Assembly: GCF_902859765.1 (NCBI RefSeq)
Contig: NZ_CADIJV010000010.1
Coordinates: 98,869 to 162,868, forward strand
DNA length: 64,000 nt
DNA from: Achromobacter pulmonis
Lineage (GTDB): Bacteria > Pseudomonadota > Gammaproteobacteria > Burkholderiales > Burkholderiaceae_B
Direction: 5' to 3'
In this document: positions 1 to 64,000 of the stretch, one piece after another
Layout: each line of letters starts with the position of its first letter
Numbering within the stretch: position 1 is the first letter of the stretch
Translations under genes and position numbers: made by a program
Notes under the pieces: model-generated
The model's database searches: none
What the model saw: only the letters and a program-made list of their open reading frames with translations
Told to the model about the DNA's origin: nothing

Positions 1-1
1 G

Positions 2-475
2 ATCCTGACGTTCAACAAGGAAGCCATCAAGCGCTGGTCCGACCTGCCGCGCATTGTGGGTGAAACCAAGCCGGGCACACGCGCCGAAATGGAAGTGTGG
101 CGCAAGGGCAAGAAGATGACCCTGTCGGTCAAGGTCGGCGAGATCCCCGTCGACAAGGCGGCTCCGGGCAAGAAGGGGGCGCCGGCCGCACCGGAAGTGA
201 CCAACGCGCTGGGCCTGGGCGTGGTCGACGTGCCCGCTGACATGCAGAAGAAGCTGCGCATCAAGGGCGGCGTGCAGGTCAAGGTCGCCGAGGGCGTGGC
301 GGCCAAGGCCGGCCTGCAGGAAGGCGACATTGTGTTGGCTCTGAACGACACCGACGTCACCGGCGCCAAGCAGTTCGCCGAGCTGGTCGGCAAGCTGGAC
401 AGGGACCGCGCGGTTGGCCTGCTGGTGCGCCGCGGCGAGCAGACCCAGTGGGTGGCGGTGCCCGCAAGCAAATAA
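2..475 (+). CDS. DegP/MucD-type periplasmic serine protease, C-terminal part (5' truncated)
   Basis: The frame is open from the left edge of the window, so the start and the catalytic domain lie outside. The visible 157 residues look like the end of a first PDZ domain, a Pro/Ala/Lys-rich linker, and a second PDZ domain (LGLGVVDVP... then GDIVLALNDTDVTGAKQF). This is the usual C-terminal half of DegP/MucD (HtrA) proteases, which degrade or refold misfolded envelope proteins. A mucD-like gene directly before lepA is common in betaproteobacteria. A perfect intrinsic terminator follows 36 bases after the stop, so this gene ends its own transcript. The family call rests on the PDZ tail and context only, because no His/Asp/Ser triad is visible. 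Confidence 0.8.
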   Translation: MLTFNKEAIKRWSDLPRIVGETKPGTRAEMEVWRKGKKMTLSVKVGEIPVDKAAPGKKGAPAAPEVTNALGLGVVDVPADMQKKLRIKGGVQVKVAEGVAAKAGLQEGDIVLALNDTDVTGAKQFAELVGKLDRDRAVGLLVRRGEQTQWVAVPASK

Positions 476-510
476 GGTCCAAGACCGGCTAAAATGGCTG
501 GTTGCCGCAA

Positions 511-539
511 GAGGGGGCGCCTGGCGCCCCCTCGTTTTT
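511..539 (+). terminator. Rho-independent terminator after the DegP-like gene
   Basis: A perfect 10-bp stem (511-520 with 524-533, arm GAGGGGGCGC) has a 3-base loop and is followed by five T at 535-539. It separates the protease gene from the lepA operon. Confidence 0.92.
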
Positions 540-719
540 GCCCGGACTGCCGTCAGAAGACGTATGGAGGCCGCCCTGGCGTGGCCCAGAAGCAACAACC
601 AGAGGGGCCAGGCGGCCGGAGTTCCGGCCTAGCGGTTCCAAACCCCGTCGGCCGTGCCTACCCTGGCGGCGGCGTTTTGCGGCAGTTTGCCGAATGTTAC
701 GTCCCTTTTAAATTCAAGC

Positions 720-2513
720 ATGCAGCATATCCGCAACTTTTCCATCATTGCCCACATCGATCATGGCAAATCGACCCTGGCCGATCGCCTGATCCAGCGC
801 TGCGGCGGGTTGGCGGATCGCGAAATGTCGGCGCAGGTGCTCGACTCCATGGAGATCGAGCGTGAGCGCGGCATTACCATCAAGGCCCAGACGGCTGCCC
901 TGCACTACAAGGCGCAGGACGGCAAGATCTACAACCTGAACCTGATCGACACACCGGGGCACGTCGACTTCTCGTATGAGGTCAGCCGCTCGCTGTCGGC
1001 CTGCGAAGGCGCGCTGCTGGTGGTGGATGCCTCGCAGGGCGTGGAAGCGCAGACGGTCGCCAACTGCTACACCGCCATCGAGCTGGGCGTGGAAGTGCTG
1101 CCGGTGTTGAACAAGATGGATCTGCCGCAGGCCGATCCGGACGGCGCCCGTCAGGAAGTCGAAGACGTGATCGGCATCGATGCTTCGCAGGCGGTGCTGG
1201 CCAGCGCCAAGACCGGCATGGGTATCGACGAGATTCTCGAGTCCATCGTCGCGCGCGTGCCCGCGCCGCAGGGGGATCCGGATGCGCCGCTGCAGGCGTT
1301 GATCATCGACTCGTGGTTCGACAACTACGTGGGCGTGGTGATGCTGGTGCGCATCGTCAATGGCGTCCTCAAGCCCAAGGACAAGATCCTGCTGATGGCC
1401 TCCGGCGCCACGCACCTGTGCGAACAGACCGGTGTCTTCACGCCGAAATCGCAGCAGCGGCCGCACTTGTCGGCGGGCGAGGTGGGCTTCATCATCGCCG
1501 GCATCAAGCAGCTCGAAGATGCCAAGGTTGGCGACACGGTGACGCTGGCGAGCAAGCCGGCGGCCACGCCGCTGCCTGGCTTCAAGGAAGTCAAGCCGCA
1601 GGTGTTCGCGGGCCTGTACCCGGTCGAAAGTTCCGAGTACGACCAACTGCGCGACTCGCTCGAGAAGCTCAAGCTGAACGACGCCGCGCTGATGTTCGAG
1701 CCCGAAGTGTCGCAGGCCCTGGGCTTTGGCTTTCGTTGCGGCTTTCTCGGGCTGCTGCACATGGAAATCGTGCAGGAACGCCTGGAGCGCGAATTCGACA
1801 TGGACATCATCACCACCGCGCCGTCGGTGGTGTACGAGGTCGAGCAGCGCGACGGCTCGGTGATCACGGTCGAGAGCCCGTCTCGCATGCCGGAAATCGG
1901 CAAGATCGCCGATATCCGCGAGCCTATCGTCAAGGTCACGCTGTTCATGCCGCAGGACTACGTTGGTCCGGTGATGACGCTGTGCAATAACAAGCGCGGC
2001 GTGCAGATCAACATGAGCTATCACGGCCGCCAAGTGCACCTGGTGTACGAGATCCCGCTGGCCGAGATCGTGCTGGACTTCTTCGACAAGCTCAAGTCGG
2101 TGTCGCGCGGCTACGCGTCGATGGACTACGAGTTCCTCGAATACCGATCGGCCGACGTGGTGCGCGTGGACCTGCTGATCAACAACGACCGCGTCGATGC
2201 GCTGGCCGTGATCGTCCACCGCAGCAACGCCCGCCATCGCGCCCGTGACGTGGTGACGCGCATGCGCAGCCTGATCCCGCGCCAGATGTTCGACGTGGTG
2301 ATCCAGGCCGCCATCGGCGCCGAGATCATTGCCCGCGAGAACGTCAAGGCGCTGCGCAAGAACGTGCTGGCCAAGTGCTATGGCGGCGATATCTCGCGCA
2401 AGAAGAAGCTGCTGGAAAAGCAGAAGGCCGGCAAGAAGCGCATGAAGCAGGTGGGTACCGTGGAAATCCCGCAGGAGGCTTTCCTGGCCATCCTGCAGGT
2501 GGAAGACAAATAG
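720..2513 (+). CDS. lepA: Elongation factor 4 (LepA), back-translocating ribosomal GTPase
   Basis: 597 residues, the usual length for LepA/EF-4. LepA is a membrane-associated ribosomal GTPase that acts on stalled or mistranslocated ribosomes. The G1 loop AHIDHGKST is at residues 11-19, DTPGH at 77-81 and NKMD at 131-134. The rest follows the EF-G-like domain order, with the LepA-specific C-terminal domain ending in the basic segment [18 protein letters not shown]. The frame is open upstream to a GTG at 654, but family members begin MQHIRNF, so I place the start at ATG 720 although no strong Shine-Dalgarno is visible there. It is first in lepA-lepB-rnc-era-recO. Coupling to lepB (signal peptidase) is the classic arrangement. 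Confidence 0.97.
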
Positions 2514-2536
2514 AACCCAAGAAAGGCGGTTAGCTG

Positions 2537-3421
2537 ATGAGTTGGAACTTTGCCCTGATCCTGTTTGTGCTGCTGGTGCTGACCGGCGTCGTCTGGGTGC
2601 TCGACCTGGCTGTGTTGCGGCGGGGGCGCGAGCGCCGGGCGCAGGAGGCGATGGCGCAGTACGACGCGGCATTGATCGGCGATGCGCAGGAGGCCGAGCG
2701 CCTGCGGCGCGAAGCCGGCGACAAGGCCCGCCGCGTGCCGTGGTGGATCGAGTACGCGGTCAGCTTCTTTCCGGTGATCCTGTTCGTGTTCGTGCTGCGT
2801 TCATTCGTGGTGGAGCCGTTCCGCATTCCCTCGGGGTCGATGTTGCCCACGTTGCAATCGGGCGACCTGATCCTGGTGAACAAATTCAGCTATGGCCTGC
2901 GCCTGCCGGTGATCGACAAGAAAGTGATCGACATTGGCGAGCCCCGGCGTGGCGACGTGTTCGTGTTCCGCTATCCGGTCGATCCCGACGTCGATTACAT
3001 CAAGCGTGTGGTCGGCTTGCCGGGCGACGAAGTGGCGTACATCGACAAAAAGCTGTATGTGAATGGGGAATTGGTGCCGCATGTGCGCGACGGCGACTAC
3101 TTCGAGCCGGACCGTGTCTCTTATATCGCACAATATAAAGAGAAATTGGGCGAAGTTAACCACAATATCCTGCTGGATGAGAGCCGTCCGCAAGAATATC
3201 GGCCGCAATACCAATTTCCCAACCTCGGGAACTGCCAATATTCCCGCGATGGGGTACGCTGCAAAGTACCCGAGGGGCATTATTTCGCCATGGGCGATAA
3301 TCGGGATAACAGCGCCGACAGCCGATACTGGGGTTTCGTGCCGGAATCCAATATCGTCGGGAAGGCGTTCTTCATCTGGATGAATTTCAGCGATCTCAGC
3401 CGCATCGGCCGGTTCAACTGA
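2537..3421 (+). CDS. lepB: Signal peptidase I
   Basis: 294 residues. An inner-membrane serine/lysine protease that removes signal peptides from exported proteins. Transmembrane segments lie near residues 5-26 and 72-90. The catalytic Ser is in IPSGSM (Ser101) and the general-base Lys in [11 protein letters not shown] (Lys156). The conserved [12 protein letters not shown] box is near the C-terminus. The extra cytoplasmic loop between the two membrane segments (residues 28-70) is charged and Ala-rich. An oddity is that codons from about 3115 to 3345 are clearly poorer in G/C-ending codons (TAT, AAA, CAA, AAT, GTA) than the first half or any neighbour. It lies 23 bases after lepA and 2 bases before rnc. 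Confidence 0.97.
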
Positions 3422-3423
3422 TT

Positions 3424-4185
3424 ATGTCGCTAGCCACGCTAGAAAACCGGTTGGATCACCACTTCGGTGATCCAGCATTGCTTGAACAGGCGCTGACGCA
3501 CCGCAGCCATGGCGCGCGCCACAACGAGCGTCTGGAATTCCTTGGGGATTCCGTGCTGAACTTCGTCGTCGCGGCGATGCTGTTCGAGCGTTATTCGAAA
3601 ATCGACGAAGGCGACCTGTCACGCCTGCGGGCCAACCTGGTCAAGCAGGCCTCGCTGGCGGACATCGCCCAGCGCCTGGAATTGTCCCAATACCTGCGCC
3701 TGGGCGAGGGTGAATTGAAAAGCGGAGGGTTCCGCCGTCCATCGATCCTGGCGGACACGGTCGAGGCCCTGTTCGGCGCGGTATTCCTGGACGCCGGATT
3801 CGATGCCGCCCGCCGCGTGATCGTGCGCCAGTACCAGCCGGTGCTGGCCTCGGTCGATCCCAAGACCCTGGGCAAGGACGCCAAGACCTTGCTGCAGGAA
3901 TTCCTGCAGGGCCGCAAGCTGGCCCTGCCTTTGTACACCGTGGTGGCCACGCACGGCGCGGCCCACAGCCAGCAATTCGAGGTCGAATGCGCCATTCCGG
4001 CGCTGGAGATCAAGGTGAACGCGCCCGGCGCCAGCCGCCGCGCGGCCGAGCAGTCGGCCGCCAAGCTGGCGCTGGAGGCTGCGCAGGCCATCAGCCCGGC
4101 GTCCAAGGCTGCCCGCAAGTCGGGCAAGGCGCGCAAAACCGCGCAGTTGTCGCTGCCCGTGGCAGTGTCTCAAGAGACTAAATGA
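3424..4185 (+). CDS. rnc: Ribonuclease III
   Basis: 253 residues. A double-strand-specific endoribonuclease that processes rRNA precursors and structured mRNAs. The N-terminal nuclease domain carries the signature [10 protein letters not shown] (residues 34-43). A C-terminal dsRNA-binding domain starts near residue 155 ([11 protein letters not shown]) and includes the KxxAxxxAA-like helix [16 protein letters not shown] basic Lys/Arg/Ala tail of about 25 residues follows. The start lies two bases after the lepB stop, and the stop overlaps the era start (ATGA), so lepB, rnc and era are almost certainly co-translated. This is the standard lepB-rnc-era operon. Confidence 0.97.
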
Positions 4186-5072
4186 GCGATACCCCTTTCC
4201 GTACCGGTTTCGTGGCCATCGTCGGCCGTCCCAATGTGGGCAAATCCACGCTGACCAACGCGCTGATCGGTTCCAAGATTTCCATCGTGTCGCGCAAGGC
4301 GCAGACCACGCGCCACCGCATCCATGGGGTGCTGACGCGCGACCACGAGCAGTTCGTGTTCGTCGATACGCCGGGGTTCCAGACCCGCCATGGCGGCGCC
4401 ATGAACCGCATGATGAACCGCGTGGTGACGCAGGCGCTGGCCGATGTCGACGTAGTGGTGCACGTGGTCGAGGCTGGCAAGTGGTCGGAGGGCGACGCCA
4501 AGCTGCTGCCGCTGCTGCCCGCGCCGGAGCGCACCATCCTGGTCGTCAGCAAGATCGACGCGCTCAAGAACCGCGACGAGCTGTTCGCGTTCGTCTCGAA
4601 GATCATGGCGCTGCATCCCTTCGGCGCCGTGGTGCCGGTCAGCGCCACCAAGAACCAGCAGCTCGACCAGCTGCTGCAGGAAATCGCGGTGCGGCTGCCG
4701 GAAGGCGAGCCGATGTTCGAGGAAGACACCCTGACCGACCGGCCGATGCGCTTCATCGCGGCCGAGTTGGTGCGCGAGAAGATCTTCCGCCTGGTGGGCG
4801 ACGAATTGCCCTATGGCTGTACGGTCGTGATCGAGCAATGGGAAGAAACCGACAAGGGGGCGAGCATCGCCGCCTGCGTCGTGGTGGAGCGCGACAGCCA
4901 CAAGCCGATCCTGCTGGGCACGGGCGGCATGCACATGAAGCGCATCGCCACGGAAGCGCGACAGGACATCGCCAAGCTGTTGGACAAGCCGGTGCATCTT
5001 GAGATCTACATCAAGGTGCGCAAGGGCTGGTCCGACCGCGAGAGTGCGCTGCGCGACCTGGGTTATGAGTAG
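4182..5072 (+). CDS. era: GTPase Era
   Basis: 296 residues. A GTPase required for 16S rRNA maturation and 30S assembly. The P-loop GRPNVGKS is at residues 15-22, followed by the effector region [14 protein letters not shown], and a G4 motif read as SKID rather than the commoner NKxD. The C-terminal KH domain that binds the 16S 3' end is visible as [17 protein letters not shown]. It overlaps rnc by 4 bases (ATGA) and recO by 8 bases, indicating tight translational coupling. Confidence 0.97.
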
Positions 5073-5652
5073 ACGGGCGCCTCGCGTCCAGGATCGCCCG
5101 GGATACATGCTCCACGCCACGGCGTGGCGCGAGACCTCCCTCATCGTGCAGACTTTCTCCCGCGACCATGGCTGTGTCGCCATGGTCGCCAAGGGCGCCA
5201 AGCGCCCGTACTCCGTGCTGCGTCCCGTGCTGTCGGCCTTCCAGCCGCTGCTGCTGTCCTGGACCGGCAATGGCGAGGTCAAGACCCTGACGCGCGCCGA
5301 GATCATGGGCGTGCGCGCCTTGAGCGGCACCGCGCTGATGTCGGCGTGGTACATGAACGAACTGCTTCTGCGGTTGCTGCCGCGTGAAGACGCTCATCCG
5401 CTGTTGTTCGATGCCTACGACATGGCGTTGCAGCAGTTGGCGGGGGGGACCCGTGCGGCAGGGGCATTGCGCCGCTTCGAGTGGACGCTGTTGCGCGAAA
5501 CCGGGTACGGCGTGGACGAGGCCGAGCCGGACTTCGACGACCCTGTGATCGAGCCGGCCCTGCGCCGCGATCTGCGCGAGCGGCTGGCCGAGAATCTGGC
5601 CGGGCGGCCCCTGGCCACGCGCCGGGTGCTGATGGACCTGCAGCGCATCTGA
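5065..5652 (+). CDS. recO: DNA repair protein RecO (compact)
   Basis: 195 residues. RecO loads RecA with RecF/RecR and anneals SSB-coated DNA. The N-terminal OB-fold is recognisable (GYMLHATAWRETSLIVQTFS, then GAKRPYSVLRPVLSAFQPL), followed by the helical core (YMNELLLRLLPRED) and the C-terminal helix (LAGRPLATRRVLMDLQ). The start ATG 5065 lies inside the end of era, which removes a spurious upstream extension. Compared with E. coli RecO (about 242 residues), roughly 40 residues are missing between the GYG motif and the C-terminal helix. That is where other members carry their variable or zinc-site segment. It closes the lepA-recO operon. pdxJ, often next in related genomes, is absent. Confidence 0.93.
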   Translation: MSRRAPRVQDRPGYMLHATAWRETSLIVQTFSRDHGCVAMVAKGAKRPYSVLRPVLSAFQPLLLSWTGNGEVKTLTRAEIMGVRALSGTALMSAWYMNELLLRLLPREDAHPLLFDAYDMALQQLAGGTRAAGALRRFEWTLLRETGYGVDEAEPDFDDPVIEPALRRDLRERLAENLAGRPLATRRVLMDLQRI

Positions 5653-5671
5653 ACCGGCGGCACGCCTGGCC

Positions 5672-6589
5672 ATGACCTTCACGCTCAAGCAGGTCGAGAC
5701 CTTCCGCACCGTCTATGAAACGGAAAGCGTGACCGCCGCGGCCCGGCGGCTCGACGTGTCGCCCGCCACCGTCAGCGCCACGCTGGCCGCGCTCGAGGCC
5801 GCCATCGAACTGCGCCTGTTCGAACGCGTGCGCCAGCGCATGCAGCGCACTCCCGAGGCCACGTTGCTGTACGAGGAAATCCGCCGCCTGAACGTGGGCC
5901 TGGAAACGCTGGGCCGCAAGATCCGCGCCATCCGTGGCGCGGCGCAGCCGCGCCTGCGCATTGGTTGCATCCATGCCTACAGCGGTGCGATCGTCAGCGA
6001 CACGATCGCACGCTTTCGCCAGCGCTATCCCGACACCCCCTTGTATTTGCAGATCCGCGACTCGAACACACTGCGCGATATGGTGGTGTCGGGCGAACTC
6101 GATCTGGCGGCGGTGGCCGACGAATCCGAACTGGAGGGCTTGCGCGGCCACCGGCTGGCAAGTCTGCGGGCGGTGGCGGTGTTTCCCGACGGACATCCGC
6201 TGGCCCGGGCGCAGCAGGTTGGCCTGGCGCAACTGGCCGAGGTCGATGTGATTGCCCTGAACGCCGAGGATGCTTCGCGCCAGCGCCTGGACGCCCTGTT
6301 GTTGCAGGCCGGCCTGGGGTTGAAGGTCGCCATCGAGACGCCTTATTCCAGCACCGTATGCCATTTGGCGTTGGCGGGTCATGGCGTCGGTATTGCCAAT
6401 CCGGCGACCGCTGTCGGTCTGGAGGCGGCGGGGTTATGTCACCGGCCGCTGGCGGCGCCGGTGCATTTCGAATGCCACATGATCGTGCATGGCAGCCGGC
6501 CGCTGTCCGAGGCAGGCAAGTACTGGGCGACCTGCCTGCGCGCGGCGCTGGCGCCGCTGGTGGAGCGCTACGGCGTCAAGCGCGCCTGA
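5672..6589 (+). CDS. LysR-family transcriptional regulator
   Basis: 305 residues with the normal LysR layout. A winged helix-turn-helix occupies about residues 3-62 (TFRTVYETESVTAAARRLDV). A linker helix follows, then a two-lobe periplasmic-binding-type effector domain beginning near residue 90 (RLRIGCIHAYSGAIV). The gene starts 19 bases after recO but need not share its promoter. It runs towards a minus-strand PLP enzyme/hydrolase/Bug-receptor series, ending 38 bases from the end of that run. Control of that cluster is plausible by proximity only, because the genes are convergent and not divergent. The effector is unknown. Confidence 0.9.
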   Translation: MTFTLKQVETFRTVYETESVTAAARRLDVSPATVSATLAALEAAIELRLFERVRQRMQRTPEATLLYEEIRRLNVGLETLGRKIRAIRGAAQPRLRIGCIHAYSGAIVSDTIARFRQRYPDTPLYLQIRDSNTLRDMVVSGELDLAAVADESELEGLRGHRLASLRAVAVFPDGHPLARAQQVGLAQLAEVDVIALNAEDASRQRLDALLLQAGLGLKVAIETPYSSTVCHLALAGHGVGIANPATAVGLEAAGLCHRPLAAPVHFECHMIVHGSRPLSEAGKYWATCLRAALAPLVERYGVKRA

Positions 6590-6627
6590 AGCCGGGCGAA
6601 GCGCTTTGTCCGGCGGCCGGGCCGGGG

Positions 6628-7725
6628 CTAACCACGGCGGCCGTCCGATGTGTGGATCAACACCACCGATGATTCCGCATCCAACTGGCCGGCGCGGCGC
6701 AGGCGTGTGACCGCCGCCAGCGCTGCCGCCGACGACAATTCCGTGGCCATTCCCATGCGTTCCAGGCGCTGCTGTGCCTGGGCGGCGGCAGCGTCGGAAA
6801 CGTCGACCGGCGAACCGCCTGAACGCCGCAGGGCCTCCAGCGCCTGCAGCGTGACGGTGCCGCCGGCAATCGAGTACTGGTCGGTCGAGCCTTCCCAGAG
6901 GCCGCGGGCATCGCCGGCGCTGCGCGCGCGCGCCAGGCGGGCATAGGGTTCGACCGCGTGCAGTCGCGGCAGGCGCGGGATACGGCCGGCGCGCAGCAGG
7001 TGCTGCCAACCGAGCAAAATGCCCCAGAGCAGGTCGCCACGCGCGGTCGGCACCACGATATCGGTGGGCAGGCCGCAGGCATCGAGGATTTCCTGCGCGA
7101 TGGGCTTGTAGCCTTCGACGCCGTACGGATGTGTCCCCACCGGCGGGTTCAGGTAGTTGGTCCCGGCGAAGGCGCCCTGATTGCGGCACAGGTCCGCCAC
7201 GTGCGGCCAGCGTGCCAGGCTGTCGTCGAAGGCAGTGAGATGGGCGCCGAAGCGTTGCATGGCCTCGCGTTGCAGCGGCGGGCAGTTGCGGGTGATGGCG
7301 ATGTCGGCCCGCAGGCCGGCCGCGGCGCAGTAGGCCGCCAGCGAGACGCCGGCATTGCCGCTGGAGGCGGCAGCCACGCGTTGCGCGCCGGCCAAGCGCG
7401 CACGCGACACCAACTGGGCGGCCATGCGGTCCTTGTGGCTGCCGGTGGGGTTGGCGCTTTCGCACTTGAGCCACAGCTGTCCGACGCCTTCGGTCTTTGC
7501 CAGGGCGTCGGCCTCCAGGCAGGGCGTGGCGCCCTCGCCGAGGGTCACGGGCTGCCATACCGGCAGTTCCATGGCATCGCCGGGCGCTGCATCGTAGTGG
7601 CATTCTAGCGAAGCCGGATGGCCAGCCGCGAGGCAGTGCGGGCAACCTTCGGGGTAGTCGGCGGGGGGCAGCAGGGCTTCGCAGCGCAGGCAGCGCAGGC
7701 CGGACAAGCGGGGGTTCATCTGCAT
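6628..7725 (-). CDS. Threonine-synthase-like PLP-dependent enzyme with zinc-ribbon N-terminus
   Basis: 365 residues of fold-type II PLP enzyme. An N-terminal CxxC...CxxC pair (Cys12, Cys15, Cys28, Cys31) suggests a zinc ribbon, as seen in a subset of threonine synthase homologues. The PLP Lys is in GSHKDRM (Lys98), followed by the phosphate-binding SSGNAG loop. These enzymes do beta- or gamma-elimination/replacement on amino acids, and the substrate cannot be read from sequence. The start follows the upstream hydrolase stop by 3 bases, so the two are translationally linked. A canonical threonine synthase is expected beside hom, so this is probably a paralogue used in catabolism of an amino-acid derivative. 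ATG 7725 and ATG 7719 are both possible starts. Confidence 0.82.
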   Translation of the reverse strand: MQMNPRLSGLRCLRCEALLPPADYPEGCPHCLAAGHPASLECHYDAAPGDAMELPVWQPVTLGEGATPCLEADALAKTEGVGQLWLKCESANPTGSHKDRMAAQLVSRARLAGAQRVAAASSGNAGVSLAAYCAAAGLRADIAITRNCPPLQREAMQRFGAHLTAFDDSLARWPHVADLCRNQGAFAGTNYLNPPVGTHPYGVEGYKPIAQEILDACGLPTDIVVPTARGDLLWGILLGWQHLLRAGRIPRLPRLHAVEPYARLARARSAGDARGLWEGSTDQYSIAGGTVTLQALEALRRSGGSPVDVSDAAAAQAQQRLERMGMATELSSAAALAAVTRLRRAGQLDAESSVVLIHTSDGRRG

Positions 7726-7728
7726 GAG

Positions 7729-8706
7729 TCAGTACAACGAGGCTAGGGAGTCCAGGGAGAGGGCGGGGGCCACTTGCAGCAGGCAGTCGCCGTCATCGCT
7801 GCGGGCGATGGCGCGCAGGCAGACGACGGTGCCTGTCTGCGGGCTGGCGAGGGTGCGCGCGGGCTGGTCGGGGCGCGCCGGTTCGATGAGCTGGCCGATG
7901 GCCTGGCCCGCCGTCACGGCCTGGCCCAGGTCGACGGCGGGGATGAAGACGCCGCTTTCGCGTGCGCGCAGGGTGGCGGCCGGGGCGTCCAGATCGTGCA
8001 GCGTGGGGCTGGCGGGGCGGGGCGGGGCGCCCGCCAGCAGCCCGAGTTCGGCCAGGCAGCCGAGCAGGCCGTCGCGGCAGCGCGCCACCAGCGTGTGGGT
8101 GGTTTCGCCGCCGCCGCCGATTTCCGCGCTCAGGCGCAGCACGCCCAGGCGACTGGCGGCGGCCGGCAGGGAGCCGCTTTCGCCGCCCCGGAAGAACACG
8201 CATTGCGGCAGGCCGAAGGCGCGCGCCAGCGCCGGCAGGCGCTCATCGAATGCGTCATCGCCATAGCGCGTGATGACCGACGACGGCAGGTAGCGCAGCG
8301 AGGCGCCGCCACTATGTACGTCGACCAGGGCCTGGACGCGCGGCAGCAACCGGGCTTGCAGCGCGGCGGCCACGCTTTCGGTGTAGCCGCGTGCCGGCGC
8401 GCCGAGGAAGGCGCGATTGAGATTGCCGTGGTCCGACGGCGACAACCGGGTACCGGCCAGCGATGCCTCGGCGTTGGCGGCGGGCAGCAGGTAAACGGTG
8501 CCGCGTTGCAGTACGCCAGGCAACAGTTGCCAGAGTTGCAGGATGGCGGCCTGGCCCTCCCACTCGTCGCCATGCACGCCAGCCAGCAGCGCGACGGCAG
8601 GGCCGGGACCCGCGTCGATCTTCAGAACCGGCACGGTGATGCGCCGGTAGGCCGAGGCGTTGGTGGCCGCGGCGCAGGTGAAGTCTTCGCGGCTTACCTG
8701 GGCCAT
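7729..8706 (-). CDS. AstE/aspartoacylase-family zinc carboxypeptidase-like hydrolase
   Basis: 325 residues. Zinc ligands are visible in GVHGDEWEG (His45, Glu48) and VDVHSGG (His131), the hallmark of the succinylglutamate desuccinylase/aspartoacylase/DoeB family that removes acyl groups from amino acids. The C-terminal 90 residues form a lipoyl-like barrel (FIPAVDLGQAVTAGQAIG), typical of the DoeB-like branch. It sits in a tight minus-strand run: the Bug receptor ends 34 bases upstream and the PLP enzyme begins 3 bases downstream. Together they suggest uptake, deacylation and lyase/ammonia-lyase treatment of an N-acylated amino acid. That pathway is an inference. Confidence 0.85.
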   Translation of the reverse strand: MAQVSREDFTCAAATNASAYRRITVPVLKIDAGPGPAVALLAGVHGDEWEGQAAILQLWQLLPGVLQRGTVYLLPAANAEASLAGTRLSPSDHGNLNRAFLGAPARGYTESVAAALQARLLPRVQALVDVHSGGASLRYLPSSVITRYGDDAFDERLPALARAFGLPQCVFFRGGESGSLPAAASRLGVLRLSAEIGGGGETTHTLVARCRDGLLGCLAELGLLAGAPPRPASPTLHDLDAPAATLRARESGVFIPAVDLGQAVTAGQAIGQLIEPARPDQPARTLASPQTGTVVCLRAIARSDDGDCLLQVAPALSLDSLASLY

Positions 8707-8740
8707 GGTGCGTCTCCGGGGCGTGCGGGGCGGTCGGTCA

Positions 8741-9703
8741 TCAGTCCAGCGTGGTGCCGGCCGCCTTGATGATGTTTTCCCATTTGGGCAATTCCTTCTG
8801 GATCTGGGTCTTGACCTGGTCGGGCGTGCCGCCCAGCGGTTCTTGCGATCGACTGCGCAATTCCCTGGCGATCGCGTCCGAATGCAGGGCTTTATTCATG
8901 GCGGTATTCAGCCGCGCGATCACCGCGGGCGGGGTGCCGGCCGGCGCCACCAGGGCGCTCCAGGCCGATTGCTCGTAATCGGGATAGCCCTGCTCGGCTA
9001 CTGTCGGCACATCGGGATTCGAGGCGGCGCGGCGCCGGGTCGTCACGGCCAGGGCGCGCAGCCGGCCGTCCTTCAGATTGCCGATGAGCGGCGGCAGGTT
9101 TTCCATCATGGCATCCACATGGCCGCCCAGCAGGTCGGCCAGTTGGGCGGCGGTGGCCTTGTACGGAATCTGGCGTACAGCCGCGCCGGTCTGGGCGATG
9201 AACAATTTGACGCCGACTTCGCTGGTGGTGCCCGGGTCGGCCGAGGTCATGGTCAATCGGTCGGGCTGGGCGCGGCTGGCGTCGATGAAGTGCTTGAGAT
9301 CGCGATAGGGCGAGGTTGCCTTGACGACGATGACGTTCGGTGTCTCGGCCACCAGCCCGATGGGGACGATGTCTCGGTCGAGGTCGTAGAGTTGTTGCTT
9401 GAAGAGATAGCGATGCAGCACCAGCGTGCCGACGTGGGCGTAGCCGATGGTGTAGCCATCGGCCGCGGCGCGCACCAGCGCCTGCGTGCCGATGCGGCCT
9501 CCGGCGCCGACACGGTTTTCCACCACCACCGCCTGGCCCAGCTGGCGCGCCATTTCCTGACCGATCAGGCGGGCGGTGATGTCGGCGTTGCCGCCGGCGG
9601 CGGCGGGCACGATCAGCGTGATCGGGCGTTCGGGATAATCGGCCAGCGCGGGCGCGGCGGTCAGGCTGAGCAACAGGGCGGCAAGGCTGGCGATGCGTGT
9701 CAT
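8741..9703 (-). CDS. Bug-family tripartite tricarboxylate transporter substrate receptor
   Basis: 320 residues. A secreted periplasmic binding protein of the Bug family, greatly expanded in Bordetella and relatives. The signal peptide MTRIASLAALLLSLTAAPA is followed by a cleavage site near ALA|DYP. The family landmarks PERPITLIVPAAAGGNADITAR, VVENRVGAGG and GVPAGTP-like APAGTPPAVIA are present (the first is split here by residue count only). An in-frame extension to 9748 lacks signal character, so ATG 9703 is the start. The TctA/TctB membrane partners are not in this window, so it must share permeases encoded elsewhere. The downstream hydrolase and PLP enzyme suggest an acylated amino acid or dicarboxylate ligand. 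Confidence 0.9.
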   Translation of the reverse strand: MTRIASLAALLLSLTAAPALADYPERPITLIVPAAAGGNADITARLIGQEMARQLGQAVVVENRVGAGGRIGTQALVRAAADGYTIGYAHVGTLVLHRYLFKQQLYDLDRDIVPIGLVAETPNVIVVKATSPYRDLKHFIDASRAQPDRLTMTSADPGTTSEVGVKLFIAQTGAAVRQIPYKATAAQLADLLGGHVDAMMENLPPLIGNLKDGRLRALAVTTRRRAASNPDVPTVAEQGYPDYEQSAWSALVAPAGTPPAVIARLNTAMNKALHSDAIARELRSRSQEPLGGTPDQVKTQIQKELPKWENIIKAAGTTLD

Positions 9704-9793
9704 GGCGGTTCCCGGAACGTTGAGGGCTGCGCTATTGTGCGGCGGCAACGGCCGAAATCCGTTTGGTTGAATCAGATGGTCATTCTGGAAAAC

Positions 9794-11080
9794 CTAAGAA
9801 TTGGAGGGCGCTTGCCGATCGGCCCGGCGCCCCAATCCGTAGCCGAGCGTCGCCGCGGCCAGCGCGCACAGCACACCGAGCAAGGCGATCAGCGCCACGC
9901 CGTGGCCGAGCGCGTCGATGCCCGCCTTGACCCAGCCGCTGGCCGCATCGCCGGCACGGTAGACCACGGTGTCGATGACGTTCTTGGCCTTGTATTTGTC
10001 CTCGGGCGATACCGCGGTGAACAGCATCTCGCGCCCGGGCTTGACCAAGGCGTATTCGCCCACGCGGCGCAGGATCATGGCGCCGGCCAGGACGGTGAAT
10101 ACCGGATGGACCGCCAGCAGCAGGAAGGCCAGCGCCATCGCCAGTGGCACCGCCGCCACCAGGAAGCGCACCCCGAGCCGGGCGGCGAGCCGGCTTGTGA
10201 GGAACAATTGCGACAACAGCGACAGCGCCTGGACAGTGAAGTCCAGCACGGCGAAGACACGGATGCGTTGCGCCGTGTCGGGGAATGCGGCGGCCACCAG
10301 CCGCGCCTGCTCCATGTAGAGAAAGGTGCTGAGCGTCGCCAGCAGCAGGACCAGCGCGGCGATGCCCAGGAGATAGGACGACTGGAACACCCGCGCCAGA
10401 CCGGCCAGGGTGGCGCCGCGGATCGGCGCCGCCAGCTCGGTGGTGTCGGCGTCCGAGCGCGTTGCGGCGCGCCAGCGTAGCAGCCAGCGCTTGAGCGGCA
10501 GCGTCGCTGCCAGCAACAGAGCCGACAGCAGCAGCAGGCCCGCCGGCCCCAGCGTGCCGGCCAGCAGGCCGCCCAGCAGCGGACCGCACAGGCCGCCGGC
10601 GCTGGCGCCGGCGGCGATGAAGGCGAACAGGCGTTTGGCCGAGTCCATGCGGAACACGTCGGCCATCAGGCTCCAGCCGAGCGAGACCACGAACAGATTG
10701 AAGACCGAGAGCCAGACGTAGAAGCTGCGCGCGGCCCAGATGCCGTCCGGCCGCCAATGGAACAGCGCGGCGTAGCAGGCCATGGTGATGGCGAAGGCGG
10801 CGTAGGCCCAGGTCACCAGCGCGGCGCGCGCGACCCGGGCCGACAGCCAGCCGAACAGCGGCACCACCGCCAGCATGGCAAGAAAAGTGGCGGTGAACAG
10901 CCATTGCAACTGGTCGACACCCGCCTGGATGCCCAGGGTTTCGCGTAGCGGGCGCAGCATGAAATAGCCGCAGAACAGGAAAAAGAAAAAGGCGAAACCG
11001 CAGGCGCCGGCCGCCAGCTCGCCGGTCTCGATGCCCAGCGCTTGCGCCGCCCGGCGGCGCCAGGAATCGCCGGCTCGCAT
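9794..11080 (-). CDS. MFS transporter resembling ATP/ADP translocases (NTT/TLC-like)
   Basis: 428 residues with about 12 hydrophobic segments. The opening FFFFLFCGYFMLRPLRETLG followed by LQWLFTATFLAML, and the late KPGREMLFTAVSPEDKYKAKN, resemble the proteobacterial branch of the nucleotide-transporter (TLC/ATP-ADP translocase) superfamily rather than drug exporters. Substrate is unknown, and in free-living bacteria these proteins have no settled role. The start ATG 11080 lies 4 bases after the stop of the aldo/keto reductase gene, so the two are coupled. An extension upstream to 11155 would overlap that gene and is rejected. Confidence 0.8.
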   Translation of the reverse strand: MRAGDSWRRRAAQALGIETGELAAGACGFAFFFFLFCGYFMLRPLRETLGIQAGVDQLQWLFTATFLAMLAVVPLFGWLSARVARAALVTWAYAAFAITMACYAALFHWRPDGIWAARSFYVWLSVFNLFVVSLGWSLMADVFRMDSAKRLFAFIAAGASAGGLCGPLLGGLLAGTLGPAGLLLLSALLLAATLPLKRWLLRWRAATRSDADTTELAAPIRGATLAGLARVFQSSYLLGIAALVLLLATLSTFLYMEQARLVAAAFPDTAQRIRVFAVLDFTVQALSLLSQLFLTSRLAARLGVRFLVAAVPLAMALAFLLLAVHPVFTVLAGAMILRRVGEYALVKPGREMLFTAVSPEDKYKAKNVIDTVVYRAGDAASGWVKAGIDALGHGVALIALLGVLCALAAATLGYGLGRRADRQAPSNS

Positions 11081-11084
11081 GGTT

Positions 11085-12002
11085 TCAGTCCAGCAGGGCG
11101 GCGATGCGTTCGCGCAAGGCGGCGTCTGGTTGGCGGCCGAAACCGGCCTGTGCATTGGCCGCCATGTTGGCGGGCTTGGAGGTGGCGGGGATGGTGGCGG
11201 TCACGGCCGGATGGCCAATGATGAACTTCAGGAACAGTTGCGCCCACGACGTGCAGCCGATTTCGGCGGCCAGGTCCGGCAGCGGCCGGCCCCTGACCTG
11301 GCGGAACAGCGCGCCATCCTGGAACGGCCGGTTGATGAGCACCGCGACGCCATTGGCCTGGCAGGCCGGCAGCAGGCGCTTTTCGGCATTGCGCGCGCCC
11401 ACCGACAGGTTGATCTGCACGAAGTCGGGCCGCTCCTTTTCGACCAGCCCGGTCAGTTCGTCATGGGCGGCGTCGGTGTAGTGCGTGATGCCGATGTAGC
11501 GCGTCACGCCCTGCTGCTTGAGTTCGCGCAGCAGCGCCAACTGGTTGCGAGTATCGATCAGGTTGTGGACCTGGATCAGGTCGAGCTTTTGCGTGCGCAG
11601 CGCGCGCAGCGAGTTCTCGATCTGGCGCCGGGCCGCCTCGTGGCCCTGGGTGCTGATCTTGGTGGCCAGGAACACCAATGGACGCCGGTCCGGCTCGCGC
11701 GCCAGCAGCGCGCCGGTAACCGCCTCGGCCTGGCCGTAGCTGGGGGCGGTGTCGATCAGCGCGCCGCGCGCCGCCAGCAATGCATCCACGACCTGCGCCA
11801 GTGGCGCCATCGCTGCCGCGTCCGAGGGCGGCACGTTGAAGGTGTCGGCAGTGCCCAGGCCGATCACCGGCAGCATGTCGCCCGTGGACCAGATCGGGCG
11901 GGCCAGCATCGGCTGCCGCGTGGTCAGGGCGCTTGCTGTCCAGGGCTGGGCCAGCAAGGGGGCGCAGGCAGCGGCCTGCAGGAATCGACGGCGGTCGGGC
12001 AT
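11085..12002 (-). CDS. Tat-exported aldo/keto reductase
   Basis: 305 residues. The N-terminus DRRRFLQAAACAPLLAQPW is a twin-arginine signal, followed by an Ala-x-Ala cleavage region (TASA). The aldo/keto reductase barrel shows Asp/Tyr in DTAPSYGQAE, the catalytic Lys in LATKIS and His in IQVHNL. It is therefore predicted to act in the periplasm with a prebound nicotinamide cofactor, which is unusual because AKRs normally need cytoplasmic NADPH. ATG 12002 is preceded by a good GGAG ribosome site. A terminator for the preceding gene lies only 14 bases upstream. It is coupled to the downstream MFS gene. Confidence 0.87.
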   Translation of the reverse strand: MPDRRRFLQAAACAPLLAQPWTASALTTRQPMLARPIWSTGDMLPVIGLGTADTFNVPPSDAAAMAPLAQVVDALLAARGALIDTAPSYGQAEAVTGALLAREPDRRPLVFLATKISTQGHEAARRQIENSLRALRTQKLDLIQVHNLIDTRNQLALLRELKQQGVTRYIGITHYTDAAHDELTGLVEKERPDFVQINLSVGARNAEKRLLPACQANGVAVLINRPFQDGALFRQVRGRPLPDLAAEIGCTSWAQLFLKFIIGHPAVTATIPATSKPANMAANAQAGFGRQPDAALRERIAALLD

Positions 12003-12016
12003 GGCTCGCTCCAATG

Positions 12017-12048
12017 AAAAAGGGCCCGCATATTGCATGCAGGCCCTT
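12017..12048 (-). terminator. Terminator after the BI-1 family gene (minus strand)
   Basis: A stem AAGGGCC/GGCCCTT (12020-12026 with 12042-12048) extends inwards by GCA/TGC after one mismatch. On the minus strand it is followed by a T run (A run at 12017-12021). It sits between the Bax-inhibitor family gene and the aldo/keto reductase. Confidence 0.8.
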
Positions 12049-12070
12049 GCGACTGTAGCGCGGCGCGCGC

Positions 12071-12781
12071 TTATTCGCGGTTGCCGCCGAAGATGCCCAG
12101 CAGCATCAGCAGGTTCGAGAAGACGTTGTAGACATCCAGGTAGATGGCCAGCGTGGCGGACACGTAGTTGGTTTCGCCGCCGTTCACGACGCGCTGCAGG
12201 TCGACCAGCATGAACGCCGAGAAGATCACGATGGCCAGCACCGAGATGGTCAGCATCAAGGCAGGCAACTGCAGGAAGATGTTGGCCAGCGCGGCGACCA
12301 GGATCACGACCGCGCCGATGAACAGGAATTTCTGCAGGCCGGACAGGTCGCGCTTGATGGTGGTGGCCAGCGTGGCCATGGTGCCGAACACGACCGCGGT
12401 GCCGCCGAAGGCCGTCATCACCAGCTGCGAACCGTTGCTGAAGCCCATCACGAAGCCGAGCAGGCGCGACAGCATCACGCCCATGAAGAACGTGAAGGCG
12501 AGCAGCAGGACCACGCCCAGCGAGTTGTTCTTGTTCTTCTCGATGGCGAACATCAGGCCGAAGGCGCCCACCAGGAACACGATGGCGGACAGGCCCGGGC
12601 TGGCGCCCATGACACGGTTGATGCCGGTGTACAGGCCGACGGCCGCGCCCAGCACGGTCGGGATCAGCGAGAGCGCCAGGAGCCAATAGGTGTTGCGCAG
12701 GACTTTGTTGCGCGCGACCTCGCCCGGCGCGCCGGCCAGGGCGCCGGAACGGTTAAAAGGGGACGGACGATATTCGTTCAT
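12071..12781 (-). CDS. Bax inhibitor-1 / YccA family membrane protein
   Basis: 236 residues with seven hydrophobic segments, typical of the BI-1/TMBIM family (YccA, YbhL). The conserved YLDVYNVFSNLLMLLGIFGG end and the Asp pair region near FSAFMLVDLQRVV are visible. Bacterial members interact with FtsH or act as pH-sensitive calcium leaks, and the role of this one is not known. The start is ATG 12781, which has an AGGAG site. A 43-residue in-frame extension upstream is not membrane-like and is rejected. A terminator follows. Confidence 0.92.
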   Translation of the reverse strand: MNEYRPSPFNRSGALAGAPGEVARNKVLRNTYWLLALSLIPTVLGAAVGLYTGINRVMGASPGLSAIVFLVGAFGLMFAIEKNKNNSLGVVLLLAFTFFMGVMLSRLLGFVMGFSNGSQLVMTAFGGTAVVFGTMATLATTIKRDLSGLQKFLFIGAVVILVAALANIFLQLPALMLTISVLAIVIFSAFMLVDLQRVVNGGETNYVSATLAIYLDVYNVFSNLLMLLGIFGGNRE

Positions 12782-12940
12782 GGAGGACTCCTGTTTACGG
12801 CAGAAAGTGATTTGCCTAGAAGGCTTAGATGCCAAGGATACCTTACAGTTCCCTGAAGAATCCAGTTCTTGGAGGAATTGACGCTCGGGGGACGCGCGTC
12901 GATACCGCATGATCGCATGGTGGGGGCGTTCGTCGCGGAT

Positions 12941-13369
12941 TCAACCGGGCCTGACCTCGCGCATCACCCGCGCCACGATGGCGGGCAGTTCCGCATCCAA
13001 GCGTGCCTGGACCTGGCTGATGGCGTCGGCCAGGGCCAGGCGCATGGCCTGCTCGATCTCGGCCTGCAGGCGCGCCGCCAGGATCGGGGAGGGGGGCGTT
13101 TCGGTCAGCGGCTCGCGCGGCAGGGGCGCGGCGCTGCCAGCCGGATGCGCCGGTTCCTCGTCATTGGCCACGTCGGTCAACAGCGGCACGTCGTCGTCGG
13201 CCACATCGGTCAGCACCGGCCAGGTGTCGCCGGCATCCGGGCGCCCAACGTCGTGTGCCGGGGAGGCCGGCGTGGAGCCGGCCGACGGCGGCGGCTGGTA
13301 CGGTGCCAGCGTGGGCTCGGCCCGCTGGGTCAGGGTGGGGATGCCGGCGTCGGAGGGATAGTGGGGCAT
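12941..13369 (-). CDS. DUF2486-like protein of unknown function
   Basis: 142 residues. The first 100 are rich in Pro, Asp and Ala and probably disordered, with repeated VLTDVADDD / LLTDVANDE motifs. The last 45 form an amphipathic helix pair (AARLQAEIEQAMRLALADAISQVQARLD). The repeated LTDV elements resemble the DUF2486 family of Burkholderiales. It follows holC by 81 bases with its own GGGAG ribosome site. Function is unknown, and no signal peptide or membrane segment is present. Confidence 0.65.
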   Translation of the reverse strand: MPHYPSDAGIPTLTQRAEPTLAPYQPPPSAGSTPASPAHDVGRPDAGDTWPVLTDVADDDVPLLTDVANDEEPAHPAGSAAPLPREPLTETPPSPILAARLQAEIEQAMRLALADAISQVQARLDAELPAIVARVMREVRPG

Positions 13370-13450
13370 GGAAGGCTCCCGGGAATCGAGATGGCGTCGC
13401 CCGGGGGCGGCGCGGGGCGTAAAGGTGAAAGGCGCTCGCGGCGCGGGACT

Positions 13451-13912
13451 TCAGGCGCCCGATTGGCGCTGGCTCAGGTCGTGGCTGTGCGGCGTGTGGC
13501 CGGCGCCCTGGTATGCCCGCCAGCGCTGGCGCGCGGCCTGCTTGTCATCGGGGTCGTCGGAGACGATCTCGAGCAGGCGCTCGAAGGCTTCGAAGCCCGG
13601 AGGGCACGTGTCGTCGAGATTGAGCAGCCAGGGCTGCGGCTGGCCGTCAGCCACCGCGGCCTGGGCCGCCTGCCATGGGTCGCTGGCCGTCAGGATGACG
13701 GGCGTTTCGGCCGCCAGCGGATCGTTGGCCAGGACATGCGGCACGAACGAGGTGTCGTCGAAGGCCCATAGCATCCGGTCGAAAGCCGCCAGGCGCGAAC
13801 CTTCCCTACAGTACACCACCAGGCGCTGGCCTGCCAGATAGCGCTTGCGCACCACCTGGCAGGCCATGCGCAAGCGGTCGGGCGCGCCGAAAGCGAAGTC
13901 GATGCGCGTCAT
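13451..13912 (-). CDS. holC: DNA polymerase III chi subunit
   Basis: 153 residues. HolC links the clamp loader to SSB. The start MTRIDFAFGAPDRLRMACQ and the central block VYCREGSRLAAFDRMLWAF match the HolC family. It lies 22 bases downstream of pepA on the same strand, and pepA-holC adjacency is widely conserved in proteobacteria. The C-terminal 20 residues are polar and variable. Confidence 0.92.
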   Translation of the reverse strand: MTRIDFAFGAPDRLRMACQVVRKRYLAGQRLVVYCREGSRLAAFDRMLWAFDDTSFVPHVLANDPLAAETPVILTASDPWQAAQAAVADGQPQPWLLNLDDTCPPGFEAFERLLEIVSDDPDDKQAARQRWRAYQGAGHTPHSHDLSQRQSGA

Positions 13913-13934
13913 GCCGGTTTCCGTGCGCGGCGGT

Positions 13935-15440
<1,506 letters not shown>

Positions 15441-15495
15441 GAGGGTTTCCCGTGTGCGTCTGTATGATGCGGTCGATTATCCCGCATATTCTCCC

Positions 15496-16596
15496 ATGTC
15501 TCTATTCAAACGCTCTGTCGTCAGCGAGATCACCAGTCACGCTGGCGTCGTCTTTTCCACCTTGCTCATCGTCTGGCTCAGCGTGCTGCTGGTGCGCCTG
15601 CTCGGTGAAGCCGCGGGTGGCAACATCGGGGCGGACGTCGTGCTCGTGCTGGCCGCGCTGTCCACCATCACGGCCTTGCCGACCATCCTGGCGGTGTCGG
15701 TCTTCATTGCGGTGCTGACCACGGTCACGCGCAACTACCGGGAATCCGAGATGGTGGTGTGGTTCGCCAGCGGCCTGTCGCTGGCCGATTGGCTCAAGCC
15801 GGTGCTGCGCGTTGCCGTTCCCGTGGCCATCGCGGTGGCCGGACTGACGCTGGTGGCCGCGCCCTGGGCCTATCGCCAGATCGGCGAATACCACGAACGC
15901 TTCGAGCAGCGCTCCGACCTGTCCAAGGTCACCGCGGGCCAGTTCGCGGAATCGGCGGGCGGCAACCGCGTGTTCTTCGCCGAGGATCCGGCCAAGCCCT
16001 CCGACGAGCTGGGCAATGTGTTCGCGCGCGAAACCGGGCCGGAATGGCTCAGCGTGCTGACCGCCAGCAGCGCCCACAGCGAAACCCTGCCCAATGGCGA
16101 CCGCTTCCTGGTGCTGGGCGAGGGCCATCGCTACGACCTGAAGCCGGGCACGCCCGAGATCCGCCTGGTGCACTTCGACAAATACGGGCTGCGCCTGGAG
16201 AGCAAGGGGGGCGACGATCCCGTTGCGGCCGCGCGCGCCGCCGCCGAACGCTCGGCCAAGGCCCGCACCACGCCGCAACTGATGGCCGATAACACCACCA
16301 GCAGCTGGTCGCAGGTGATGTGGCGCATCTCGCTGCCACTGGCCGCGCTCAACCTGGCGTTGCTGGCGATCCCGCTGGGTGCCGTGAATCCGCGCCTGGG
16401 CCGTTCCGGCGACCTGTTGATCGCCGGCCTGGTGGGCCTGCTGTACATGAACCTGATCAACCTGTCGCGTGCCTGGATTTCCAACGGCAAGCTCAGTTTT
16501 GGCGTGGGCACGGTGGCGATCCACCTGATCGTCGCGGCCTTCACGGCGTTCCTGCTGGCGCGGCGGCTGCGCGTCAAGGCGCCCAAGAACAGTTGA
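15496..16596 (+). CDS. lptF: LPS export ABC transporter permease LptF
   Basis: 366 residues of YjgP/YjgQ-family permease. The start MSLFKRSVVSEITSHAGVVF is followed by three N-terminal membrane helices, a periplasmic beta-jellyroll domain (about residues 125-275) and three C-terminal helices. With LptG and LptB it extracts lipopolysaccharide from the inner membrane. ATG 15496 matches family starts, and the earlier in-frame stretch from 15397 overlaps pepA and is rejected. lptG does not follow: the next gene is a convergent LysR regulator 48 bases away. Confidence 0.94.
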   Translation: MSLFKRSVVSEITSHAGVVFSTLLIVWLSVLLVRLLGEAAGGNIGADVVLVLAALSTITALPTILAVSVFIAVLTTVTRNYRESEMVVWFASGLSLADWLKPVLRVAVPVAIAVAGLTLVAAPWAYRQIGEYHERFEQRSDLSKVTAGQFAESAGGNRVFFAEDPAKPSDELGNVFARETGPEWLSVLTASSAHSETLPNGDRFLVLGEGHRYDLKPGTPEIRLVHFDKYGLRLESKGGDDPVAAARAAAERSAKARTTPQLMADNTTSSWSQVMWRISLPLAALNLALLAIPLGAVNPRLGRSGDLLIAGLVGLLYMNLINLSRAWISNGKLSFGVGTVAIHLIVAAFTAFLLARRLRVKAPKNS

Positions 16597-16644
16597 GGAC
16601 GCTTCGCGCCACCGGCGCCGCCTGACCTGCCCCGGGGCTCGCCC

Positions 16645-17583
16645 TCAGGGCAGGTATTTCATCGTGCCGCGCTTGCCAGCCAGCAGATCGGCATTCTTCA
16701 GCACCGACTTGCGGATGAATTCCCACAGCACCGTCACGCGCTTGAGCTTGCGCAGGTCCTCGTGGCAATACATCCAGAACGAGCGCGTGATCTCCACTTC
16801 GGTTTCCAGCACCGGCCTGAGCCGCGGGTCCTGCGCCGCGATGAAGCAGGGCAGGATGGCCAGTGACTGCCCTTGCAGCGCCGCGTGGTACTGCGCCACC
16901 ACGCTGGTGCTGCGCAACACCACCCGGCTGGCCGGCAGCAGGTCTTCCAGGTAGCGCAGCCGTTCGCTGAACAGCAGCTCGTCGACATAGCCGATGAAAC
17001 TGTGGCTGGCGAGGTCGGCGCGGTCACGGATCGGCGGGTGCCGCGCCAGATACTCGGGGGTGCCGTACAGGCGCAGCGTGTAGTCGCACAGTTTGCTGCA
17101 GACATACGGGCCCCGCTGGGGGCGCTCGATGGTGATGGCCAGGTCGGCCTCGCGCTTGGACAGGCTGACGAAACGCGGCACCGGCAGAATGTCCAGGGTG
17201 ATGTGCGGATAGCGCCGTTGGAAATCGGCCGCCAGCGGCGTCAGTACGTAGCTGCCGAAGCCCTCGGTGGCGCCGATGCGCAGGTGACCGGACAGCGCCT
17301 GGCCGATGCCCGACAGGGCCTCGCGGGCGCTGTGCACGGTGCTTTCCATCTGCTCGGCATGTACGAACAGGCGCTGGCCGTCCTCGGTCAGGACAAAGCC
17401 GGCGCTGCGCGATTTCTCGAACAGCAGGGTGTCCAGTTCGGTTTCCAGGGCGCGGATGCGCCGTGACACGGTAGTGTGCTCGACCCCGAGCCGCCGCGCC
17501 GCGGCGCTGACGCGCTGGGTCCGCGCGACTTCCAGGAAATACCGCAGGCTGTCCCAATCCAGCACGTTTTTCGCCTCTGACAT
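16645..17583 (-). CDS. LysR-family regulator divergent from the binding-protein/mmsA genes
   Basis: 312 residues. The winged HTH is at about residues 10-68 (RTQRVSAAARRLGVEHTTVS) and the effector domain starts near residue 93 (HLRIGATEGFGSYVL). The start is ATG 17583. A 51-residue in-frame extension into the divergent promoter is not HTH-like and is rejected. A set of TGTGCAT half-sites lies at 17587-17614, 4 to 31 bases before its start codon. The gene is divergent from the binding protein at 17735, so autorepression and control of that gene are likely. The effector is unknown and may be a branched-chain amino acid or a valine metabolite. Confidence 0.9.
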   Translation of the reverse strand: MSEAKNVLDWDSLRYFLEVARTQRVSAAARRLGVEHTTVSRRIRALETELDTLLFEKSRSAGFVLTEDGQRLFVHAEQMESTVHSAREALSGIGQALSGHLRIGATEGFGSYVLTPLAADFQRRYPHITLDILPVPRFVSLSKREADLAITIERPQRGPYVCSKLCDYTLRLYGTPEYLARHPPIRDRADLASHSFIGYVDELLFSERLRYLEDLLPASRVVLRSTSVVAQYHAALQGQSLAILPCFIAAQDPRLRPVLETEVEITRSFWMYCHEDLRKLKRVTVLWEFIRKSVLKNADLLAGKRGTMKYLP

Positions 17584-17586
17584 GAT

Positions 17587-17614
17587 TGTGCATTGATGCA
17601 CAAGGAATGTGCAT
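17587..17614. promoter_or_regulatory. Triple TGTGCAT half-site operator between LysR and binding-protein genes
   Basis: TGTGCAT (17587-17593), ATGCACA (17596-17602) and TGTGCAT (17608-17614) alternate. The second and third form a perfect 7-5-7 dyad, and the first and second a 7-2-7 dyad. The site overlaps the LysR ribosome-binding region and lies just upstream of the -35 of the plus-strand promoter, the usual geometry for a LysR-type regulator. Confidence 0.75.
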
Positions 17615-17622
17615 TTCTGGTG

Positions 17623-17651
17623 TTGCTTGTTGATTTTCACACATCTACACT
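17623..17651 (+). promoter_or_regulatory. Predicted sigma-70 promoter of the binding-protein/mmsA genes
   Basis: TTGCTT (17623-17628), a 17-base spacer, then TACACT (17646-17651). A start site near 17658 would give a leader of about 77 bases. Confidence 0.5.
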
Positions 17652-17734
17652 GGGTCGGCAGCCCTGGGGCAACCCCCGGGAGCGGCAGGCCGCAAAGACG
17701 GCGCCATAACGCATAACACTCAGGAGACAAATCC

Positions 17735-18952
17735 ATGGAATTGCACGCACGCGGGCTGGCCGCAGGCTTGTGTCTGGGCGCAGCGCTGTTGGGTCAGGCG
17801 TATGCGGCGGATAAACCGCCAGTGAAGATCGGCGTCCTGACCGACATGTCGGGCACTTACGCCGGCATGGGCGGGCCCGGTTCGGTGGCGGCGGCGCAGC
17901 TGGCCATCGACGATTGCCTGGCCGCGGAATGCAAGGGCATGAAGATCGAACTGGTGTCGGCCGACAACCAGAACAAGGCCGACGTGGGCGCGGCCAAGGC
18001 GCGCGAGTGGTTCGACCGCGACGGCGTCACCGCCATCGCCGACCTGACCAATTCGGCCGTGGCGCTGGCGGTGCAGGGCATCGCGCGCGAGAAGAACAAG
18101 GTGGTGATGTTCTCCGGTCCGGCCACCACGGCCCTGACCAACAAAGAGTGCTCGCCGGTCGGTTTCCATTGGATGTTCGACACCTACTCGCAGTCCGCCG
18201 GCGGCGCCAAGGCCACGGTCAAGGCGGGCGGCAAGTCCTGGTACTTCATCACCGTCGATTACGCCTTCGGCCATTCGCTCGAGGCCGACACCGCCAAGGC
18301 CGTCAAGGCGCTGGGCGGCACGGTCGTCGGCAGCGTGCGCCATCCGCTCAACGCGCCGGATTTTGCGTCCTACCTGCTGCAGGCGCAAAGCTCCAAGGCG
18401 CAGGTGGTGGCGCTGGCCAACGGCGGCCAGGACACGGTCAACGCGGTCAAGCAGGCGCGCGAGTTCGGCATCGTGGCCGGCGGCCAGCGCCTGGTGTCGC
18501 TGCTGATCTTCCTGTCCGACCTGCGCGCGCTGGGGCTCGAAAGCGCCCAGGGCCTGTCGTACGTGGACGGCTTCTACTGGGATTACGACGACGCCACGCG
18601 TCAGTGGTCGGCGCGCTTCGAGAAGGCCTTCCGTGGCCTGAAACCGACCATGACGCAGGCCGGCGTGTATTCCAGCGTGCTGCATTACCTGCGCGCGGTG
18701 GCGGCTTCGGGCAGCACCGACGGCAAGGTGGTCGCGGACAAGATGCGCGCGCTGCCGATCAAGGATCCGATCATGCGCAACGCCTCGATCCGTCCCGATG
18801 GCCGCGTGATCCACGACATGTATCTGTATGAAGTGAAGAAGCCGTCCGAATCCAAGGGCGGTTGGGACTATTCCAAGCTGGTGGCGACCATTCCGGCGTC
18901 CGAGGCTTTCCAGCCGCTGGCCGATTCGACCTGCCCGCTGGTGCAGAAGTAA
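17735..18952 (+). CDS. ABC transporter substrate-binding protein, branched-chain amino acid (LivK) type
   Basis: 405 residues. A signal peptide (LAAGLCLGAALLGQAYA|ADK) is followed by a Leu/Ile/Val-binding-protein type I fold: VKIGVLTDMSGTYAGMGGPG, DNQNKADVGAAKAREW, and YFITVDYAFGHSLEADT. A good CAGGAG site precedes ATG 17735. No permease or ATPase genes are nearby, so it must use a transporter encoded elsewhere, or act as a sensor. It shares a promoter region with the divergent LysR gene and lies directly before mmsA, which suggests a valine- or propanoate-related ligand. Confidence 0.9.
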   Translation: MELHARGLAAGLCLGAALLGQAYAADKPPVKIGVLTDMSGTYAGMGGPGSVAAAQLAIDDCLAAECKGMKIELVSADNQNKADVGAAKAREWFDRDGVTAIADLTNSAVALAVQGIAREKNKVVMFSGPATTALTNKECSPVGFHWMFDTYSQSAGGAKATVKAGGKSWYFITVDYAFGHSLEADTAKAVKALGGTVVGSVRHPLNAPDFASYLLQAQSSKAQVVALANGGQDTVNAVKQAREFGIVAGGQRLVSLLIFLSDLRALGLESAQGLSYVDGFYWDYDDATRQWSARFEKAFRGLKPTMTQAGVYSSVLHYLRAVAASGSTDGKVVADKMRALPIKDPIMRNASIRPDGRVIHDMYLYEVKKPSESKGGWDYSKLVATIPASEAFQPLADSTCPLVQK

Positions 18953-18958
18953 GGCGTG

Positions 18959-18984
18959 GCGCCGCCGGGGCAGTCCGGCGGCGC
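18959..18984 (+). other. Intercistronic hairpin between the binding-protein gene and mmsA
   Basis: A perfect 10-bp GC stem (18959-18968 with 18975-18984, arm GCGCCGCCGG) with a 6-base loop begins 6 bases after the stop. No T run follows. It is more likely an mRNA-stabilising or partial-termination hairpin than a full terminator. Confidence 0.7.
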
Positions 18985-19046
18985 CCGCGCGAGATCCAAG
19001 AACGCGGATTCCATCCGCATCGACTATGCAGTGTGAGGAGCATCAA

Positions 19047-20540
19047 ATGAGTGAAGTCCCCCGCGTTCCGCTATTGATCGGCGGCAAGCTCGTACAGTCC
19101 AAGACCACCGAATGGCGTGACGTGATCAACCCCGCCACCCAGGAGGTCGTGGCCAAGGTGCCCTTCGCCACGCGCGAGGAACTGGACGAGGCCATCGCCA
19201 ATGCCAAGGAAGCCTTCAAGACCTGGCGCAACAGCGGCCAGGGCCTGCGCATGCGCGTTATGCTGAAGTTCCAGGAATTGCTGCGCGCCAACACCGGCAA
19301 GCTGGCCGAGATGATCACCCGCGAGCACGGCAAGACCCTGCCGGATGCCGAAGGCGAGGTCGGCCGCGGCCTGGAAGTGGTCGAGCACGCTTGCTCGATC
19401 GCCAACCTGCAACTGGGCGAATACGCCGAGAACGCCGCCTCCGGCATTGACGTCTACACCCTGATCCAGCCGCTGGGCGTGTGCGCCGGCATCACCGCGT
19501 TCAATTTTCCGGTGATGCTGCCGTGCTTCATGTTCCCGATCGCAGTGGCCTGCGGCAATACCTTTGTGCTCAAGCCGTCCGAGCAGGACCCGACCGCGTC
19601 GCTGTTCCTGGCCCAGCTGGCGCTGGAAGCCGGCCTGCCGCCGGGCGTGCTGAACGTGGTGCATGGCGGCCCGGATACCGCCAACGGCCTGTGCGAGCAT
19701 CCTGACATCAAGGCGGTGTCGTTCATCGGTTCAACCCGCGTCGGCACCGAGATCTACAACCGCGCCTCGGCCGCCGGCAAGCGCTGCCAGTCGATGATGG
19801 GCGCCAAGAACCACTGCGTGATCCTGCCGGACGCCGATCCGGACGTGGCGCTGAACCAACTGGTGGGGGCGGCCTTCGGCGCCGCCGGCCAGCGCTGCAT
19901 GGCTTCTTCCGTCGCCGTGCTGGTGGGCGACGCCCGCAACTGGCTGCCTGATTTCGTCGAGCGCGCCAAGAAGCTCAAGGTCAATTCGGGTATGGATCGC
20001 GCCGCCGACCTGGGCCCGCTGGTGTCGCCGAATGCCAAGAAGCGTGTCGAAAGCCTGATCCAGAAGGGCGTGGACGAAGGCGCCAAGCTGCTGCTGGACG
20101 GCCGCAATCTGAAGGTCGCCGGTTTCGAGCAGGGCAACTTCGTTGGCCCGACCGTGTTCGACGGCGTGACCGAAAACATGACCATCTACACCGAGGAGAT
20201 CTTCGGCCCGGTGCTGTGCGTGGTGGGCGTGGAGACGCTGGAAGAGGCGGTCGAATTCGTCAACCGCAATCCCAATGGCAACGGTGTCGCGCTGTTCACG
20301 CAGGACGGCGGCGCGGCGCGTTACTTCCAGAACAACATCGACGTCGGCCAGGTCGGCATCAACGTGCCGATTCCGGTGCCGGTGGCCTGGTTCAGCTTTA
20401 CCGGTTCGCGCGGCTCGAAGCTGGGCGACCTGGGCCCCAACGGCAAGCAGGCGGTGCAGTTCTGGACCCAGACCAAGACGGTCACGGCGCGCTGGTCGGC
20501 GCATGCCAAAACCGTGAACACCACGATCTCGATGCGCTGA
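19047..20540 (+). CDS. mmsA: Methylmalonate-semialdehyde dehydrogenase (CoA-acylating)
   Basis: 497 residues of the aldehyde dehydrogenase superfamily. It converts methylmalonate semialdehyde plus CoA and NAD to propionyl-CoA in valine (and thymine/inositol) catabolism. The nucleophile is Cys284 in GQRCMASS. The block AITAFNFPVMLPCFMFPIA-like (residues 148-166) and the C-terminal PVPVAWFSFTGSRGS are diagnostic for MmsA. Start ATG 19047 has GAGGAG at 19035-19040. An upstream in-frame ATG at 19026 lacks a site. The divergent LysR and the LIV-type binding protein before it fit a valine-linked unit. Confidence 0.95.
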   Translation: MSEVPRVPLLIGGKLVQSKTTEWRDVINPATQEVVAKVPFATREELDEAIANAKEAFKTWRNSGQGLRMRVMLKFQELLRANTGKLAEMITREHGKTLPDAEGEVGRGLEVVEHACSIANLQLGEYAENAASGIDVYTLIQPLGVCAGITAFNFPVMLPCFMFPIAVACGNTFVLKPSEQDPTASLFLAQLALEAGLPPGVLNVVHGGPDTANGLCEHPDIKAVSFIGSTRVGTEIYNRASAAGKRCQSMMGAKNHCVILPDADPDVALNQLVGAAFGAAGQRCMASSVAVLVGDARNWLPDFVERAKKLKVNSGMDRAADLGPLVSPNAKKRVESLIQKGVDEGAKLLLDGRNLKVAGFEQGNFVGPTVFDGVTENMTIYTEEIFGPVLCVVGVETLEEAVEFVNRNPNGNGVALFTQDGGAARYFQNNIDVGQVGINVPIPVPVAWFSFTGSRGSKLGDLGPNGKQAVQFWTQTKTVTARWSAHAKTVNTTISMR

Positions 20541-20545
20541 AAGAG

Positions 20546-20633
20546 GGACGCCTTGTGCCTAAGCTTATATTTATAAGTAATATATAAAGGCGTCCTTATT
20601 ACTTATAATTGGCCCGTCTACCAGGGGCCAATT
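20546..20633. promoter_or_regulatory. Nested palindromic leader of the CysB-like gene, with SD-sequestering hairpin
   Basis: Four perfect inverted repeats overlap here. GGACGCCTT/AAGGCGTCC is at 20546-20554 and 20587-20595. CTTATA-TT-TATAAG is at 20564-20577. A 12-bp repeat is at 20571-20582 and 20597-20608. A 9-bp AATTGGCCC/GGGCCAATT is at 20607-20615 and 20625-20633. The last hairpin ends one base before the start codon and buries the AGGGG Shine-Dalgarno (20623-20627). The AT-rich repeats look like LysR-type operators, and the outer stem may also end mmsA transcription. Confidence 0.7.
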
Positions 20634-20634
20634 C

Positions 20635-21579
20635 ATGAACCTGCAGCAATTCCGTTTCGTGCGCGAAACCATCCGGCGCGACTTCAACCTGACCGAAGCC
20701 GCCCGGATGCTCTATACCTCCCAGCCGGGCGTGTCCAAGGCGATCATCGAGTTCGAGGACGAGCTCGGCATCAAGATCTTCGAACGCCACGGCAAGCGCA
20801 TCAAGGGGCTGACCAAGCCCGGCCTGGCGGTGTCCCAGGTGATCGACCGCATCATGCGCGAGGTCGACAACCTGAAGAAGGTCAGCGACGAGTTCGCGCG
20901 CCGCGACGAAGGCGGGCTGGTGATCGCCTGCACCCACACCCAGGCGCGCTATCTGCTGCCGCGCGTGATCCCGGCGTTCCGCAAGCAATTCCCCAAGGTG
21001 CACCTGTCGCTGGCCGAAGGCAGCCCCGCGCAACTGGCGGAAATGGTGCTGCACGAGCAGGCCGACCTGGCGCTGGCGACCGAGTCGCTGGCCTTGACGC
21101 CGGGGCTGGCGACCCTGCCGGTCTACGCCTGGGAGCATACCGTGGTGGTGCGGCCCGATCACCCGCTGGCCGAGCTGACCTCCAGTGCGGCCAAGCGCCT
21201 GTCGCTGGCGCAACTGGCCGAATATCCCATCGTCACCTACGACCGCGCCTTCACCGGCCGCAGCACGATCGACGAGATCTTCGCCAACCAGGGGGTTCAT
21301 CCCGATATCGTCCTGGAAGCCATTGATGCCGACGTGATCAAGACTTACGTGGATGTGGGCCTGGGCATCGGCATCATTGCCGGGGTGGCTTATGACCCGC
21401 GGCGCGATTCGAACCTGGTGGGGCTGCCCGTGGGCCACTTGTTCGGCACGCACACCACGCGCGTGGGCGTCAAGGCCGGCGTGTTCCTGCGGGACTATGT
21501 GTACACCTTCCTGGAAATGCTGGCGCCGTCCCTGACCCGCGCGGTCGTGACCGACGCGGTGCAGGGCACGCCGAAATAG
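20635..21579 (+). CDS. CysB-like LysR-family regulator
   Basis: 314 residues. The start MNLQQFRFVRETIRRDFNLTEAA and the segment TSQPGVSKAIIEFEDELGI are characteristic of the CysB/Cbl branch of the LysR family. These regulate sulfate and organosulfur assimilation with acetylserine or adenylylsulfate as effectors. The effector domain begins near residue 93 (LVIACTHTQARYLLP), and the TYDRAFTGRSTID and LGIGIIAGVAYDP blocks match the family. No cys genes are adjacent. Its leader is strongly palindromic and occludes the ribosome site, suggesting autoregulation. A terminator follows. Confidence 0.9.
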   Translation: MNLQQFRFVRETIRRDFNLTEAARMLYTSQPGVSKAIIEFEDELGIKIFERHGKRIKGLTKPGLAVSQVIDRIMREVDNLKKVSDEFARRDEGGLVIACTHTQARYLLPRVIPAFRKQFPKVHLSLAEGSPAQLAEMVLHEQADLALATESLALTPGLATLPVYAWEHTVVVRPDHPLAELTSSAAKRLSLAQLAEYPIVTYDRAFTGRSTIDEIFANQGVHPDIVLEAIDADVIKTYVDVGLGIGIIAGVAYDPRRDSNLVGLPVGHLFGTHTTRVGVKAGVFLRDYVYTFLEMLAPSLTRAVVTDAVQGTPK

Positions 21580-21616
21580 CAGGGCCCCAGACGCCGGCAC
21601 GCAGGCGGTTTTCCCC

Positions 21617-21647
21617 AGGCGGTTCCCCATTCGGGAGCCGCCTTTTT
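21617..21647 (+). terminator. Rho-independent terminator after the CysB-like gene
   Basis: A stem 21617-21627 with 21633-21643 (AGGCGGTTCCC/GGGAGCCGCCT, one G-U pair) has a 5-base loop and is followed by five T. Confidence 0.9.
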
Positions 21648-21759
21648 CTTGCCTGGTCCGGGGGCGGCGGGCCCCAGCCGGCAGCGCGGCTGGGGCGGAC
21701 TCGCTATCCCTTCGCGCAAGCTCATTAAAATTATTAAATAAGAACTGATCTCATTTGAG

Positions 21760-21790
21760 TTGACTAAAAAATAGGAATCATTATCATTAC
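21760..21790 (+). promoter_or_regulatory. Promoter with Fur-box-like element before the DUF2325 gene
   Basis: TTGACT (21760-21765), a 16-base spacer and TATCAT (21782-21787) form a promoter. Overlapping it, GGAATCATTATCATTAC (21774-21790) matches the Fur consensus well: AATCATTATC is identical to the right half of the 19-bp box, and the reverse strand reads AATGATAATGATT with one mismatch to the consensus. The surrounding 60 bases are markedly AT-rich. This suggests iron repression. Confidence 0.65.
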
Positions 21791-21823
21791 ATCCAGTCTC
21801 TCAACGACCCAGTGAGGTTCAAC

Positions 21824-22147
21824 ATGACGGCAGGATTGAGTGCAGTGGTAGTCGGCGCCGACAGGCTCGGCAACATCCCGGATCTGCTCAAAGGACACAA
21901 TATTTCGATCACGCACCACATCAGCGGCCGTGATCCCTCGCACCAGAAGAAAACGTTGCAGTTGCCCTCCGGCACCCAGCTGGTCATCCTGCTGACGGAT
22001 TTCCTGGGTCACAACGTCATGAAGACCTTCCGCAATGCGGCCCAGCGCGGCGGTATCCGGGTGGTGGCTTGTCGCCGCTCGGTGTGCAGCATGCAGCAGG
22101 CCCTGCAGCAGTGCGGCCTGTGCGCGGGCGTCGCGGCCGTCCATTGA
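21824..22147 (+). CDS. DUF2325 small cytoplasmic protein, predicted iron-regulated
   Basis: 107 residues. The fold-like pattern VVVGADRLGNIPDLL...HHISGRDP...LVILLTDFLGHNVMKTFRNAAQRGG is that of the DUF2325 family, a Rossmann-like small protein of unknown function. The C-terminus carries four Cys (CRRSVCSM..QQCGLC) in 25 residues, which could bind a metal. Start ATG 21824 follows a GTGAGG site; a GTG at 21812 lies inside that site and is rejected. The promoter overlaps a Fur-like box. No haem or siderophore genes are adjacent. Confidence 0.8.
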   Translation: MTAGLSAVVVGADRLGNIPDLLKGHNISITHHISGRDPSHQKKTLQLPSGTQLVILLTDFLGHNVMKTFRNAAQRGGIRVVACRRSVCSMQQALQQCGLCAGVAAVH

Positions 22148-22225
22148 TTCCTGTGCGCCGCCCGCAAGATTGACAAACTGGGGAGGCCGCAAAGGCCCGC
22201 GGCCCCGGGCCGCGAAGAGGAAAAA

Positions 22226-22257
22226 CGCCGCCGGACTGGAAAGTCCGGCGGCGTTTT
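22226..22257. terminator. Bidirectional terminator between the DUF2325 and NlpC/P60 genes
   Basis: A perfect 12-bp stem (22226-22237 with 22242-22253) has a GGAA loop, an A run on the left and TTTT on the right, so it can end transcripts from both strands. The two genes converge on it. Confidence 0.92.
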
Positions 22258-22347
22258 GCTGTTCAGGGCGGTCGTGCGTGTTCGCCGCAGGGGCCGCGGT
22301 ATGGTGGATGGCGCCGGGCCGGCCGGCTGGTCAGAATGCCGGGGCGT

Positions 22348-23010
22348 TCAGTTGGAGGCGCGCGCCGTGGCGACGAGGCTGGTGTCGATGCGGCGGGCGC
22401 CGTTGTAGCGCTTGGACCAGTAGGCCAGGGTCATGTTCTCGACGCGCACCACGCCGCCGGAACTGGGGGAGTGCACGAAGCGGTCGTCGCCCAGGTAGAT
22501 GCCGACGTGGGAGTAGCGGCGGCCCATGGTGTTGAAGAAGACCAGATCGCCGGCCTTGAGTTCGCTCTTGGAGACGGAAACGCCTTGCTGGGCGATTTCG
22601 GCGGCATTGCGGGGCAGCTTCAGGCCCAGCGAGCGTTCGGCGGTATAGGTCACCAGGCCGCTGCAATCGAACCCGGTATCGGGTGAGTTGCCGCCAAAGC
22701 GGTAGCGGATGCCCAGGTAGTTGAGTGCTTCGCTGACCAGCGCGTTGTCGCTGCTGACGCCGCTGGCCTGGCTGCGCTGGCGCTCGCGTTTGAATTTCTG
22801 CACCACCAGCATACCGATGGGATCGTCCGCGGTGGCGACCCATTCGGTTTCGTAGGGATCGATCTCGGACGTGTAGGCGCTGGATTTCTGATGTGTGCCC
22901 GCACAACCCGCCAGACCCGCGACGCACGCCGCCAGCGCCAGCAAACGCAGACCGCGGTTTGCCTGGCCAGAGGGGGAGTTCAGTCGCGCGTTGGTGGAGT
23001 GTCGATGCAT
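22348..23010 (-). CDS. NlpC/P60-family peptidoglycan hydrolase, lipoprotein
   Basis: 220 residues. A lipoprotein signal ends in LAGLAGC (lipid Cys36). The NlpC/P60 Cys peptidase domain has the nucleophile in GFDCSGLV (Cys116), and His168 (YSHVGIYLGDDRF) and His180 (FVHSPS) complete the site. Such enzymes (Spr/MepS-like) cut peptide crosslinks in peptidoglycan, from the inner leaflet of the outer membrane. ATG 23010 gives the more compact signal. ATG 23055 is an alternative that adds 15 residues. The Arg-rich segment VQKFKRERQRSQ lies between the lipid anchor and the catalytic domain. Confidence 0.9.
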   Translation of the reverse strand: MHRHSTNARLNSPSGQANRGLRLLALAACVAGLAGCAGTHQKSSAYTSEIDPYETEWVATADDPIGMLVVQKFKRERQRSQASGVSSDNALVSEALNYLGIRYRFGGNSPDTGFDCSGLVTYTAERSLGLKLPRNAAEIAQQGVSVSKSELKAGDLVFFNTMGRRYSHVGIYLGDDRFVHSPSSGGVVRVENMTLAYWSKRYNGARRIDTSLVATARASN

Positions 23011-23157
23011 TCGCCTGGGGAAGGTCGCGGCGCAACTCAGGCGTTCAGCTGTCATAAAGCGTCAAAAACGCTGAAAAACATCTGAACGGCTGGAATCAAG
23101 CAGCCAACCAACGGATACGTTATGTACAACTTCGCGGGGATTCTACCAAACTTTTAA

Positions 23158-23182
23158 GACTGGTTCGTTACTGTAACCAGTC
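23158..23182. promoter_or_regulatory. Inverted repeat upstream of prpE
   Basis: A perfect 8-9-8 dyad GACTGGTT...AACCAGTC is at 23158-23165 and 23175-23182. Its centre contains a second perfect dyad, GTTAC-T-GTAAC (23167-23177). It lies 143 bases before the prpE start, in the space shared with the divergent NlpC/P60 gene. It may be an operator, but no cognate regulator is adjacent. Confidence 0.5.
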
Positions 23183-23324
23183 CGGCGCCCGTGCGGCGTG
23201 GACGCGTGGCAGAATTTTTTGACTTGTGGCAAGCCTGGTGCAAGGTTTGCCAACCAAAATGACCGAAGGATTCAAAAAGAAAGCAATCAGCCATAAGGCG
23301 TATGCACGATACCAGGAGACAAAA

Positions 23325-25214
23325 ATGCAAAAAACCAGGGATTTCCATTACCGCTCGGTTCATGACCGCGATGCCTTCTGGCGCGAGCAGGCGGGCCGGG
23401 TGCACTGGGAAACGCCGTTCGAGTCCGTCCTGGACTTCTCCCGGCCGCCATTCGCCAAGTGGTTTGTGGGGGGCAGGACCAACCTCTGCTACAACGCCGT
23501 TGACCGTTGGCTGCCGACCCAGGCGGACAAGCCTGCCCTGATCTGGGTGTCGACCGAGGTCGAGCGTGAACGCGTGTATACCCGCCAGGAGGTTTACGAG
23601 GAGGTGAACGCCGCCGCGGCCATGCTGCGGGACCTCGGCGTGGAGCGCGGCGACCGCGTACTGGTCTATATGCCGATGGTGCCCGAGGCGGTTTTCACCA
23701 TGTTGGCCTGCGCCCGCATCGGCGCGGTGCATTCGGTGGTGTTCGGCGGGTTCGCGTCGGTCAATCTGGCGCAGCGTATCGATGATGCGGCGCCCAAGGT
23801 CATCGTGTGTACCGATGCGGGCTCGCGCGCGGGCAAGGTGGTGCCCTACAAGCCCCTGCTGGACCGGGCGCTTGCGCTGTGCAAGACGCCGCCGGCCGCG
23901 GTGGTGGTATTCGACCGCGGCCTGGCGCCGTTCGAACCGGTGGCCGGGCGCGATCTGGACTATGCCACGTTGCGCGCCGCCCGGCGCGCAGCGCACGTGC
24001 CGGTCACCTGGCTGGAGTCGTCCGAGCCCAGCTATATCCTCTATACGTCGGGCACCACCGGCAAGCCCAAGGGCGTGCAGCGCGACACGGGCGGCTACGC
24101 CGTGGCGCTGGCCTCGTCGATGGAATATCTGTTCAACGGCCAGGCCGGCGATACCTTCTTCTGCACCAGCGACATCGGCTGGGTGGTGGGGCATTCCTAT
24201 ATCGTGTACGGCCCGCTGATCGGTGGGCAGGCGACGGTGCTGTACGAGGGCACGCCGGTACGTCCGGACGGCGCCATCCTGTGGAAGCTGGTGGAGCAAT
24301 TCGGCGTCAACACGCTGTTCTCGGCGCCGACGGCGGTGCGGGTGCTCAAGCGCCAGGATCCGGCGCTGCTGAAAAAACATGACCTGTCGACCTTGCGGGC
24401 GGTGTACCTGGCCGGCGAGCCGCTGGACGAGCCCACCGCGCAGTGGATCTCCGAAGGGCTGGGCAAGCCCATCATCGACAACTATTGGCAGACCGAGTCC
24501 GGCTGGCCGATCCTGTCGGCGCAGCCGGGCGTCGAAACGGTGCCGACCCGTTTCGGCAGTCCGTCGTTTCCGGTCTACGGGTTCGACGCGCGCATCGTCA
24601 GCGAATCCAGCGGCGAGGATCTGGGGCCCGACCAGAAGGGCGTGGTGGCCATTGTGCCGCCGTTGCCGCCGGGCGCCATGTCGACCATCTGGGGCGATGA
24701 CGAGCGTTTCGTGCAGACCTATTTCACATCGATCCCGGGCCGCCAGGTGTATTCCACCTTCGACTGGGGGCTGGTCGACAAGGACGGCTACTGGTTCATC
24801 CTGGGCCGCACCGACGACGTGATCAACGTGGCCGGCCACCGCCTGGGCACGCGCGAGATCGAGGAATCCGTCAACAGCCACAGCGGCATCGCCGAGTGTG
24901 CCGTGGTGGGGATGGCCGATGCGCTCAAGGGGCAGGTGGCAATGGCGTTCGCCGTACTGAAGAATCCCGCGGCGGCGGAGACGGCGGAGGGCGCAAAGCA
25001 GCTGGAAGCGGATATCATGCGGCTGGTGGAAGATCAGCTGGGCGCGGTGGCGCGACCGGCCCGGATCCGGTTCGTGGGCGCCTTGCCCAAGACCCGTTCG
25101 GGCAAGGTGCTGCGCCGCGCCATTGTCGCGGTATGCGAAGGCCGCGATCCCGGCGACCTGACCACCATCGAAGATCCCACCGCCCTCGAACAGATCAAGG
25201 AGTCGCTGCAATGA
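23325..25214 (+). CDS. prpE: Propionate--CoA ligase
   Basis: 629 residues, matching PrpE (about 628). An AMP-forming ligase that turns propionate, CoA and ATP into propionyl-CoA. The adenylation loop [14 protein letters not shown] is followed by DIGWVVGHSYIVYGPL, and the C-terminal acetylatable Lys is in RSGKVLRR. Start ATG 23325 has a CAGGAG site. An in-frame stretch back to 23226 is not conserved-looking and is rejected. The rest of the methylcitrate cycle (prpBCD) is absent. The gene overlaps the following GlcG-like gene by 4 bases, so a propionate-uptake or redox role for its partners is suggested. Confidence 0.94.
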   Translation: MQKTRDFHYRSVHDRDAFWREQAGRVHWETPFESVLDFSRPPFAKWFVGGRTNLCYNAVDRWLPTQADKPALIWVSTEVERERVYTRQEVYEEVNAAAAMLRDLGVERGDRVLVYMPMVPEAVFTMLACARIGAVHSVVFGGFASVNLAQRIDDAAPKVIVCTDAGSRAGKVVPYKPLLDRALALCKTPPAAVVVFDRGLAPFEPVAGRDLDYATLRAARRAAHVPVTWLESSEPSYILYTSGTTGKPKGVQRDTGGYAVALASSMEYLFNGQAGDTFFCTSDIGWVVGHSYIVYGPLIGGQATVLYEGTPVRPDGAILWKLVEQFGVNTLFSAPTAVRVLKRQDPALLKKHDLSTLRAVYLAGEPLDEPTAQWISEGLGKPIIDNYWQTESGWPILSAQPGVETVPTRFGSPSFPVYGFDARIVSESSGEDLGPDQKGVVAIVPPLPPGAMSTIWGDDERFVQTYFTSIPGRQVYSTFDWGLVDKDGYWFILGRTDDVINVAGHRLGTREIEESVNSHSGIAECAVVGMADALKGQVAMAFAVLKNPAAAETAEGAKQLEADIMRLVEDQLGAVARPARIRFVGALPKTRSGKVLRRAIVAVCEGRDPGDLTTIEDPTALEQIKESLQ

Positions 25215-25618
25215 ATACCAAGCCGGTGCTGAACGCCGAAGACGTCAAGAAAATCCTGGCCGCGGCCGAAGCACACGCCCTGCAGAACAAGTGGGCCGTC
25301 ACCATCGCCGTGTCGGACGATGGCGGCCACCTGCTGGGCATGCTGCGGCTGGACGACGCCGCGCCGATTTCCGCGCACATCGCGCCGGCCAAGGCCAAGA
25401 CCGCGGCCCTGGGCCGGCGCGAATCGCGCGTCTACGAAGAGATCATCAACAACGGCCGCTATTCCTTCCTGTCGGCGCCGCTGATCGAAGGCATGCTGGA
25501 AGGCGGGGTGCCGATCGTGGCCAACGGCCACGTGGTGGGCGCCGTCGGCGTGTCGGGCGTGAAGTCGACCGAAGACGCCCTGATCGCCCAGGCGGGCATC
25601 GCCGCGCTGGGCCTGTGA
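25211..25618 (+). CDS. GlcG/HbpS-family protein (possible haem- or corrinoid-binding)
   Basis: 135 residues of the GlcG/HbpS fold: AEAHALQNKWAVTIAVSDDGG, then AKAKTAALGRRES and GGVPIVANGHVVGAVGVSG. Family members include GlcG of the glycolate operon and extracellular haem-binding HbpS, and the biochemical role is mostly unknown. No signal peptide is present, so it is cytoplasmic. It overlaps prpE by 4 bases (ATGA) and the next gene by 4 bases (GTGA), so stoichiometric translation with both is likely. Confidence 0.85.
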   Translation: MNTKPVLNAEDVKKILAAAEAHALQNKWAVTIAVSDDGGHLLGMLRLDDAAPISAHIAPAKAKTAALGRRESRVYEEIINNGRYSFLSAPLIEGMLEGGVPIVANGHVVGAVGVSGVKSTEDALIAQAGIAALGL

Positions 25619-26955
25619 GCCAGGAAACGCCACGGCAGGCGCCCGCCGGCGCGGCCGTGTCTGCCGCGGGGGAGGCGGGCGGCAGTCCGCTGAACCCCGG
25701 CGTGGCCAGGCGCGAAGTCTGGGCCTGGGCCATGTATGACTTCGCCAATTCCGGCTACACCACCGTGATTCTCACGGCGGTGTTCAGCACCTACTTCGTC
25801 GGCGTGGTCGGCGGCCGCGCGCCGTGGGCCACGCTGGCCTGGACGGCCGCGCTGTCGCTGTCCTATCTGCTCATCATGCTGACCATGCCGACGCTGGGCG
25901 CGCGCGCCGATGCCCGCGCCGGCAAGCGGCGGCTGCTCTACAGCAGCACCATCGGCTGCGTGGCCGCCACCCTGGTATTGACCCAGGCGGGGCCGGGCGA
26001 CGTGTGGCTGGCGCTGGCCGCGATCGTCATCTCCAATTACTGCTATTGCGTCGGCGAGTCCGTGGTGGCGGCCTTCCTGCCCGAGCTGGCCAAGCCATCG
26101 GCGCTGGGGCGGGTATCGGGTTGGGGCTGGAGCTTCGGCTACTGCGGCGGCATGCTCACGCTGGGCCTGTCGCTGGTGGTGGTGAAGCTGGCCGAGGCCG
26201 ACGGGCTCGACGCCGAGCACTTCGTGCCGCGCGTCATCCTGGTGACCTGTGCGGTATTCGCGCTGGCGGCCTTGCCTTCCTTCTTTCTGTTGCGCGAACG
26301 GGCGCGGCCCAGCGGCGAGCCGCAGGCGGCCTTGGCCATGCTCAAGCGGCTGGCCTACGCCTGGCGCGACACCGGGCAGCATTTTCCGGAGTTCCGCCGG
26401 CTGCTGATGTGCATCGCCTGTTACCAGGCCGGCATCTCGGTCGTGATCACGCTGGCGGCGGTGTATGCCTCCGAGGTCATGGGTTTCACCACGCCGCAGA
26501 TCATGCTGCTGGTGTTCACCGTGAACATCGGCGCGGCGGCGGGCGCCTTCTCGTTCGGTTATGTGCAGGATCGCATCGGCCACAAGCCGGCGCTGGCGAT
26601 CACGCTATGCGGCTGGATCCTGATGGTGCTGGTGGCCTACGCGGCCGTGACGGCGCCGGTGTTCTGGGTGGCGGCGACGCTGGCCGGGTTGTGCATGGGC
26701 ACGACCCAGAGCGCGGGCCGCGCCATGACCGGCGCGCTGGCGCCGGCCGGCCGCCTGGCGGAGTTCTTTTCGCTGTGGACCTTCGCGGTGCAACTGGCCG
26801 CGGTCATCGGTCCGCTCACTTATGGCCTGGTGACCTGGGCCACGCATGGCAACCATCGCCTGGCGATCCTGGTGACCGGGCTGTTCTTCGTCGGCGGCCT
26901 GGCGCTGCTGTCGCGCGTGGACATGGCGCGCGGCCTGGCGCGCCGCGCCGCTTGA
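25615..26955 (+). CDS. UMF1-family MFS transporter
   Basis: 446 residues with about 12 hydrophobic helices. The motif VWAWAMYDFANSGYTTVILTA-like start (20 residues before helix 1) and NYCYCVGESVVAAFLPELAK are characteristic of the UMF1/Atg22-like branch of MFS transporters. I place the start at GTG 25615, overlapping the GlcG-like stop as GTGA. It gives a polar 40-residue N-terminal tail before the first helix. Substrate is unknown. Position behind prpE suggests a carboxylate or propionate-related solute. Confidence 0.85.
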   Translation: MSQETPRQAPAGAAVSAAGEAGGSPLNPGVARREVWAWAMYDFANSGYTTVILTAVFSTYFVGVVGGRAPWATLAWTAALSLSYLLIMLTMPTLGARADARAGKRRLLYSSTIGCVAATLVLTQAGPGDVWLALAAIVISNYCYCVGESVVAAFLPELAKPSALGRVSGWGWSFGYCGGMLTLGLSLVVVKLAEADGLDAEHFVPRVILVTCAVFALAALPSFFLLRERARPSGEPQAALAMLKRLAYAWRDTGQHFPEFRRLLMCIACYQAGISVVITLAAVYASEVMGFTTPQIMLLVFTVNIGAAAGAFSFGYVQDRIGHKPALAITLCGWILMVLVAYAAVTAPVFWVAATLAGLCMGTTQSAGRAMTGALAPAGRLAEFFSLWTFAVQLAAVIGPLTYGLVTWATHGNHRLAILVTGLFFVGGLALLSRVDMARGLARRAA

Positions 26956-27221
26956 GGGCGCGTGCGGCCGCCGCAACTGATATTCTTATGAAGTTCCGGT
27001 CATAGCGTGCCGCAAGGCGGACGCGCTGGCCGGCCGGTTGCGTATTGCGCTGTCGGTTGTCGATGCCGTTGCTGCCACGTTTGCCGCACGTTCCCGCGGG
27101 ATGCGGGCTTATGGCCCGTATTTTGCGTAAGGTGCCCGTAAGAGCGCGGCGATACGGTTGCGAGTGGGCAGTCACATAAAAAGCGGCATCAACAACAGAA
27201 TCACAGATTGGAGACAAGATC

Positions 27222-29201
<1,980 letters not shown>

Positions 29202-29266
29202 GCGGCGTGCGCCGTCCGTCATGCGGACGGCATGGACAGTCCCCGTCCTGACGGGCGCATAATGCG

Positions 29267-29308
29267 AGATGCCCATGCCGGTTTGCCGGCATGGGCATCT
29301 TCGTTTTT
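29267..29308 (+). terminator. Rho-independent terminator after acsA
   Basis: A perfect 15-bp stem (29267-29281 with 29286-29300) has a TTTG loop, then five T at 29304-29308. It ends 27 bases before the next start codon. Confidence 0.93.
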
Positions 29309-29335
29309 CCATCCCTCTTCCCCGGAGACGCCGCC

Positions 29336-30223
29336 GTGAGCCGCAGCAGTTTCGATCGCGCAGGGCTTGCCCTGATGTTCAGCACCATCCTCGTGTGGGC
29401 GGGCAGCTGGATCGCGATGAAACTGATCGTCCCGTACATCGGCCCCTTCGATTTCGTGGCGCTGCGCTACGTCACTGGCAGCCTGGTGCTGTTCGCGCTG
29501 GCCATCGTCACCCGTCGGCCGCTGGCCTTGCCGCCCTGGAAGCTGACTCTGCTGATCGGCCTGACCCAGACCGCCGGCTTCCAGGGCTTCGTGCAGACCG
29601 CGCTGGTGTCCGGCGGCGTCGGCAAGGTGTCGCTGATGGCCTACACCATGCCGTTCTGGGTGGTGTTGTTCGCGTGGGGATTGCTGGGCGAGCGGCCAAC
29701 CGTCCGCCATGGCATCGGTATTGGCCTGGCCGCGATCGGCCTGGTGCTGTTCATCGAACCCTGGCACGGCGTGGGCGCGTTGCGGCCGGTGCTGCTGGGG
29801 CTGGGCAGCGGCCTGTGCTGGGGCGTGGGAACGGTGCTGTCCAAGCGCATGTTCGAGCGCCACGCGCCCGACGTGATGACGTTCACCGCCTGGCAGATGC
29901 TGTTCGGCGGGCTGGTGATGACGCCCGTGGCATGGCTGGTGCCGCAGATTCCGGCGCAATGGGGCTGGCAGTTGTGGACCGGCATGGTCTATATCGTGCT
30001 GATCGCCACCGCGGCGGGCTGGCTGCTGTGGCTGCAGGTGGTGCGGCGGGTGCCAGCATCGATTGCCGGCCTGTCCAGCCTGGGAGTGCCGGTGGTGGCG
30101 ATGCTGATGGCCTGGGCCGTGTTGTCCGAGCGCCCGACGCCGGTCGAACTGGCCGGCATGGCCCTGATTCTCGCCGGCATTTTTGTCGTAAGCCGCGCGG
30201 CGCCCGCCGCGCGCGCGGGCTGA
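29336..30223 (+). CDS. EamA/DMT-family transporter
   Basis: 295 residues and ten hydrophobic helices in two EamA repeats (helix 1 ALMFSTILVWAGSWIAMKL; second repeat from about residue 145, LGSGLCWGVGTVLSKR). DMT members export amino acids or other small metabolites. The start must lie after the acsA terminator, so I choose GTG 29336 with a CGGAGAC site. An in-frame ATG at 29291 falls inside the terminator stem. The threonine aldolase follows 43 bases later, so an amino-acid substrate is plausible. Confidence 0.88.
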   Translation: MSRSSFDRAGLALMFSTILVWAGSWIAMKLIVPYIGPFDFVALRYVTGSLVLFALAIVTRRPLALPPWKLTLLIGLTQTAGFQGFVQTALVSGGVGKVSLMAYTMPFWVVLFAWGLLGERPTVRHGIGIGLAAIGLVLFIEPWHGVGALRPVLLGLGSGLCWGVGTVLSKRMFERHAPDVMTFTAWQMLFGGLVMTPVAWLVPQIPAQWGWQLWTGMVYIVLIATAAGWLLWLQVVRRVPASIAGLSSLGVPVVAMLMAWAVLSERPTPVELAGMALILAGIFVVSRAAPAARAG

Positions 30224-30266
30224 CCGGCCCGTTTACCGGATTTCCGTTTTCCTTCAAGGACGCTTC

Positions 30267-31277
30267 ATGATCGATTTGCGCAGCGATACCGTCACCCGGC
30301 CGTCCCCGGCCATGTTGCAGGCCATGATCAGCGCGCCGCTGGGCGATGATGTGATGGGCGATGACCCCACCGTCATCCAGTTGCAGCAAGCCGTCGCCGA
30401 ACGCGCGGGCAAGGCGGCTGGGCTGTTCTTCCCGTCGGGCACGCAGAGCAACCTGGCCGCCCTGATGGCGCATTGCGAGCGCGGCGACGAATACCTGGTG
30501 GGCCAGCAGGCGCACACCTACAAGTACGAAGGCGGGGGCGCGGCCGTGCTGGGCAGCATCCAGCCGCAACCCATCGAGCATGCCGAGGATGGTTCGCTGC
30601 CGTTGGAAAAACTGGCGGCGGCGCTCAAGCCCGAAGGGGACCCGCACTTCGCCCGCACGCGCCTGCTGGCGCTGGAAAACACGTTCCACGGCAAGCTGAT
30701 CCCGGCCGACTATGTGCGCGCGGCGACCGACTGGGCGCGCGGCCACGGCCTGGCCACCCACCTGGACGGCGCGCGCGTCTTCAATGCCGCCGTGGCCAGC
30801 GGCAAGCCGTTGGCCGAGATGTGCGTGCCGTTCGATTCGGTGTCGATCTGCTTTTCCAAGGGGCTGGGCGCGCCGGTCGGTTCCGTGCTGGTGGGCAGCG
30901 CCGAACTGATCGCCCGCGCGCGCCGCTGGCGCAAGGTGCTGGGCGGCGGCCTGCGCCAGGCCGGCGTGCTGGCGGCCGCCTGCCTGTATGCGCTGGAGCA
31001 CAATGTCGAGCGCCTGGCCGAAGATCATGCCAACGCGCGCCTGCTGGCCGAAGGCCTGCGCGGCATTGCCGGGGTACGGGTGCTCAGCCAGGACACCAAC
31101 ATGGTGTTCGCGGAGTTCGAGCCGGCGCGTTGCGATGCCCTGACCGCCGCGCTGGCGGCCGACGGCATCCTGATGCGCGCCGTCTATGGCGGCCCGACGC
31201 GCATGGTGACGCACCTGGACCTGTCGGCCGACGATATGCGCCGGGTGGTCGAGGCGGTGGCCCGCCACCTGGCCTGA
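30267..31277 (+). CDS. ltaE: Low-specificity L-threonine aldolase
   Basis: 336 residues of fold-type I PLP enzyme that cleaves threonine or allo-threonine to glycine and acetaldehyde. The start MIDLRSDTVTRPSPAM is diagnostic. The PLP Lys is in CFSKGLGAPVGS, and the HLDGARVFNA block carries the cofactor-binding Asp. It converges on the ABM-domain gene with 12 bases between stops. Co-transcription with the EamA gene is likely. Confidence 0.95.
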   Translation: MIDLRSDTVTRPSPAMLQAMISAPLGDDVMGDDPTVIQLQQAVAERAGKAAGLFFPSGTQSNLAALMAHCERGDEYLVGQQAHTYKYEGGGAAVLGSIQPQPIEHAEDGSLPLEKLAAALKPEGDPHFARTRLLALENTFHGKLIPADYVRAATDWARGHGLATHLDGARVFNAAVASGKPLAEMCVPFDSVSICFSKGLGAPVGSVLVGSAELIARARRWRKVLGGGLRQAGVLAAACLYALEHNVERLAEDHANARLLAEGLRGIAGVRVLSQDTNMVFAEFEPARCDALTAALAADGILMRAVYGGPTRMVTHLDLSADDMRRVVEAVARHLA

Positions 31278-31289
31278 GGCCGCGCGCCG

Positions 31290-31634
31290 TCAGCCGTGAT
31301 GCCTGCGGCTGTCACCCGGCGCCTGGCCGCGCTCTTGCATGCCGTAGTCGCGCAGCACCTGCGCGACGCGCAGGCGGTAGTTGGCGAACACGCCGCCCCG
31401 TCCCGCCTCCTGGGCGCGGCGATGCGATTGCAGCGTGCGCCAGCGCCTGACCGCGTCTTCATCGCGCCAGAATGACAGCGACAGCAGCTTGCCCGGGGTC
31501 GCCAGGCTCTGGAAGCGTTCGACCGAGATGAAGCCGTCGATGGTCTTCAGTTCGTCGATGAGGCCCGCGGCGATGTGCAGATAGGTCGCGGGGTCGCCAT
31601 CGGCGGGTTCGACTTCGAATATTACGGCGATCAT
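31290..31634 (-). CDS. Antibiotic-biosynthesis-monooxygenase (ABM) domain protein
   Basis: 114 residues of ferredoxin-like ABM fold: MIAVIFEVEPADGDPATYL, then LKTIDGFISVERF and the aromatic LLSLSFWRDEDAVRRW. Such proteins are small cofactor-free monooxygenases, haem-degrading enzymes or stress proteins. No active-site set for a specific activity can be assigned. Its start overlaps the stop of the P450-like gene by 4 bases (ATGA on the minus strand), so the two are translationally coupled and probably work together. The C-terminal 12 residues are basic (RRHHG). Confidence 0.85.
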   Translation of the reverse strand: MIAVIFEVEPADGDPATYLHIAAGLIDELKTIDGFISVERFQSLATPGKLLSLSFWRDEDAVRRWRTLQSHRRAQEAGRGGVFANYRLRVAQVLRDYGMQERGQAPGDSRRHHG

Positions 31635-32749
31635 GGGGCGGGTTCCTTGGCCAGATCAAATTGGGGAATGCGGGCGTTGGGCAGGGGGCGGTAGCGAAAG
31701 CGCGCCGCCAGGGCGGCGCTATTGACGCCCGCTTGCAGCAGATGCGCGAGCGCGCCGGCGGCATCGCGGCGCGCGGCGTCGCGCCCGGGGCAGGCGTGGC
31801 CCAGTGCGCCGAAGGTCCAGTGCGCGTCGGGCTGCGCCATGGCCGCCGCGGCGAGCACCAGCAGCACGGTCTCGCCGGCTTCGATGCGCTGGCCGTCCAG
31901 TTCGATAGGGCCGGCCAGGAAGCGGCGGGTATTGTGGATGGGCGGATCGTGCCCCAGCGTCGCGTCGACCAGTTCGCCGGTCTGCGCCGGCGTCAGGCCG
32001 CCCCCCGCGCCCTGGCGGCCGGCCCGCAGCAGGGCGTTGCCCAGCAGGCCGGCGCCGGCTTCGCATGACTGGAACAGCAGGCCCGCCAGGTTGGCGGCAA
32101 GCAGCGCCGGATCGAGGCCGGCCTGTTCCCCCTGGAGGCGCAGCCCGCGCCAGGCGGGGCCGGCGGCCGGGTCATCCAGGTGCGCGCCGAGCCGCGCCAA
32201 CAATCGTTCGGCGGCTGCGTGTCCGGCCGCGATGCGCGCATCGGCGGTGGCAGGCGGCAGGGCCGCGAGGAAGGCGCCGATGTCGCGCGCGCAGTCGGCG
32301 GCCACGGCGCCGGGCAGGCCGAGCGAGCAGGCTTGCGCAAAAACGGGCGCGGCGTGCAGATAACGGTCGATGGCGCCGGCCGATGCCGTGTCCGCCCCCA
32401 GTCGCGACCAGTCGGGCGAAGGGGCCAGCGGCGCCTGCCGCGCCAGGAACTGACTGAACAGCGCCTTGAGGCGGACGTGCCGCGGACCGTCGTTCATCCG
32501 CAGGAAGCGGCCGAACAGCAAGCCGGCCGGCCCGCGGGCGATGCCCCGGGGCACCGCTTCGGCCAAGGGGCGCACGCGGGCGGCGGGATGATGCATGATT
32601 GCGCGGATGGTCCGCGGATCGCTGGCCACCCACAGTCCCAGCCGGGTGTCCCGGTACAGCGGCCGCTCGCGCGCCAGCGCGGCGTAATAGGGGTAGGGGT
32701 CGGGGTGCGTGACCGCCTGCAGCGGATCGGGCGGGAAGGGCGTGGACAT
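31631..32749 (-). CDS. Degenerate cytochrome P450-like protein
   Basis: 372 residues. The P450 fold is clear from the C-helix region NDGPRHVRLKALFSQFL, the I-helix (residues 224-238), the DPPIHNTRRF strand and the haem-Cys loop FGALGHACPG (Cys320). Three landmarks are off. The ExxR motif before DPP reads VDATLGHDPP, with neither Glu nor Arg. The I-helix acid/Thr pair reads CEAGAG, so Glu is kept and Thr lost. About 15 residues of meander between AQPDA and HWTFG are missing. The haem ligand is intact, so it may still bind haem, but ordinary oxygen activation is doubtful. It is coupled to the ABM gene. No ferredoxin or reductase is nearby. Confidence 0.85.
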   Translation of the reverse strand: MSTPFPPDPLQAVTHPDPYPYYAALARERPLYRDTRLGLWVASDPRTIRAIMHHPAARVRPLAEAVPRGIARGPAGLLFGRFLRMNDGPRHVRLKALFSQFLARQAPLAPSPDWSRLGADTASAGAIDRYLHAAPVFAQACSLGLPGAVAADCARDIGAFLAALPPATADARIAAGHAAAERLLARLGAHLDDPAAGPAWRGLRLQGEQAGLDPALLAANLAGLLFQSCEAGAGLLGNALLRAGRQGAGGGLTPAQTGELVDATLGHDPPIHNTRRFLAGPIELDGQRIEAGETVLLVLAAAAMAQPDAHWTFGALGHACPGRDAARRDAAGALAHLLQAGVNSAALAARFRYRPLPNARIPQFDLAKEPAP

Positions 32750-32823
32750 GGGCGGCGCGCGGATGATCGAAGGGACGGCCAGTATGGCCGTGGCGCGCCC
32801 TCGACGATTCGACCTTGGTCGAA

Positions 32824-33669
32824 CTATGCCTGCGCGGCGTCCGCCAGCAGCGCGGCATAGCCTGCGCGCGAATCCGGCCAGCGCAGCGTCAGGCCGCTGG
32901 CGCGCAGGCGGGCGTTGCTGAGCTTCTTGCTGCCGATACCCGCCGGCGCGGGGCCGTCAGCCGGTGCTGGGGCGCCGGCCATTCGCGCCAGATCGGCATA
33001 GAGCTCGTGCAGCGGCAGCGGTGTGTCGTCGCAGCCGATGTAGACGGGCAACGCGTCGGGCAGCAGCGCCAGGTGCGTGATGGCGGCTGCGGCGTCGTCG
33101 ATGTGGATGCGGTTGGCCCAGTGCGGCGGTTCGAGCGGCGCGCGGGCCTTGCCCGCCCGCAGCCGTTCGATCAGTTGCAGGCGGCCAGGACCGTAGAGGC
33201 CGGCGAAGCGCAGCGTGGTGTGCGGGATCGCGCGCGCGGCGAGCGCCGCTTCGGCATCGAGCAGGATGCGGCCATTGAAACCCTGCGGCGCGGGCGGGGT
33301 GTCTTCGTCGACCCAGTCGCCGTGATGTTCGCCATATACGGCGCTGGAGGACACGAACACGATGCGCGCGACCTGGCGCGTGTCGAGCGCGTCCAGCACG
33401 TGGTTCAGGCCGTCGACGAACACGGCGCGATAGGCGGCGGGATCGCGCGCGCCGGCGGTGGCGACATGGATCACGCGGGTGATGCCGGCCGGCAGGGCCG
33501 GCAAGCCGTCGGGCCGGCTGATATCGCCCGGCAGCCAGTGGATGCCGCTGGTGTCGTCCGCCGGCGGGTGGCGGCGCAGCGCGTAGACCGTATCGCCGCG
33601 CGCCAGCAGGCGGCGCGCGGCGCGCTGGCCGAGATCGCCGCAGCCGATGAAGAGCACGCGTTCAGCCAT
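32824..33669 (-). CDS. NAD(P)-dependent epimerase/SDR-type oxidoreductase (YeeZ-like)
   Basis: 281 residues of atypical extended SDR. The nucleotide loop is FIGCGDLGQRAARRL (residues 7-21), and the active-site region is VFVSSSAVYGEH. Later come RFAGLYGPGR and HIDDAAAAI, typical of nucleotide-sugar epimerase relatives such as YeeZ. Substrate is unknown. It follows the ETF-ubiquinone oxidoreductase by 15 bases on the same strand. Confidence 0.85.
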   Translation of the reverse strand: MAERVLFIGCGDLGQRAARRLLARGDTVYALRRHPPADDTSGIHWLPGDISRPDGLPALPAGITRVIHVATAGARDPAAYRAVFVDGLNHVLDALDTRQVARIVFVSSSAVYGEHHGDWVDEDTPPAPQGFNGRILLDAEAALAARAIPHTTLRFAGLYGPGRLQLIERLRAGKARAPLEPPHWANRIHIDDAAAAITHLALLPDALPVYIGCDDTPLPLHELYADLARMAGAPAPADGPAPAGIGSKKLSNARLRASGLTLRWPDSRAGYAALLADAAQA

Positions 33670-33684
33670 GGCCGGCGGCGCCCG

Positions 33685-35331
33685 TCACATGCCGCTGTAG
33701 ACCGGCCCTTCGCCGCCTTGCGGCGCCACCCAGACGATGTTCTGGGTCGGGTCCTTGATGTCGCAGGTCTTGCAGTGCACGCAGTTCTGCGCGTTGATCT
33801 GCAGGCGATCCTCGCCGTGATCGTCCTTGACGAACTCATAGACGCCGGCGGGACAGTAGCGCGATTCCGGGCCGCCGTACTTGGCCAGGTTGACCTGCAC
33901 CGGCACCGAAGGATCCTTCAGCGTCAGGTGGACGGGCTCGTTTTCATCGTGGTTGGTGTTGGAGATGAACACCGAGCTGAGCTTGTCGAAGGTCAGCTTG
34001 CCGTCGGGCTTGGGATAGTCAATGCGGGCGCACTGCGAGGCCGGCTGCAGGCAGGCATGGTCCGGCTTGCTGTGGCGCAGGGTCCAGGGCATCTTGCCCT
34101 TCAGCACCAGTTGCTCGATGCCGGTCATCAGCGTGGCCACGGTACGGCCCTTCTTGAACCACTGCTTGAAGTTGCGCGCCTTGTTCAGTTCGGCGTGCAG
34201 CCAGGAATTCTTGAAGGCTTCCGGATAGGCGGCCAGCTCGTCCTGGCGGCGGTCGGCCACCAGTGCGTCGAACGCGGCCTCGGCGGCCAGCTTGCCGGAT
34301 TTGATGGCGGCGTGGCTGCCCTTGATGCGCGACGCATTGAGGAAACCGGCCTCACAGCCCACCAGCACGCCGCCGGGGAAGGCCAGCTTCGGCAGCGACA
34401 GCAGGCCGCCGGCGGCGATGGCGCGCGCGCCATAGGCGATGCGCTTGCCGCCTTCGAACGTGCCGCGGATGGCGGGATGGGTCTTGTAGCGCTGGAATTC
34501 ATCGAACGGCGACAGCCACGGGTTGGCGTAATCCAGGCCGACGATCAGGCCGACCGCCACCAGGTTGTTGTCCAGGTGGTAGAGGAACGAACCGCCGTAG
34601 GTGTCGGCATCGAGCGGCCAGCCGGCGGTGTGGATCACCAGGCCGGGCTTGGACTGCGCGGGATCGACTTCCCACATTTCCTTGATGCCGATGCCATAGG
34701 CTTGCGGGTCGCGGCCGTCATCGAGCTTGTAGCGTTCGATCAGCTGGCGGCCGAGCTGGCCGCGCGCGCCTTCGGCGAACACCGTGTAGCGCGCGTGCAG
34801 TTCCATGCCGGGCTGGTAGTGGGCGGTGTGGCTGCCGTCGCGGGCCACGCCCATGTCGCCGGTGGCCACGCCGCGCACCGCGCCCTGGTCGTCGTACAGC
34901 ACTTCGACCGCGGCAAAGCCGGGGAAAATCTCGACGCCCAGCGCCTCGGCCTGTTCACCCAGCCACTTGACCACATCGCCCAGGCGGACGATGTAATTGC
35001 CCTCGTTGTGGAAACAGGGCGGCAGCAGCCAGTTGGGCGTGGCGCGCGCGCCGTTCTCGGACAGGAACAGGAACTTGTCCTGCGTCACGGGCACGTTCAG
35101 CGGCGCGCCCTTTTCTTTCCAATCGGGGATCAGTTCGGTCAGCGCCAGCGGGTCCATCACGGCGCCGGACAGGATGTGGGCGCCCAGCTCGGCGCCTTTC
35201 TCCAGGACGCAGACGCCGATTTCCTGGTTCTTTTCAGCGGCCAGCTGCTTCAGACGGATAGCGGTGGCCAGGCCGGCGGGACCACCGCCAACCACGACCA
35301 CGTCATATTCCATCGACTCGCGTTCAGACAT
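33685..35331 (-). CDS. Electron transfer flavoprotein-ubiquinone oxidoreductase
   Basis: 548 residues, the usual length for ETF-QO. An inner-membrane FAD/4Fe-4S enzyme that passes electrons from acyl-CoA and other dehydrogenases via ETF to ubiquinone. The FAD loop VVVVGGGPAGLATA is N-terminal. Cluster cysteines are in RYCPAGVYEF and NCVHCKTCDI near the C-terminus, followed by the conserved NIVWVAPQGGEGPVYSGM end. ATG 35331 has GGGAG eight bases upstream. It is divergent from a thioesterase and near scoAB, a general acyl-CoA/ketone-body setting. Confidence 0.96.
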   Translation of the reverse strand: MSERESMEYDVVVVGGGPAGLATAIRLKQLAAEKNQEIGVCVLEKGAELGAHILSGAVMDPLALTELIPDWKEKGAPLNVPVTQDKFLFLSENGARATPNWLLPPCFHNEGNYIVRLGDVVKWLGEQAEALGVEIFPGFAAVEVLYDDQGAVRGVATGDMGVARDGSHTAHYQPGMELHARYTVFAEGARGQLGRQLIERYKLDDGRDPQAYGIGIKEMWEVDPAQSKPGLVIHTAGWPLDADTYGGSFLYHLDNNLVAVGLIVGLDYANPWLSPFDEFQRYKTHPAIRGTFEGGKRIAYGARAIAAGGLLSLPKLAFPGGVLVGCEAGFLNASRIKGSHAAIKSGKLAAEAAFDALVADRRQDELAAYPEAFKNSWLHAELNKARNFKQWFKKGRTVATLMTGIEQLVLKGKMPWTLRHSKPDHACLQPASQCARIDYPKPDGKLTFDKLSSVFISNTNHDENEPVHLTLKDPSVPVQVNLAKYGGPESRYCPAGVYEFVKDDHGEDRLQINAQNCVHCKTCDIKDPTQNIVWVAPQGGEGPVYSGM

Positions 35332-35443
35332 TGCAAAGCTCCCCGTATGTATTCCATATTTGGCTGGAAGTATTATCGGCGATTGTATTGCAGGCGGAGA
35401 CCTTGCACGTCTTCGTATTTCTTTTAGCCATCAGGAGCAATTG

Positions 35444-35893
35444 GTGAACCCGGAGATTCAGTCTGCGCGGATGCTGGCGGTGGGCGATACCCACCAGGCG
35501 GATCTGCCCTTGCGTTGGGGTGATTCCGACGCTTTGAACCACCTCAATAACACGCTGTATTTCCGCCTCATGGAAGAGGCGCGGATGCAGATCCTGTACC
35601 ACGCGGGCTTCGAGCTGCCGGCCGATGACGGCGCCATCCTGGCCCACGCTTCCTGTGATTTCCTGCGTCCCCTGACCTATCCGGCGACCGTGCGCGTGAC
35701 GCACAAGGTGACGCGCATCGGCCGTTCCAGCGCCGAATTCGAGCTGCTGCTCGAGAAGGTCGGCGATGATGGCGGCCCCTATGCTCGTGGCCGCAATGTG
35801 CTGGTCTGGATGGACTACGTGGCCAATACGTCCGCGCCATGGCCGCCTGAAGTGCTGGCGAAAATGGCCACGCAGTTCCGGCCGGCCGCGTAG
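35444..35893 (+). CDS. Hotdog-fold acyl-CoA thioesterase
   Basis: 149 residues of the 4HBT family: LPLRWGDSDALNHLNNTLYF holds the conserved Asp, and EEARMQILYHAGF the following helix. Start is GTG 35444, six bases after AGGAG (35433-35437). No ATG in this frame lies near the site. It is divergent from ETF-QO with 112 bases between. It probably hydrolyses short or medium acyl-CoA, but the substrate cannot be read. Confidence 0.88.
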   Translation: MNPEIQSARMLAVGDTHQADLPLRWGDSDALNHLNNTLYFRLMEEARMQILYHAGFELPADDGAILAHASCDFLRPLTYPATVRVTHKVTRIGRSSAEFELLLEKVGDDGGPYARGRNVLVWMDYVANTSAPWPPEVLAKMATQFRPAA

Positions 35894-36119
35894 CCGGCGG
35901 GGCCGGGCGCGTGGTCCGACTTCGCCGCGCCGTTTGAAACAGCGCGCGCATTTGCCGGTCATGCCGTTAAAATCCCCGGCAGAACCATAATAGAAACACA
36001 GGGGCGCGCCACCCTCGGCGCCGCGAATCCGCCTTCATCGGGGCCCGCCGCGATGATGCGGGGCCGCGCAGCCGGCAGCCGCGCCCTCTTCAGTTCGACC
36101 TTAACTAGGAGTTGGAGCG

Positions 36120-36818
36120 ATGGACAAGGTTTATGCAAGCGCCCAGGAGGCGCTGGCAGGCATCGTCAAGGACGGCCAGATGATCGCCGTGGGCGGTTTC
36201 GGTCTCTGCGGCATCCCCGAGGCCCTGATCGCCGCGCTGCGCGATTCGGGCGTGAAGGATCTCACGTGCATCAGCAATAACGCCGGCGTCGACGGCTTCG
36301 GCCTGGGCCAGCTGCTCAATACGCGCCAGGTGCGCAAGATGATCGCCTCGTACGTGGGCGAGAACAAGGAATTCGAACGCCAGTACCTGTCGGGCGAACT
36401 TGAGCTCGAATTCACCCCGCAGGGCACGCTGGCCGAGAAGCTGCGCGCCGGCGGCGCCGGCATCCCGGCCTTCTTCACCCGCACCGGCGTGGGCACCATC
36501 GTCGCCGACGGCAAGGAAATCCGCGAATTCGATGGCCACCAGTACGTGATGGAACGCTCGCTGGTGCCGGACGTGTCGCTGGTCAAGGCGGACATCGCCG
36601 ATCGCAGCGGCAACCTGGTATTTCGCAAGACGGCCCGCAACTTCAATCCGAACGTGGCCATGGCCGGCAAGCTCACGGTGGTCGAGGTCGAGAAGATCGT
36701 CGATACCGGCAGCCTGGACCCCGACCAGATCCATCTGCCCGGTATCTATGTGCACCGGATCGTGCTGAACGCCAATCCGGAAAAGCGCATCGAACAACGC
36801 ACCACTCGCCCGGCCTAA
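36120..36818 (+). CDS. scoA: 3-oxoacid CoA-transferase subunit A
   Basis: 232 residues. Alpha subunit of succinyl-CoA:3-ketoacid CoA-transferase, which activates acetoacetate with succinyl-CoA. The glycine loop VGGFGLCGIPEALIAAL and the NNAGVDGFGLGQLL block match the family. ATG 36120 has TAGGAG at 36108-36113. The 226 bases before it hold no gene. It is followed 12 bases later by scoB with its own AAGGAG site. Confidence 0.95.
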   Translation: MDKVYASAQEALAGIVKDGQMIAVGGFGLCGIPEALIAALRDSGVKDLTCISNNAGVDGFGLGQLLNTRQVRKMIASYVGENKEFERQYLSGELELEFTPQGTLAEKLRAGGAGIPAFFTRTGVGTIVADGKEIREFDGHQYVMERSLVPDVSLVKADIADRSGNLVFRKTARNFNPNVAMAGKLTVVEVEKIVDTGSLDPDQIHLPGIYVHRIVLNANPEKRIEQRTTRPA

Positions 36819-36830
36819 GGAGAAGACGAC

Positions 36831-37484
36831 ATGGCATGGTCCCGCGATGAAATGGCGGCGCGCGCCGCGCGCGAGCTGCAAGACGGTTTTTATGTGAACC
36901 TGGGTATCGGCCTGCCGACCCTGGTGGCCAACCACGTGCCCAAGGGCGTCGAAGTCTGGCTGCAGTCCGAAAACGGCCTGCTGGGCATCGGCCCGTTCCC
37001 GACCGACGCCGAGGTCGACGCCGATCTGATCAACGCCGGCAAGCAGACGGTCACGACGCTGCCCGGCTCGTCGATCTTCTCGTCGGCCGACTCGTTCGCG
37101 ATGATCCGCGGCGGCAAGATCAACCTGGCCATCCTGGGCGCGATGCAGGTGTCCGAGAAGGGCGACCTGGCCAACTGGATGATCCCGGGCAAGATGGTCA
37201 AGGGCATGGGCGGCGCGATGGACCTGGTGGCCGGTGTCGGCCGCGTGGTCGTGCTGATGGAACACGTGGCCAAGAAGAAGGACGGCACCGAGGACGTCAA
37301 GCTGCTGCCCGAATGCAACCTGCCGTTGACCGGCGTGGGCGTGGTCGACCTGATCATCACCGATCTGGGCGTGATGGAAGTCACCGACAACGGCCTGAAG
37401 CTGCTGGAAACGGCGCCGGGCGTGACGGTGGACGAGATCCAGTCCAAGACGCTCGCCAAGCTGGATGTGTCGGCGGTCAAGTAA
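36831..37484 (+). CDS. scoB: 3-oxoacid CoA-transferase subunit B
   Basis: 217 residues. Beta subunit of the ScoAB transferase. The catalytic Glu is in [13 protein letters not shown], and [15 protein letters not shown] is the family N-terminal block. It forms an operon with scoA and is closed by a strong terminator 22 bases downstream. Confidence 0.95.
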
Positions 37485-37506
37485 GCCCGCTCGACGCCAG
37501 CATGGC

Positions 37507-37530
37507 AAACGCCCCGCAAGGGGCGTTTTT
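37507..37530. terminator. Rho-independent terminator after scoB
   Basis: A perfect 9-bp stem (37507-37515 with 37520-37528, arm AAACGCCCC) has a GCAA loop and a T run to 37530. The A run on the other side lets it also serve the convergent acetyltransferase gene. Confidence 0.92.
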
Positions 37531-37553
37531 CATTTCCGCTCCAGAAGGCGGGA

Positions 37554-38012
37554 TCAGGCCGATTCCCGCAGCAGCATGCCCACGTGCGGGATGCCGTCCT
37601 CGATATATTCGTCGGTGACCGGCGCGAAGCCGTGGCCGCCGTAGTAGCCCTTAAGCCGCGCCTGCGCGCTCAGGTAGACCGGCTCGCCCGGCCATAGCCG
37701 CGCCACCTCGGCTTTGGCGCGGCGCATCAGTTCATGGCCCAGGCCGGTGCCGCGCGCGGCCGGCGCGGTGATGACGCGGCCGATGATGGCCTGGCCGTCA
37801 TTCAGCGCGGGTTCAAGCAGGCGGCAATAGGCCAGCAGCCCGCCATTTTCCCAGGCCATCAGGTGTTCCGTCTGTCCCAGCAGGTCCTTGCCATCCATGT
37901 CGAGAAAGGCGCACTGCTGCTCGACCACGAAGACTTCCGAGCGCAGGCGCAGGATGGCGTAGAGCTCGGCCAGGGTCAGTTCGGCATGGGGTTTACAGGT
38001 CCAGGCGGGCAT
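37554..38012 (-). CDS. elaA: ElaA-type GNAT acetyltransferase
   Basis: 152 residues, as in ElaA. The N-terminal block LAELYAILRLRSEVFVVEQQ is the ElaA signature, and the acetyl-CoA loop is RGTGLGHELMRRA. The substrate is unknown. Start is ATG 38012; a 13-residue extension to 38051 is possible but does not match the family start. Confidence 0.9.
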   Translation of the reverse strand: MPAWTCKPHAELTLAELYAILRLRSEVFVVEQQCAFLDMDGKDLLGQTEHLMAWENGGLLAYCRLLEPALNDGQAIIGRVITAPAARGTGLGHELMRRAKAEVARLWPGEPVYLSAQARLKGYYGGHGFAPVTDEYIEDGIPHVGMLLRESA

Positions 38013-38122
38013 TCGAGAAAGTCCGAAAAACGGGGAGGCGGGGAGGGCCATTAGCGTACCGCAAACCGGCCCCGTTTCTTTTGAGGCACTGTTACATTAA
38101 ATCACGGGTATACCCTTAGTAT

Positions 38123-38168
38123 GAAAATGAATTTTCTTATCTAAAATTTGTGTGTAAACAGATTTACA
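38123..38168. promoter_or_regulatory. RpiR-type operator region upstream of the peptide-salvage operon
   Basis: TGTAAACAGATTTACA (38153-38168) is a perfect 6-4-6 dyad with the TGTAA...TTACA ends known from RpiR-family sites such as HexR's. GAAAATGAATTTTC (38123-38136) is a second perfect 6-2-6 dyad 16 bases upstream. Both lie in an AT-rich stretch just before the RpiR gene, so autoregulation is likely. Confidence 0.65.
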
Positions 38169-38201
38169 TAAACCTTCGCTACGCTCCCCGCCCTTTCCCC
38201 G

Positions 38202-39077
38202 ATGACCAAGGCCACACTCACGATCGCTGATCGGATCGCCCGGGCACAGCCCGCGCTGAGCCGCAAGCAGCACGAAATGGCCGAATATGTCCTGGCCCAC
38301 CAGTTCCGCGTGGCCACGATGACCATCGACGAATTCGCGGCGGCCACGGGGGTCTCGATCGCCACCGCCAACCGTTTCGCGCGGGCCCTGGACCTGCCGG
38401 GCTACCCGCAGTTCCGCGCGGAGCTGGCCCGCGGTTTCGAGGCGGCGCTGGAACCGGTCGAAAAACTGCGCACCGAGCTGGCGCATTCGGCCAGCGCGGT
38501 GCAGATCTTCGCCGCGATCCTCGAAGAAGACATCCGCAACGCCCAGCGCAATCTGCAGAATCTGGATGCCGGCGCCTGTGAGCAGGCGGTCGAGGCGATC
38601 CTGGCCGCCGACCGCGTCTTCATCATCGGGTTCGGCGCCAGCGGGTTCCTGGCCGGCATGCTGCAGCGCGGACTGTGCATGCACCTGCATTCGGTCGAGT
38701 CGCTGGCCGGCCCGGGCGGCGTGTCGCATGCGGCGCGGCAGATGTCGCGCATGACCAGCAAGGACCTGGTGATCGCCATCGGTTTTCCGCGTTATCTGGC
38801 CGATACCGTGACGCTGGCGGCCGCGGCCAAGCAGGCCGGCGTACCGGTGCTGGTGTTGACCGACAAGCCCACTTCGCCGCTGGCGCCGACGGCATCCGTG
38901 GTGTTGTACGCGGTGTCCGGCCGCCAACTGATCCCCAATTCCGAAACCGCCGCGCTGGGCCTGATCGAGGCCCTGTCGGCGGCGGTGGCCTATCGGGCCA
39001 AGAATTCCGTCGCGGCCGCCGCTGGGGTGACCCAGTCCGTGATGCCGTGGCTCATCCATGGAGTAGGTAAACGATGA
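38202..39077 (+). CDS. MurR/RpiR-family regulator of the peptide-salvage operon
   Basis: 291 residues. N-terminal HTH_6 (residues 1-77, with FAAATGVSIATANRFARAL) and C-terminal SIS domain (about 128-260, with VFIIGFGASGFLAGML). These regulators usually sense phosphorylated sugars, so control of a peptide or glutathione operon is noteworthy. The stop overlaps the start of the isoaspartyl peptidase gene (ATGA). Perfect dyads lie 34-79 bases before its start. No strong Shine-Dalgarno is seen. Confidence 0.9.
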   Translation: MTKATLTIADRIARAQPALSRKQHEMAEYVLAHQFRVATMTIDEFAAATGVSIATANRFARALDLPGYPQFRAELARGFEAALEPVEKLRTELAHSASAVQIFAAILEEDIRNAQRNLQNLDAGACEQAVEAILAADRVFIIGFGASGFLAGMLQRGLCMHLHSVESLAGPGGVSHAARQMSRMTSKDLVIAIGFPRYLADTVTLAAAAKQAGVPVLVLTDKPTSPLAPTASVVLYAVSGRQLIPNSETAALGLIEALSAAVAYRAKNSVAAAAGVTQSVMPWLIHGVGKR

Positions 39078-40054
39078 TTCAACCCGTGATCGCGATTCAC
39101 GGTGGCGCCGGCGCGATGTCCCGCGCGGCCATGTCGCCCGAGAAAGAACAGGAATACCTGAGCGCGCTCGAATCGATCCTGACCGCCGGCCAGGCCGTGC
39201 TGGCCCGTGGCGGCAGCGCGCTGGACGCGGTGACCGAAGCCGTGCGCCTGCTGGAAGACTGCCCGCTGTTCAACGCCGGGCACGGCGCCGTGTTCACCAG
39301 CGCCGCCACGCACGAGCTGGACGCGTCCATCATGGACGGCGCCACGCTGCGTTCGGGCGCCATCGCCAACGTCAATTGCGTGCGCAACCCGGTGTTCGCC
39401 GCGCGCAAGGTCATGGAATCCAGCAAGCACGTGTTTTTCGTCGGCGAGGGCGCCGAGGCCTTCGCGCGCGATGCCGGCCTGGAAATCGTCGATCCCGCCT
39501 ATTTCTCGACCGAGGCGCGCCGCGAGCAATTGCTGCGGGTGCAGCGCGAAACGCCGGAAGCAGCGGTGCTGGACCACGACGGCCAGGCCATGGTCGCGCG
39601 CGGCCAGCCGGCGCCGGCCGATCCGCTGGATGCGGACAAGAAGTTCGGCACCGTCGGCGCCGTGGCGGTGGATGCGCAGGGCAACCTGGCCGCGGCCACG
39701 TCCACCGGCGGCATCACCAACAAGCAGGTCGGCCGCGTCGGCGATGCGCCGCTGATCGGCGCCGGCACCTATGCCAGTAACCGGACCTGCGCCGTGTCCA
39801 CCACGGGCACCGGCGAGATGTTCATCCGCATGGTCGCCGCCTATGACGTGGCGGCCCAGATGGAATACTGCGGCGCGTCGCTGGAAACGGCGGCCAACCG
39901 CGTCGTGATGGAAAAACTGCCCACCATCGGCGGCAAGGGCGGCCTGGTGGCCGTCGACGCCAAGGGCAATGTGGCCTTGCCGTTCAACACGGAAGGCATG
40001 TACCGCGGTTACGCCCGCGTCGGCGAGAAGCCGGTCACTGCCATCTACCGCTGA
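39074..40054 (+). CDS. iaaA: Isoaspartyl peptidase/L-asparaginase (Ntn-hydrolase)
   Basis: 326 residues of plant-type asparaginase. The precursor self-cleaves before the catalytic Thr193 in [10 protein letters not shown]. The N-terminal [11 protein letters not shown] and NAGHGAVFT are family hallmarks, and [11 protein letters not shown] follows the Thr. It removes isoaspartyl residues from peptides and hydrolyses asparagine. ATG 39074 overlaps the RpiR stop and has GGAG 12 bases upstream. In E. coli the same gene sits directly before gsiABCD, as it does here. Confidence 0.95.
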
Positions 40055-40100
40055 GCGGCGGCGGGCTTCGTTTTTGTCAGTTTTGGGGATTACTAGAGAT

Positions 40101-41987
40101 ATGGTTGATCGCGCAAACAGCCTGGCGCTGCCGGATAACCGCGTGGTCCAGGTCGACGACCTGACGGTGCGCTTCGTGGGTTCGGAGCGCACGGTCGAAG
40201 CCGTGCGCAACCTGTCGTTCCATGTGGACCGGGGTGAAACCCTGGCCATCGTGGGCGAATCGGGTTCGGGCAAGTCGGTGACGTCGCTGGCGCTGATGCG
40301 CCTGGTGGAACATGGCGGCGGCCGTATCGCCCAGGGCCGCATGGCCCTGCGCCGCCGCAACGGTTCCGTGATCGACCTGGTCGGCGCCAACCAGCGCGTG
40401 ATGCGCAATGTGCGCGGCGCCGACATGGCCATGATCTTCCAGGAGCCGATGACGTCCTTGAACCCGGTGTTCACCGCCGGCGACCAGATCGCCGAGTCGA
40501 TCCGCGAGCACCAGGGCATGGATGCCGCCGCCGCGCGCGCCGAGGCCCTGCGCATGCTGGAGCAGGTGCGCATCCCGGAAGCCAAGTCGGTGCTGAACCG
40601 TTACCCGCACCAGTTGTCGGGCGGCATGCGCCAGCGCGTCATGATCGCCATGGCGCTGGCTTGCAAGCCGGCGCTGCTGATCGCTGACGAGCCCACCACC
40701 GCGCTGGATGTCACCATCCAGGCGCAGATCCTCCAGCTGATCCGTCAGTTGCAGGAAGAAATGCACATGGGCGTGGTGTTCATCACCCACGACATGGGCG
40801 TGGTGGCCGAAGTGGCCGATCGCGTGCTGGTCATGTACCGCGGCGACAAGGTCGAGGAAGGGCCGTCGGCGTCGGTCTTCGCCACGCCCCGGCACGCCTA
40901 CACCCAGGCGCTGCTGTCGGCCGTGCCGAAGCTGGGCGCGATGCAGGGTACCGACCTGCCGGCGCGCTTTCCGCTGCTGCAGGTGGATGGCAAGGCCCAG
41001 CCGGTGGCCGAGCCGGGCGCCGCCAGCACGCAGGAAGTGCCGGCCGCGCACCGCGAGCCCATCTTGAGCGTGCGCAACCTGGTCACGCGTTTCGACCTGC
41101 GCGGCGGCATCCTGAGCCGGGTGCAGCGCCGCGTGCACGCGGTGGAGAAAGTCAGCTTCGACCTGTACCCCGGCGAGACGCTGTCGCTGGTGGGCGAGTC
41201 CGGTTGCGGCAAGTCCACCACCGGCCGCTCGCTGCTGCGCCTGGTGGAAAGCCAGGGCGGCGAGATCCGCTTTGGCGGTCGCGACATCGTGAGCCTGAAG
41301 ACCAGCGAGCTGCAATCGCTGCGCCGCGACATCCAGTTCGTGTTCCAGGACCCGTTCGCGTCGCTCGATCCGCGCGTCACGGTGGGCTTCTCGATCATGG
41401 AGCCGTTGCTGGTGCATGGCGTGGCCAAGGGCAAGCAGGCCGAGCAGCGTGTGGCCGAGCTGCTCGAACGCGTCGGCCTGCCGCCGGAAATGGCGCAGCG
41501 CTATCCGCATGAATTCTCCGGCGGCCAGCGCCAGCGCATCTGTATCGCGCGCGCCCTGGCCCTCAATCCCAAGGTCGTGATCGCCGATGAATCGGTCTCG
41601 GCGCTCGATGTGTCGATCCAGGCGCAGATCGTCAACCTGCTGATCGATCTGCAGCGCGACATGGGCATTGCGTTCCTGTTCATTTCGCACGACATGGCCG
41701 TGGTCGAACGTGTCAGCCACCGCGTGGCCGTCATGTACCTGGGGCAGATCGTCGAGATCGGCCCGCGCCGGGCGATTTTCGAGAACCCGCAGCACCCGTA
41801 CACCAAGAAGCTGATGGCGGCCGTGCCGATCGCCGATCCGGCGCGCCGCCACATGAAGCGCACCTTGTTGTCCGATGAAATCCCCAGCCCCATCCGCCGG
41901 CTCGGCGACGAGCCGGTGGTGCAGCCGCTGGTGCAGGTAGGAACCGATCACTTCGTCGCCCGTCATCCGGTCGGCGGAGCGTATTGA
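40101..41987 (+). CDS. gsiA: Glutathione/dipeptide import ATP-binding protein GsiA (dual ATPase)
   Basis: 628 residues with two complete ABC domains. The first has Walker A GESGSGKS, signature LSGGMRQR and Walker B LLIADEP. The second has [16 protein letters not shown] and VVIADES. It drives uptake through GsiCD. ATG 40101 is the family start; an in-frame run from 39969 overlaps iaaA and is rejected. The linker near residues 295-315 is Ala/Pro-rich. Confidence 0.94.
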
Positions 41988-42053
41988 GTCTGTTGTCGTA
42001 CTTGTTTTTCTTCCACCAAACCCCCTAATTCCGCACAGGAACCAGGAGTTGCA

Positions 42054-43607
42054 ATGATGAAAGTTCTGCGCCCCACCAAGCTGATGGCCGCCGCCGCGGT
42101 GGCCTTCGGCGTGCTCACTTCGCCGCTGGCGCATGCTGCCAAGGACGTGACGTTTGCCGTCTCCATCGCGCTGGAAACGCTCGACCCGTACAACACCAAC
42201 AGCACGCTGAACCAGGCGGCCGGCAAGGCCTACTACGAAGGCCTGTTCGAGTTCGACAAGGACCTGAAGATCCAGAAGGTGCTGGCCACCGACTACACCG
42301 TCAGCGAAGACGGCCTGGTGTACACCTTCAAGCTGCGCCCCGGCGTCAAGTTCCATGACGGCACCGATTTCAACGCCGAAGCCGTCAAGGTCAACTTCGA
42401 CCGTCCGTCCAACCCGGACAACCGCCTGTCGCGCTACATCCAGTTCAGCGTCATCGAGAAGACCGAAGTGGTCGATCCGCTGACCGTCAAGATCACCTTG
42501 AAGAAGCCGTTCTCGGCCTTCATCAACGCGCTGGCTCACCCGGCCGCCATGATGATCTCGCCGGCCGCCCTGGCCAAGTACGGCAAGGAAATCGGTTTCC
42601 ACCCGGTGGGCACCGGCCCGTTCGAATTCGTCGAATGGAAGCCGGCCGAGTACCTGAAGGTCAAGAAGTTCGACGGCTACTGGAAGAAGGGCTATCCGAA
42701 GATCGACACCCTGACGTTCCGCACCGTTACCGACAACAACACCCGTGCCGCCGTGGTGCAGACGGGCGAAGCGCAATTCGCCTTCCCGGTGCCGTTCGAG
42801 CAGGCCGCCGTGCTGTCCAAGAACGACAAGCTGGATGTGGTCGATCACAAGAACTCGATCATGGCCCGCTACCTGTCGATGAACACGCAGCAAAAGCCGT
42901 TCGACAACATCAAGGTGCGTCAGGCCATCAACTACGCCATCAACAAGGAAGCCCTGTCCAAGGTCGCTTTCTCGGGCTACGCCACCGTCGTCGACGGCGT
43001 CGTGCCGCAAGGCGTGGACTTCGCCTACAAGACCGGCCCGTGGCCGTACGACATCAAGAAGGCCAAGGCCCTGCTGGCCGAAGCCGGCTACCCCAATGGC
43101 TTCGAAAGCCAGCTCTGGTCCGCCTACAACGACGGCACCTCGGTGAAGGTGGTGCAGTTCCTGCAGCAGCAACTGGCGCAAGTCGGCATCAAGGTGTCGG
43201 TCGAGGTGCTGGAATCGGGCCAGCGCGTGCAGCGCGTGCAACAGGTGCAAAAGCCTGAGGACGCCAAGGTCCGCATGTACTACGCCGGCTGGTCGTCCTC
43301 GACCGGCGAAGCCGACTGGGGCCTGCGTCCGCTGCTGACCACCGCCGCGTTCCCGCCGGTGCTCAACAACGTGTCGTACTACTCGAACAAGTCGGTTGAC
43401 GACGGCGTCCAGCAAGCCCTGGCGACCACCGATCGCGCCAAGAAGACCGAGATCTACAAGAACGTTCAGGAAACCATCTGGAAGGATGCCCCGTGGGCCT
43501 TCCTGGTGACCCAGAACAACCTGTACGTCAAGTCGAAGAACCTGTCGGGCGTGTACGTGGAACCGGACACCTCGTTCTGGTTCGGCGACATCGATCTGAA
43601 GCAGTAA
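42054..43607 (+). CDS. gsiB: Glutathione/dipeptide-binding protein GsiB
   Basis: 517 residues of cluster C (DppA/OppA/GsiB) binding protein. A signal peptide ends near AHA|AKDV. The body shows [19 protein letters not shown] and the C-terminal [20 protein letters not shown]. It binds glutathione or related peptides in the periplasm. ATG 42054 has AGGAG at 42043-42047. A perfect hairpin lies after its stop, probably keeping its mRNA abundant. Confidence 0.93.
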
Positions 43608-43653
43608 TCCGGCGGTAACTCTCGGGGCCGCGAGGCCCTTGCAAGGCCACATA

Positions 43654-43678
43654 CGGCGGGGACGCGGTGTCCCCGCCG
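43654..43678 (+). other. Intercistronic hairpin between gsiB and gsiC
   Basis: A perfect 10-bp stem (43654-43663 with 43669-43678, arm CGGCGGGGAC) has a 5-base loop and no T run, 47 bases after the gsiB stop. It is suited to protecting the 3' end of the abundant binding-protein message. Confidence 0.75.
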
Positions 43679-43695
43679 ATGTTGCAGGAATTTCA

Positions 43696-44616
43696 ATGCT
43701 GACCTACATCGTCAAACGTCTTTTGGGCATGATCCCCACGCTGCTGCTGGTGGCCGTGGTCGTGTTCCTGTTTGTGCACATGCTTCCGGGCGACCCGGCG
43801 CGACTGGCCGCGGGCCAGGAGGCCGACCAGCAGACCGTCGAACTGGTGCGCAAGGAACTCGGGCTGGATCTGCCCCTGCCGCAGCAATTCGTGCGCTATT
43901 TCAGCCACATGCTGCAAGGCGACCTGGGTACCTCGCTGCGTACCAAGCGTCCCGTCTCGACCGAAATCGCCGATCGTTTCATGCCCACGCTGTGGCTGAC
44001 GATCGCCAGCATGGCCTGGTCCGTCACCTTCGGCATGATCATCGGGATCGTGTCGGCGGTCTGGCGCAACCGTTGGCCCGATCGCCTGGGCATGACGCTG
44101 GCGGTGTCCGGCATCTCGTTCCCCGCGTTCGCGCTGGGCATGATGCTGATGCAGATATTTTCCGTGAACCTGGGCTGGCTGCCGACCGTGGGCGCTTCCA
44201 GCTGGAAACACTACATTCTTCCGTCCATCACGCTGGGCGCGGCGGTGGCCGCGGTGATGGCGCGCTTCACCCGCGCTTCCTTCGTCGAAGTGGTGCAGGA
44301 AGACTTCGTGCGCACCGCTCGCGCCAAGGGCCTGAGCGAGCGCCGCGTGGTCATCAAGCACGCGCTGCGCAACGCGCTGATTCCGGTCGTCACCATGATG
44401 GGCCTGCAATTCGGCTTCCTGCTGGGAGGCTCGATCGTGGTCGAGACGGTGTTCAACTGGCCCGGCCTCGGCCGCCTGCTGGTCGATGCCGTGACCCAGC
44501 GCGACTACCCGGTGATTCAGGGCCTGGTGCTGCTGTTCTCGTTCGAATTCATCCTGATCAACCTGATTGTCGACGTGCTCTATGGCGTCATCAATCCCAG
44601 CATCCGTTACAAGTGA
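43696..44616 (+). CDS. gsiC: Glutathione/dipeptide transport permease GsiC
   Basis: 306 residues and six membrane helices of the DppB/GsiC type. The start [20 protein letters not shown] and the EAA loop region [20 protein letters not shown] are diagnostic. ATG 43696 is preceded by GCAGGA. An earlier in-frame ATG at 43639 lies before the hairpin and is rejected. Confidence 0.94.
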
Positions 44617-44623
44617 GGCGGCC

Positions 44624-45526
44624 ATGAGCAATACGACACCCGCCGCAACCGTTGCCGCCGCCGCGCCCAAGAACGACGTGCGCACGCCCGCCACCGAGTT
44701 CTGGCGCAAATTCAAGAAGCAGAAGCTGGCCGTGGGCGCCGGCGTCTTCGTCCTGCTGCTGGTCGTGGTGGCGATCCTCGCTCCCTGGATCGTGCCGTTC
44801 GACCCGGAGAACTTCTTCGACTACGACGCCCTCAACGCCGGCCCGTCCTGGGCCCACTGGCTGGGCGTGGACTCGCTCGGTCGCGACATTTTCAGCCGCA
44901 TCATCATGGGCGCGCGCATTTCGCTGGCTGCCGGCTTCCTGTCCGTCGCCATGGGCGCCATCGTCGGCACCTTCATGGGCCTGATGGCCGGCTACTACGA
45001 GGGCTGGTGGGAACGCATCACCATGCGCGTCTCGGACGTGCTGCTGGCCTTTCCCGGCATGCTGCTGGCGATCGGCGTGGTCGCCATCCTGGGCTCGAGC
45101 ATGGTCAACGTGATTGTCGCCGTGGCCGTGTTCAGCGTGCCGGCGTTTGCCCGTCTGGTGCGCGGCAACACGCTCTCGATCAAGCAGATGACCTACGTCG
45201 AGGCGGTCAAGAGCGTGGGCGCGTCCGACTGGACCATCATCATGCGCCACATTCTGCCCGGCACGATCTCGCCGATCGTGGTGTATGGCACGATGCGCAT
45301 CGGCACCTCGATCATTACCGCGGCCAGCCTGTCGTTCCTGGGCATGGGCGCCTCGCCTCCCACGCCGGAGTGGGGCGCGATGCTGAACGAGGCGCGCGCC
45401 GACATGGTGATCGCCCCGCACGTGGCGATCTTCCCGGCCCTGGCGATCTTCCTGACCGTGTTGGCGTTCAACCTGCTGGGCGACGGCCTGCGCGACGCGC
45501 TCGATCCCAAGATCGACCGCAAGTAA
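44624..45526 (+). CDS. gsiD: Glutathione/dipeptide transport permease GsiD
   Basis: 300 residues, DppC/GsiD type. A cytoplasmic tail is followed by the first helix ([20 protein letters not shown]) and the [19 protein letters not shown] block. The EAA-type loop is [22 protein letters not shown] 44624 is 7 bases after the gsiC stop. The N-terminal 25 residues are Ala/Thr-rich and variable. Confidence 0.94.
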
Positions 45527-45549
45527 GCGCCGAGCGGATAATGGTTATC

Positions 45550-45575
45550 GCGCCGTGCCCCGCGGGGCACGGCGC
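45550..45575 (+). repeat. Perfect 26-bp palindrome after gsiD
   Basis: Bases 45550-45575 read the same on both strands and are almost wholly G/C. The palindrome starts 23 bases after the gsiD stop and can fold into a very stable hairpin. Confidence 0.85.
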
Positions 45576-45607
45576 GGCATCGGTTCCCTTGCCGCCGCCC
45601 GCGTCCG

Positions 45608-45631
45608 GGCGCCCGCCTCGCGGCGGGCGCC
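45608..45631 (+). repeat. Second strong hairpin before the P1 aminopeptidase gene
   Basis: A perfect 10-bp stem (45608-45617 with 45622-45631, arm GGCGCCCGCC) has a TCGC loop, 32 bases after the 26-bp palindrome. No T run is present, so the two hairpins probably modulate rather than stop read-through. Confidence 0.8.
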
Positions 45632-45691
45632 ACGGCTACGCAGGACGGCGGCATTTTGCATTCTGGAGCGTGGCGACACGCAGCGACAAGC

Positions 45692-46786
45692 ATGGAAAAA
45701 CAAGCGCTGGACCAACCCCGCGTCGGCAAGCTGGAAGCCGGCCCGCTGGACTCGATCTGCGACGTGGGCGACATCACCGTCGGCCACTGCACGCTGGCCG
45801 ATGGCGCGCTGCAGACCGGCGTGACCGTGCTGCGGCCGCATGGCGGCGACCTCTATCTGGACAAGGTGCCGGCGGCCGCCACGGTGCTGAACGGTTTCGG
45901 CAAGAGCACCGGCCTAGTCCAGGTACAAGAGTTGGGCGTGCTGGAAACGCCGGTCGCGCTGACCAACACCTTTGGCGTGGGCACCGTGGCCAACGCCCAG
46001 ATCCGCGCGGCGATTGCCGCTAATCCCGAGATCGGCCGCGGCATGGCCACGGTCAATCCACTCGTGTTCGAGTGCAATGATGGCTATCTCAACGATATCC
46101 AGGCCATGGCGGTGCAGGAATCGCACTACACCGACGCGCTGGCCGCCGCGGACAAGCGGATGGCGCAGGGCGCGGTCGGCGCCGGGCGCGGCATGTCGTG
46201 TTTTTCGTTCAAGGGCGGCATCGGCTCGGCCTCGCGCGTGGCGCCGATCCAGCCGGGGCTGCGTTATACCGTGGGCGCGCTGGTGCTGGCCAACTTCGGC
46301 CGCCTGCCCAACCTGACCGTGGCCGGCCGGCCATTCGGCCGGCGGCTGGCGGACCAATTGGATCGCGGCTTGGCGCAGGCCGGCGAGAATGCCGCCATCG
46401 TGCCGGAGAAGGGCTCCATCATTCTGCTGGTGGCGACCGACGCGCCGCTCGACGCGCGCCAGTTGCGCCGCCTGTCGCTGCGCGCCGGCGCCGGCCTGGC
46501 CCGCACCGGCTCGGTGTTCGGGCACGGCAGCGGCGACATCGCCTTGGCGTTCTCCACCGCGTACACCGTGCCGCAACAGGCCGAGCGTGCGATGCCGGCG
46601 CTCGCCATGCTGCACGAAACCCGCATCGATCCGCTGTTCGAGGCGGCGGCCGAGGCCTGCGAGCAGGCCATCATCGCCGCGCTCTGGCGTGCCGAGGGCG
46701 TGCATGGCCGCGACGGCCATCACCGCGCCGCCATCCGCGATGCCGCGCCCGCCTGGCGCCAATGGCTGGCGGACACCGAATTCTGA
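45692..46786 (+). CDS. DmpA-type P1-family aminopeptidase (S58 Ntn hydrolase)
   Basis: 364 residues. S58 enzymes (DmpA, BapA) self-cleave at a Gly-Ser bond and use the new N-terminal Ser to release D- or L-amino acids, often from beta-peptides. The Gly241-Ser242 pair in EKGSIILLVATDAPL is the cleavage point, and NTFGVGTVANAQI and GRGMSCFSFKGGIG are family blocks. ATG 45692 has a weak ribosome site, and the strong hairpins upstream may dampen its translation. It lies between the importer genes and another D-specific peptidase. Confidence 0.92.
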   Translation: MEKQALDQPRVGKLEAGPLDSICDVGDITVGHCTLADGALQTGVTVLRPHGGDLYLDKVPAAATVLNGFGKSTGLVQVQELGVLETPVALTNTFGVGTVANAQIRAAIAANPEIGRGMATVNPLVFECNDGYLNDIQAMAVQESHYTDALAAADKRMAQGAVGAGRGMSCFSFKGGIGSASRVAPIQPGLRYTVGALVLANFGRLPNLTVAGRPFGRRLADQLDRGLAQAGENAAIVPEKGSIILLVATDAPLDARQLRRLSLRAGAGLARTGSVFGHGSGDIALAFSTAYTVPQQAERAMPALAMLHETRIDPLFEAAAEACEQAIIAALWRAEGVHGRDGHHRAAIRDAAPAWRQWLADTEF

Positions 46787-46805
46787 ATCCCATCGAGGCA
46801 TTCCC

Positions 46806-47624
46806 ATGAAGATCCTTATTTCCACCGATATCGAGGGCGTCGCCGGCGTCTTCCATGCTGAACAAGTGCGCGCCGGCAATGGCGAATACGAGCGTGCCCG
46901 CGCCTGGATGACCGGCGAGGCCAATGCCGCGGTGCAAGGCGCGCTCGCGGGCGGCGCCACGCAGGTCCTGGTCAATGATTCGCATGGCGGCTTTCGCAAC
47001 CTGCTGCCGGACGGCCTGGACGAGCGCGCTCGCCTGGTGTTGGGCAAGCCGCGTTACCTGGGCATGATGGGCGGCCTGGAAGAGGGCTGCGACGCCGTCT
47101 TCATGATCGGCTACCACTCACGCTCGCAGGGCCGCGGCGTGCTGGCGCACACCATCAACAGCTTCGCCTTCGCGCGCGTCTTCATCAACGGCATGGAACT
47201 GGGCGAGGCGGGCCTGTACGGCGCGCTGGCGGGCGAGATGGGCGTGCCGGTCATCCTGGCCACCGGCGACGACGTGTTCATCGCCGAGACCGCCGACCTG
47301 TTCCCGGGGGCGCAGTGGGTGCAGACCAAGGTGGCGCACGGCCAGGGCAGCGGCGTGACGCTGTCGCCGGCGGCAGCGCGCCGCGCCATCGCCGCCGCCG
47401 CCGAGACGGCGGTGCGCGATCTGAGAAAGGCGGTTCCGTTCCGTATCGCGCCCCCTATAGAATGCCGGTTGCAGACCCAGAGCGCGGCCCTTGCCGACCT
47501 GTTCTGCATGTGGCCCGCGCTCGAACGCGTGGACGGCGTGACCCTGCGGTTCACCACCGACAGCATGCAGTCCGCCATCCGCACGCTCAACAGCCTGGCC
47601 GCCATGTCCTTCATGTTGCGCTAA
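46806..47624 (+). CDS. DppA-type D-aminopeptidase (M55)
   Basis: 272 residues. The zinc ligands of B. subtilis DppA are conserved in place: Asp8 and Glu10 (STDIEG), His60 (NDSHGG) and His104 (GYHS), with the catalytic His115. It releases D-amino acids from the N-terminus of short peptides, e.g. from peptidoglycan. The start is ATG 46806, 19 bases after the P1 gene. In several Gram-negatives a dppA-like gene accompanies dipeptide importers. Confidence 0.92.
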   Translation: MKILISTDIEGVAGVFHAEQVRAGNGEYERARAWMTGEANAAVQGALAGGATQVLVNDSHGGFRNLLPDGLDERARLVLGKPRYLGMMGGLEEGCDAVFMIGYHSRSQGRGVLAHTINSFAFARVFINGMELGEAGLYGALAGEMGVPVILATGDDVFIAETADLFPGAQWVQTKVAHGQGSGVTLSPAAARRAIAAAAETAVRDLRKAVPFRIAPPIECRLQTQSAALADLFCMWPALERVDGVTLRFTTDSMQSAIRTLNSLAAMSFMLR

Positions 47625-47632
47625 GGAAACCC

Positions 47633-49423
47633 ATGTCCAGCACCGACGCCCGTATCGCCCAACTGCGGCAGGCCATGCGCCGCCACGGCCTTTCCGCCTA
47701 TATCGTGCCGTCCTCGGACCCGCACCTGTCCGAATACCTGCCGGCGCGCTGGCAGGGCCGGCGCTGGCTGTCGGGCTTCACGGGCTCGGTGGGCACCCTG
47801 GTCGTGACGGCCGATTTCGCCGGCCTGTGGGTCGACAGCCGCTATTGGGTGCAGGCCGAGGCGCAGCTGGCCGGCACCGGCGTGCAACTGATGAAGATCG
47901 CCGTCGCCACCACGCCGGGCCATGTGGACTGGCTGGCCGCCAACACCCGCGCCGGCGACGTCATCGGTGTCGATGGGCAGGTGCTGGGGTTGGCCGCGTA
48001 CCGCGCGCTGGCGGCGGCTGCCGCCGCATCGGGCGCGACGTTGGAAATCCGCGCCGACCTGCTGGACGAGATCTGGACCGATCGCGCCGGCCTGCCGCAG
48101 GCCGCGATCTACGAGCACGTGGCGCCGCAGGCCTGCGTCACGCGCGCCGACAAGCTGGCCCAGGTGCGCGCGGCCATGCGCGCCCATGGCGCCGACGTGC
48201 ATTTCGTCAGCACGCTCGATGACATCGCCTGGCTGTTCAACCTGCGCGGCGCCGACGTCGACTACAACCCGGTGTTCGTCGGCCATGCCTTGATCGGCCT
48301 GGATCACGCCACGCTGTTCGTGGCCGACGGCAAGATCGACGCCGCCCTGCGCGCCACGCTGGCCGTCGACGGCGTCGAGGTGGCCGATTACGCCCAGGCC
48401 GCCGACGCGCTGGCCTCGCTCGAACTCGACCAGAAGCTGCTGATCGACCCGGCCCGCGTCACCTGCGGCGTGTTCCACGCGATGGACCCGGCCGTGCCGC
48501 GCGTCGAAGCCATCAACCCGTCCACCCTGATCAAGTCGCGCAAGACCGACGCCGAGCTGGCCAATGTCCGCCAGGCCATGGCGCAGGACGGGGCCGCCCT
48601 GTGCGAATTCTTCGCCTGGTTCGAAGGCGCGCTGGGCAACGAGCGCATCACCGAACTGACCATCGACGAGCAGATCACCGCCGCGCGCGCCCGCCGCCCG
48701 GACTACGTTTGCCCCAGCTTCGCCACCATCGCCGGCTTCAACGCCAATGGCGCCATGCCGCATTACCGCGCCACGGCCGAGTCGCACGCCACCATCGAGG
48801 GCGACGGCCTGCTGCTGATCGATTCCGGCGGCCAGTACCTGGGCGGCACCACCGACATCACCCGCGTGGTCGCGGTGGGCACGCCCAGCGCCGACCAGAA
48901 GGTGGATTTCACGCTGGTGCTCAAGGGCATGATCGCCTTGTCGCGCGCCTCGTTCCCGCGCGGCACGCCGTCGCCCATGCTGGACGCCATCGCGCGCGCG
49001 CCGATCTGGGCTGGCGGCGCCGAATACGGCCACGGCACCGGCCACGGGGTGGGCTACTTCCTGAACGTGCACGAAGGTCCGCAGGTCATTTCCTACCGCG
49101 CGGCCCCCGGACCGCACACGGCGATGGAGCCGGGCATGATCACCTCCAACGAACCCGGCATCTATCGTCCGGGCCGCTGGGGCGTGCGCATCGAGAATCT
49201 GGTGGCCAACCGCGCCTGGCTGACATCCGAGCTGGGCGAGTTTCTGTGCTTCGAGACGCTGACGCTATGCCCGATCGATACGCGTTGCATCGAGGTGTCG
49301 CTGCTGCGCGCCGACGAGATCGCCTGGCTGAACGACTATCACGAAACGGTATTCGAGCGCCTGTCGCCGCTGGTGCAGGGAGAGGCGCTGGCCTGGCTGG
49401 CGCGTCGTACCGCCGCCATCTGA
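47633..49423 (+). CDS. pepP: Xaa-Pro aminopeptidase (long M24B type)
   Basis: 596 residues, the three-domain long form resembling eukaryotic aminopeptidase P1 rather than the about 440-residue E. coli PepP. The two N-terminal creatinase-like domains span about residues 1-300. The metal site uses Asp residues in LLIDSGGQYLGGTTDITR, His in GHGTGHGVG, and Glu in TSNEPG and RIENL. It removes the first residue when proline is second. Start is ATG 47633, 8 bases after dppA. It is last in the salvage operon and converges on a membrane-protein gene with 8 bases between stops. Confidence 0.93.
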   Translation: MSSTDARIAQLRQAMRRHGLSAYIVPSSDPHLSEYLPARWQGRRWLSGFTGSVGTLVVTADFAGLWVDSRYWVQAEAQLAGTGVQLMKIAVATTPGHVDWLAANTRAGDVIGVDGQVLGLAAYRALAAAAAASGATLEIRADLLDEIWTDRAGLPQAAIYEHVAPQACVTRADKLAQVRAAMRAHGADVHFVSTLDDIAWLFNLRGADVDYNPVFVGHALIGLDHATLFVADGKIDAALRATLAVDGVEVADYAQAADALASLELDQKLLIDPARVTCGVFHAMDPAVPRVEAINPSTLIKSRKTDAELANVRQAMAQDGAALCEFFAWFEGALGNERITELTIDEQITAARARRPDYVCPSFATIAGFNANGAMPHYRATAESHATIEGDGLLLIDSGGQYLGGTTDITRVVAVGTPSADQKVDFTLVLKGMIALSRASFPRGTPSPMLDAIARAPIWAGGAEYGHGTGHGVGYFLNVHEGPQVISYRAAPGPHTAMEPGMITSNEPGIYRPGRWGVRIENLVANRAWLTSELGEFLCFETLTLCPIDTRCIEVSLLRADEIAWLNDYHETVFERLSPLVQGEALAWLARRTAAI

Positions 49424-49431
49424 GCGCGACG

Positions 49432-50436
49432 TCAAGCCGGGTTGGCTCGCGGCGGTTCCGCGCGCCGGTAAAACAGCCGCGCGCCAGCCCGGCAGGCCAG
49501 CGCCAGCAGCACGCCATAGATCAGCAGCGACAGTACGGTCGTCGTCTGCATCTGGGCGGCCCGCATGATCTGGCGCCAGCTCATGGCGTTGAGAACGAGC
49601 AGGGCCAGGCCGACCCCGAGAGCCTGTGTCAGCCAGAATGCGAAGGTGCCGTGGGCGAACGCGCGACCGAATCCGGCCGGGCCCAGGTGTCCGGGCAGGC
49701 TCTTCAGGCACGTCCACGCTGCCAGCGCCAAGACCAGGGCCGGCAGCACCCAGTAGCCCAGGGCGTAGTCCAGCCACTGCTGCGAGCTGGCATAGGCCAT
49801 GAAGTACGCGCCCACTATCAGCCCGACCTGCAATTGCCAGAGCAGCAGCGTCAGCGCGGCGATCCATGCCGCGTGGCGCGGGCGATAGGGCGGGGGGAGC
49901 GCCCCGGCGTCGGGGGTAACGCTCCAGGCGGCGATGCGCACCGCCAGCCAGCCGCCCAGGATCGCCAGCAGGAGGGCGCACACTTTGACCGGCAGGACCA
50001 TCAGCAGCATGCGCGCCGGACCGGAACGGCCGAAGGCGTTGTCCAGCCATTCCTTGTGATCGGTGACGAGCGAATAAAAGCCATGATGCAGCAGCGCCTG
50101 CCCGGCCGAAACCAGGACGAACAGCACCAGGGACATCGCCAACAGCACCGCCACCAGTCGGCGCGGCCGGTCAACACCGCCAGCGCCGTGGCGCCGCAGC
50201 CAACCTTGCATGGTGCACCAGGTCACCAGGCCGATCAGCAGGCTGCCGGCGACGATCTGCACCACGGTCGTGGCGGCCATGTCGGGGCGCGCATAGGTCT
50301 GGCGCAAAAGCCCGGCCATCGGCGAGGCCGTCAGAAGATAGGCTTGGACCAGGGTGTTGCCCAGCAGCTGCAGGCCGGCCGCGATGAGGGCCAGGTGCCA
50401 GGCCAGGGCATTCGGACGGGTGGACGGAATGATCAT
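49432..50436 (-). CDS. Polytopic membrane protein of unknown function
   Basis: 334 residues with about eight hydrophobic segments (LALIAAGLQLLGNTLVQAYL; LLAMSLVLFVLVSAGQALL; ALTLLLWQLQVGLIVGAYF, and others). I do not recognise a family motif. A periplasmic or cytoplasmic loop near residues 117-135 is charged (FYSLVTDHKEWLDNAFG). Start ATG 50436 follows GGAG by 12 bases. It converges on pepP with no terminator between. Its role is unknown. Confidence 0.7.
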   Translation of the reverse strand: MIIPSTRPNALAWHLALIAAGLQLLGNTLVQAYLLTASPMAGLLRQTYARPDMAATTVVQIVAGSLLIGLVTWCTMQGWLRRHGAGGVDRPRRLVAVLLAMSLVLFVLVSAGQALLHHGFYSLVTDHKEWLDNAFGRSGPARMLLMVLPVKVCALLLAILGGWLAVRIAAWSVTPDAGALPPPYRPRHAAWIAALTLLLWQLQVGLIVGAYFMAYASSQQWLDYALGYWVLPALVLALAAWTCLKSLPGHLGPAGFGRAFAHGTFAFWLTQALGVGLALLVLNAMSWRQIMRAAQMQTTTVLSLLIYGVLLALACRAGARLFYRRAEPPRANPA

Positions 50437-50560
50437 CGACGGTGCCGCTCCTCGGTGTGTCAAAAACGGGGACGAACATAGCATGAAGCCTGCGCGGCGG
50501 GCGCGACAGGCCGGCGACCGGATGCAGCCAAATGTTACTCCTGGGCGCTAAGGGAAAACC

Positions 50561-52285
<1,725 letters not shown>

Positions 52286-52512
52286 TGGAAACCGGCGGCA
52301 CCGAGCCGCGCATCCGCGCCGCCCGGGCCGCCGGCCTTGTCCCCGTCTCCGCTCCTGGTGGACAATCCGCTGTGGCCCAGGGCCGTGGCGCTGCTTTCGG
52401 ATACAACCACTTAGCATCGGACAGGCACGGCCCGGCCGTGTTGCGCGACACTGCCCGTGTCATGCGGTCCGGCGCCGCGACCCCATCAACGCAACTGCCC
52501 TGAAGGAACCCC

Positions 52513-54088
<1,576 letters not shown>

Positions 54089-54096
54089 TGTAAGCG

Positions 54097-54123
54097 GGCC
54101 GCGGCAGGCGCCGCGGCCTTGTT
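54097..54123 (+). terminator. Terminator-like hairpin between eno and ftsB
   Basis: A perfect 9-bp stem GGCCGCGGC/GCCGCGGCC (54097-54105 with 54110-54118) with an AGGC loop is followed by TTGTT. It is a weak or partial terminator, so ftsB may receive only part of the eno transcription. Confidence 0.6.
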
Positions 54124-54152
54124 AGCGCCACGACTGCTGAGGGTTCCTGCGT

Positions 54153-54545
54153 ATGCGCCTGTTGTTCCTGGTGCTGTTCGTGCTGGTAGGCCTGATCCAA
54201 TACCCCCTTTGGCTGGGTAAGGGCGGCTGGTTCAAGGTCTGGGACCTGCAACGCCAGGTGGCTGAGCAGCGCGAGACCAACGACGGCCTGCGCGCGCGCA
54301 ACGCCGCGCTGGAAGCCGAGGTGCGCGATCTGGACAATGGCACCGGCGCCATCGAGGAACGCGCCCGCGGCGAGCTGGGCATGATGCGCGAAGGCGAGGT
54401 CTTCGTGCATATCCTGCCGCAGAACACCCAACCGCCCGCGGGCGGCGCCGCGCTGGCCACCGATGCGGCCACGCCCGCGCGCGCCAATGCCTCCCATCCC
54501 GCTCAACCCGCCAACGTCGGCCCGTCCGGCGGCACGCGTCACTGA
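54153..54545 (+). CDS. ftsB: Cell division protein FtsB
   Basis: 130 residues. A short cytoplasmic end and one membrane helix ([20 protein letters not shown]) precede a periplasmic coiled coil (about residues 30-75, [20 protein letters not shown]). FtsB joins FtsL and FtsQ at the divisome. A Pro/Ala-rich tail of about 40 residues extends beyond the conserved FVHIL segment. Position behind eno is the standard one. Confidence 0.92.
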
Positions 54546-54564
54546 TTCCTCGCCACGCGTCCGC

Positions 54565-55233
54565 TCAAGGGCAGCGCAGGCGACGGCAAGCCCCTAGCAC
54601 CATCCCGGCCGGATACGGCTGGCTGGCCCGCCGTTCTGGCGGACCGGCGTGCATTTCCATTTCGATTTCCAGGCCAATCGGTGCCAGGCCGCGCGCCCGG
54701 GCCCGGCCGGCATAGCTGCCGTCGTCGCTGCCGGCCAACATCGCCAGCAGCGCCCGCACCGGTGCCAGCAGGGGACGGTACAGGTAGGTCAGCCGCAGCC
54801 TGAGCGTGCCGGCACGGCTCTGGGCGGGATCGCGCGGGGAGACTGGCGGCGCGGGCAGCAGGATTTCGATGCGCCAGGGCGGGGCGCCCATCAGGGCGGC
54901 GTCGCGTTCGAGCGCTCGGGTCAGCCGCAGGCGGGCGCCCGCCTCGCCACCGGGGCCGGCATGGAGCGGCAACAGCGCCTGCAGGAAGGCCGCGCGCATG
55001 TGGAAGGGGTCGGCCCGCGCCGTGCTCGCTGCGCGGGCCGCCTGCAACAGCGCCAGATGGGCGACCTGGCGGGCGAGCTGCCAGCGGGCAGCCTCGAATG
55101 CCAGCAGGGCCAGCAGCAGCACCGTGGCCGCGGCCACGGTGAATTCGACGGCGGCGGTGCCCGCTTGACGGGGGCAGGGGCGCGAAGGGGCGTGAAAAAA
55201 GGCGGTCATGTCCGGCCAGTGTGGCGCGGGCAT
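54565..55233 (-). CDS. TadE/TadG-like membrane-anchored protein
   Basis: 222 residues. The segment GTAAVEFTVAAATVLLLALL is a TadE-type prepilin-like helix with its conserved Glu (AVEF). A periplasmic domain without recognisable motif follows. Normal TadE genes lie in a tad/flp pilus locus, and none is here. ATG 55233 has AGGCGG upstream; ATG 55209 is a second choice. The gene is 47 bases behind hslO on the same strand and converges on ftsB. Confidence 0.65.
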   Translation of the reverse strand: MPAPHWPDMTAFFHAPSRPCPRQAGTAAVEFTVAAATVLLLALLAFEAARWQLARQVAHLALLQAARAASTARADPFHMRAAFLQALLPLHAGPGGEAGARLRLTRALERDAALMGAPPWRIEILLPAPPVSPRDPAQSRAGTLRLRLTYLYRPLLAPVRALLAMLAGSDDGSYAGRARARGLAPIGLEIEMEMHAGPPERRASQPYPAGMVLGACRRLRCP

Positions 55234-55280
55234 GACCGCCTGTCGATGGGTACAAACCGAGGGCTGGCCCCCGCCCGGGG

Positions 55281-56210
55281 TCAGTGCACGGTGGGCGGCG
55301 TCTGGTCGCTGGCGGGCGGGTTGCCGGTGAACAGCGCGGCGCAATCGACCGCGTCGAAGGCATAGGGTTTGCCGCAGAAATCGCACGAGACATCGACCTG
55401 CCCGCGTTCAGCCAGGATGTCCTTGACCTCGGCTTCTCCCAGCGAGCGCAGCATGTTGGCGACGCGTTCACGGGTGCAGGGGCAGTGCCAGCGCACCGGT
55501 GCGGGCTCGAAGGCCACCAGGGTCTCTTCCCAGAACAGGCGGTGGATCAGCGTGTCGATATCGGTCGCCAGCAATTCGTCGCGCTTGAGCGTGGCGGCCA
55601 GCGCCGAGGTGCGATCCCAGGTCTCGCTGGCGGCCTGCTCGCTCAGCGCCGCCGAGTCGGAACCGCCGTGGTACGGCAGGCGCTGGATCAGCATGCCGGC
55701 GGCATGCTCGGCGTCAGCCGCCAGCCAGAGGCGGGTGTCGAGTTGTTCGGAGGCTTTCATGTAGTGCTGCAGCGCCTCGGCGACGGTATCGCCTTCCAGC
55801 GGGACGATGCCCTGGTAGGCCTGCTGGCCCGGCACCTTGGCCTGCGGGTCCAGCACCACGATGAAGCGGCCGTTGCCGCCCGGGTTCAGCAGGCTTTGCA
55901 TGTCGCCTTCGGCCGGCACCACATGGCCTTCGCGTATCTTGACGGTGGCGCGCAGGCTGAGGTCGGAACGGCATTCCACCACCAGCAGGGCGATCGGGCC
56001 GTCGCCCTGGATCTGCAGCACCAGCGAACCATCGAACTTGATGTTGGCGGCCAGCAGGGTGGAGGCGGCCACCAGCTCGCCCAGCAGATGGGTGATGGCG
56101 GGCGGGTAGTCGTGGTTGGCCTGGGCGGCCTTCCAGGTATCCGTGAGGCGCACCGCTTGGACGCGGACGCTGCGGTCTTCGAGGAGGTATTTTTTAAGCT
56201 GATCGGTCAT
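55281..56210 (-). CDS. hslO: Redox-regulated chaperone Hsp33
   Basis: 309 residues. The C-terminal zinc switch is intact: WHCPCTRERV (CxC) and VSCDFCGKPY (CxxC). Oxidation of these cysteines unfolds the linker and turns the chaperone on under oxidative stress. The N-terminal domain shows VRAVRL-like SVRVQAVRLTDTWKAA. A Pro/Asn/Thr tail follows the zinc site. It lies 75 bases after the carbonic anhydrase gene. Confidence 0.95.
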   Translation of the reverse strand: MTDQLKKYLLEDRSVRVQAVRLTDTWKAAQANHDYPPAITHLLGELVAASTLLAANIKFDGSLVLQIQGDGPIALLVVECRSDLSLRATVKIREGHVVPAEGDMQSLLNPGGNGRFIVVLDPQAKVPGQQAYQGIVPLEGDTVAEALQHYMKASEQLDTRLWLAADAEHAAGMLIQRLPYHGGSDSAALSEQAASETWDRTSALAATLKRDELLATDIDTLIHRLFWEETLVAFEPAPVRWHCPCTRERVANMLRSLGEAEVKDILAERGQVDVSCDFCGKPYAFDAVDCAALFTGNPPASDQTPPTVH

Positions 56211-56285
56211 GGGGGAATGTTAGCCGATCGGACGGCCGATTCCCCCTGCCGGCGACAGGGGCGCAGGGCGATCCCGGCGGCGGTC

Positions 56286-56807
56286 TCAGGCCAGCCGTTT
56301 CAGGGCCGTCTTGTAGTGTTGGCCGCGCGCCACGTAATGGGCGGTGTTCTTGTGCAGATTGGCGATTTCCTCGGCCGACAGCTCGCGCACGATCTTGCCG
56401 ATGCCGATGACCAGGGAATTGTCTGGAATGACCCGGTCTTCCGGGACGATGGCGCCGGCGCCGATCAGGCAGTTGCGGCCGATCACGGCGTTGTTGAGCA
56501 CAATCGCCTGCATGCCCACCAGCGCGCCTTCATGGATGGTGCAGCCGTGCAGCATGGCCTGGTGGCCCACGGTGACGTTGGGGCCGATGGTCATGGGACA
56601 GCCACTATCCACATGCAGCACGCTGCCTTCCTGGATATTGGTGCCCTGGCGGACCAGAATGGCGTCGTTGTCGCCGCGGATCGAGACGTGCGACCAGATA
56701 CTGACCCCGGCTTCCAGCGTGACGTTGCCGATGATGTCGGCGCTGTCGGCCACGTAGGCCGCGGGGTCGATGCGGGGGATGAGGTCGTCGAGCTGGTAAA
56801 TGGGCAT
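56286..56807 (-). CDS. Gamma-class carbonic anhydrase-like protein (YrdA type)
   Basis: 173 residues of left-handed beta-helix (hexapeptide repeats such as NVTLEAGVSIWSHVSIRGDN). Zinc-type His residues occur in SHVSIRGD and GHQAMLHGC. A C-terminal helix (SAEEIANLHKNTAHYVARG) is typical of YrdA/PaaY proteins. The activity of YrdA members is not always demonstrated. A GGAGACAGGG site precedes ATG 56807. Confidence 0.92.
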   Translation of the reverse strand: MPIYQLDDLIPRIDPAAYVADSADIIGNVTLEAGVSIWSHVSIRGDNDAILVRQGTNIQEGSVLHVDSGCPMTIGPNVTVGHQAMLHGCTIHEGALVGMQAIVLNNAVIGRNCLIGAGAIVPEDRVIPDNSLVIGIGKIVRELSAEEIANLHKNTAHYVARGQHYKTALKRLA

Positions 56808-56855
56808 GCCCTGTCTCCGGAATACTGCGGCGGGTCGCTGCCGGACCCGTCCGCG

Positions 56856-58523
56856 TCATTGTGGCCTGGGCGTACGCGCGCGTTCTTCTTCGCGCAGGCG
56901 CAGGATGCGACGCTGGATTTTACCGGTGGTGGTCATGGGCAGTTCTTCGACGAATTCGATTTCCTTGGGGTACTCGTAGGGCGCCAGGCGCTCGCGCACG
57001 TGCTCCTGCAGGTTCTCGACGATGTCATCGCGGTCGCGCTGGGCGAATTCGGGCGTCAACACCACATAGGCCTTGACCACCGCGCCGCGCTCGGCGTCCG
57101 GTTTAGGCACCACCGCGGCATTGGCCACGGCCGGATGGCCGATCAGGCAACTCTCGATCTCGCCAGGCCCGATGCGGTAGCCGGACGACTTGAACACGTC
57201 GTCGGCGCGACCGGCATACCAGAGGTAGCCATCGGCATCGATCCGCGCCAGGTCGCCCGTCAGGCACCAGTCGCCCTTGAACTTGGCCTGGGTGGCGGCC
57301 TCGTTGCGCCAGTAGCCCAGGAACATCACCGGATCGGGGTACCCGTGGATGTCGTAGCGATTGACGGCGATTTCGCCGGTTTCCCCCGCCTTTACCGGTT
57401 GGCCGGCGTCGTCCAGCACCGCGACTTGGTGGCCGGGGTAGGGGCGTCCCATGCTGCCGGCCCGGGCCGGCCAGCGCTTCTGGCTGTTGCCGACCACGTA
57501 ATTCATCTCGGTCTGGCCGAACATCTCGTTGGGCGTCACGCCCAGAGCCGATTGGCACCAGCCGAACACGGTGTCGCCGACGCTTTCGCCCGCGCTCATG
57601 ATCGAGCGCAGGGCCAGCTGATAGCGGCTGCGCGGCTCGGGAACCGCCTTCATCATCATCTTCAGCGCGGTCGGGAACAGGAAGGTGTTGGTGACCTGGT
57701 AGCGCTCCATCAGCTCGAATGCGCGCTCGACCGAGAAACGGCCGCGGGTGCCGACGATGGGGTGGCCGAAATACAGGGTGGGCAGCAGCGCGTCCATCAT
57801 GCCGCCGGTCCAGGCCCAGTCGGCGGGCGACCAGAACACGTCCGCCGGACGGGGGAACCAGTCCTGCGAGGCGACGAAGCCCGGCAGGTTGCCGATCAGC
57901 GCGCTGTGCGGCAGCAGGGCGCCCTTGGGCGCGCCGGTGGTGCCAGAGGTATAGAGCAGGATGGCCGGGTCCGACGAGCGCGTCGGCACCGCCTTGAATT
58001 CACTGGGCTGGCGTGCCAGCAGGCTGCGCCAGGGCAGCACGCGTTCGTCGGCGAAGCCGATGCCGATGATCTGTTGCAGGTTGGGGCAGTTGTCGCTGAC
58101 CGCCAGCAGATTGGCGCTGGAGGCATGGTCGACGATGGCCACGCGGGTCTCGGAATCGCACAGCCGGCTCTGCAGCGCCTCAGGGCCGAACAAAGCCGAC
58201 AATGGCAGCACCACGGCGCCCACGCTGTAGATCGCCATGTGCGCGACCACGGTTTCAGGGCGTTGTCCCAAAACCACACCGACGCGGTCGCCGCGGCCCA
58301 CGCCCATCTTCACCAGGCCATTGGCGAGCTGATTGGCGGCCTCGGCCAGTCGCGCATAGGTCCAGACCTCGCGGTTGCCGGCTTCATCTTCGTAGTAGAT
58401 GGCGATGCGCCGCGCATCCGGACTACTGGATGCCCAGCGGTGGCAGCACGCTTCCGCGATGTTGAACTGGGTGGGAACCAGCCAGCGGAATGTTTGGTAG
58501 AGCACCTGATATTGGTCGTTCAT
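56856..58523 (-). CDS. AMP-dependent acyl-CoA synthetase
   Basis: 555 residues. The ATP loop LLYTSGTTGAPKGALLPH is followed by the core motifs FGQTEMNYVVGN and GDLARIDADGYLWYAGRADD, and the catalytic Lys is in TTTGKIQRR. Sequence style is that of ACSM/medium-chain or benzoate-type ligases; the acyl substrate cannot be read. It stands upstream of the carbonic anhydrase gene by 48 bases. This is the third AMP-forming ligase in the window, after prpE and acsA. Confidence 0.88.
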   Translation of the reverse strand: MNDQYQVLYQTFRWLVPTQFNIAEACCHRWASSSPDARRIAIYYEDEAGNREVWTYARLAEAANQLANGLVKMGVGRGDRVGVVLGQRPETVVAHMAIYSVGAVVLPLSALFGPEALQSRLCDSETRVAIVDHASSANLLAVSDNCPNLQQIIGIGFADERVLPWRSLLARQPSEFKAVPTRSSDPAILLYTSGTTGAPKGALLPHSALIGNLPGFVASQDWFPRPADVFWSPADWAWTGGMMDALLPTLYFGHPIVGTRGRFSVERAFELMERYQVTNTFLFPTALKMMMKAVPEPRSRYQLALRSIMSAGESVGDTVFGWCQSALGVTPNEMFGQTEMNYVVGNSQKRWPARAGSMGRPYPGHQVAVLDDAGQPVKAGETGEIAVNRYDIHGYPDPVMFLGYWRNEAATQAKFKGDWCLTGDLARIDADGYLWYAGRADDVFKSSGYRIGPGEIESCLIGHPAVANAAVVPKPDAERGAVVKAYVVLTPEFAQRDRDDIVENLQEHVRERLAPYEYPKEIEFVEELPMTTTGKIQRRILRLREEERARTPRPQ

Positions 58524-58651
58524 GGCCCTATGTTGTGAGCATGTTGCAGCGTGAACGGGTCAGTTTTTGCCCGTTGCCCCAATCGCAAGCATGACCTAGA
58601 GGGCCGTGAACTGCAATATCCCCGTTGCGTAACGGGGACGTATAAGGGTTA

Positions 58652-59524
58652 TCACGGGTGTTTGCCCTGGCGGCGCAACGCCGACGGCAGCGCCGGCAGG
58701 GACAGCGAGCGCGGCTTGCGCTGCGCCGGATCGGCCTGGCGCTCGGCCTGGATCGCGGCCCAGTCCAACAACTGCAGCTGGCCGTCGTGGGTCTCGGCCA
58801 GGGCCGACAGGCTTTCCACCCAGTCGCCGTCGTTGCAGTACAGAATGCCCCCCACGTCGCGCAGCTCAGCCTTGTGGATGTGGCCGCAGACCACCCCGTC
58901 CAGGCCGCGGCGGCGGGCCTCGCCGGCCAGCGCTTCCTCGAAATCGGTGATGAACGACACTGCGTTCTTGACCTTGTGCTTGAGATACTGCGACAGCGAC
59001 CAGTAGTGCAGTCCCATGCGGTGGCGCAGGCGATTGAAATGATGGTTGAGCCACAGTGCCAATTGGTACAGGCCGTCGCCCAGGTGCGCCAGCCAGCGGC
59101 TGTGCTGGATCACGCCGTCGAATTGATCGCCGTGCAGCACCAGCAGGCGCATGCCCTTGGCGGTCACGTGCACGTCTTCATCCAGGATTTCGATGTCGCC
59201 GAAGGCGTAGCCGGCGAACTCGCGCGCGAACTCGTCATGGTTGCCCGGGATGAACACGACCCGGGTGCCGTTGCGGGCCTTGCGCAGGATGCGCTGGATC
59301 ACGTCATTGTGGGCCCGCGGCCAGTGCCAATGCTTGCGCAGTTGCCAGCCATCGACGATGTCGCCCACCAGGTAGAGGGTGTCGGAATCGTTGTGCTCGA
59401 GGAAATCCAGCAGGAACTCCGCCTTGCACCCGGCGGTGCCCAGGTGAATGTCGGAAATCCAGAGAGCGCGCCAGTGCGTAGGACGGATTTCGTTCACGGT
59501 GCTATCCATGGGGGCTGTCGTCAT
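58652..59524 (-). CDS. LpxH-like UDP-2,3-diacylglucosamine diphosphatase / metallophosphoesterase
   Basis: 290 residues. Metal motifs WISDIHLG, GDIVDGW, GNHDE, LHGDQFDG and CGHIHKAE are all present, the order of the LpxH calcineurin-like family. LpxH hydrolyses UDP-diacylglucosamine in lipid A synthesis. At 290 residues this one is longer than E. coli LpxH (240) and the tail is basic, so it may be an LpxH2-type paralogue. I favour ATG 59524 (CGAGG upstream); ATG 59509 is the alternative. Confidence 0.85.
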   Translation of the reverse strand: MTTAPMDSTVNEIRPTHWRALWISDIHLGTAGCKAEFLLDFLEHNDSDTLYLVGDIVDGWQLRKHWHWPRAHNDVIQRILRKARNGTRVVFIPGNHDEFAREFAGYAFGDIEILDEDVHVTAKGMRLLVLHGDQFDGVIQHSRWLAHLGDGLYQLALWLNHHFNRLRHRMGLHYWSLSQYLKHKVKNAVSFITDFEEALAGEARRRGLDGVVCGHIHKAELRDVGGILYCNDGDWVESLSALAETHDGQLQLLDWAAIQAERQADPAQRKPRSLSLPALPSALRRQGKHP

Positions 59525-59629
59525 GCCTCGGAATGAAACCATGCGGCGATGACCGTGACATGAAAAATCCGTGACGCTGTTGTGACGGCAGCGTCCGCCG
59601 GATGCGGCCCGCCATCAGGAAAACGCGCG

Positions 59630-60346
59630 TCAGGCGCGCAGATGCCCCAGCATGTCGTGCACGTCGTGGGCCATGATGGCCAGCACGCAGACCAGCCCCA
59701 GGTAAGCGCAGGTATAGGTCAGCTTGCTTTCCAGCGTGGTGCCGTAATAGGCCTGGTTTTCAGGCAAGGACGGATCGTATTTGAAAGCCCGGATAACGTT
59801 GGGAAAGGCCAGCACGGCCACCAGGATCAGGATCGGGCTGGGCCGCCAGAAGAACAGCGCCACCAGCACCGGCACGCCCACCAGCCAGATGCGCGGCGAC
59901 AGCACGGCGGTGATGCGGCCGCCGTCGAACGGCGACAGCGGGATCAGGTTGAACAGGTTGATGAAAAAGCCCGCGTAGGACAACGCCAGCAGCAGGTCGC
60001 TGCCGCTGCTGCGCGCCGCGAAGTAGCAGGCCAGCGACGCCACCGTGCCCGCCAGCGGGCCGCCCAGGCCGACATAGGCCTCGGTGTCGGCGTCATGCGG
60101 CATGTCCTTGAGCTGGATCCAGGCGCCCACGAACGGGATGAACACCGGCGCGCCCACATCCAGCCCGCGCTGGCGCGCGGCGACGTAGTGGCCCAGTTCG
60201 TGCACCAGCAGCAACAGCACGAAGCCGGCCGCGTAGCGCCAACCGAAAATGAAGGCGTAGACCGCCACCGACAGCAGCATGGTGCCGCCGGTGGCAAGCA
60301 GCTTGCCGAACTTCAGGCCCGAGAACAGCAGTAGCAGCAGCTTCAT
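59630..60346 (-). CDS. M50 site-2-protease-like intramembrane metalloprotease
   Basis: 238 residues and about five membrane helices. The zinc motif HELGH is at residues 49-53, and the second ligand region reads NLIPLSPFDGG, a variant of the usual NxxPxxxxDGG. No PDZ domain is present, so it belongs to the minimal SpoIVFB/YUP-like group. It starts 3 bases after the DUF2167 stop and is clearly co-translated with it. Confidence 0.88.
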   Translation of the reverse strand: MKLLLLLFSGLKFGKLLATGGTMLLSVAVYAFIFGWRYAAGFVLLLLVHELGHYVAARQRGLDVGAPVFIPFVGAWIQLKDMPHDADTEAYVGLGGPLAGTVASLACYFAARSSGSDLLLALSYAGFFINLFNLIPLSPFDGGRITAVLSPRIWLVGVPVLVALFFWRPSPILILVAVLAFPNVIRAFKYDPSLPENQAYYGTTLESKLTYTCAYLGLVCVLAIMAHDVHDMLGHLRA

Positions 60347-60349
60347 CGC

Positions 60350-61258
60350 TCAGGGCTGTTGCTGTTCGGCCTTCTTGCCGCGAAAGCGCTTCCACAGCCC
60401 GCCGCCCAGCGCCGCGGCGGCCAGGATGCCGACCTTGGCAAACTTGGCCAGGAACGCGGCGATCACGGCGAACAGGCCCAGCTTCTTGGCGGCGACGCCG
60501 GCAACCAGCGCGGCCAGGCCGTACTCGGCGACCTTGTCGGTGGACGAATTGAAGTCGGCGTAGCGCTTGCCTTCGACGTATTTCAGATTGTCCAGCAGGG
60601 TCAGCACCGCGGTCTTGTCCTTCGGCACCAGGTTCTTCTGGGTGATCAGGTCCAGCGTGATGTAGCCATCGCGGCCCAGCGCATAAGTGTTGTAGTTGAC
60701 TGTGGGGTTGTCGTCGGCAGCCTCGCCTTTGTGCTTGACGGCCACCGACCAGACCAGGCGCTGGGTGCTGCTGTCGTACTTGGGCGCCTCGACCCAGCCG
60801 TCCATCACCAGCTCGGGGAAGCCGCGCTTTTTGCGCTCGACGTTGGATTCCTCGGTGCCCTCGCGCAGGCTGTCGAGCAGCTCGCTGACGTTCCAGTTCT
60901 TGGCGTCGTCGTCCTTGATGTAGCCGGCCTTGTCGAAATTGACCGTGATGACCCAGCCGTCATCGTCGCTCTTGGGCATGACCACGCCCAGCAGCGACGG
61001 GTCCTTGCCGTTGCCATAGGCCGCCATCAGGCGGTCGGCCTGGGCGCGCGGCACGAAGAACATCGATTCGGGCAGGCGCACCACGGCCTGATTGTCCAGC
61101 TTGATGTCGGCCGGGCCTTCCTGGGCGGCCGCGTAGGCGGCTTTCATGGCAGCCTCGATTTCCTGCTGCGCGGCGGCATTCTGCGCCAAGGCGCCCAGAG
61201 GCAGGAACAGCAGGGCGCTGGCGGCAGCCAGCGAGAGGCGGGAAAGGAAAGCGCGCAT
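60350..61258 (-). CDS. DUF2167 membrane-anchored protein
   Basis: 302 residues. A signal peptide (cleaved near ALA|QNA) is followed by a long extracytoplasmic domain with PESMFFVPRAQADRLMAAYG and DDDGWVITVNFDKAGYIKDD. A Gly/Ala-rich membrane helix (about residues 252-285) and a basic tail (KRFRGKKAEQQQP) end it, so it is a type I membrane protein. The function of DUF2167 is not known. The start ATG 61258 gives the signal; the in-frame run from 61336 is rejected. An M50 protease follows 3 bases later. Confidence 0.88.
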   Translation of the reverse strand: MRAFLSRLSLAAASALLFLPLGALAQNAAAQQEIEAAMKAAYAAAQEGPADIKLDNQAVVRLPESMFFVPRAQADRLMAAYGNGKDPSLLGVVMPKSDDDGWVITVNFDKAGYIKDDDAKNWNVSELLDSLREGTEESNVERKKRGFPELVMDGWVEAPKYDSSTQRLVWSVAVKHKGEAADDNPTVNYNTYALGRDGYITLDLITQKNLVPKDKTAVLTLLDNLKYVEGKRYADFNSSTDKVAEYGLAALVAGVAAKKLGLFAVIAAFLAKFAKVGILAAAALGGGLWKRFRGKKAEQQQP

Positions 61259-61399
61259 GATGATTCCAGGGCGTCTGTGAAAAGGGGCCCCATTGTCTTT
61301 GCGCGCGACTTTCAACTTTCTGAAAGCCATCACCAAATTCGCCGCACGATTTTGCCAGTTGTAAGCGGGTGTGTTCAGTACCCGTTCAGGCGTCCGATG

Positions 61400-61924
61400 T
61401 CAGCGCGGTCCACGTACTTTCTTGCGCTGCGGCGCATTGCGCAGGCGAGTACCGAGCAAGCGGTCGTGCAGGAACTGGCCGTCGGGATCGAACCACGACC
61501 AAACGAAGATCGTGAATGGCGCGGCCACGATGAACATGTCCATCGAAGGCCATCCGGTTGCGCTGGCGGCGGCCCAGACCACAGCGGCGCCCGCCAGCAC
61601 CAGGGGCCAGGCGAGCACGTAGCGCAGGATCAGCCGCACGGTGGAGGGCGGATTGCCGTCGCGATCGACCAGGCGGATGTTCCAGGTCTTCATCGGCAGC
61701 GTCTGGCCGCGACGACGCCAGCACAACACGAAATACACGCCGATGGCCAGGAACAGCCAGGCCTGGCGCAGCGGCCTCAGCGCCAGCGCGTTGCGGCTCT
61801 GGGTCAGCGTGTCCATCAGGTAGCCCGCCAGGAACACCACGCCGAACAGCAGCACGGCTTCGTACATCATGCAGGCGAACCGGCGCAGCCGGTTGGGGGT
61901 CTGGTCGAGGAAGGCGTCGGTCAT
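61400..61924 (-). CDS. RDD-family membrane protein
   Basis: 174 residues. Three to four hydrophobic segments: YEAVLLFGVVFLAGYLMDT, LRQAWLFLAIGVYFVLCWRR, and the pair near residues 105-145. The RDD landmarks are Arg15 in RRFACMMYE and the Asp of LVDRDG. Some RDD proteins are Na+/H+ antiporters, and most are uncharacterised. ATG 61924 is the family-like start. Confidence 0.85.
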   Translation of the reverse strand: MTDAFLDQTPNRLRRFACMMYEAVLLFGVVFLAGYLMDTLTQSRNALALRPLRQAWLFLAIGVYFVLCWRRRGQTLPMKTWNIRLVDRDGNPPSTVRLILRYVLAWPLVLAGAAVVWAAASATGWPSMDMFIVAAPFTIFVWSWFDPDGQFLHDRLLGTRLRNAPQRKKVRGPR

Positions 61925-61987
61925 GGGCGGGTATCTTATCCGACAAAGCGGCGTATCCGCGGGCCGCGATGCAAGGGGAGCGCGCAT

Positions 61988-62014
61988 AAAAAAAACCCGC
62001 CGGTAAGGGCGGGT
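61988..62014 (-). terminator. Minus-strand terminator after the 62-residue protein gene
   Basis: A 7-bp stem ACCCGCC/GGCGGGT (61995-62001 with 62008-62014) is followed on the minus strand by eight T (A run 61988-61995). Confidence 0.85.
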
Positions 62015-62079
62015 CTATAAAAGGGGCTATGCAGCCCCCAAGGGGAAATCGTTCGGGCCGTCGGGCCCAGCGGCCTTGC

Positions 62080-62268
62080 TCAGGCGGCGGAGTGCGCGTT
62101 CTTGGCGCTCGTCTTGCCAGCCAGGGCGCGGACACCATGGGCCAGCTTACGCAGGCCCGCGGCCAACGCACGCATCGGATGCGGGCGGAACTGTTCTTCA
62201 ATGGCCTGGAGCATCAGTTGGCGCTCGAGTTCGTCGGTCAGGCGGATGGTGTTGTTCGGGTTGATCAC
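62080..62268 (-). CDS. Small basic protein of unknown function
   Basis: 62 residues. The start is GTG 62268, five bases after GGAGG (62273-62277 region); a GTG at 62280 would place the ribosome site inside the gene and is rejected. An acidic N-terminal helix (TIRLTDELERQLMLQAIEEQ) is followed by a basic amphipathic stretch (HPMRALAAGLRKLAHGVRAL) and an Ala/Lys tail. No signal or membrane helix. Its own good promoter and terminator support a real gene. I do not recognise the family. Confidence 0.75.
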   Translation of the reverse strand: MINPNNTIRLTDELERQLMLQAIEEQFRPHPMRALAAGLRKLAHGVRALAGKTSAKNAHSAA

Positions 62269-62283
62269 AATAGCCTCCACGGG

Positions 62284-62349
62284 CTTGCACAGTTTGTTTA
62301 GCTACTAGGGATAACCCGAATTATAGGGTTAACCCTGAAACTGTGCAAG
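62284..62349 (-). promoter_or_regulatory. Dyad-rich promoter of the 62-residue protein gene
   Basis: On the minus strand, TTGCAC (62343-62348), a 17-base spacer and a perfect TATAAT (62320-62325) form a strong promoter. AGGGTTAACCCT (62325-62336), a perfect palindrome, fills the spacer, and AGGGATAACCC (62307-62317), one base different, spans the predicted start, 18 bp away. A 12-bp inverted repeat (62284-62295 with 62338-62349, arm CTTGCACAGTTT) encloses all of it. Confidence 0.8.
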
Positions 62350-62377
62350 TGCCTGGTGCGCATTGGCAACACCCTGG

Positions 62378-62420
62378 TGCTGATGATGCCCCAAATTGGC
62401 GCTGCGGGGCACCATCAGCA
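62378..62420. other. Long imperfect hairpin of unknown role
   Basis: Arms 62378-62392 and 62406-62420 pair at 14 of 15 positions around a 13-base loop. No T run follows on either strand. It lies between the small-protein promoter and the methyltransferase stop. Confidence 0.55.
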
Positions 62421-62524
62421 GGATACGGGCGCGGTATTGCTGCGCTTTTACAACGCGCGCGGGCAACGGCAAGGAGGGAGCTGAAGGAGCCCGGCCCGGG
62501 GGAAGTTCCCCGGGGCGCGGGGGG

Positions 62525-64000
62525 TCAGGCGTCGCGGTAACCGGCGGCGACCAGCTCGAAGCCGAACAGGCGGCAGTCCAGGCCGCCATTGTGCAGCGGC
62601 ACGCGGCGCTTGGGCTTGAGGCGCATCTGGTTGGGCAGGGTCAGGTCGCTGGTGATGATGTGCAGCTGCCAGCCGGCGAAATTGCGTTTCAGGCAGGTGG
62701 CCCAGTCGCGCCACAGGTCCGCGTCCTGTTCGGTTGCCATGCGCTCGCCGTAGGGCGGATTGGTGACGATCCAGCCATGGTCGGCCGGTGCCTGCACTTC
62801 GCGGGCGTCGCCTACCTCGAAGCGGATGGTGTCCGCGGTGAGCCAGGCGCGTTCGGCGTTGTTGCGGGCAAATTCGATGGCCTGCGGATCGAGGTCGTAG
62901 CCGACCAGCGGTGTGTCCAGCTGCGGCAGGATGCGCGAGCGCGCATCGTCCTTCAGGTCGCGCCAGCGGTAGGCGTCGTGGCCGCGCAGGCGCTCGAAGC
63001 CGAACGGGCGCGAGATGCCGGGAGGCACGCCCAGCGCGATCCAGGCGGCCTCGATCAGGATGGTGCCGGAGCCGCAGAAGGGATCGAGCAGCGGCGCGGC
63101 CGGGTCCCAACCTGCCAGCGCCAGCATGCCGGCGGCCAGATTCTCGCGCAAGGGCGCATCGCCCTTGTCCAGGCGCCAGCCGCGCTTGAACAGCGATTCG
63201 CCCGAGGTATCCAGGTACAGCGTTGCGGTGTGGCCGGTCAGGAACAGGTGCACGCGCGCGTCGGGGCGCACCGTGTCGATGCTGGGCCGCTCGCCTTCCA
63301 GCTCGCGCAGGCGGTCGCAGATGCCGTCCTTGGCGCGCAGGTTGCAGTACTGCAGGCTCTGCACCGGGCTCTTGATCGCCGAGGTGTCGACGCGCAGGGT
63401 CTGTTCGGCGCCGAACCAGCGTTCCCAGGGGGTGTCGCGGGCGAGATCCAGTATGTCGTCTTCGTGCGAGATCTCGGCGTGGGCGACCTGCACCAGGATG
63501 CGGGTGGCCAGGCGCGAATACAGGTTGGCGCGCTGCACCCCGGCCCAGTCGGCGGTGAAGGAACAGCCGGCGCGGCCGGCCGTGGCATCGTCATAGCCCA
63601 GCGCCTGCATTTCGGCGGTCAGGGCTTCTTCCAGGCCTTGCGGGCACGGGGCGAAGACCTTGAAGCGCTCGGCCTGGCGCGGTTCGCGCGGGCGGCGCTC
63701 GCGGACCTCGACGGTGGGCGCGTGGTGGCGGGCGTCGCCCTGGCCGCGTGCAGGGGCGGTCGCGATCGGGGCGTCGTCGTCGTAATCGGGCTCGGGCGCG
63801 AAGTCGGGCGCCGGGCCGTCGTCTTCGAACGGATCGTAGAAGCGCCCGGCGGGCGTGGCCGGCGCGATGTACTGATCGTCCAGGCGCGGCGCGCGCTGCG
63901 GGGCGCGGCCCGCGCGCGGACCGTCGCTGCGTGGGCCATCACCACGGCGCGGGTTGTCGCCGCGCGCGCCTTCGCTGCGGCGCGGGGGGGCACTGCGCGG
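62525..64000 (-). CDS. THUMP-domain class I SAM-dependent rRNA methyltransferase (5' truncated)
   Basis: At least 491 residues, open to the right edge of the window. The frame runs through the first internal ATG (63610). The region just before it reads RFKVFAPCPQGLEEALTAEM, the normal N-terminal start of the RlmL-N/YcbY-like family. Upstream of that is a 110-residue Arg/Gly/Pro/Asp-rich, probably disordered extension. The THUMP region follows, then SAM motif LLDPFCGSGTILIEAAW and the catalytic NPPYGERM. It modifies guanine N2 in 23S rRNA in homologues. There is no second RlmK domain: the protein ends soon after the Rossmann domain. Confidence 0.9.
   Translation of the reverse strand, partial: PRSAPPRRSEGARGDNPRRGDGPRSDGPRAGRAPQRAPRLDDQYIAPATPAGRFYDPFEDDGPAPDFAPEPDYDDDAPIATAPARGQGDARHHAPTVEVRERRPREPRQAERFKVFAPCPQGLEEALTAEMQALGYDDATAGRAGCSFTADWAGVQRANLYSRLATRILVQVAHAEISHEDDILDLARDTPWERWFGAEQTLRVDTSAIKSPVQSLQYCNLRAKDGICDRLRELEGERPSIDTVRPDARVHLFLTGHTATLYLDTSGESLFKRGWRLDKGDAPLRENLAAGMLALAGWDPAAPLLDPFCGSGTILIEAAWIALGVPPGISRPFGFERLRGHDAYRWRDLKDDARSRILPQLDTPLVGYDLDPQAIEFARNNAERAWLTADTIRFEVGDAREVQAPADHGWIVTNPPYGERMATEQDADLWRDWATCLKRNFAGWQLHIITSDLTLPNQMRLKPKRRVPLHNGGLDCRLFGFELVAAGYRDA

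Follow-up and report, generated by a model that had tools for sequence, protein, structure and literature searches.

A P450-like protein of Achromobacter pulmonis lacking ExxR, the I-helix threonine and a full meander: probably a pared-down member of an uncharacterised bacterial P450 family with a one-sided link to an ABM-domain protein

Can a cytochrome P450 lose the ExxR motif, the I-helix threonine and part of the meander and still be a working enzyme, and does the ABM-domain protein whose gene overlaps its own belong to the same system? This question is raised by a locus of Achromobacter pulmonis within the window, that is, the whole stretch of 64,000 nucleotides that was analysed. The P450-like ORF (31631..32749, minus strand, 372 aa) has its stop in an ATGA (31631..31634, minus strand) that also holds the start of a YqjZ-like ABM-domain protein directly downstream (31290..31634, minus strand, 114 aa; PF03992, 6.1e-14), an overlap that was described correctly, coordinates and strand included, in the original prediction and that suggests translational coupling. 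In transcription order, the minus strand carries an ETF-QO gene (33685-35331), an SDR-type gene (32824-33669), the P450-like gene and the ABM gene, and beyond them, on the plus strand, follow an ltaE-like gene for a beta-eliminating lyase and a gene for an EamA transporter. A simple scan of 31200-33750 found no promoter- or terminator-like sites. The evidence presented here argues that the window protein most likely still works as a P450, in pared-down form, and belongs to an uncharacterised bacterial family, a reading to which we assign a probability of roughly 55%; its role would most likely be that of an optional haem-thiolate oxidase acting beside the ABM protein.

The assignment to the P450 superfamily depends on the predicted fold and the haem loop. 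The whole P450 fold was predicted for the window protein, P450 structures in the PDB were matched with E values from 1.2e-6, and the Foldseek TM-scores were moderate, with 0.68 to CalO2 (3buj) and CYP114 (8fie) tied; CalO2, CYP114 and P450BioI (3ejb) share approximately 20% identity with the window protein. The haem-thiolate loop F313-G322 (FGALGHACPG; 31784..31813, minus strand) was intact as claimed, with the ligand Cys320 in an FGxxxHxC context, and its Cys and His were found in all 64 aligned rows. The P450 consensus of this loop is FGxGxHxCxG, and its second glycine is replaced by leucine in the window (L316), whereas glycine stands there in 48 of the 64 rows. Furthermore, Q227, T274, R276, R60 and R84 are invariant in the same rows and R275 occurs in 63; a family signature, N273-T-R-R-F277 (31919..31933, minus strand), follows the K helix, with N273 in 61 and F277 in 60 of them. 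On the other side, ExxR, the I-helix acid-alcohol pair and a PF00067 match are all missing from the window protein: no PF00067 match appeared at E<=1, nor did a search of the whole genome give one at E<=0.001. The PF00067 cut-off was passed by six of nine relatives tested and failed by L047, L045 and L052. In two Achromobacter genomes (G014 with L030/L121, and G026 with L122), the haem loop carries an in-frame insertion of approximately 20 residues, consisting of Gly-Ala-Pro-rich repeats between WTFG and HACPG, with the frame intact.

The best NCBIfam match of the window protein was TIGR04515 (4.6e-12), the family of glycosyltransferase activators of the DesVIII/EryCII type, and this was likewise the best match in all nine relatives tested. 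Together with the tight gene overlap, this match would fit a non-catalytic, P450-derived helper that serves the ABM protein or another enzyme as a scaffold or ligand-binding partner, in the manner of those activators. However, the window protein scored 46 bits and the nine relatives 47-119 bits, where the cut-off is 343, the haem Cys is invariant in the family and the ABM protein persists alone, so that a helper of this kind appears improbable. To our knowledge, P450-derived glycosyltransferase activators are without the haem Cys.

The GTDB scan yielded 96 relatives, and the locus counts given below use the best 80 of these 96, which were distributed among Achromobacter, Bordetella, Cupriavidus, Pandoraea, Pseudomonas, Chromobacterium, Corallococcus, Streptomyces, Rokubacteria, Chloroflexota and others; the residue counts come from 64 non-redundant aligned rows, window included. 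A phylum-wide sample held the family in 8 of 398 genomes at 1e-60, mostly genomes that had already been found. Judged from these relatives, the family is not the oddity of a single genome. In the tree, the P450 of one myxococcal locus (L047, Citreicoccus) groups with the Cupriavidus rows, and its ABM protein is 73-75% identical to the Cupriavidus ABMs versus 62-65% to those of other Myxococcota, which suggests transfer of the pair between phyla. Moreover, the P450 of L100, a record named Mycobacterium sp. KBS0706, is sister to an Inquilinus P450, and this record may be misnamed or the gene may have been transferred.

The oxygen-activation slot of the window protein reads Q227-S-C-E230-A231-G232 (32054..32071, minus strand). 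The claim that its I helix (predicted 214-245) contains no threonine was borne out, and the alignment columns place an alanine at the threonine slot. Across the 64 rows, which come from several phyla, the AGx[DE]TT of usual P450s has become Q[TSAG]x[DE]A, with Gln in 64, the acid in 63 and Ala in 63 rows (Ser in the remaining one); the residue after the slot is Thr in 39 rows and Gly in 17, and the window protein is without that threonine too. P450BioI illustrates the difference, since it has aGHETT and ExxR in the profile alignment where the window family reads QtyEAt. As controls, the same profile was used to retrieve 40 out-of-family P450s from the order; three had no usable ORF, 37 were aligned, and L186 and L205 proved to be wrong-frame ORFs, leaving 35 readable P450s, each of which had the A, G, [ED] and T of the I helix, both the Glu and the Arg of ExxR, and the Cys. 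Because Ala occupies the slot in 63 of 64 family rows and Thr in 35 of 35 controls, the missing threonine is, as far as the aligned rows indicate, a family-wide trait and not a peculiarity of the window. The acid-alcohol pair is not universal among P450s.

A P450 without this threonine might be peroxide-using (peroxygenase-like) and in need of no redox partner. The claim that no ferredoxin or reductase is near agrees with our scan of the four flanking genes, among which neither a ferredoxin nor a ferredoxin reductase was found, and the altered meander would also suit such an enzyme, for the meander lies on the proximal side in P450s. We nevertheless give little weight to this reading. E or D still occupies the acid position in 63 of 64 rows, and CYP152 peroxygenases have Arg-Pro in place of the acid-alcohol pair, an arrangement that is absent here, where the window reads Glu-Ala and the family an acid and Ala in 63 of 64 rows each. 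In addition, the flanking scan covered four genes and redox-partner genes need not adjoin a P450. An ETF-QO gene lies two genes upstream, and it is present without the P450 too.

The ExxR motif was claimed to be missing, and the slot, in the last residues of the predicted K helix (254-267), indeed reads A263-T-L-G266 (31952..31963, minus strand), an AxxG. No E..R string exists at any position of the protein, so that a register shift cannot restore ExxR; with no threonine in the I helix, an alternative register restoring either feature was ruled out. The meander (residues 303-312; 31814..31843, minus strand) is shortened and has lost its arginine. From Asn273 to Cys320 there are 47 residues in the window versus 60-61 in full-meander relatives, and therefore the predicted shortening stands, with a measured size of 13-14 residues instead of about 15. 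Among 108 rows, 43 have a distance of 60-61 and the remaining 65 have another value. The ExxR Glu is present in 43 of 43 full-meander rows (43 of 44 if L056, whose meander is replaced by a repeat at full length and which was scored as altered, is scored as full) and in 10 of 65 altered-meander rows. All ten of the latter belong to Achromobacter; elsewhere, none of 35 altered rows has the Glu. The ExxR Arg occurs in 42 of the 43 full-meander rows, the exception being L092, which reads ExxL and keeps the Glu, and it was lost in 16 of the 65 altered rows, never while the Glu was kept. The rows left out comprise L160 (motif pattern not found; by eye, full meander and ExxR), L161 (311 aa, below the 330-aa cut), L121 (G014 already represented by L030), L122 (G026 omitted), L031-L042 and L128 (duplicates) and L119, L120 and L127 (fragments). 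Three Cupriavidus loci, L056, L069 and L091, carry low-complexity expansions at the meander site, built of AP, SV and PV units in L069 and L091.

Within Achromobacter, the 30 rows show the K-helix slot as ExxR (10), DxxR (6), HxxR (6), AxxR (5), TxxR (2) and AxxG (1). The last is the window genome alone, the Arg being kept in 29 of 30 rows, and R266G thus rests on one genome. Furthermore, the meander Arg stands in all 43 full-meander rows and in none of the 30 Achromobacter rows. Taken together, this distribution reads as a preferred order of loss among the aligned sequences, in which the meander with its Arg would go first, the Glu second and the Arg last, and the window would be the end point. 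L092, with Arg lost, Glu kept and a full meander, speaks against a strict order. In a quick ML tree of 104 rows, inferred with the trait region excluded, the state changed 5 times for the meander, 10 times for the Glu and 9 times for the Arg; well-supported branches provided three independent meander/Glu contrasts, all concordant (sign test p 0.25). With so few independent events, the link between meander and Glu appears to be a consistent pattern and not a proven law.

Are these losses the signs of a gene in decay? Of 52 columns conserved to at least 95% in the 43 full-meander rows, 44 are kept in at least 90% of the 30 Achromobacter rows, and of the eight unkept columns, four are Glu263, the meander Arg and, from the same stretch, one Arg and one Asp, the others being A45, L52, L82 and D17 (87%); as the full-meander group was chosen partly by the Glu, only the other columns are independent in this comparison. 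The median dN/dS of the P450 was 0.31 (78 pairs, 13 Achromobacter sequences), and the window P450 gave 0.21-0.39 against 12 congeners, with 0.21 against A. ruhlandii. The corresponding medians were 0.16 for the ABM gene and 0.23 for the SDR gene (78 pairs each), 0.06 for ETF-QO (66 pairs, 12 sequences) and 0.11 for ltaE (21 pairs, 7 sequences). The P450 is under selection, yet it is the least constrained of the five genes measured. A full-length P450 was found in 31 of 43 Achromobacter genomes, two of which (G020, G030) stop a few codons early. No intact P450 was found in the other 12: eight have an intact SDR and ABM locus with no P450 match between, two (G034, G035) have P450 fragments only, and two, one of them a 57% complete genome, lack both P450 and ABM.

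These absences, the haem loops interrupted by repeats in two genomes and a dN/dS above that of the other genes measured are what would be expected if the P450 were on its way out, with its function lost in Achromobacter and relatives, the motif losses being decay and only the ABM protein mattering. Several observations make this account unlikely. The full-length gene is kept in most of the genus, with dN/dS well below 1; Cys320, His318, Q227, A231 and N273-T-R-R276 stay in all 30 Achromobacter rows while the ERR residues go; and shortening or alteration of the meander extends to all Cupriavidus and Pandoraea rows and to some further ones. Because the Cys and the other conserved residues stay and dN/dS remains at 0.2-0.4, the losses appear selective and not a general decay, and a pseudogene is not favoured. 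A chance origin of the oddities of the window P450 is excluded by the full length in 31 of 43 genomes, the dN/dS of 0.21-0.39 and the predicted whole P450 fold.

If the window P450 is a pared-down but working enzyme, its relation to the ABM protein becomes the next question. The latter scored 52.4 bits against PF03992 (cut-off 23.1), and its closest solved relative is YqjZ (PDB 2go8; 8.7e-9, profile 9.9e-12), which is of the same ABM type and is named hypothetical in its PDB entry. Among the best 80 of the 96 relatives, an ABM gene lies directly downstream of the P450 and always on the same strand in 47 loci (partial in L070), with a gap of -4 to +129 that equals -4 in 23 of the 47. In the order sample of 399 genomes, where family membership was set at more than 230 bits (next match, 171; the partial G553, with 133 bits over 152 positions, uncounted), the family P450 occurs in 13 genomes, ABM in 78 and both in 11, adjacent in 11 of 11. 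The co-occurrence had a Fisher p of 5e-7, uncorrected for kinship, and two of the 11 are the window genome and a congener.

Conversely, ABM was found in 41 of 43 Achromobacter genomes and was retained, similarly conserved, in 10 of the 12 without an intact P450. Within the flank examined, ABM was absent at the P450 loci of both named Bordetella, of 8/8 Pandoraea and of 7/8 Pseudomonas. When the ABMs of 34 P450-bearing loci outside Achromobacter were compared with those of 20 P450-free loci, 34 columns were invariant in both sets (one exception allowed in the P450-free set), and only one column differed between them, weakly. With both genes in 11 of 13 P450 genomes and ABM in 78 overall, the link is real but one-sided: the P450 predicts the ABM, and not the reverse. 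The original prediction of a P450-ABM system thus holds to the extent that a non-canonical P450 is linked to ABM well beyond Alcaligenaceae, whereas an obligate pair was ruled out by ABM without P450, P450 without ABM and the unchanged ABM columns. Partnerless homologues and decayed reading frames had been named as evidence against the pair, and this evidence was encountered in part, namely as the ABM-less loci and the ten ABM-only Achromobacter genomes.

Haem degradation by the ABM protein was considered and found no support in its residues. The haem-degrading ABM proteins IsdG and IsdI use an Asn-Trp-His catalytic triad. In the family studied here, Trp65 and His71, six apart, were present in each of the 104 rows, which include some duplicates, and the triad Asn is absent, the residue being Glu7 in all of these rows. 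The fold search does not discriminate, as it lists IsdI and IsdG unspecifically among many ABM proteins.

The gene neighbourhoods point to a small pathway with a regulator in other bacteria. Among the same 80 loci, an ArsR-type gene, whose members form one cluster, was found in 28, always in the opposite orientation to the P450, and by tblastn, with queries from some of the same loci, in 35; it was also present in 8 of 11 further loci. The ArsR-type label is provisional, as one of three members tested passes Pfam HTH cut-offs, HTH_5 included. The motifs CYDHxAG and CxDWSxR are invariant in 15 aligned members, and their Cys residues make metal or redox sensing possible. No ArsR-type gene was found adjoining the Achromobacter P450 loci. 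The window genome does hold a full-length relative (L164; G000:C13:59892-60551), divergent from an apparent MFS transporter gene and not from a P450.

Of 67 ABM-only loci, 20 were fetched; six carry ArsR-type and NIPSNAP genes, and neither was found in the other 14. In four loci of other Burkholderiales (L137, L145, L146, L150), the order is ArsR, NIPSNAP, ABM, with NIPSNAP, likewise a small protein, at the position of the P450 (a Pfam match in one; the NIPSNAP queries came from three of these loci). Thus, the pathway may be built around the ABM protein, with an exchangeable second protein. Furthermore, an ExxR-bearing relative on a plasmid of Streptomyces sp. NBC_00158 (L168) lies in an annotated, biosynthetic-looking cluster with a 3-oxoacyl-ACP synthase, an iron-containing redox enzyme, an acyl-CoA dehydrogenase, two saccharopine dehydrogenases and an N-hydroxylase of the SidA/IucD/PvdA family. 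No ABM is listed in its 16.5 kb annotated stretch, which indicates that the P450 family is not tied to one pathway; three of the four plasmid records of relatives list no genes in the relevant stretch. Three other ExxR-bearing relatives (L075, L089, L094) share a conserved neighbourhood with each other.

P450s are commonly recognised by two motifs, ExxR and the haem Cys, and the Glu-Arg-Arg (ERR) contacts are thought to hold nearly all P450s together. P450s without ExxR are already known, namely CYP157 of Streptomyces, which are kept as P450s according to an excerpt of PMC3599690, citing Rupasinghe et al. The CYP157 described there keep the Glu and are without the Arg (EVLW, EQSLW), whereas the window family with altered meander loses the Glu first and the Arg last; the comparison uses the description of CYP157, which in this excerpt makes no mention of an I-helix replacement or an ABM linkage. 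As excerpted, one genome census kept only proteins with both the ExxR and Cys motifs (PMC9148083), and another required both and set single-motif proteins aside as pseudo-P450s (PMC7369989), so that ExxR-less members of the family are at risk of being overlooked by such filters. The latter census nonetheless counts 525 CYP157 members, and the two-motif filter is evidently not absolute. In the open-access literature searched, we found no description of Glu loss together with the meander or of a Q-x-x-[DE]-A I helix in P450s, and no paper on P450 with ABM or YqjZ that describes a P450-ABM pair of this kind.

For the pared-down P450 favoured here, the following course may be proposed. Haem would still be bound through Cys320, and with the meander gone the ERR contact set would no longer be needed, its hold on the Cys loop being taken over by other contacts. 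Activation of oxygen or peroxide would proceed without the threonine, via the invariant Gln227, the acid at 230 and/or the substrate, which R60, R84, R275 and R276 suggest to be anionic, although some of these arginines must serve the haem propionates. The P450 would carry out an optional step, either preceding or accompanying the ABM reaction, in a small pathway whose genes in other bacteria adjoin that of the divergent ArsR-type regulator; where the P450 is lost, the ABM protein would go on working alone.

More tentatively, and on sequence evidence, the family as a whole may have come to activate oxygen by a slot centred on an invariant Gln (AGx[DE]TT to Q-x-x-[DE]-A), and several of its lineages may have dropped the ERR triad and meander while remaining a selected haem-thiolate enzyme. 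If so, the ERR triad would be a removable clamp, lost preferentially in the order of meander Arg, Glu and Arg, and the altered proximal face would be served by the ABM protein or another partner instead. A family without this threonine, with an invariant Gln four positions ahead of the slot, would represent a new case of oxygen activation. It forms a natural gradation between members with all of the ERR triad and members with none of it, the haem Cys being constant, in which the purpose of the triad is directly testable.
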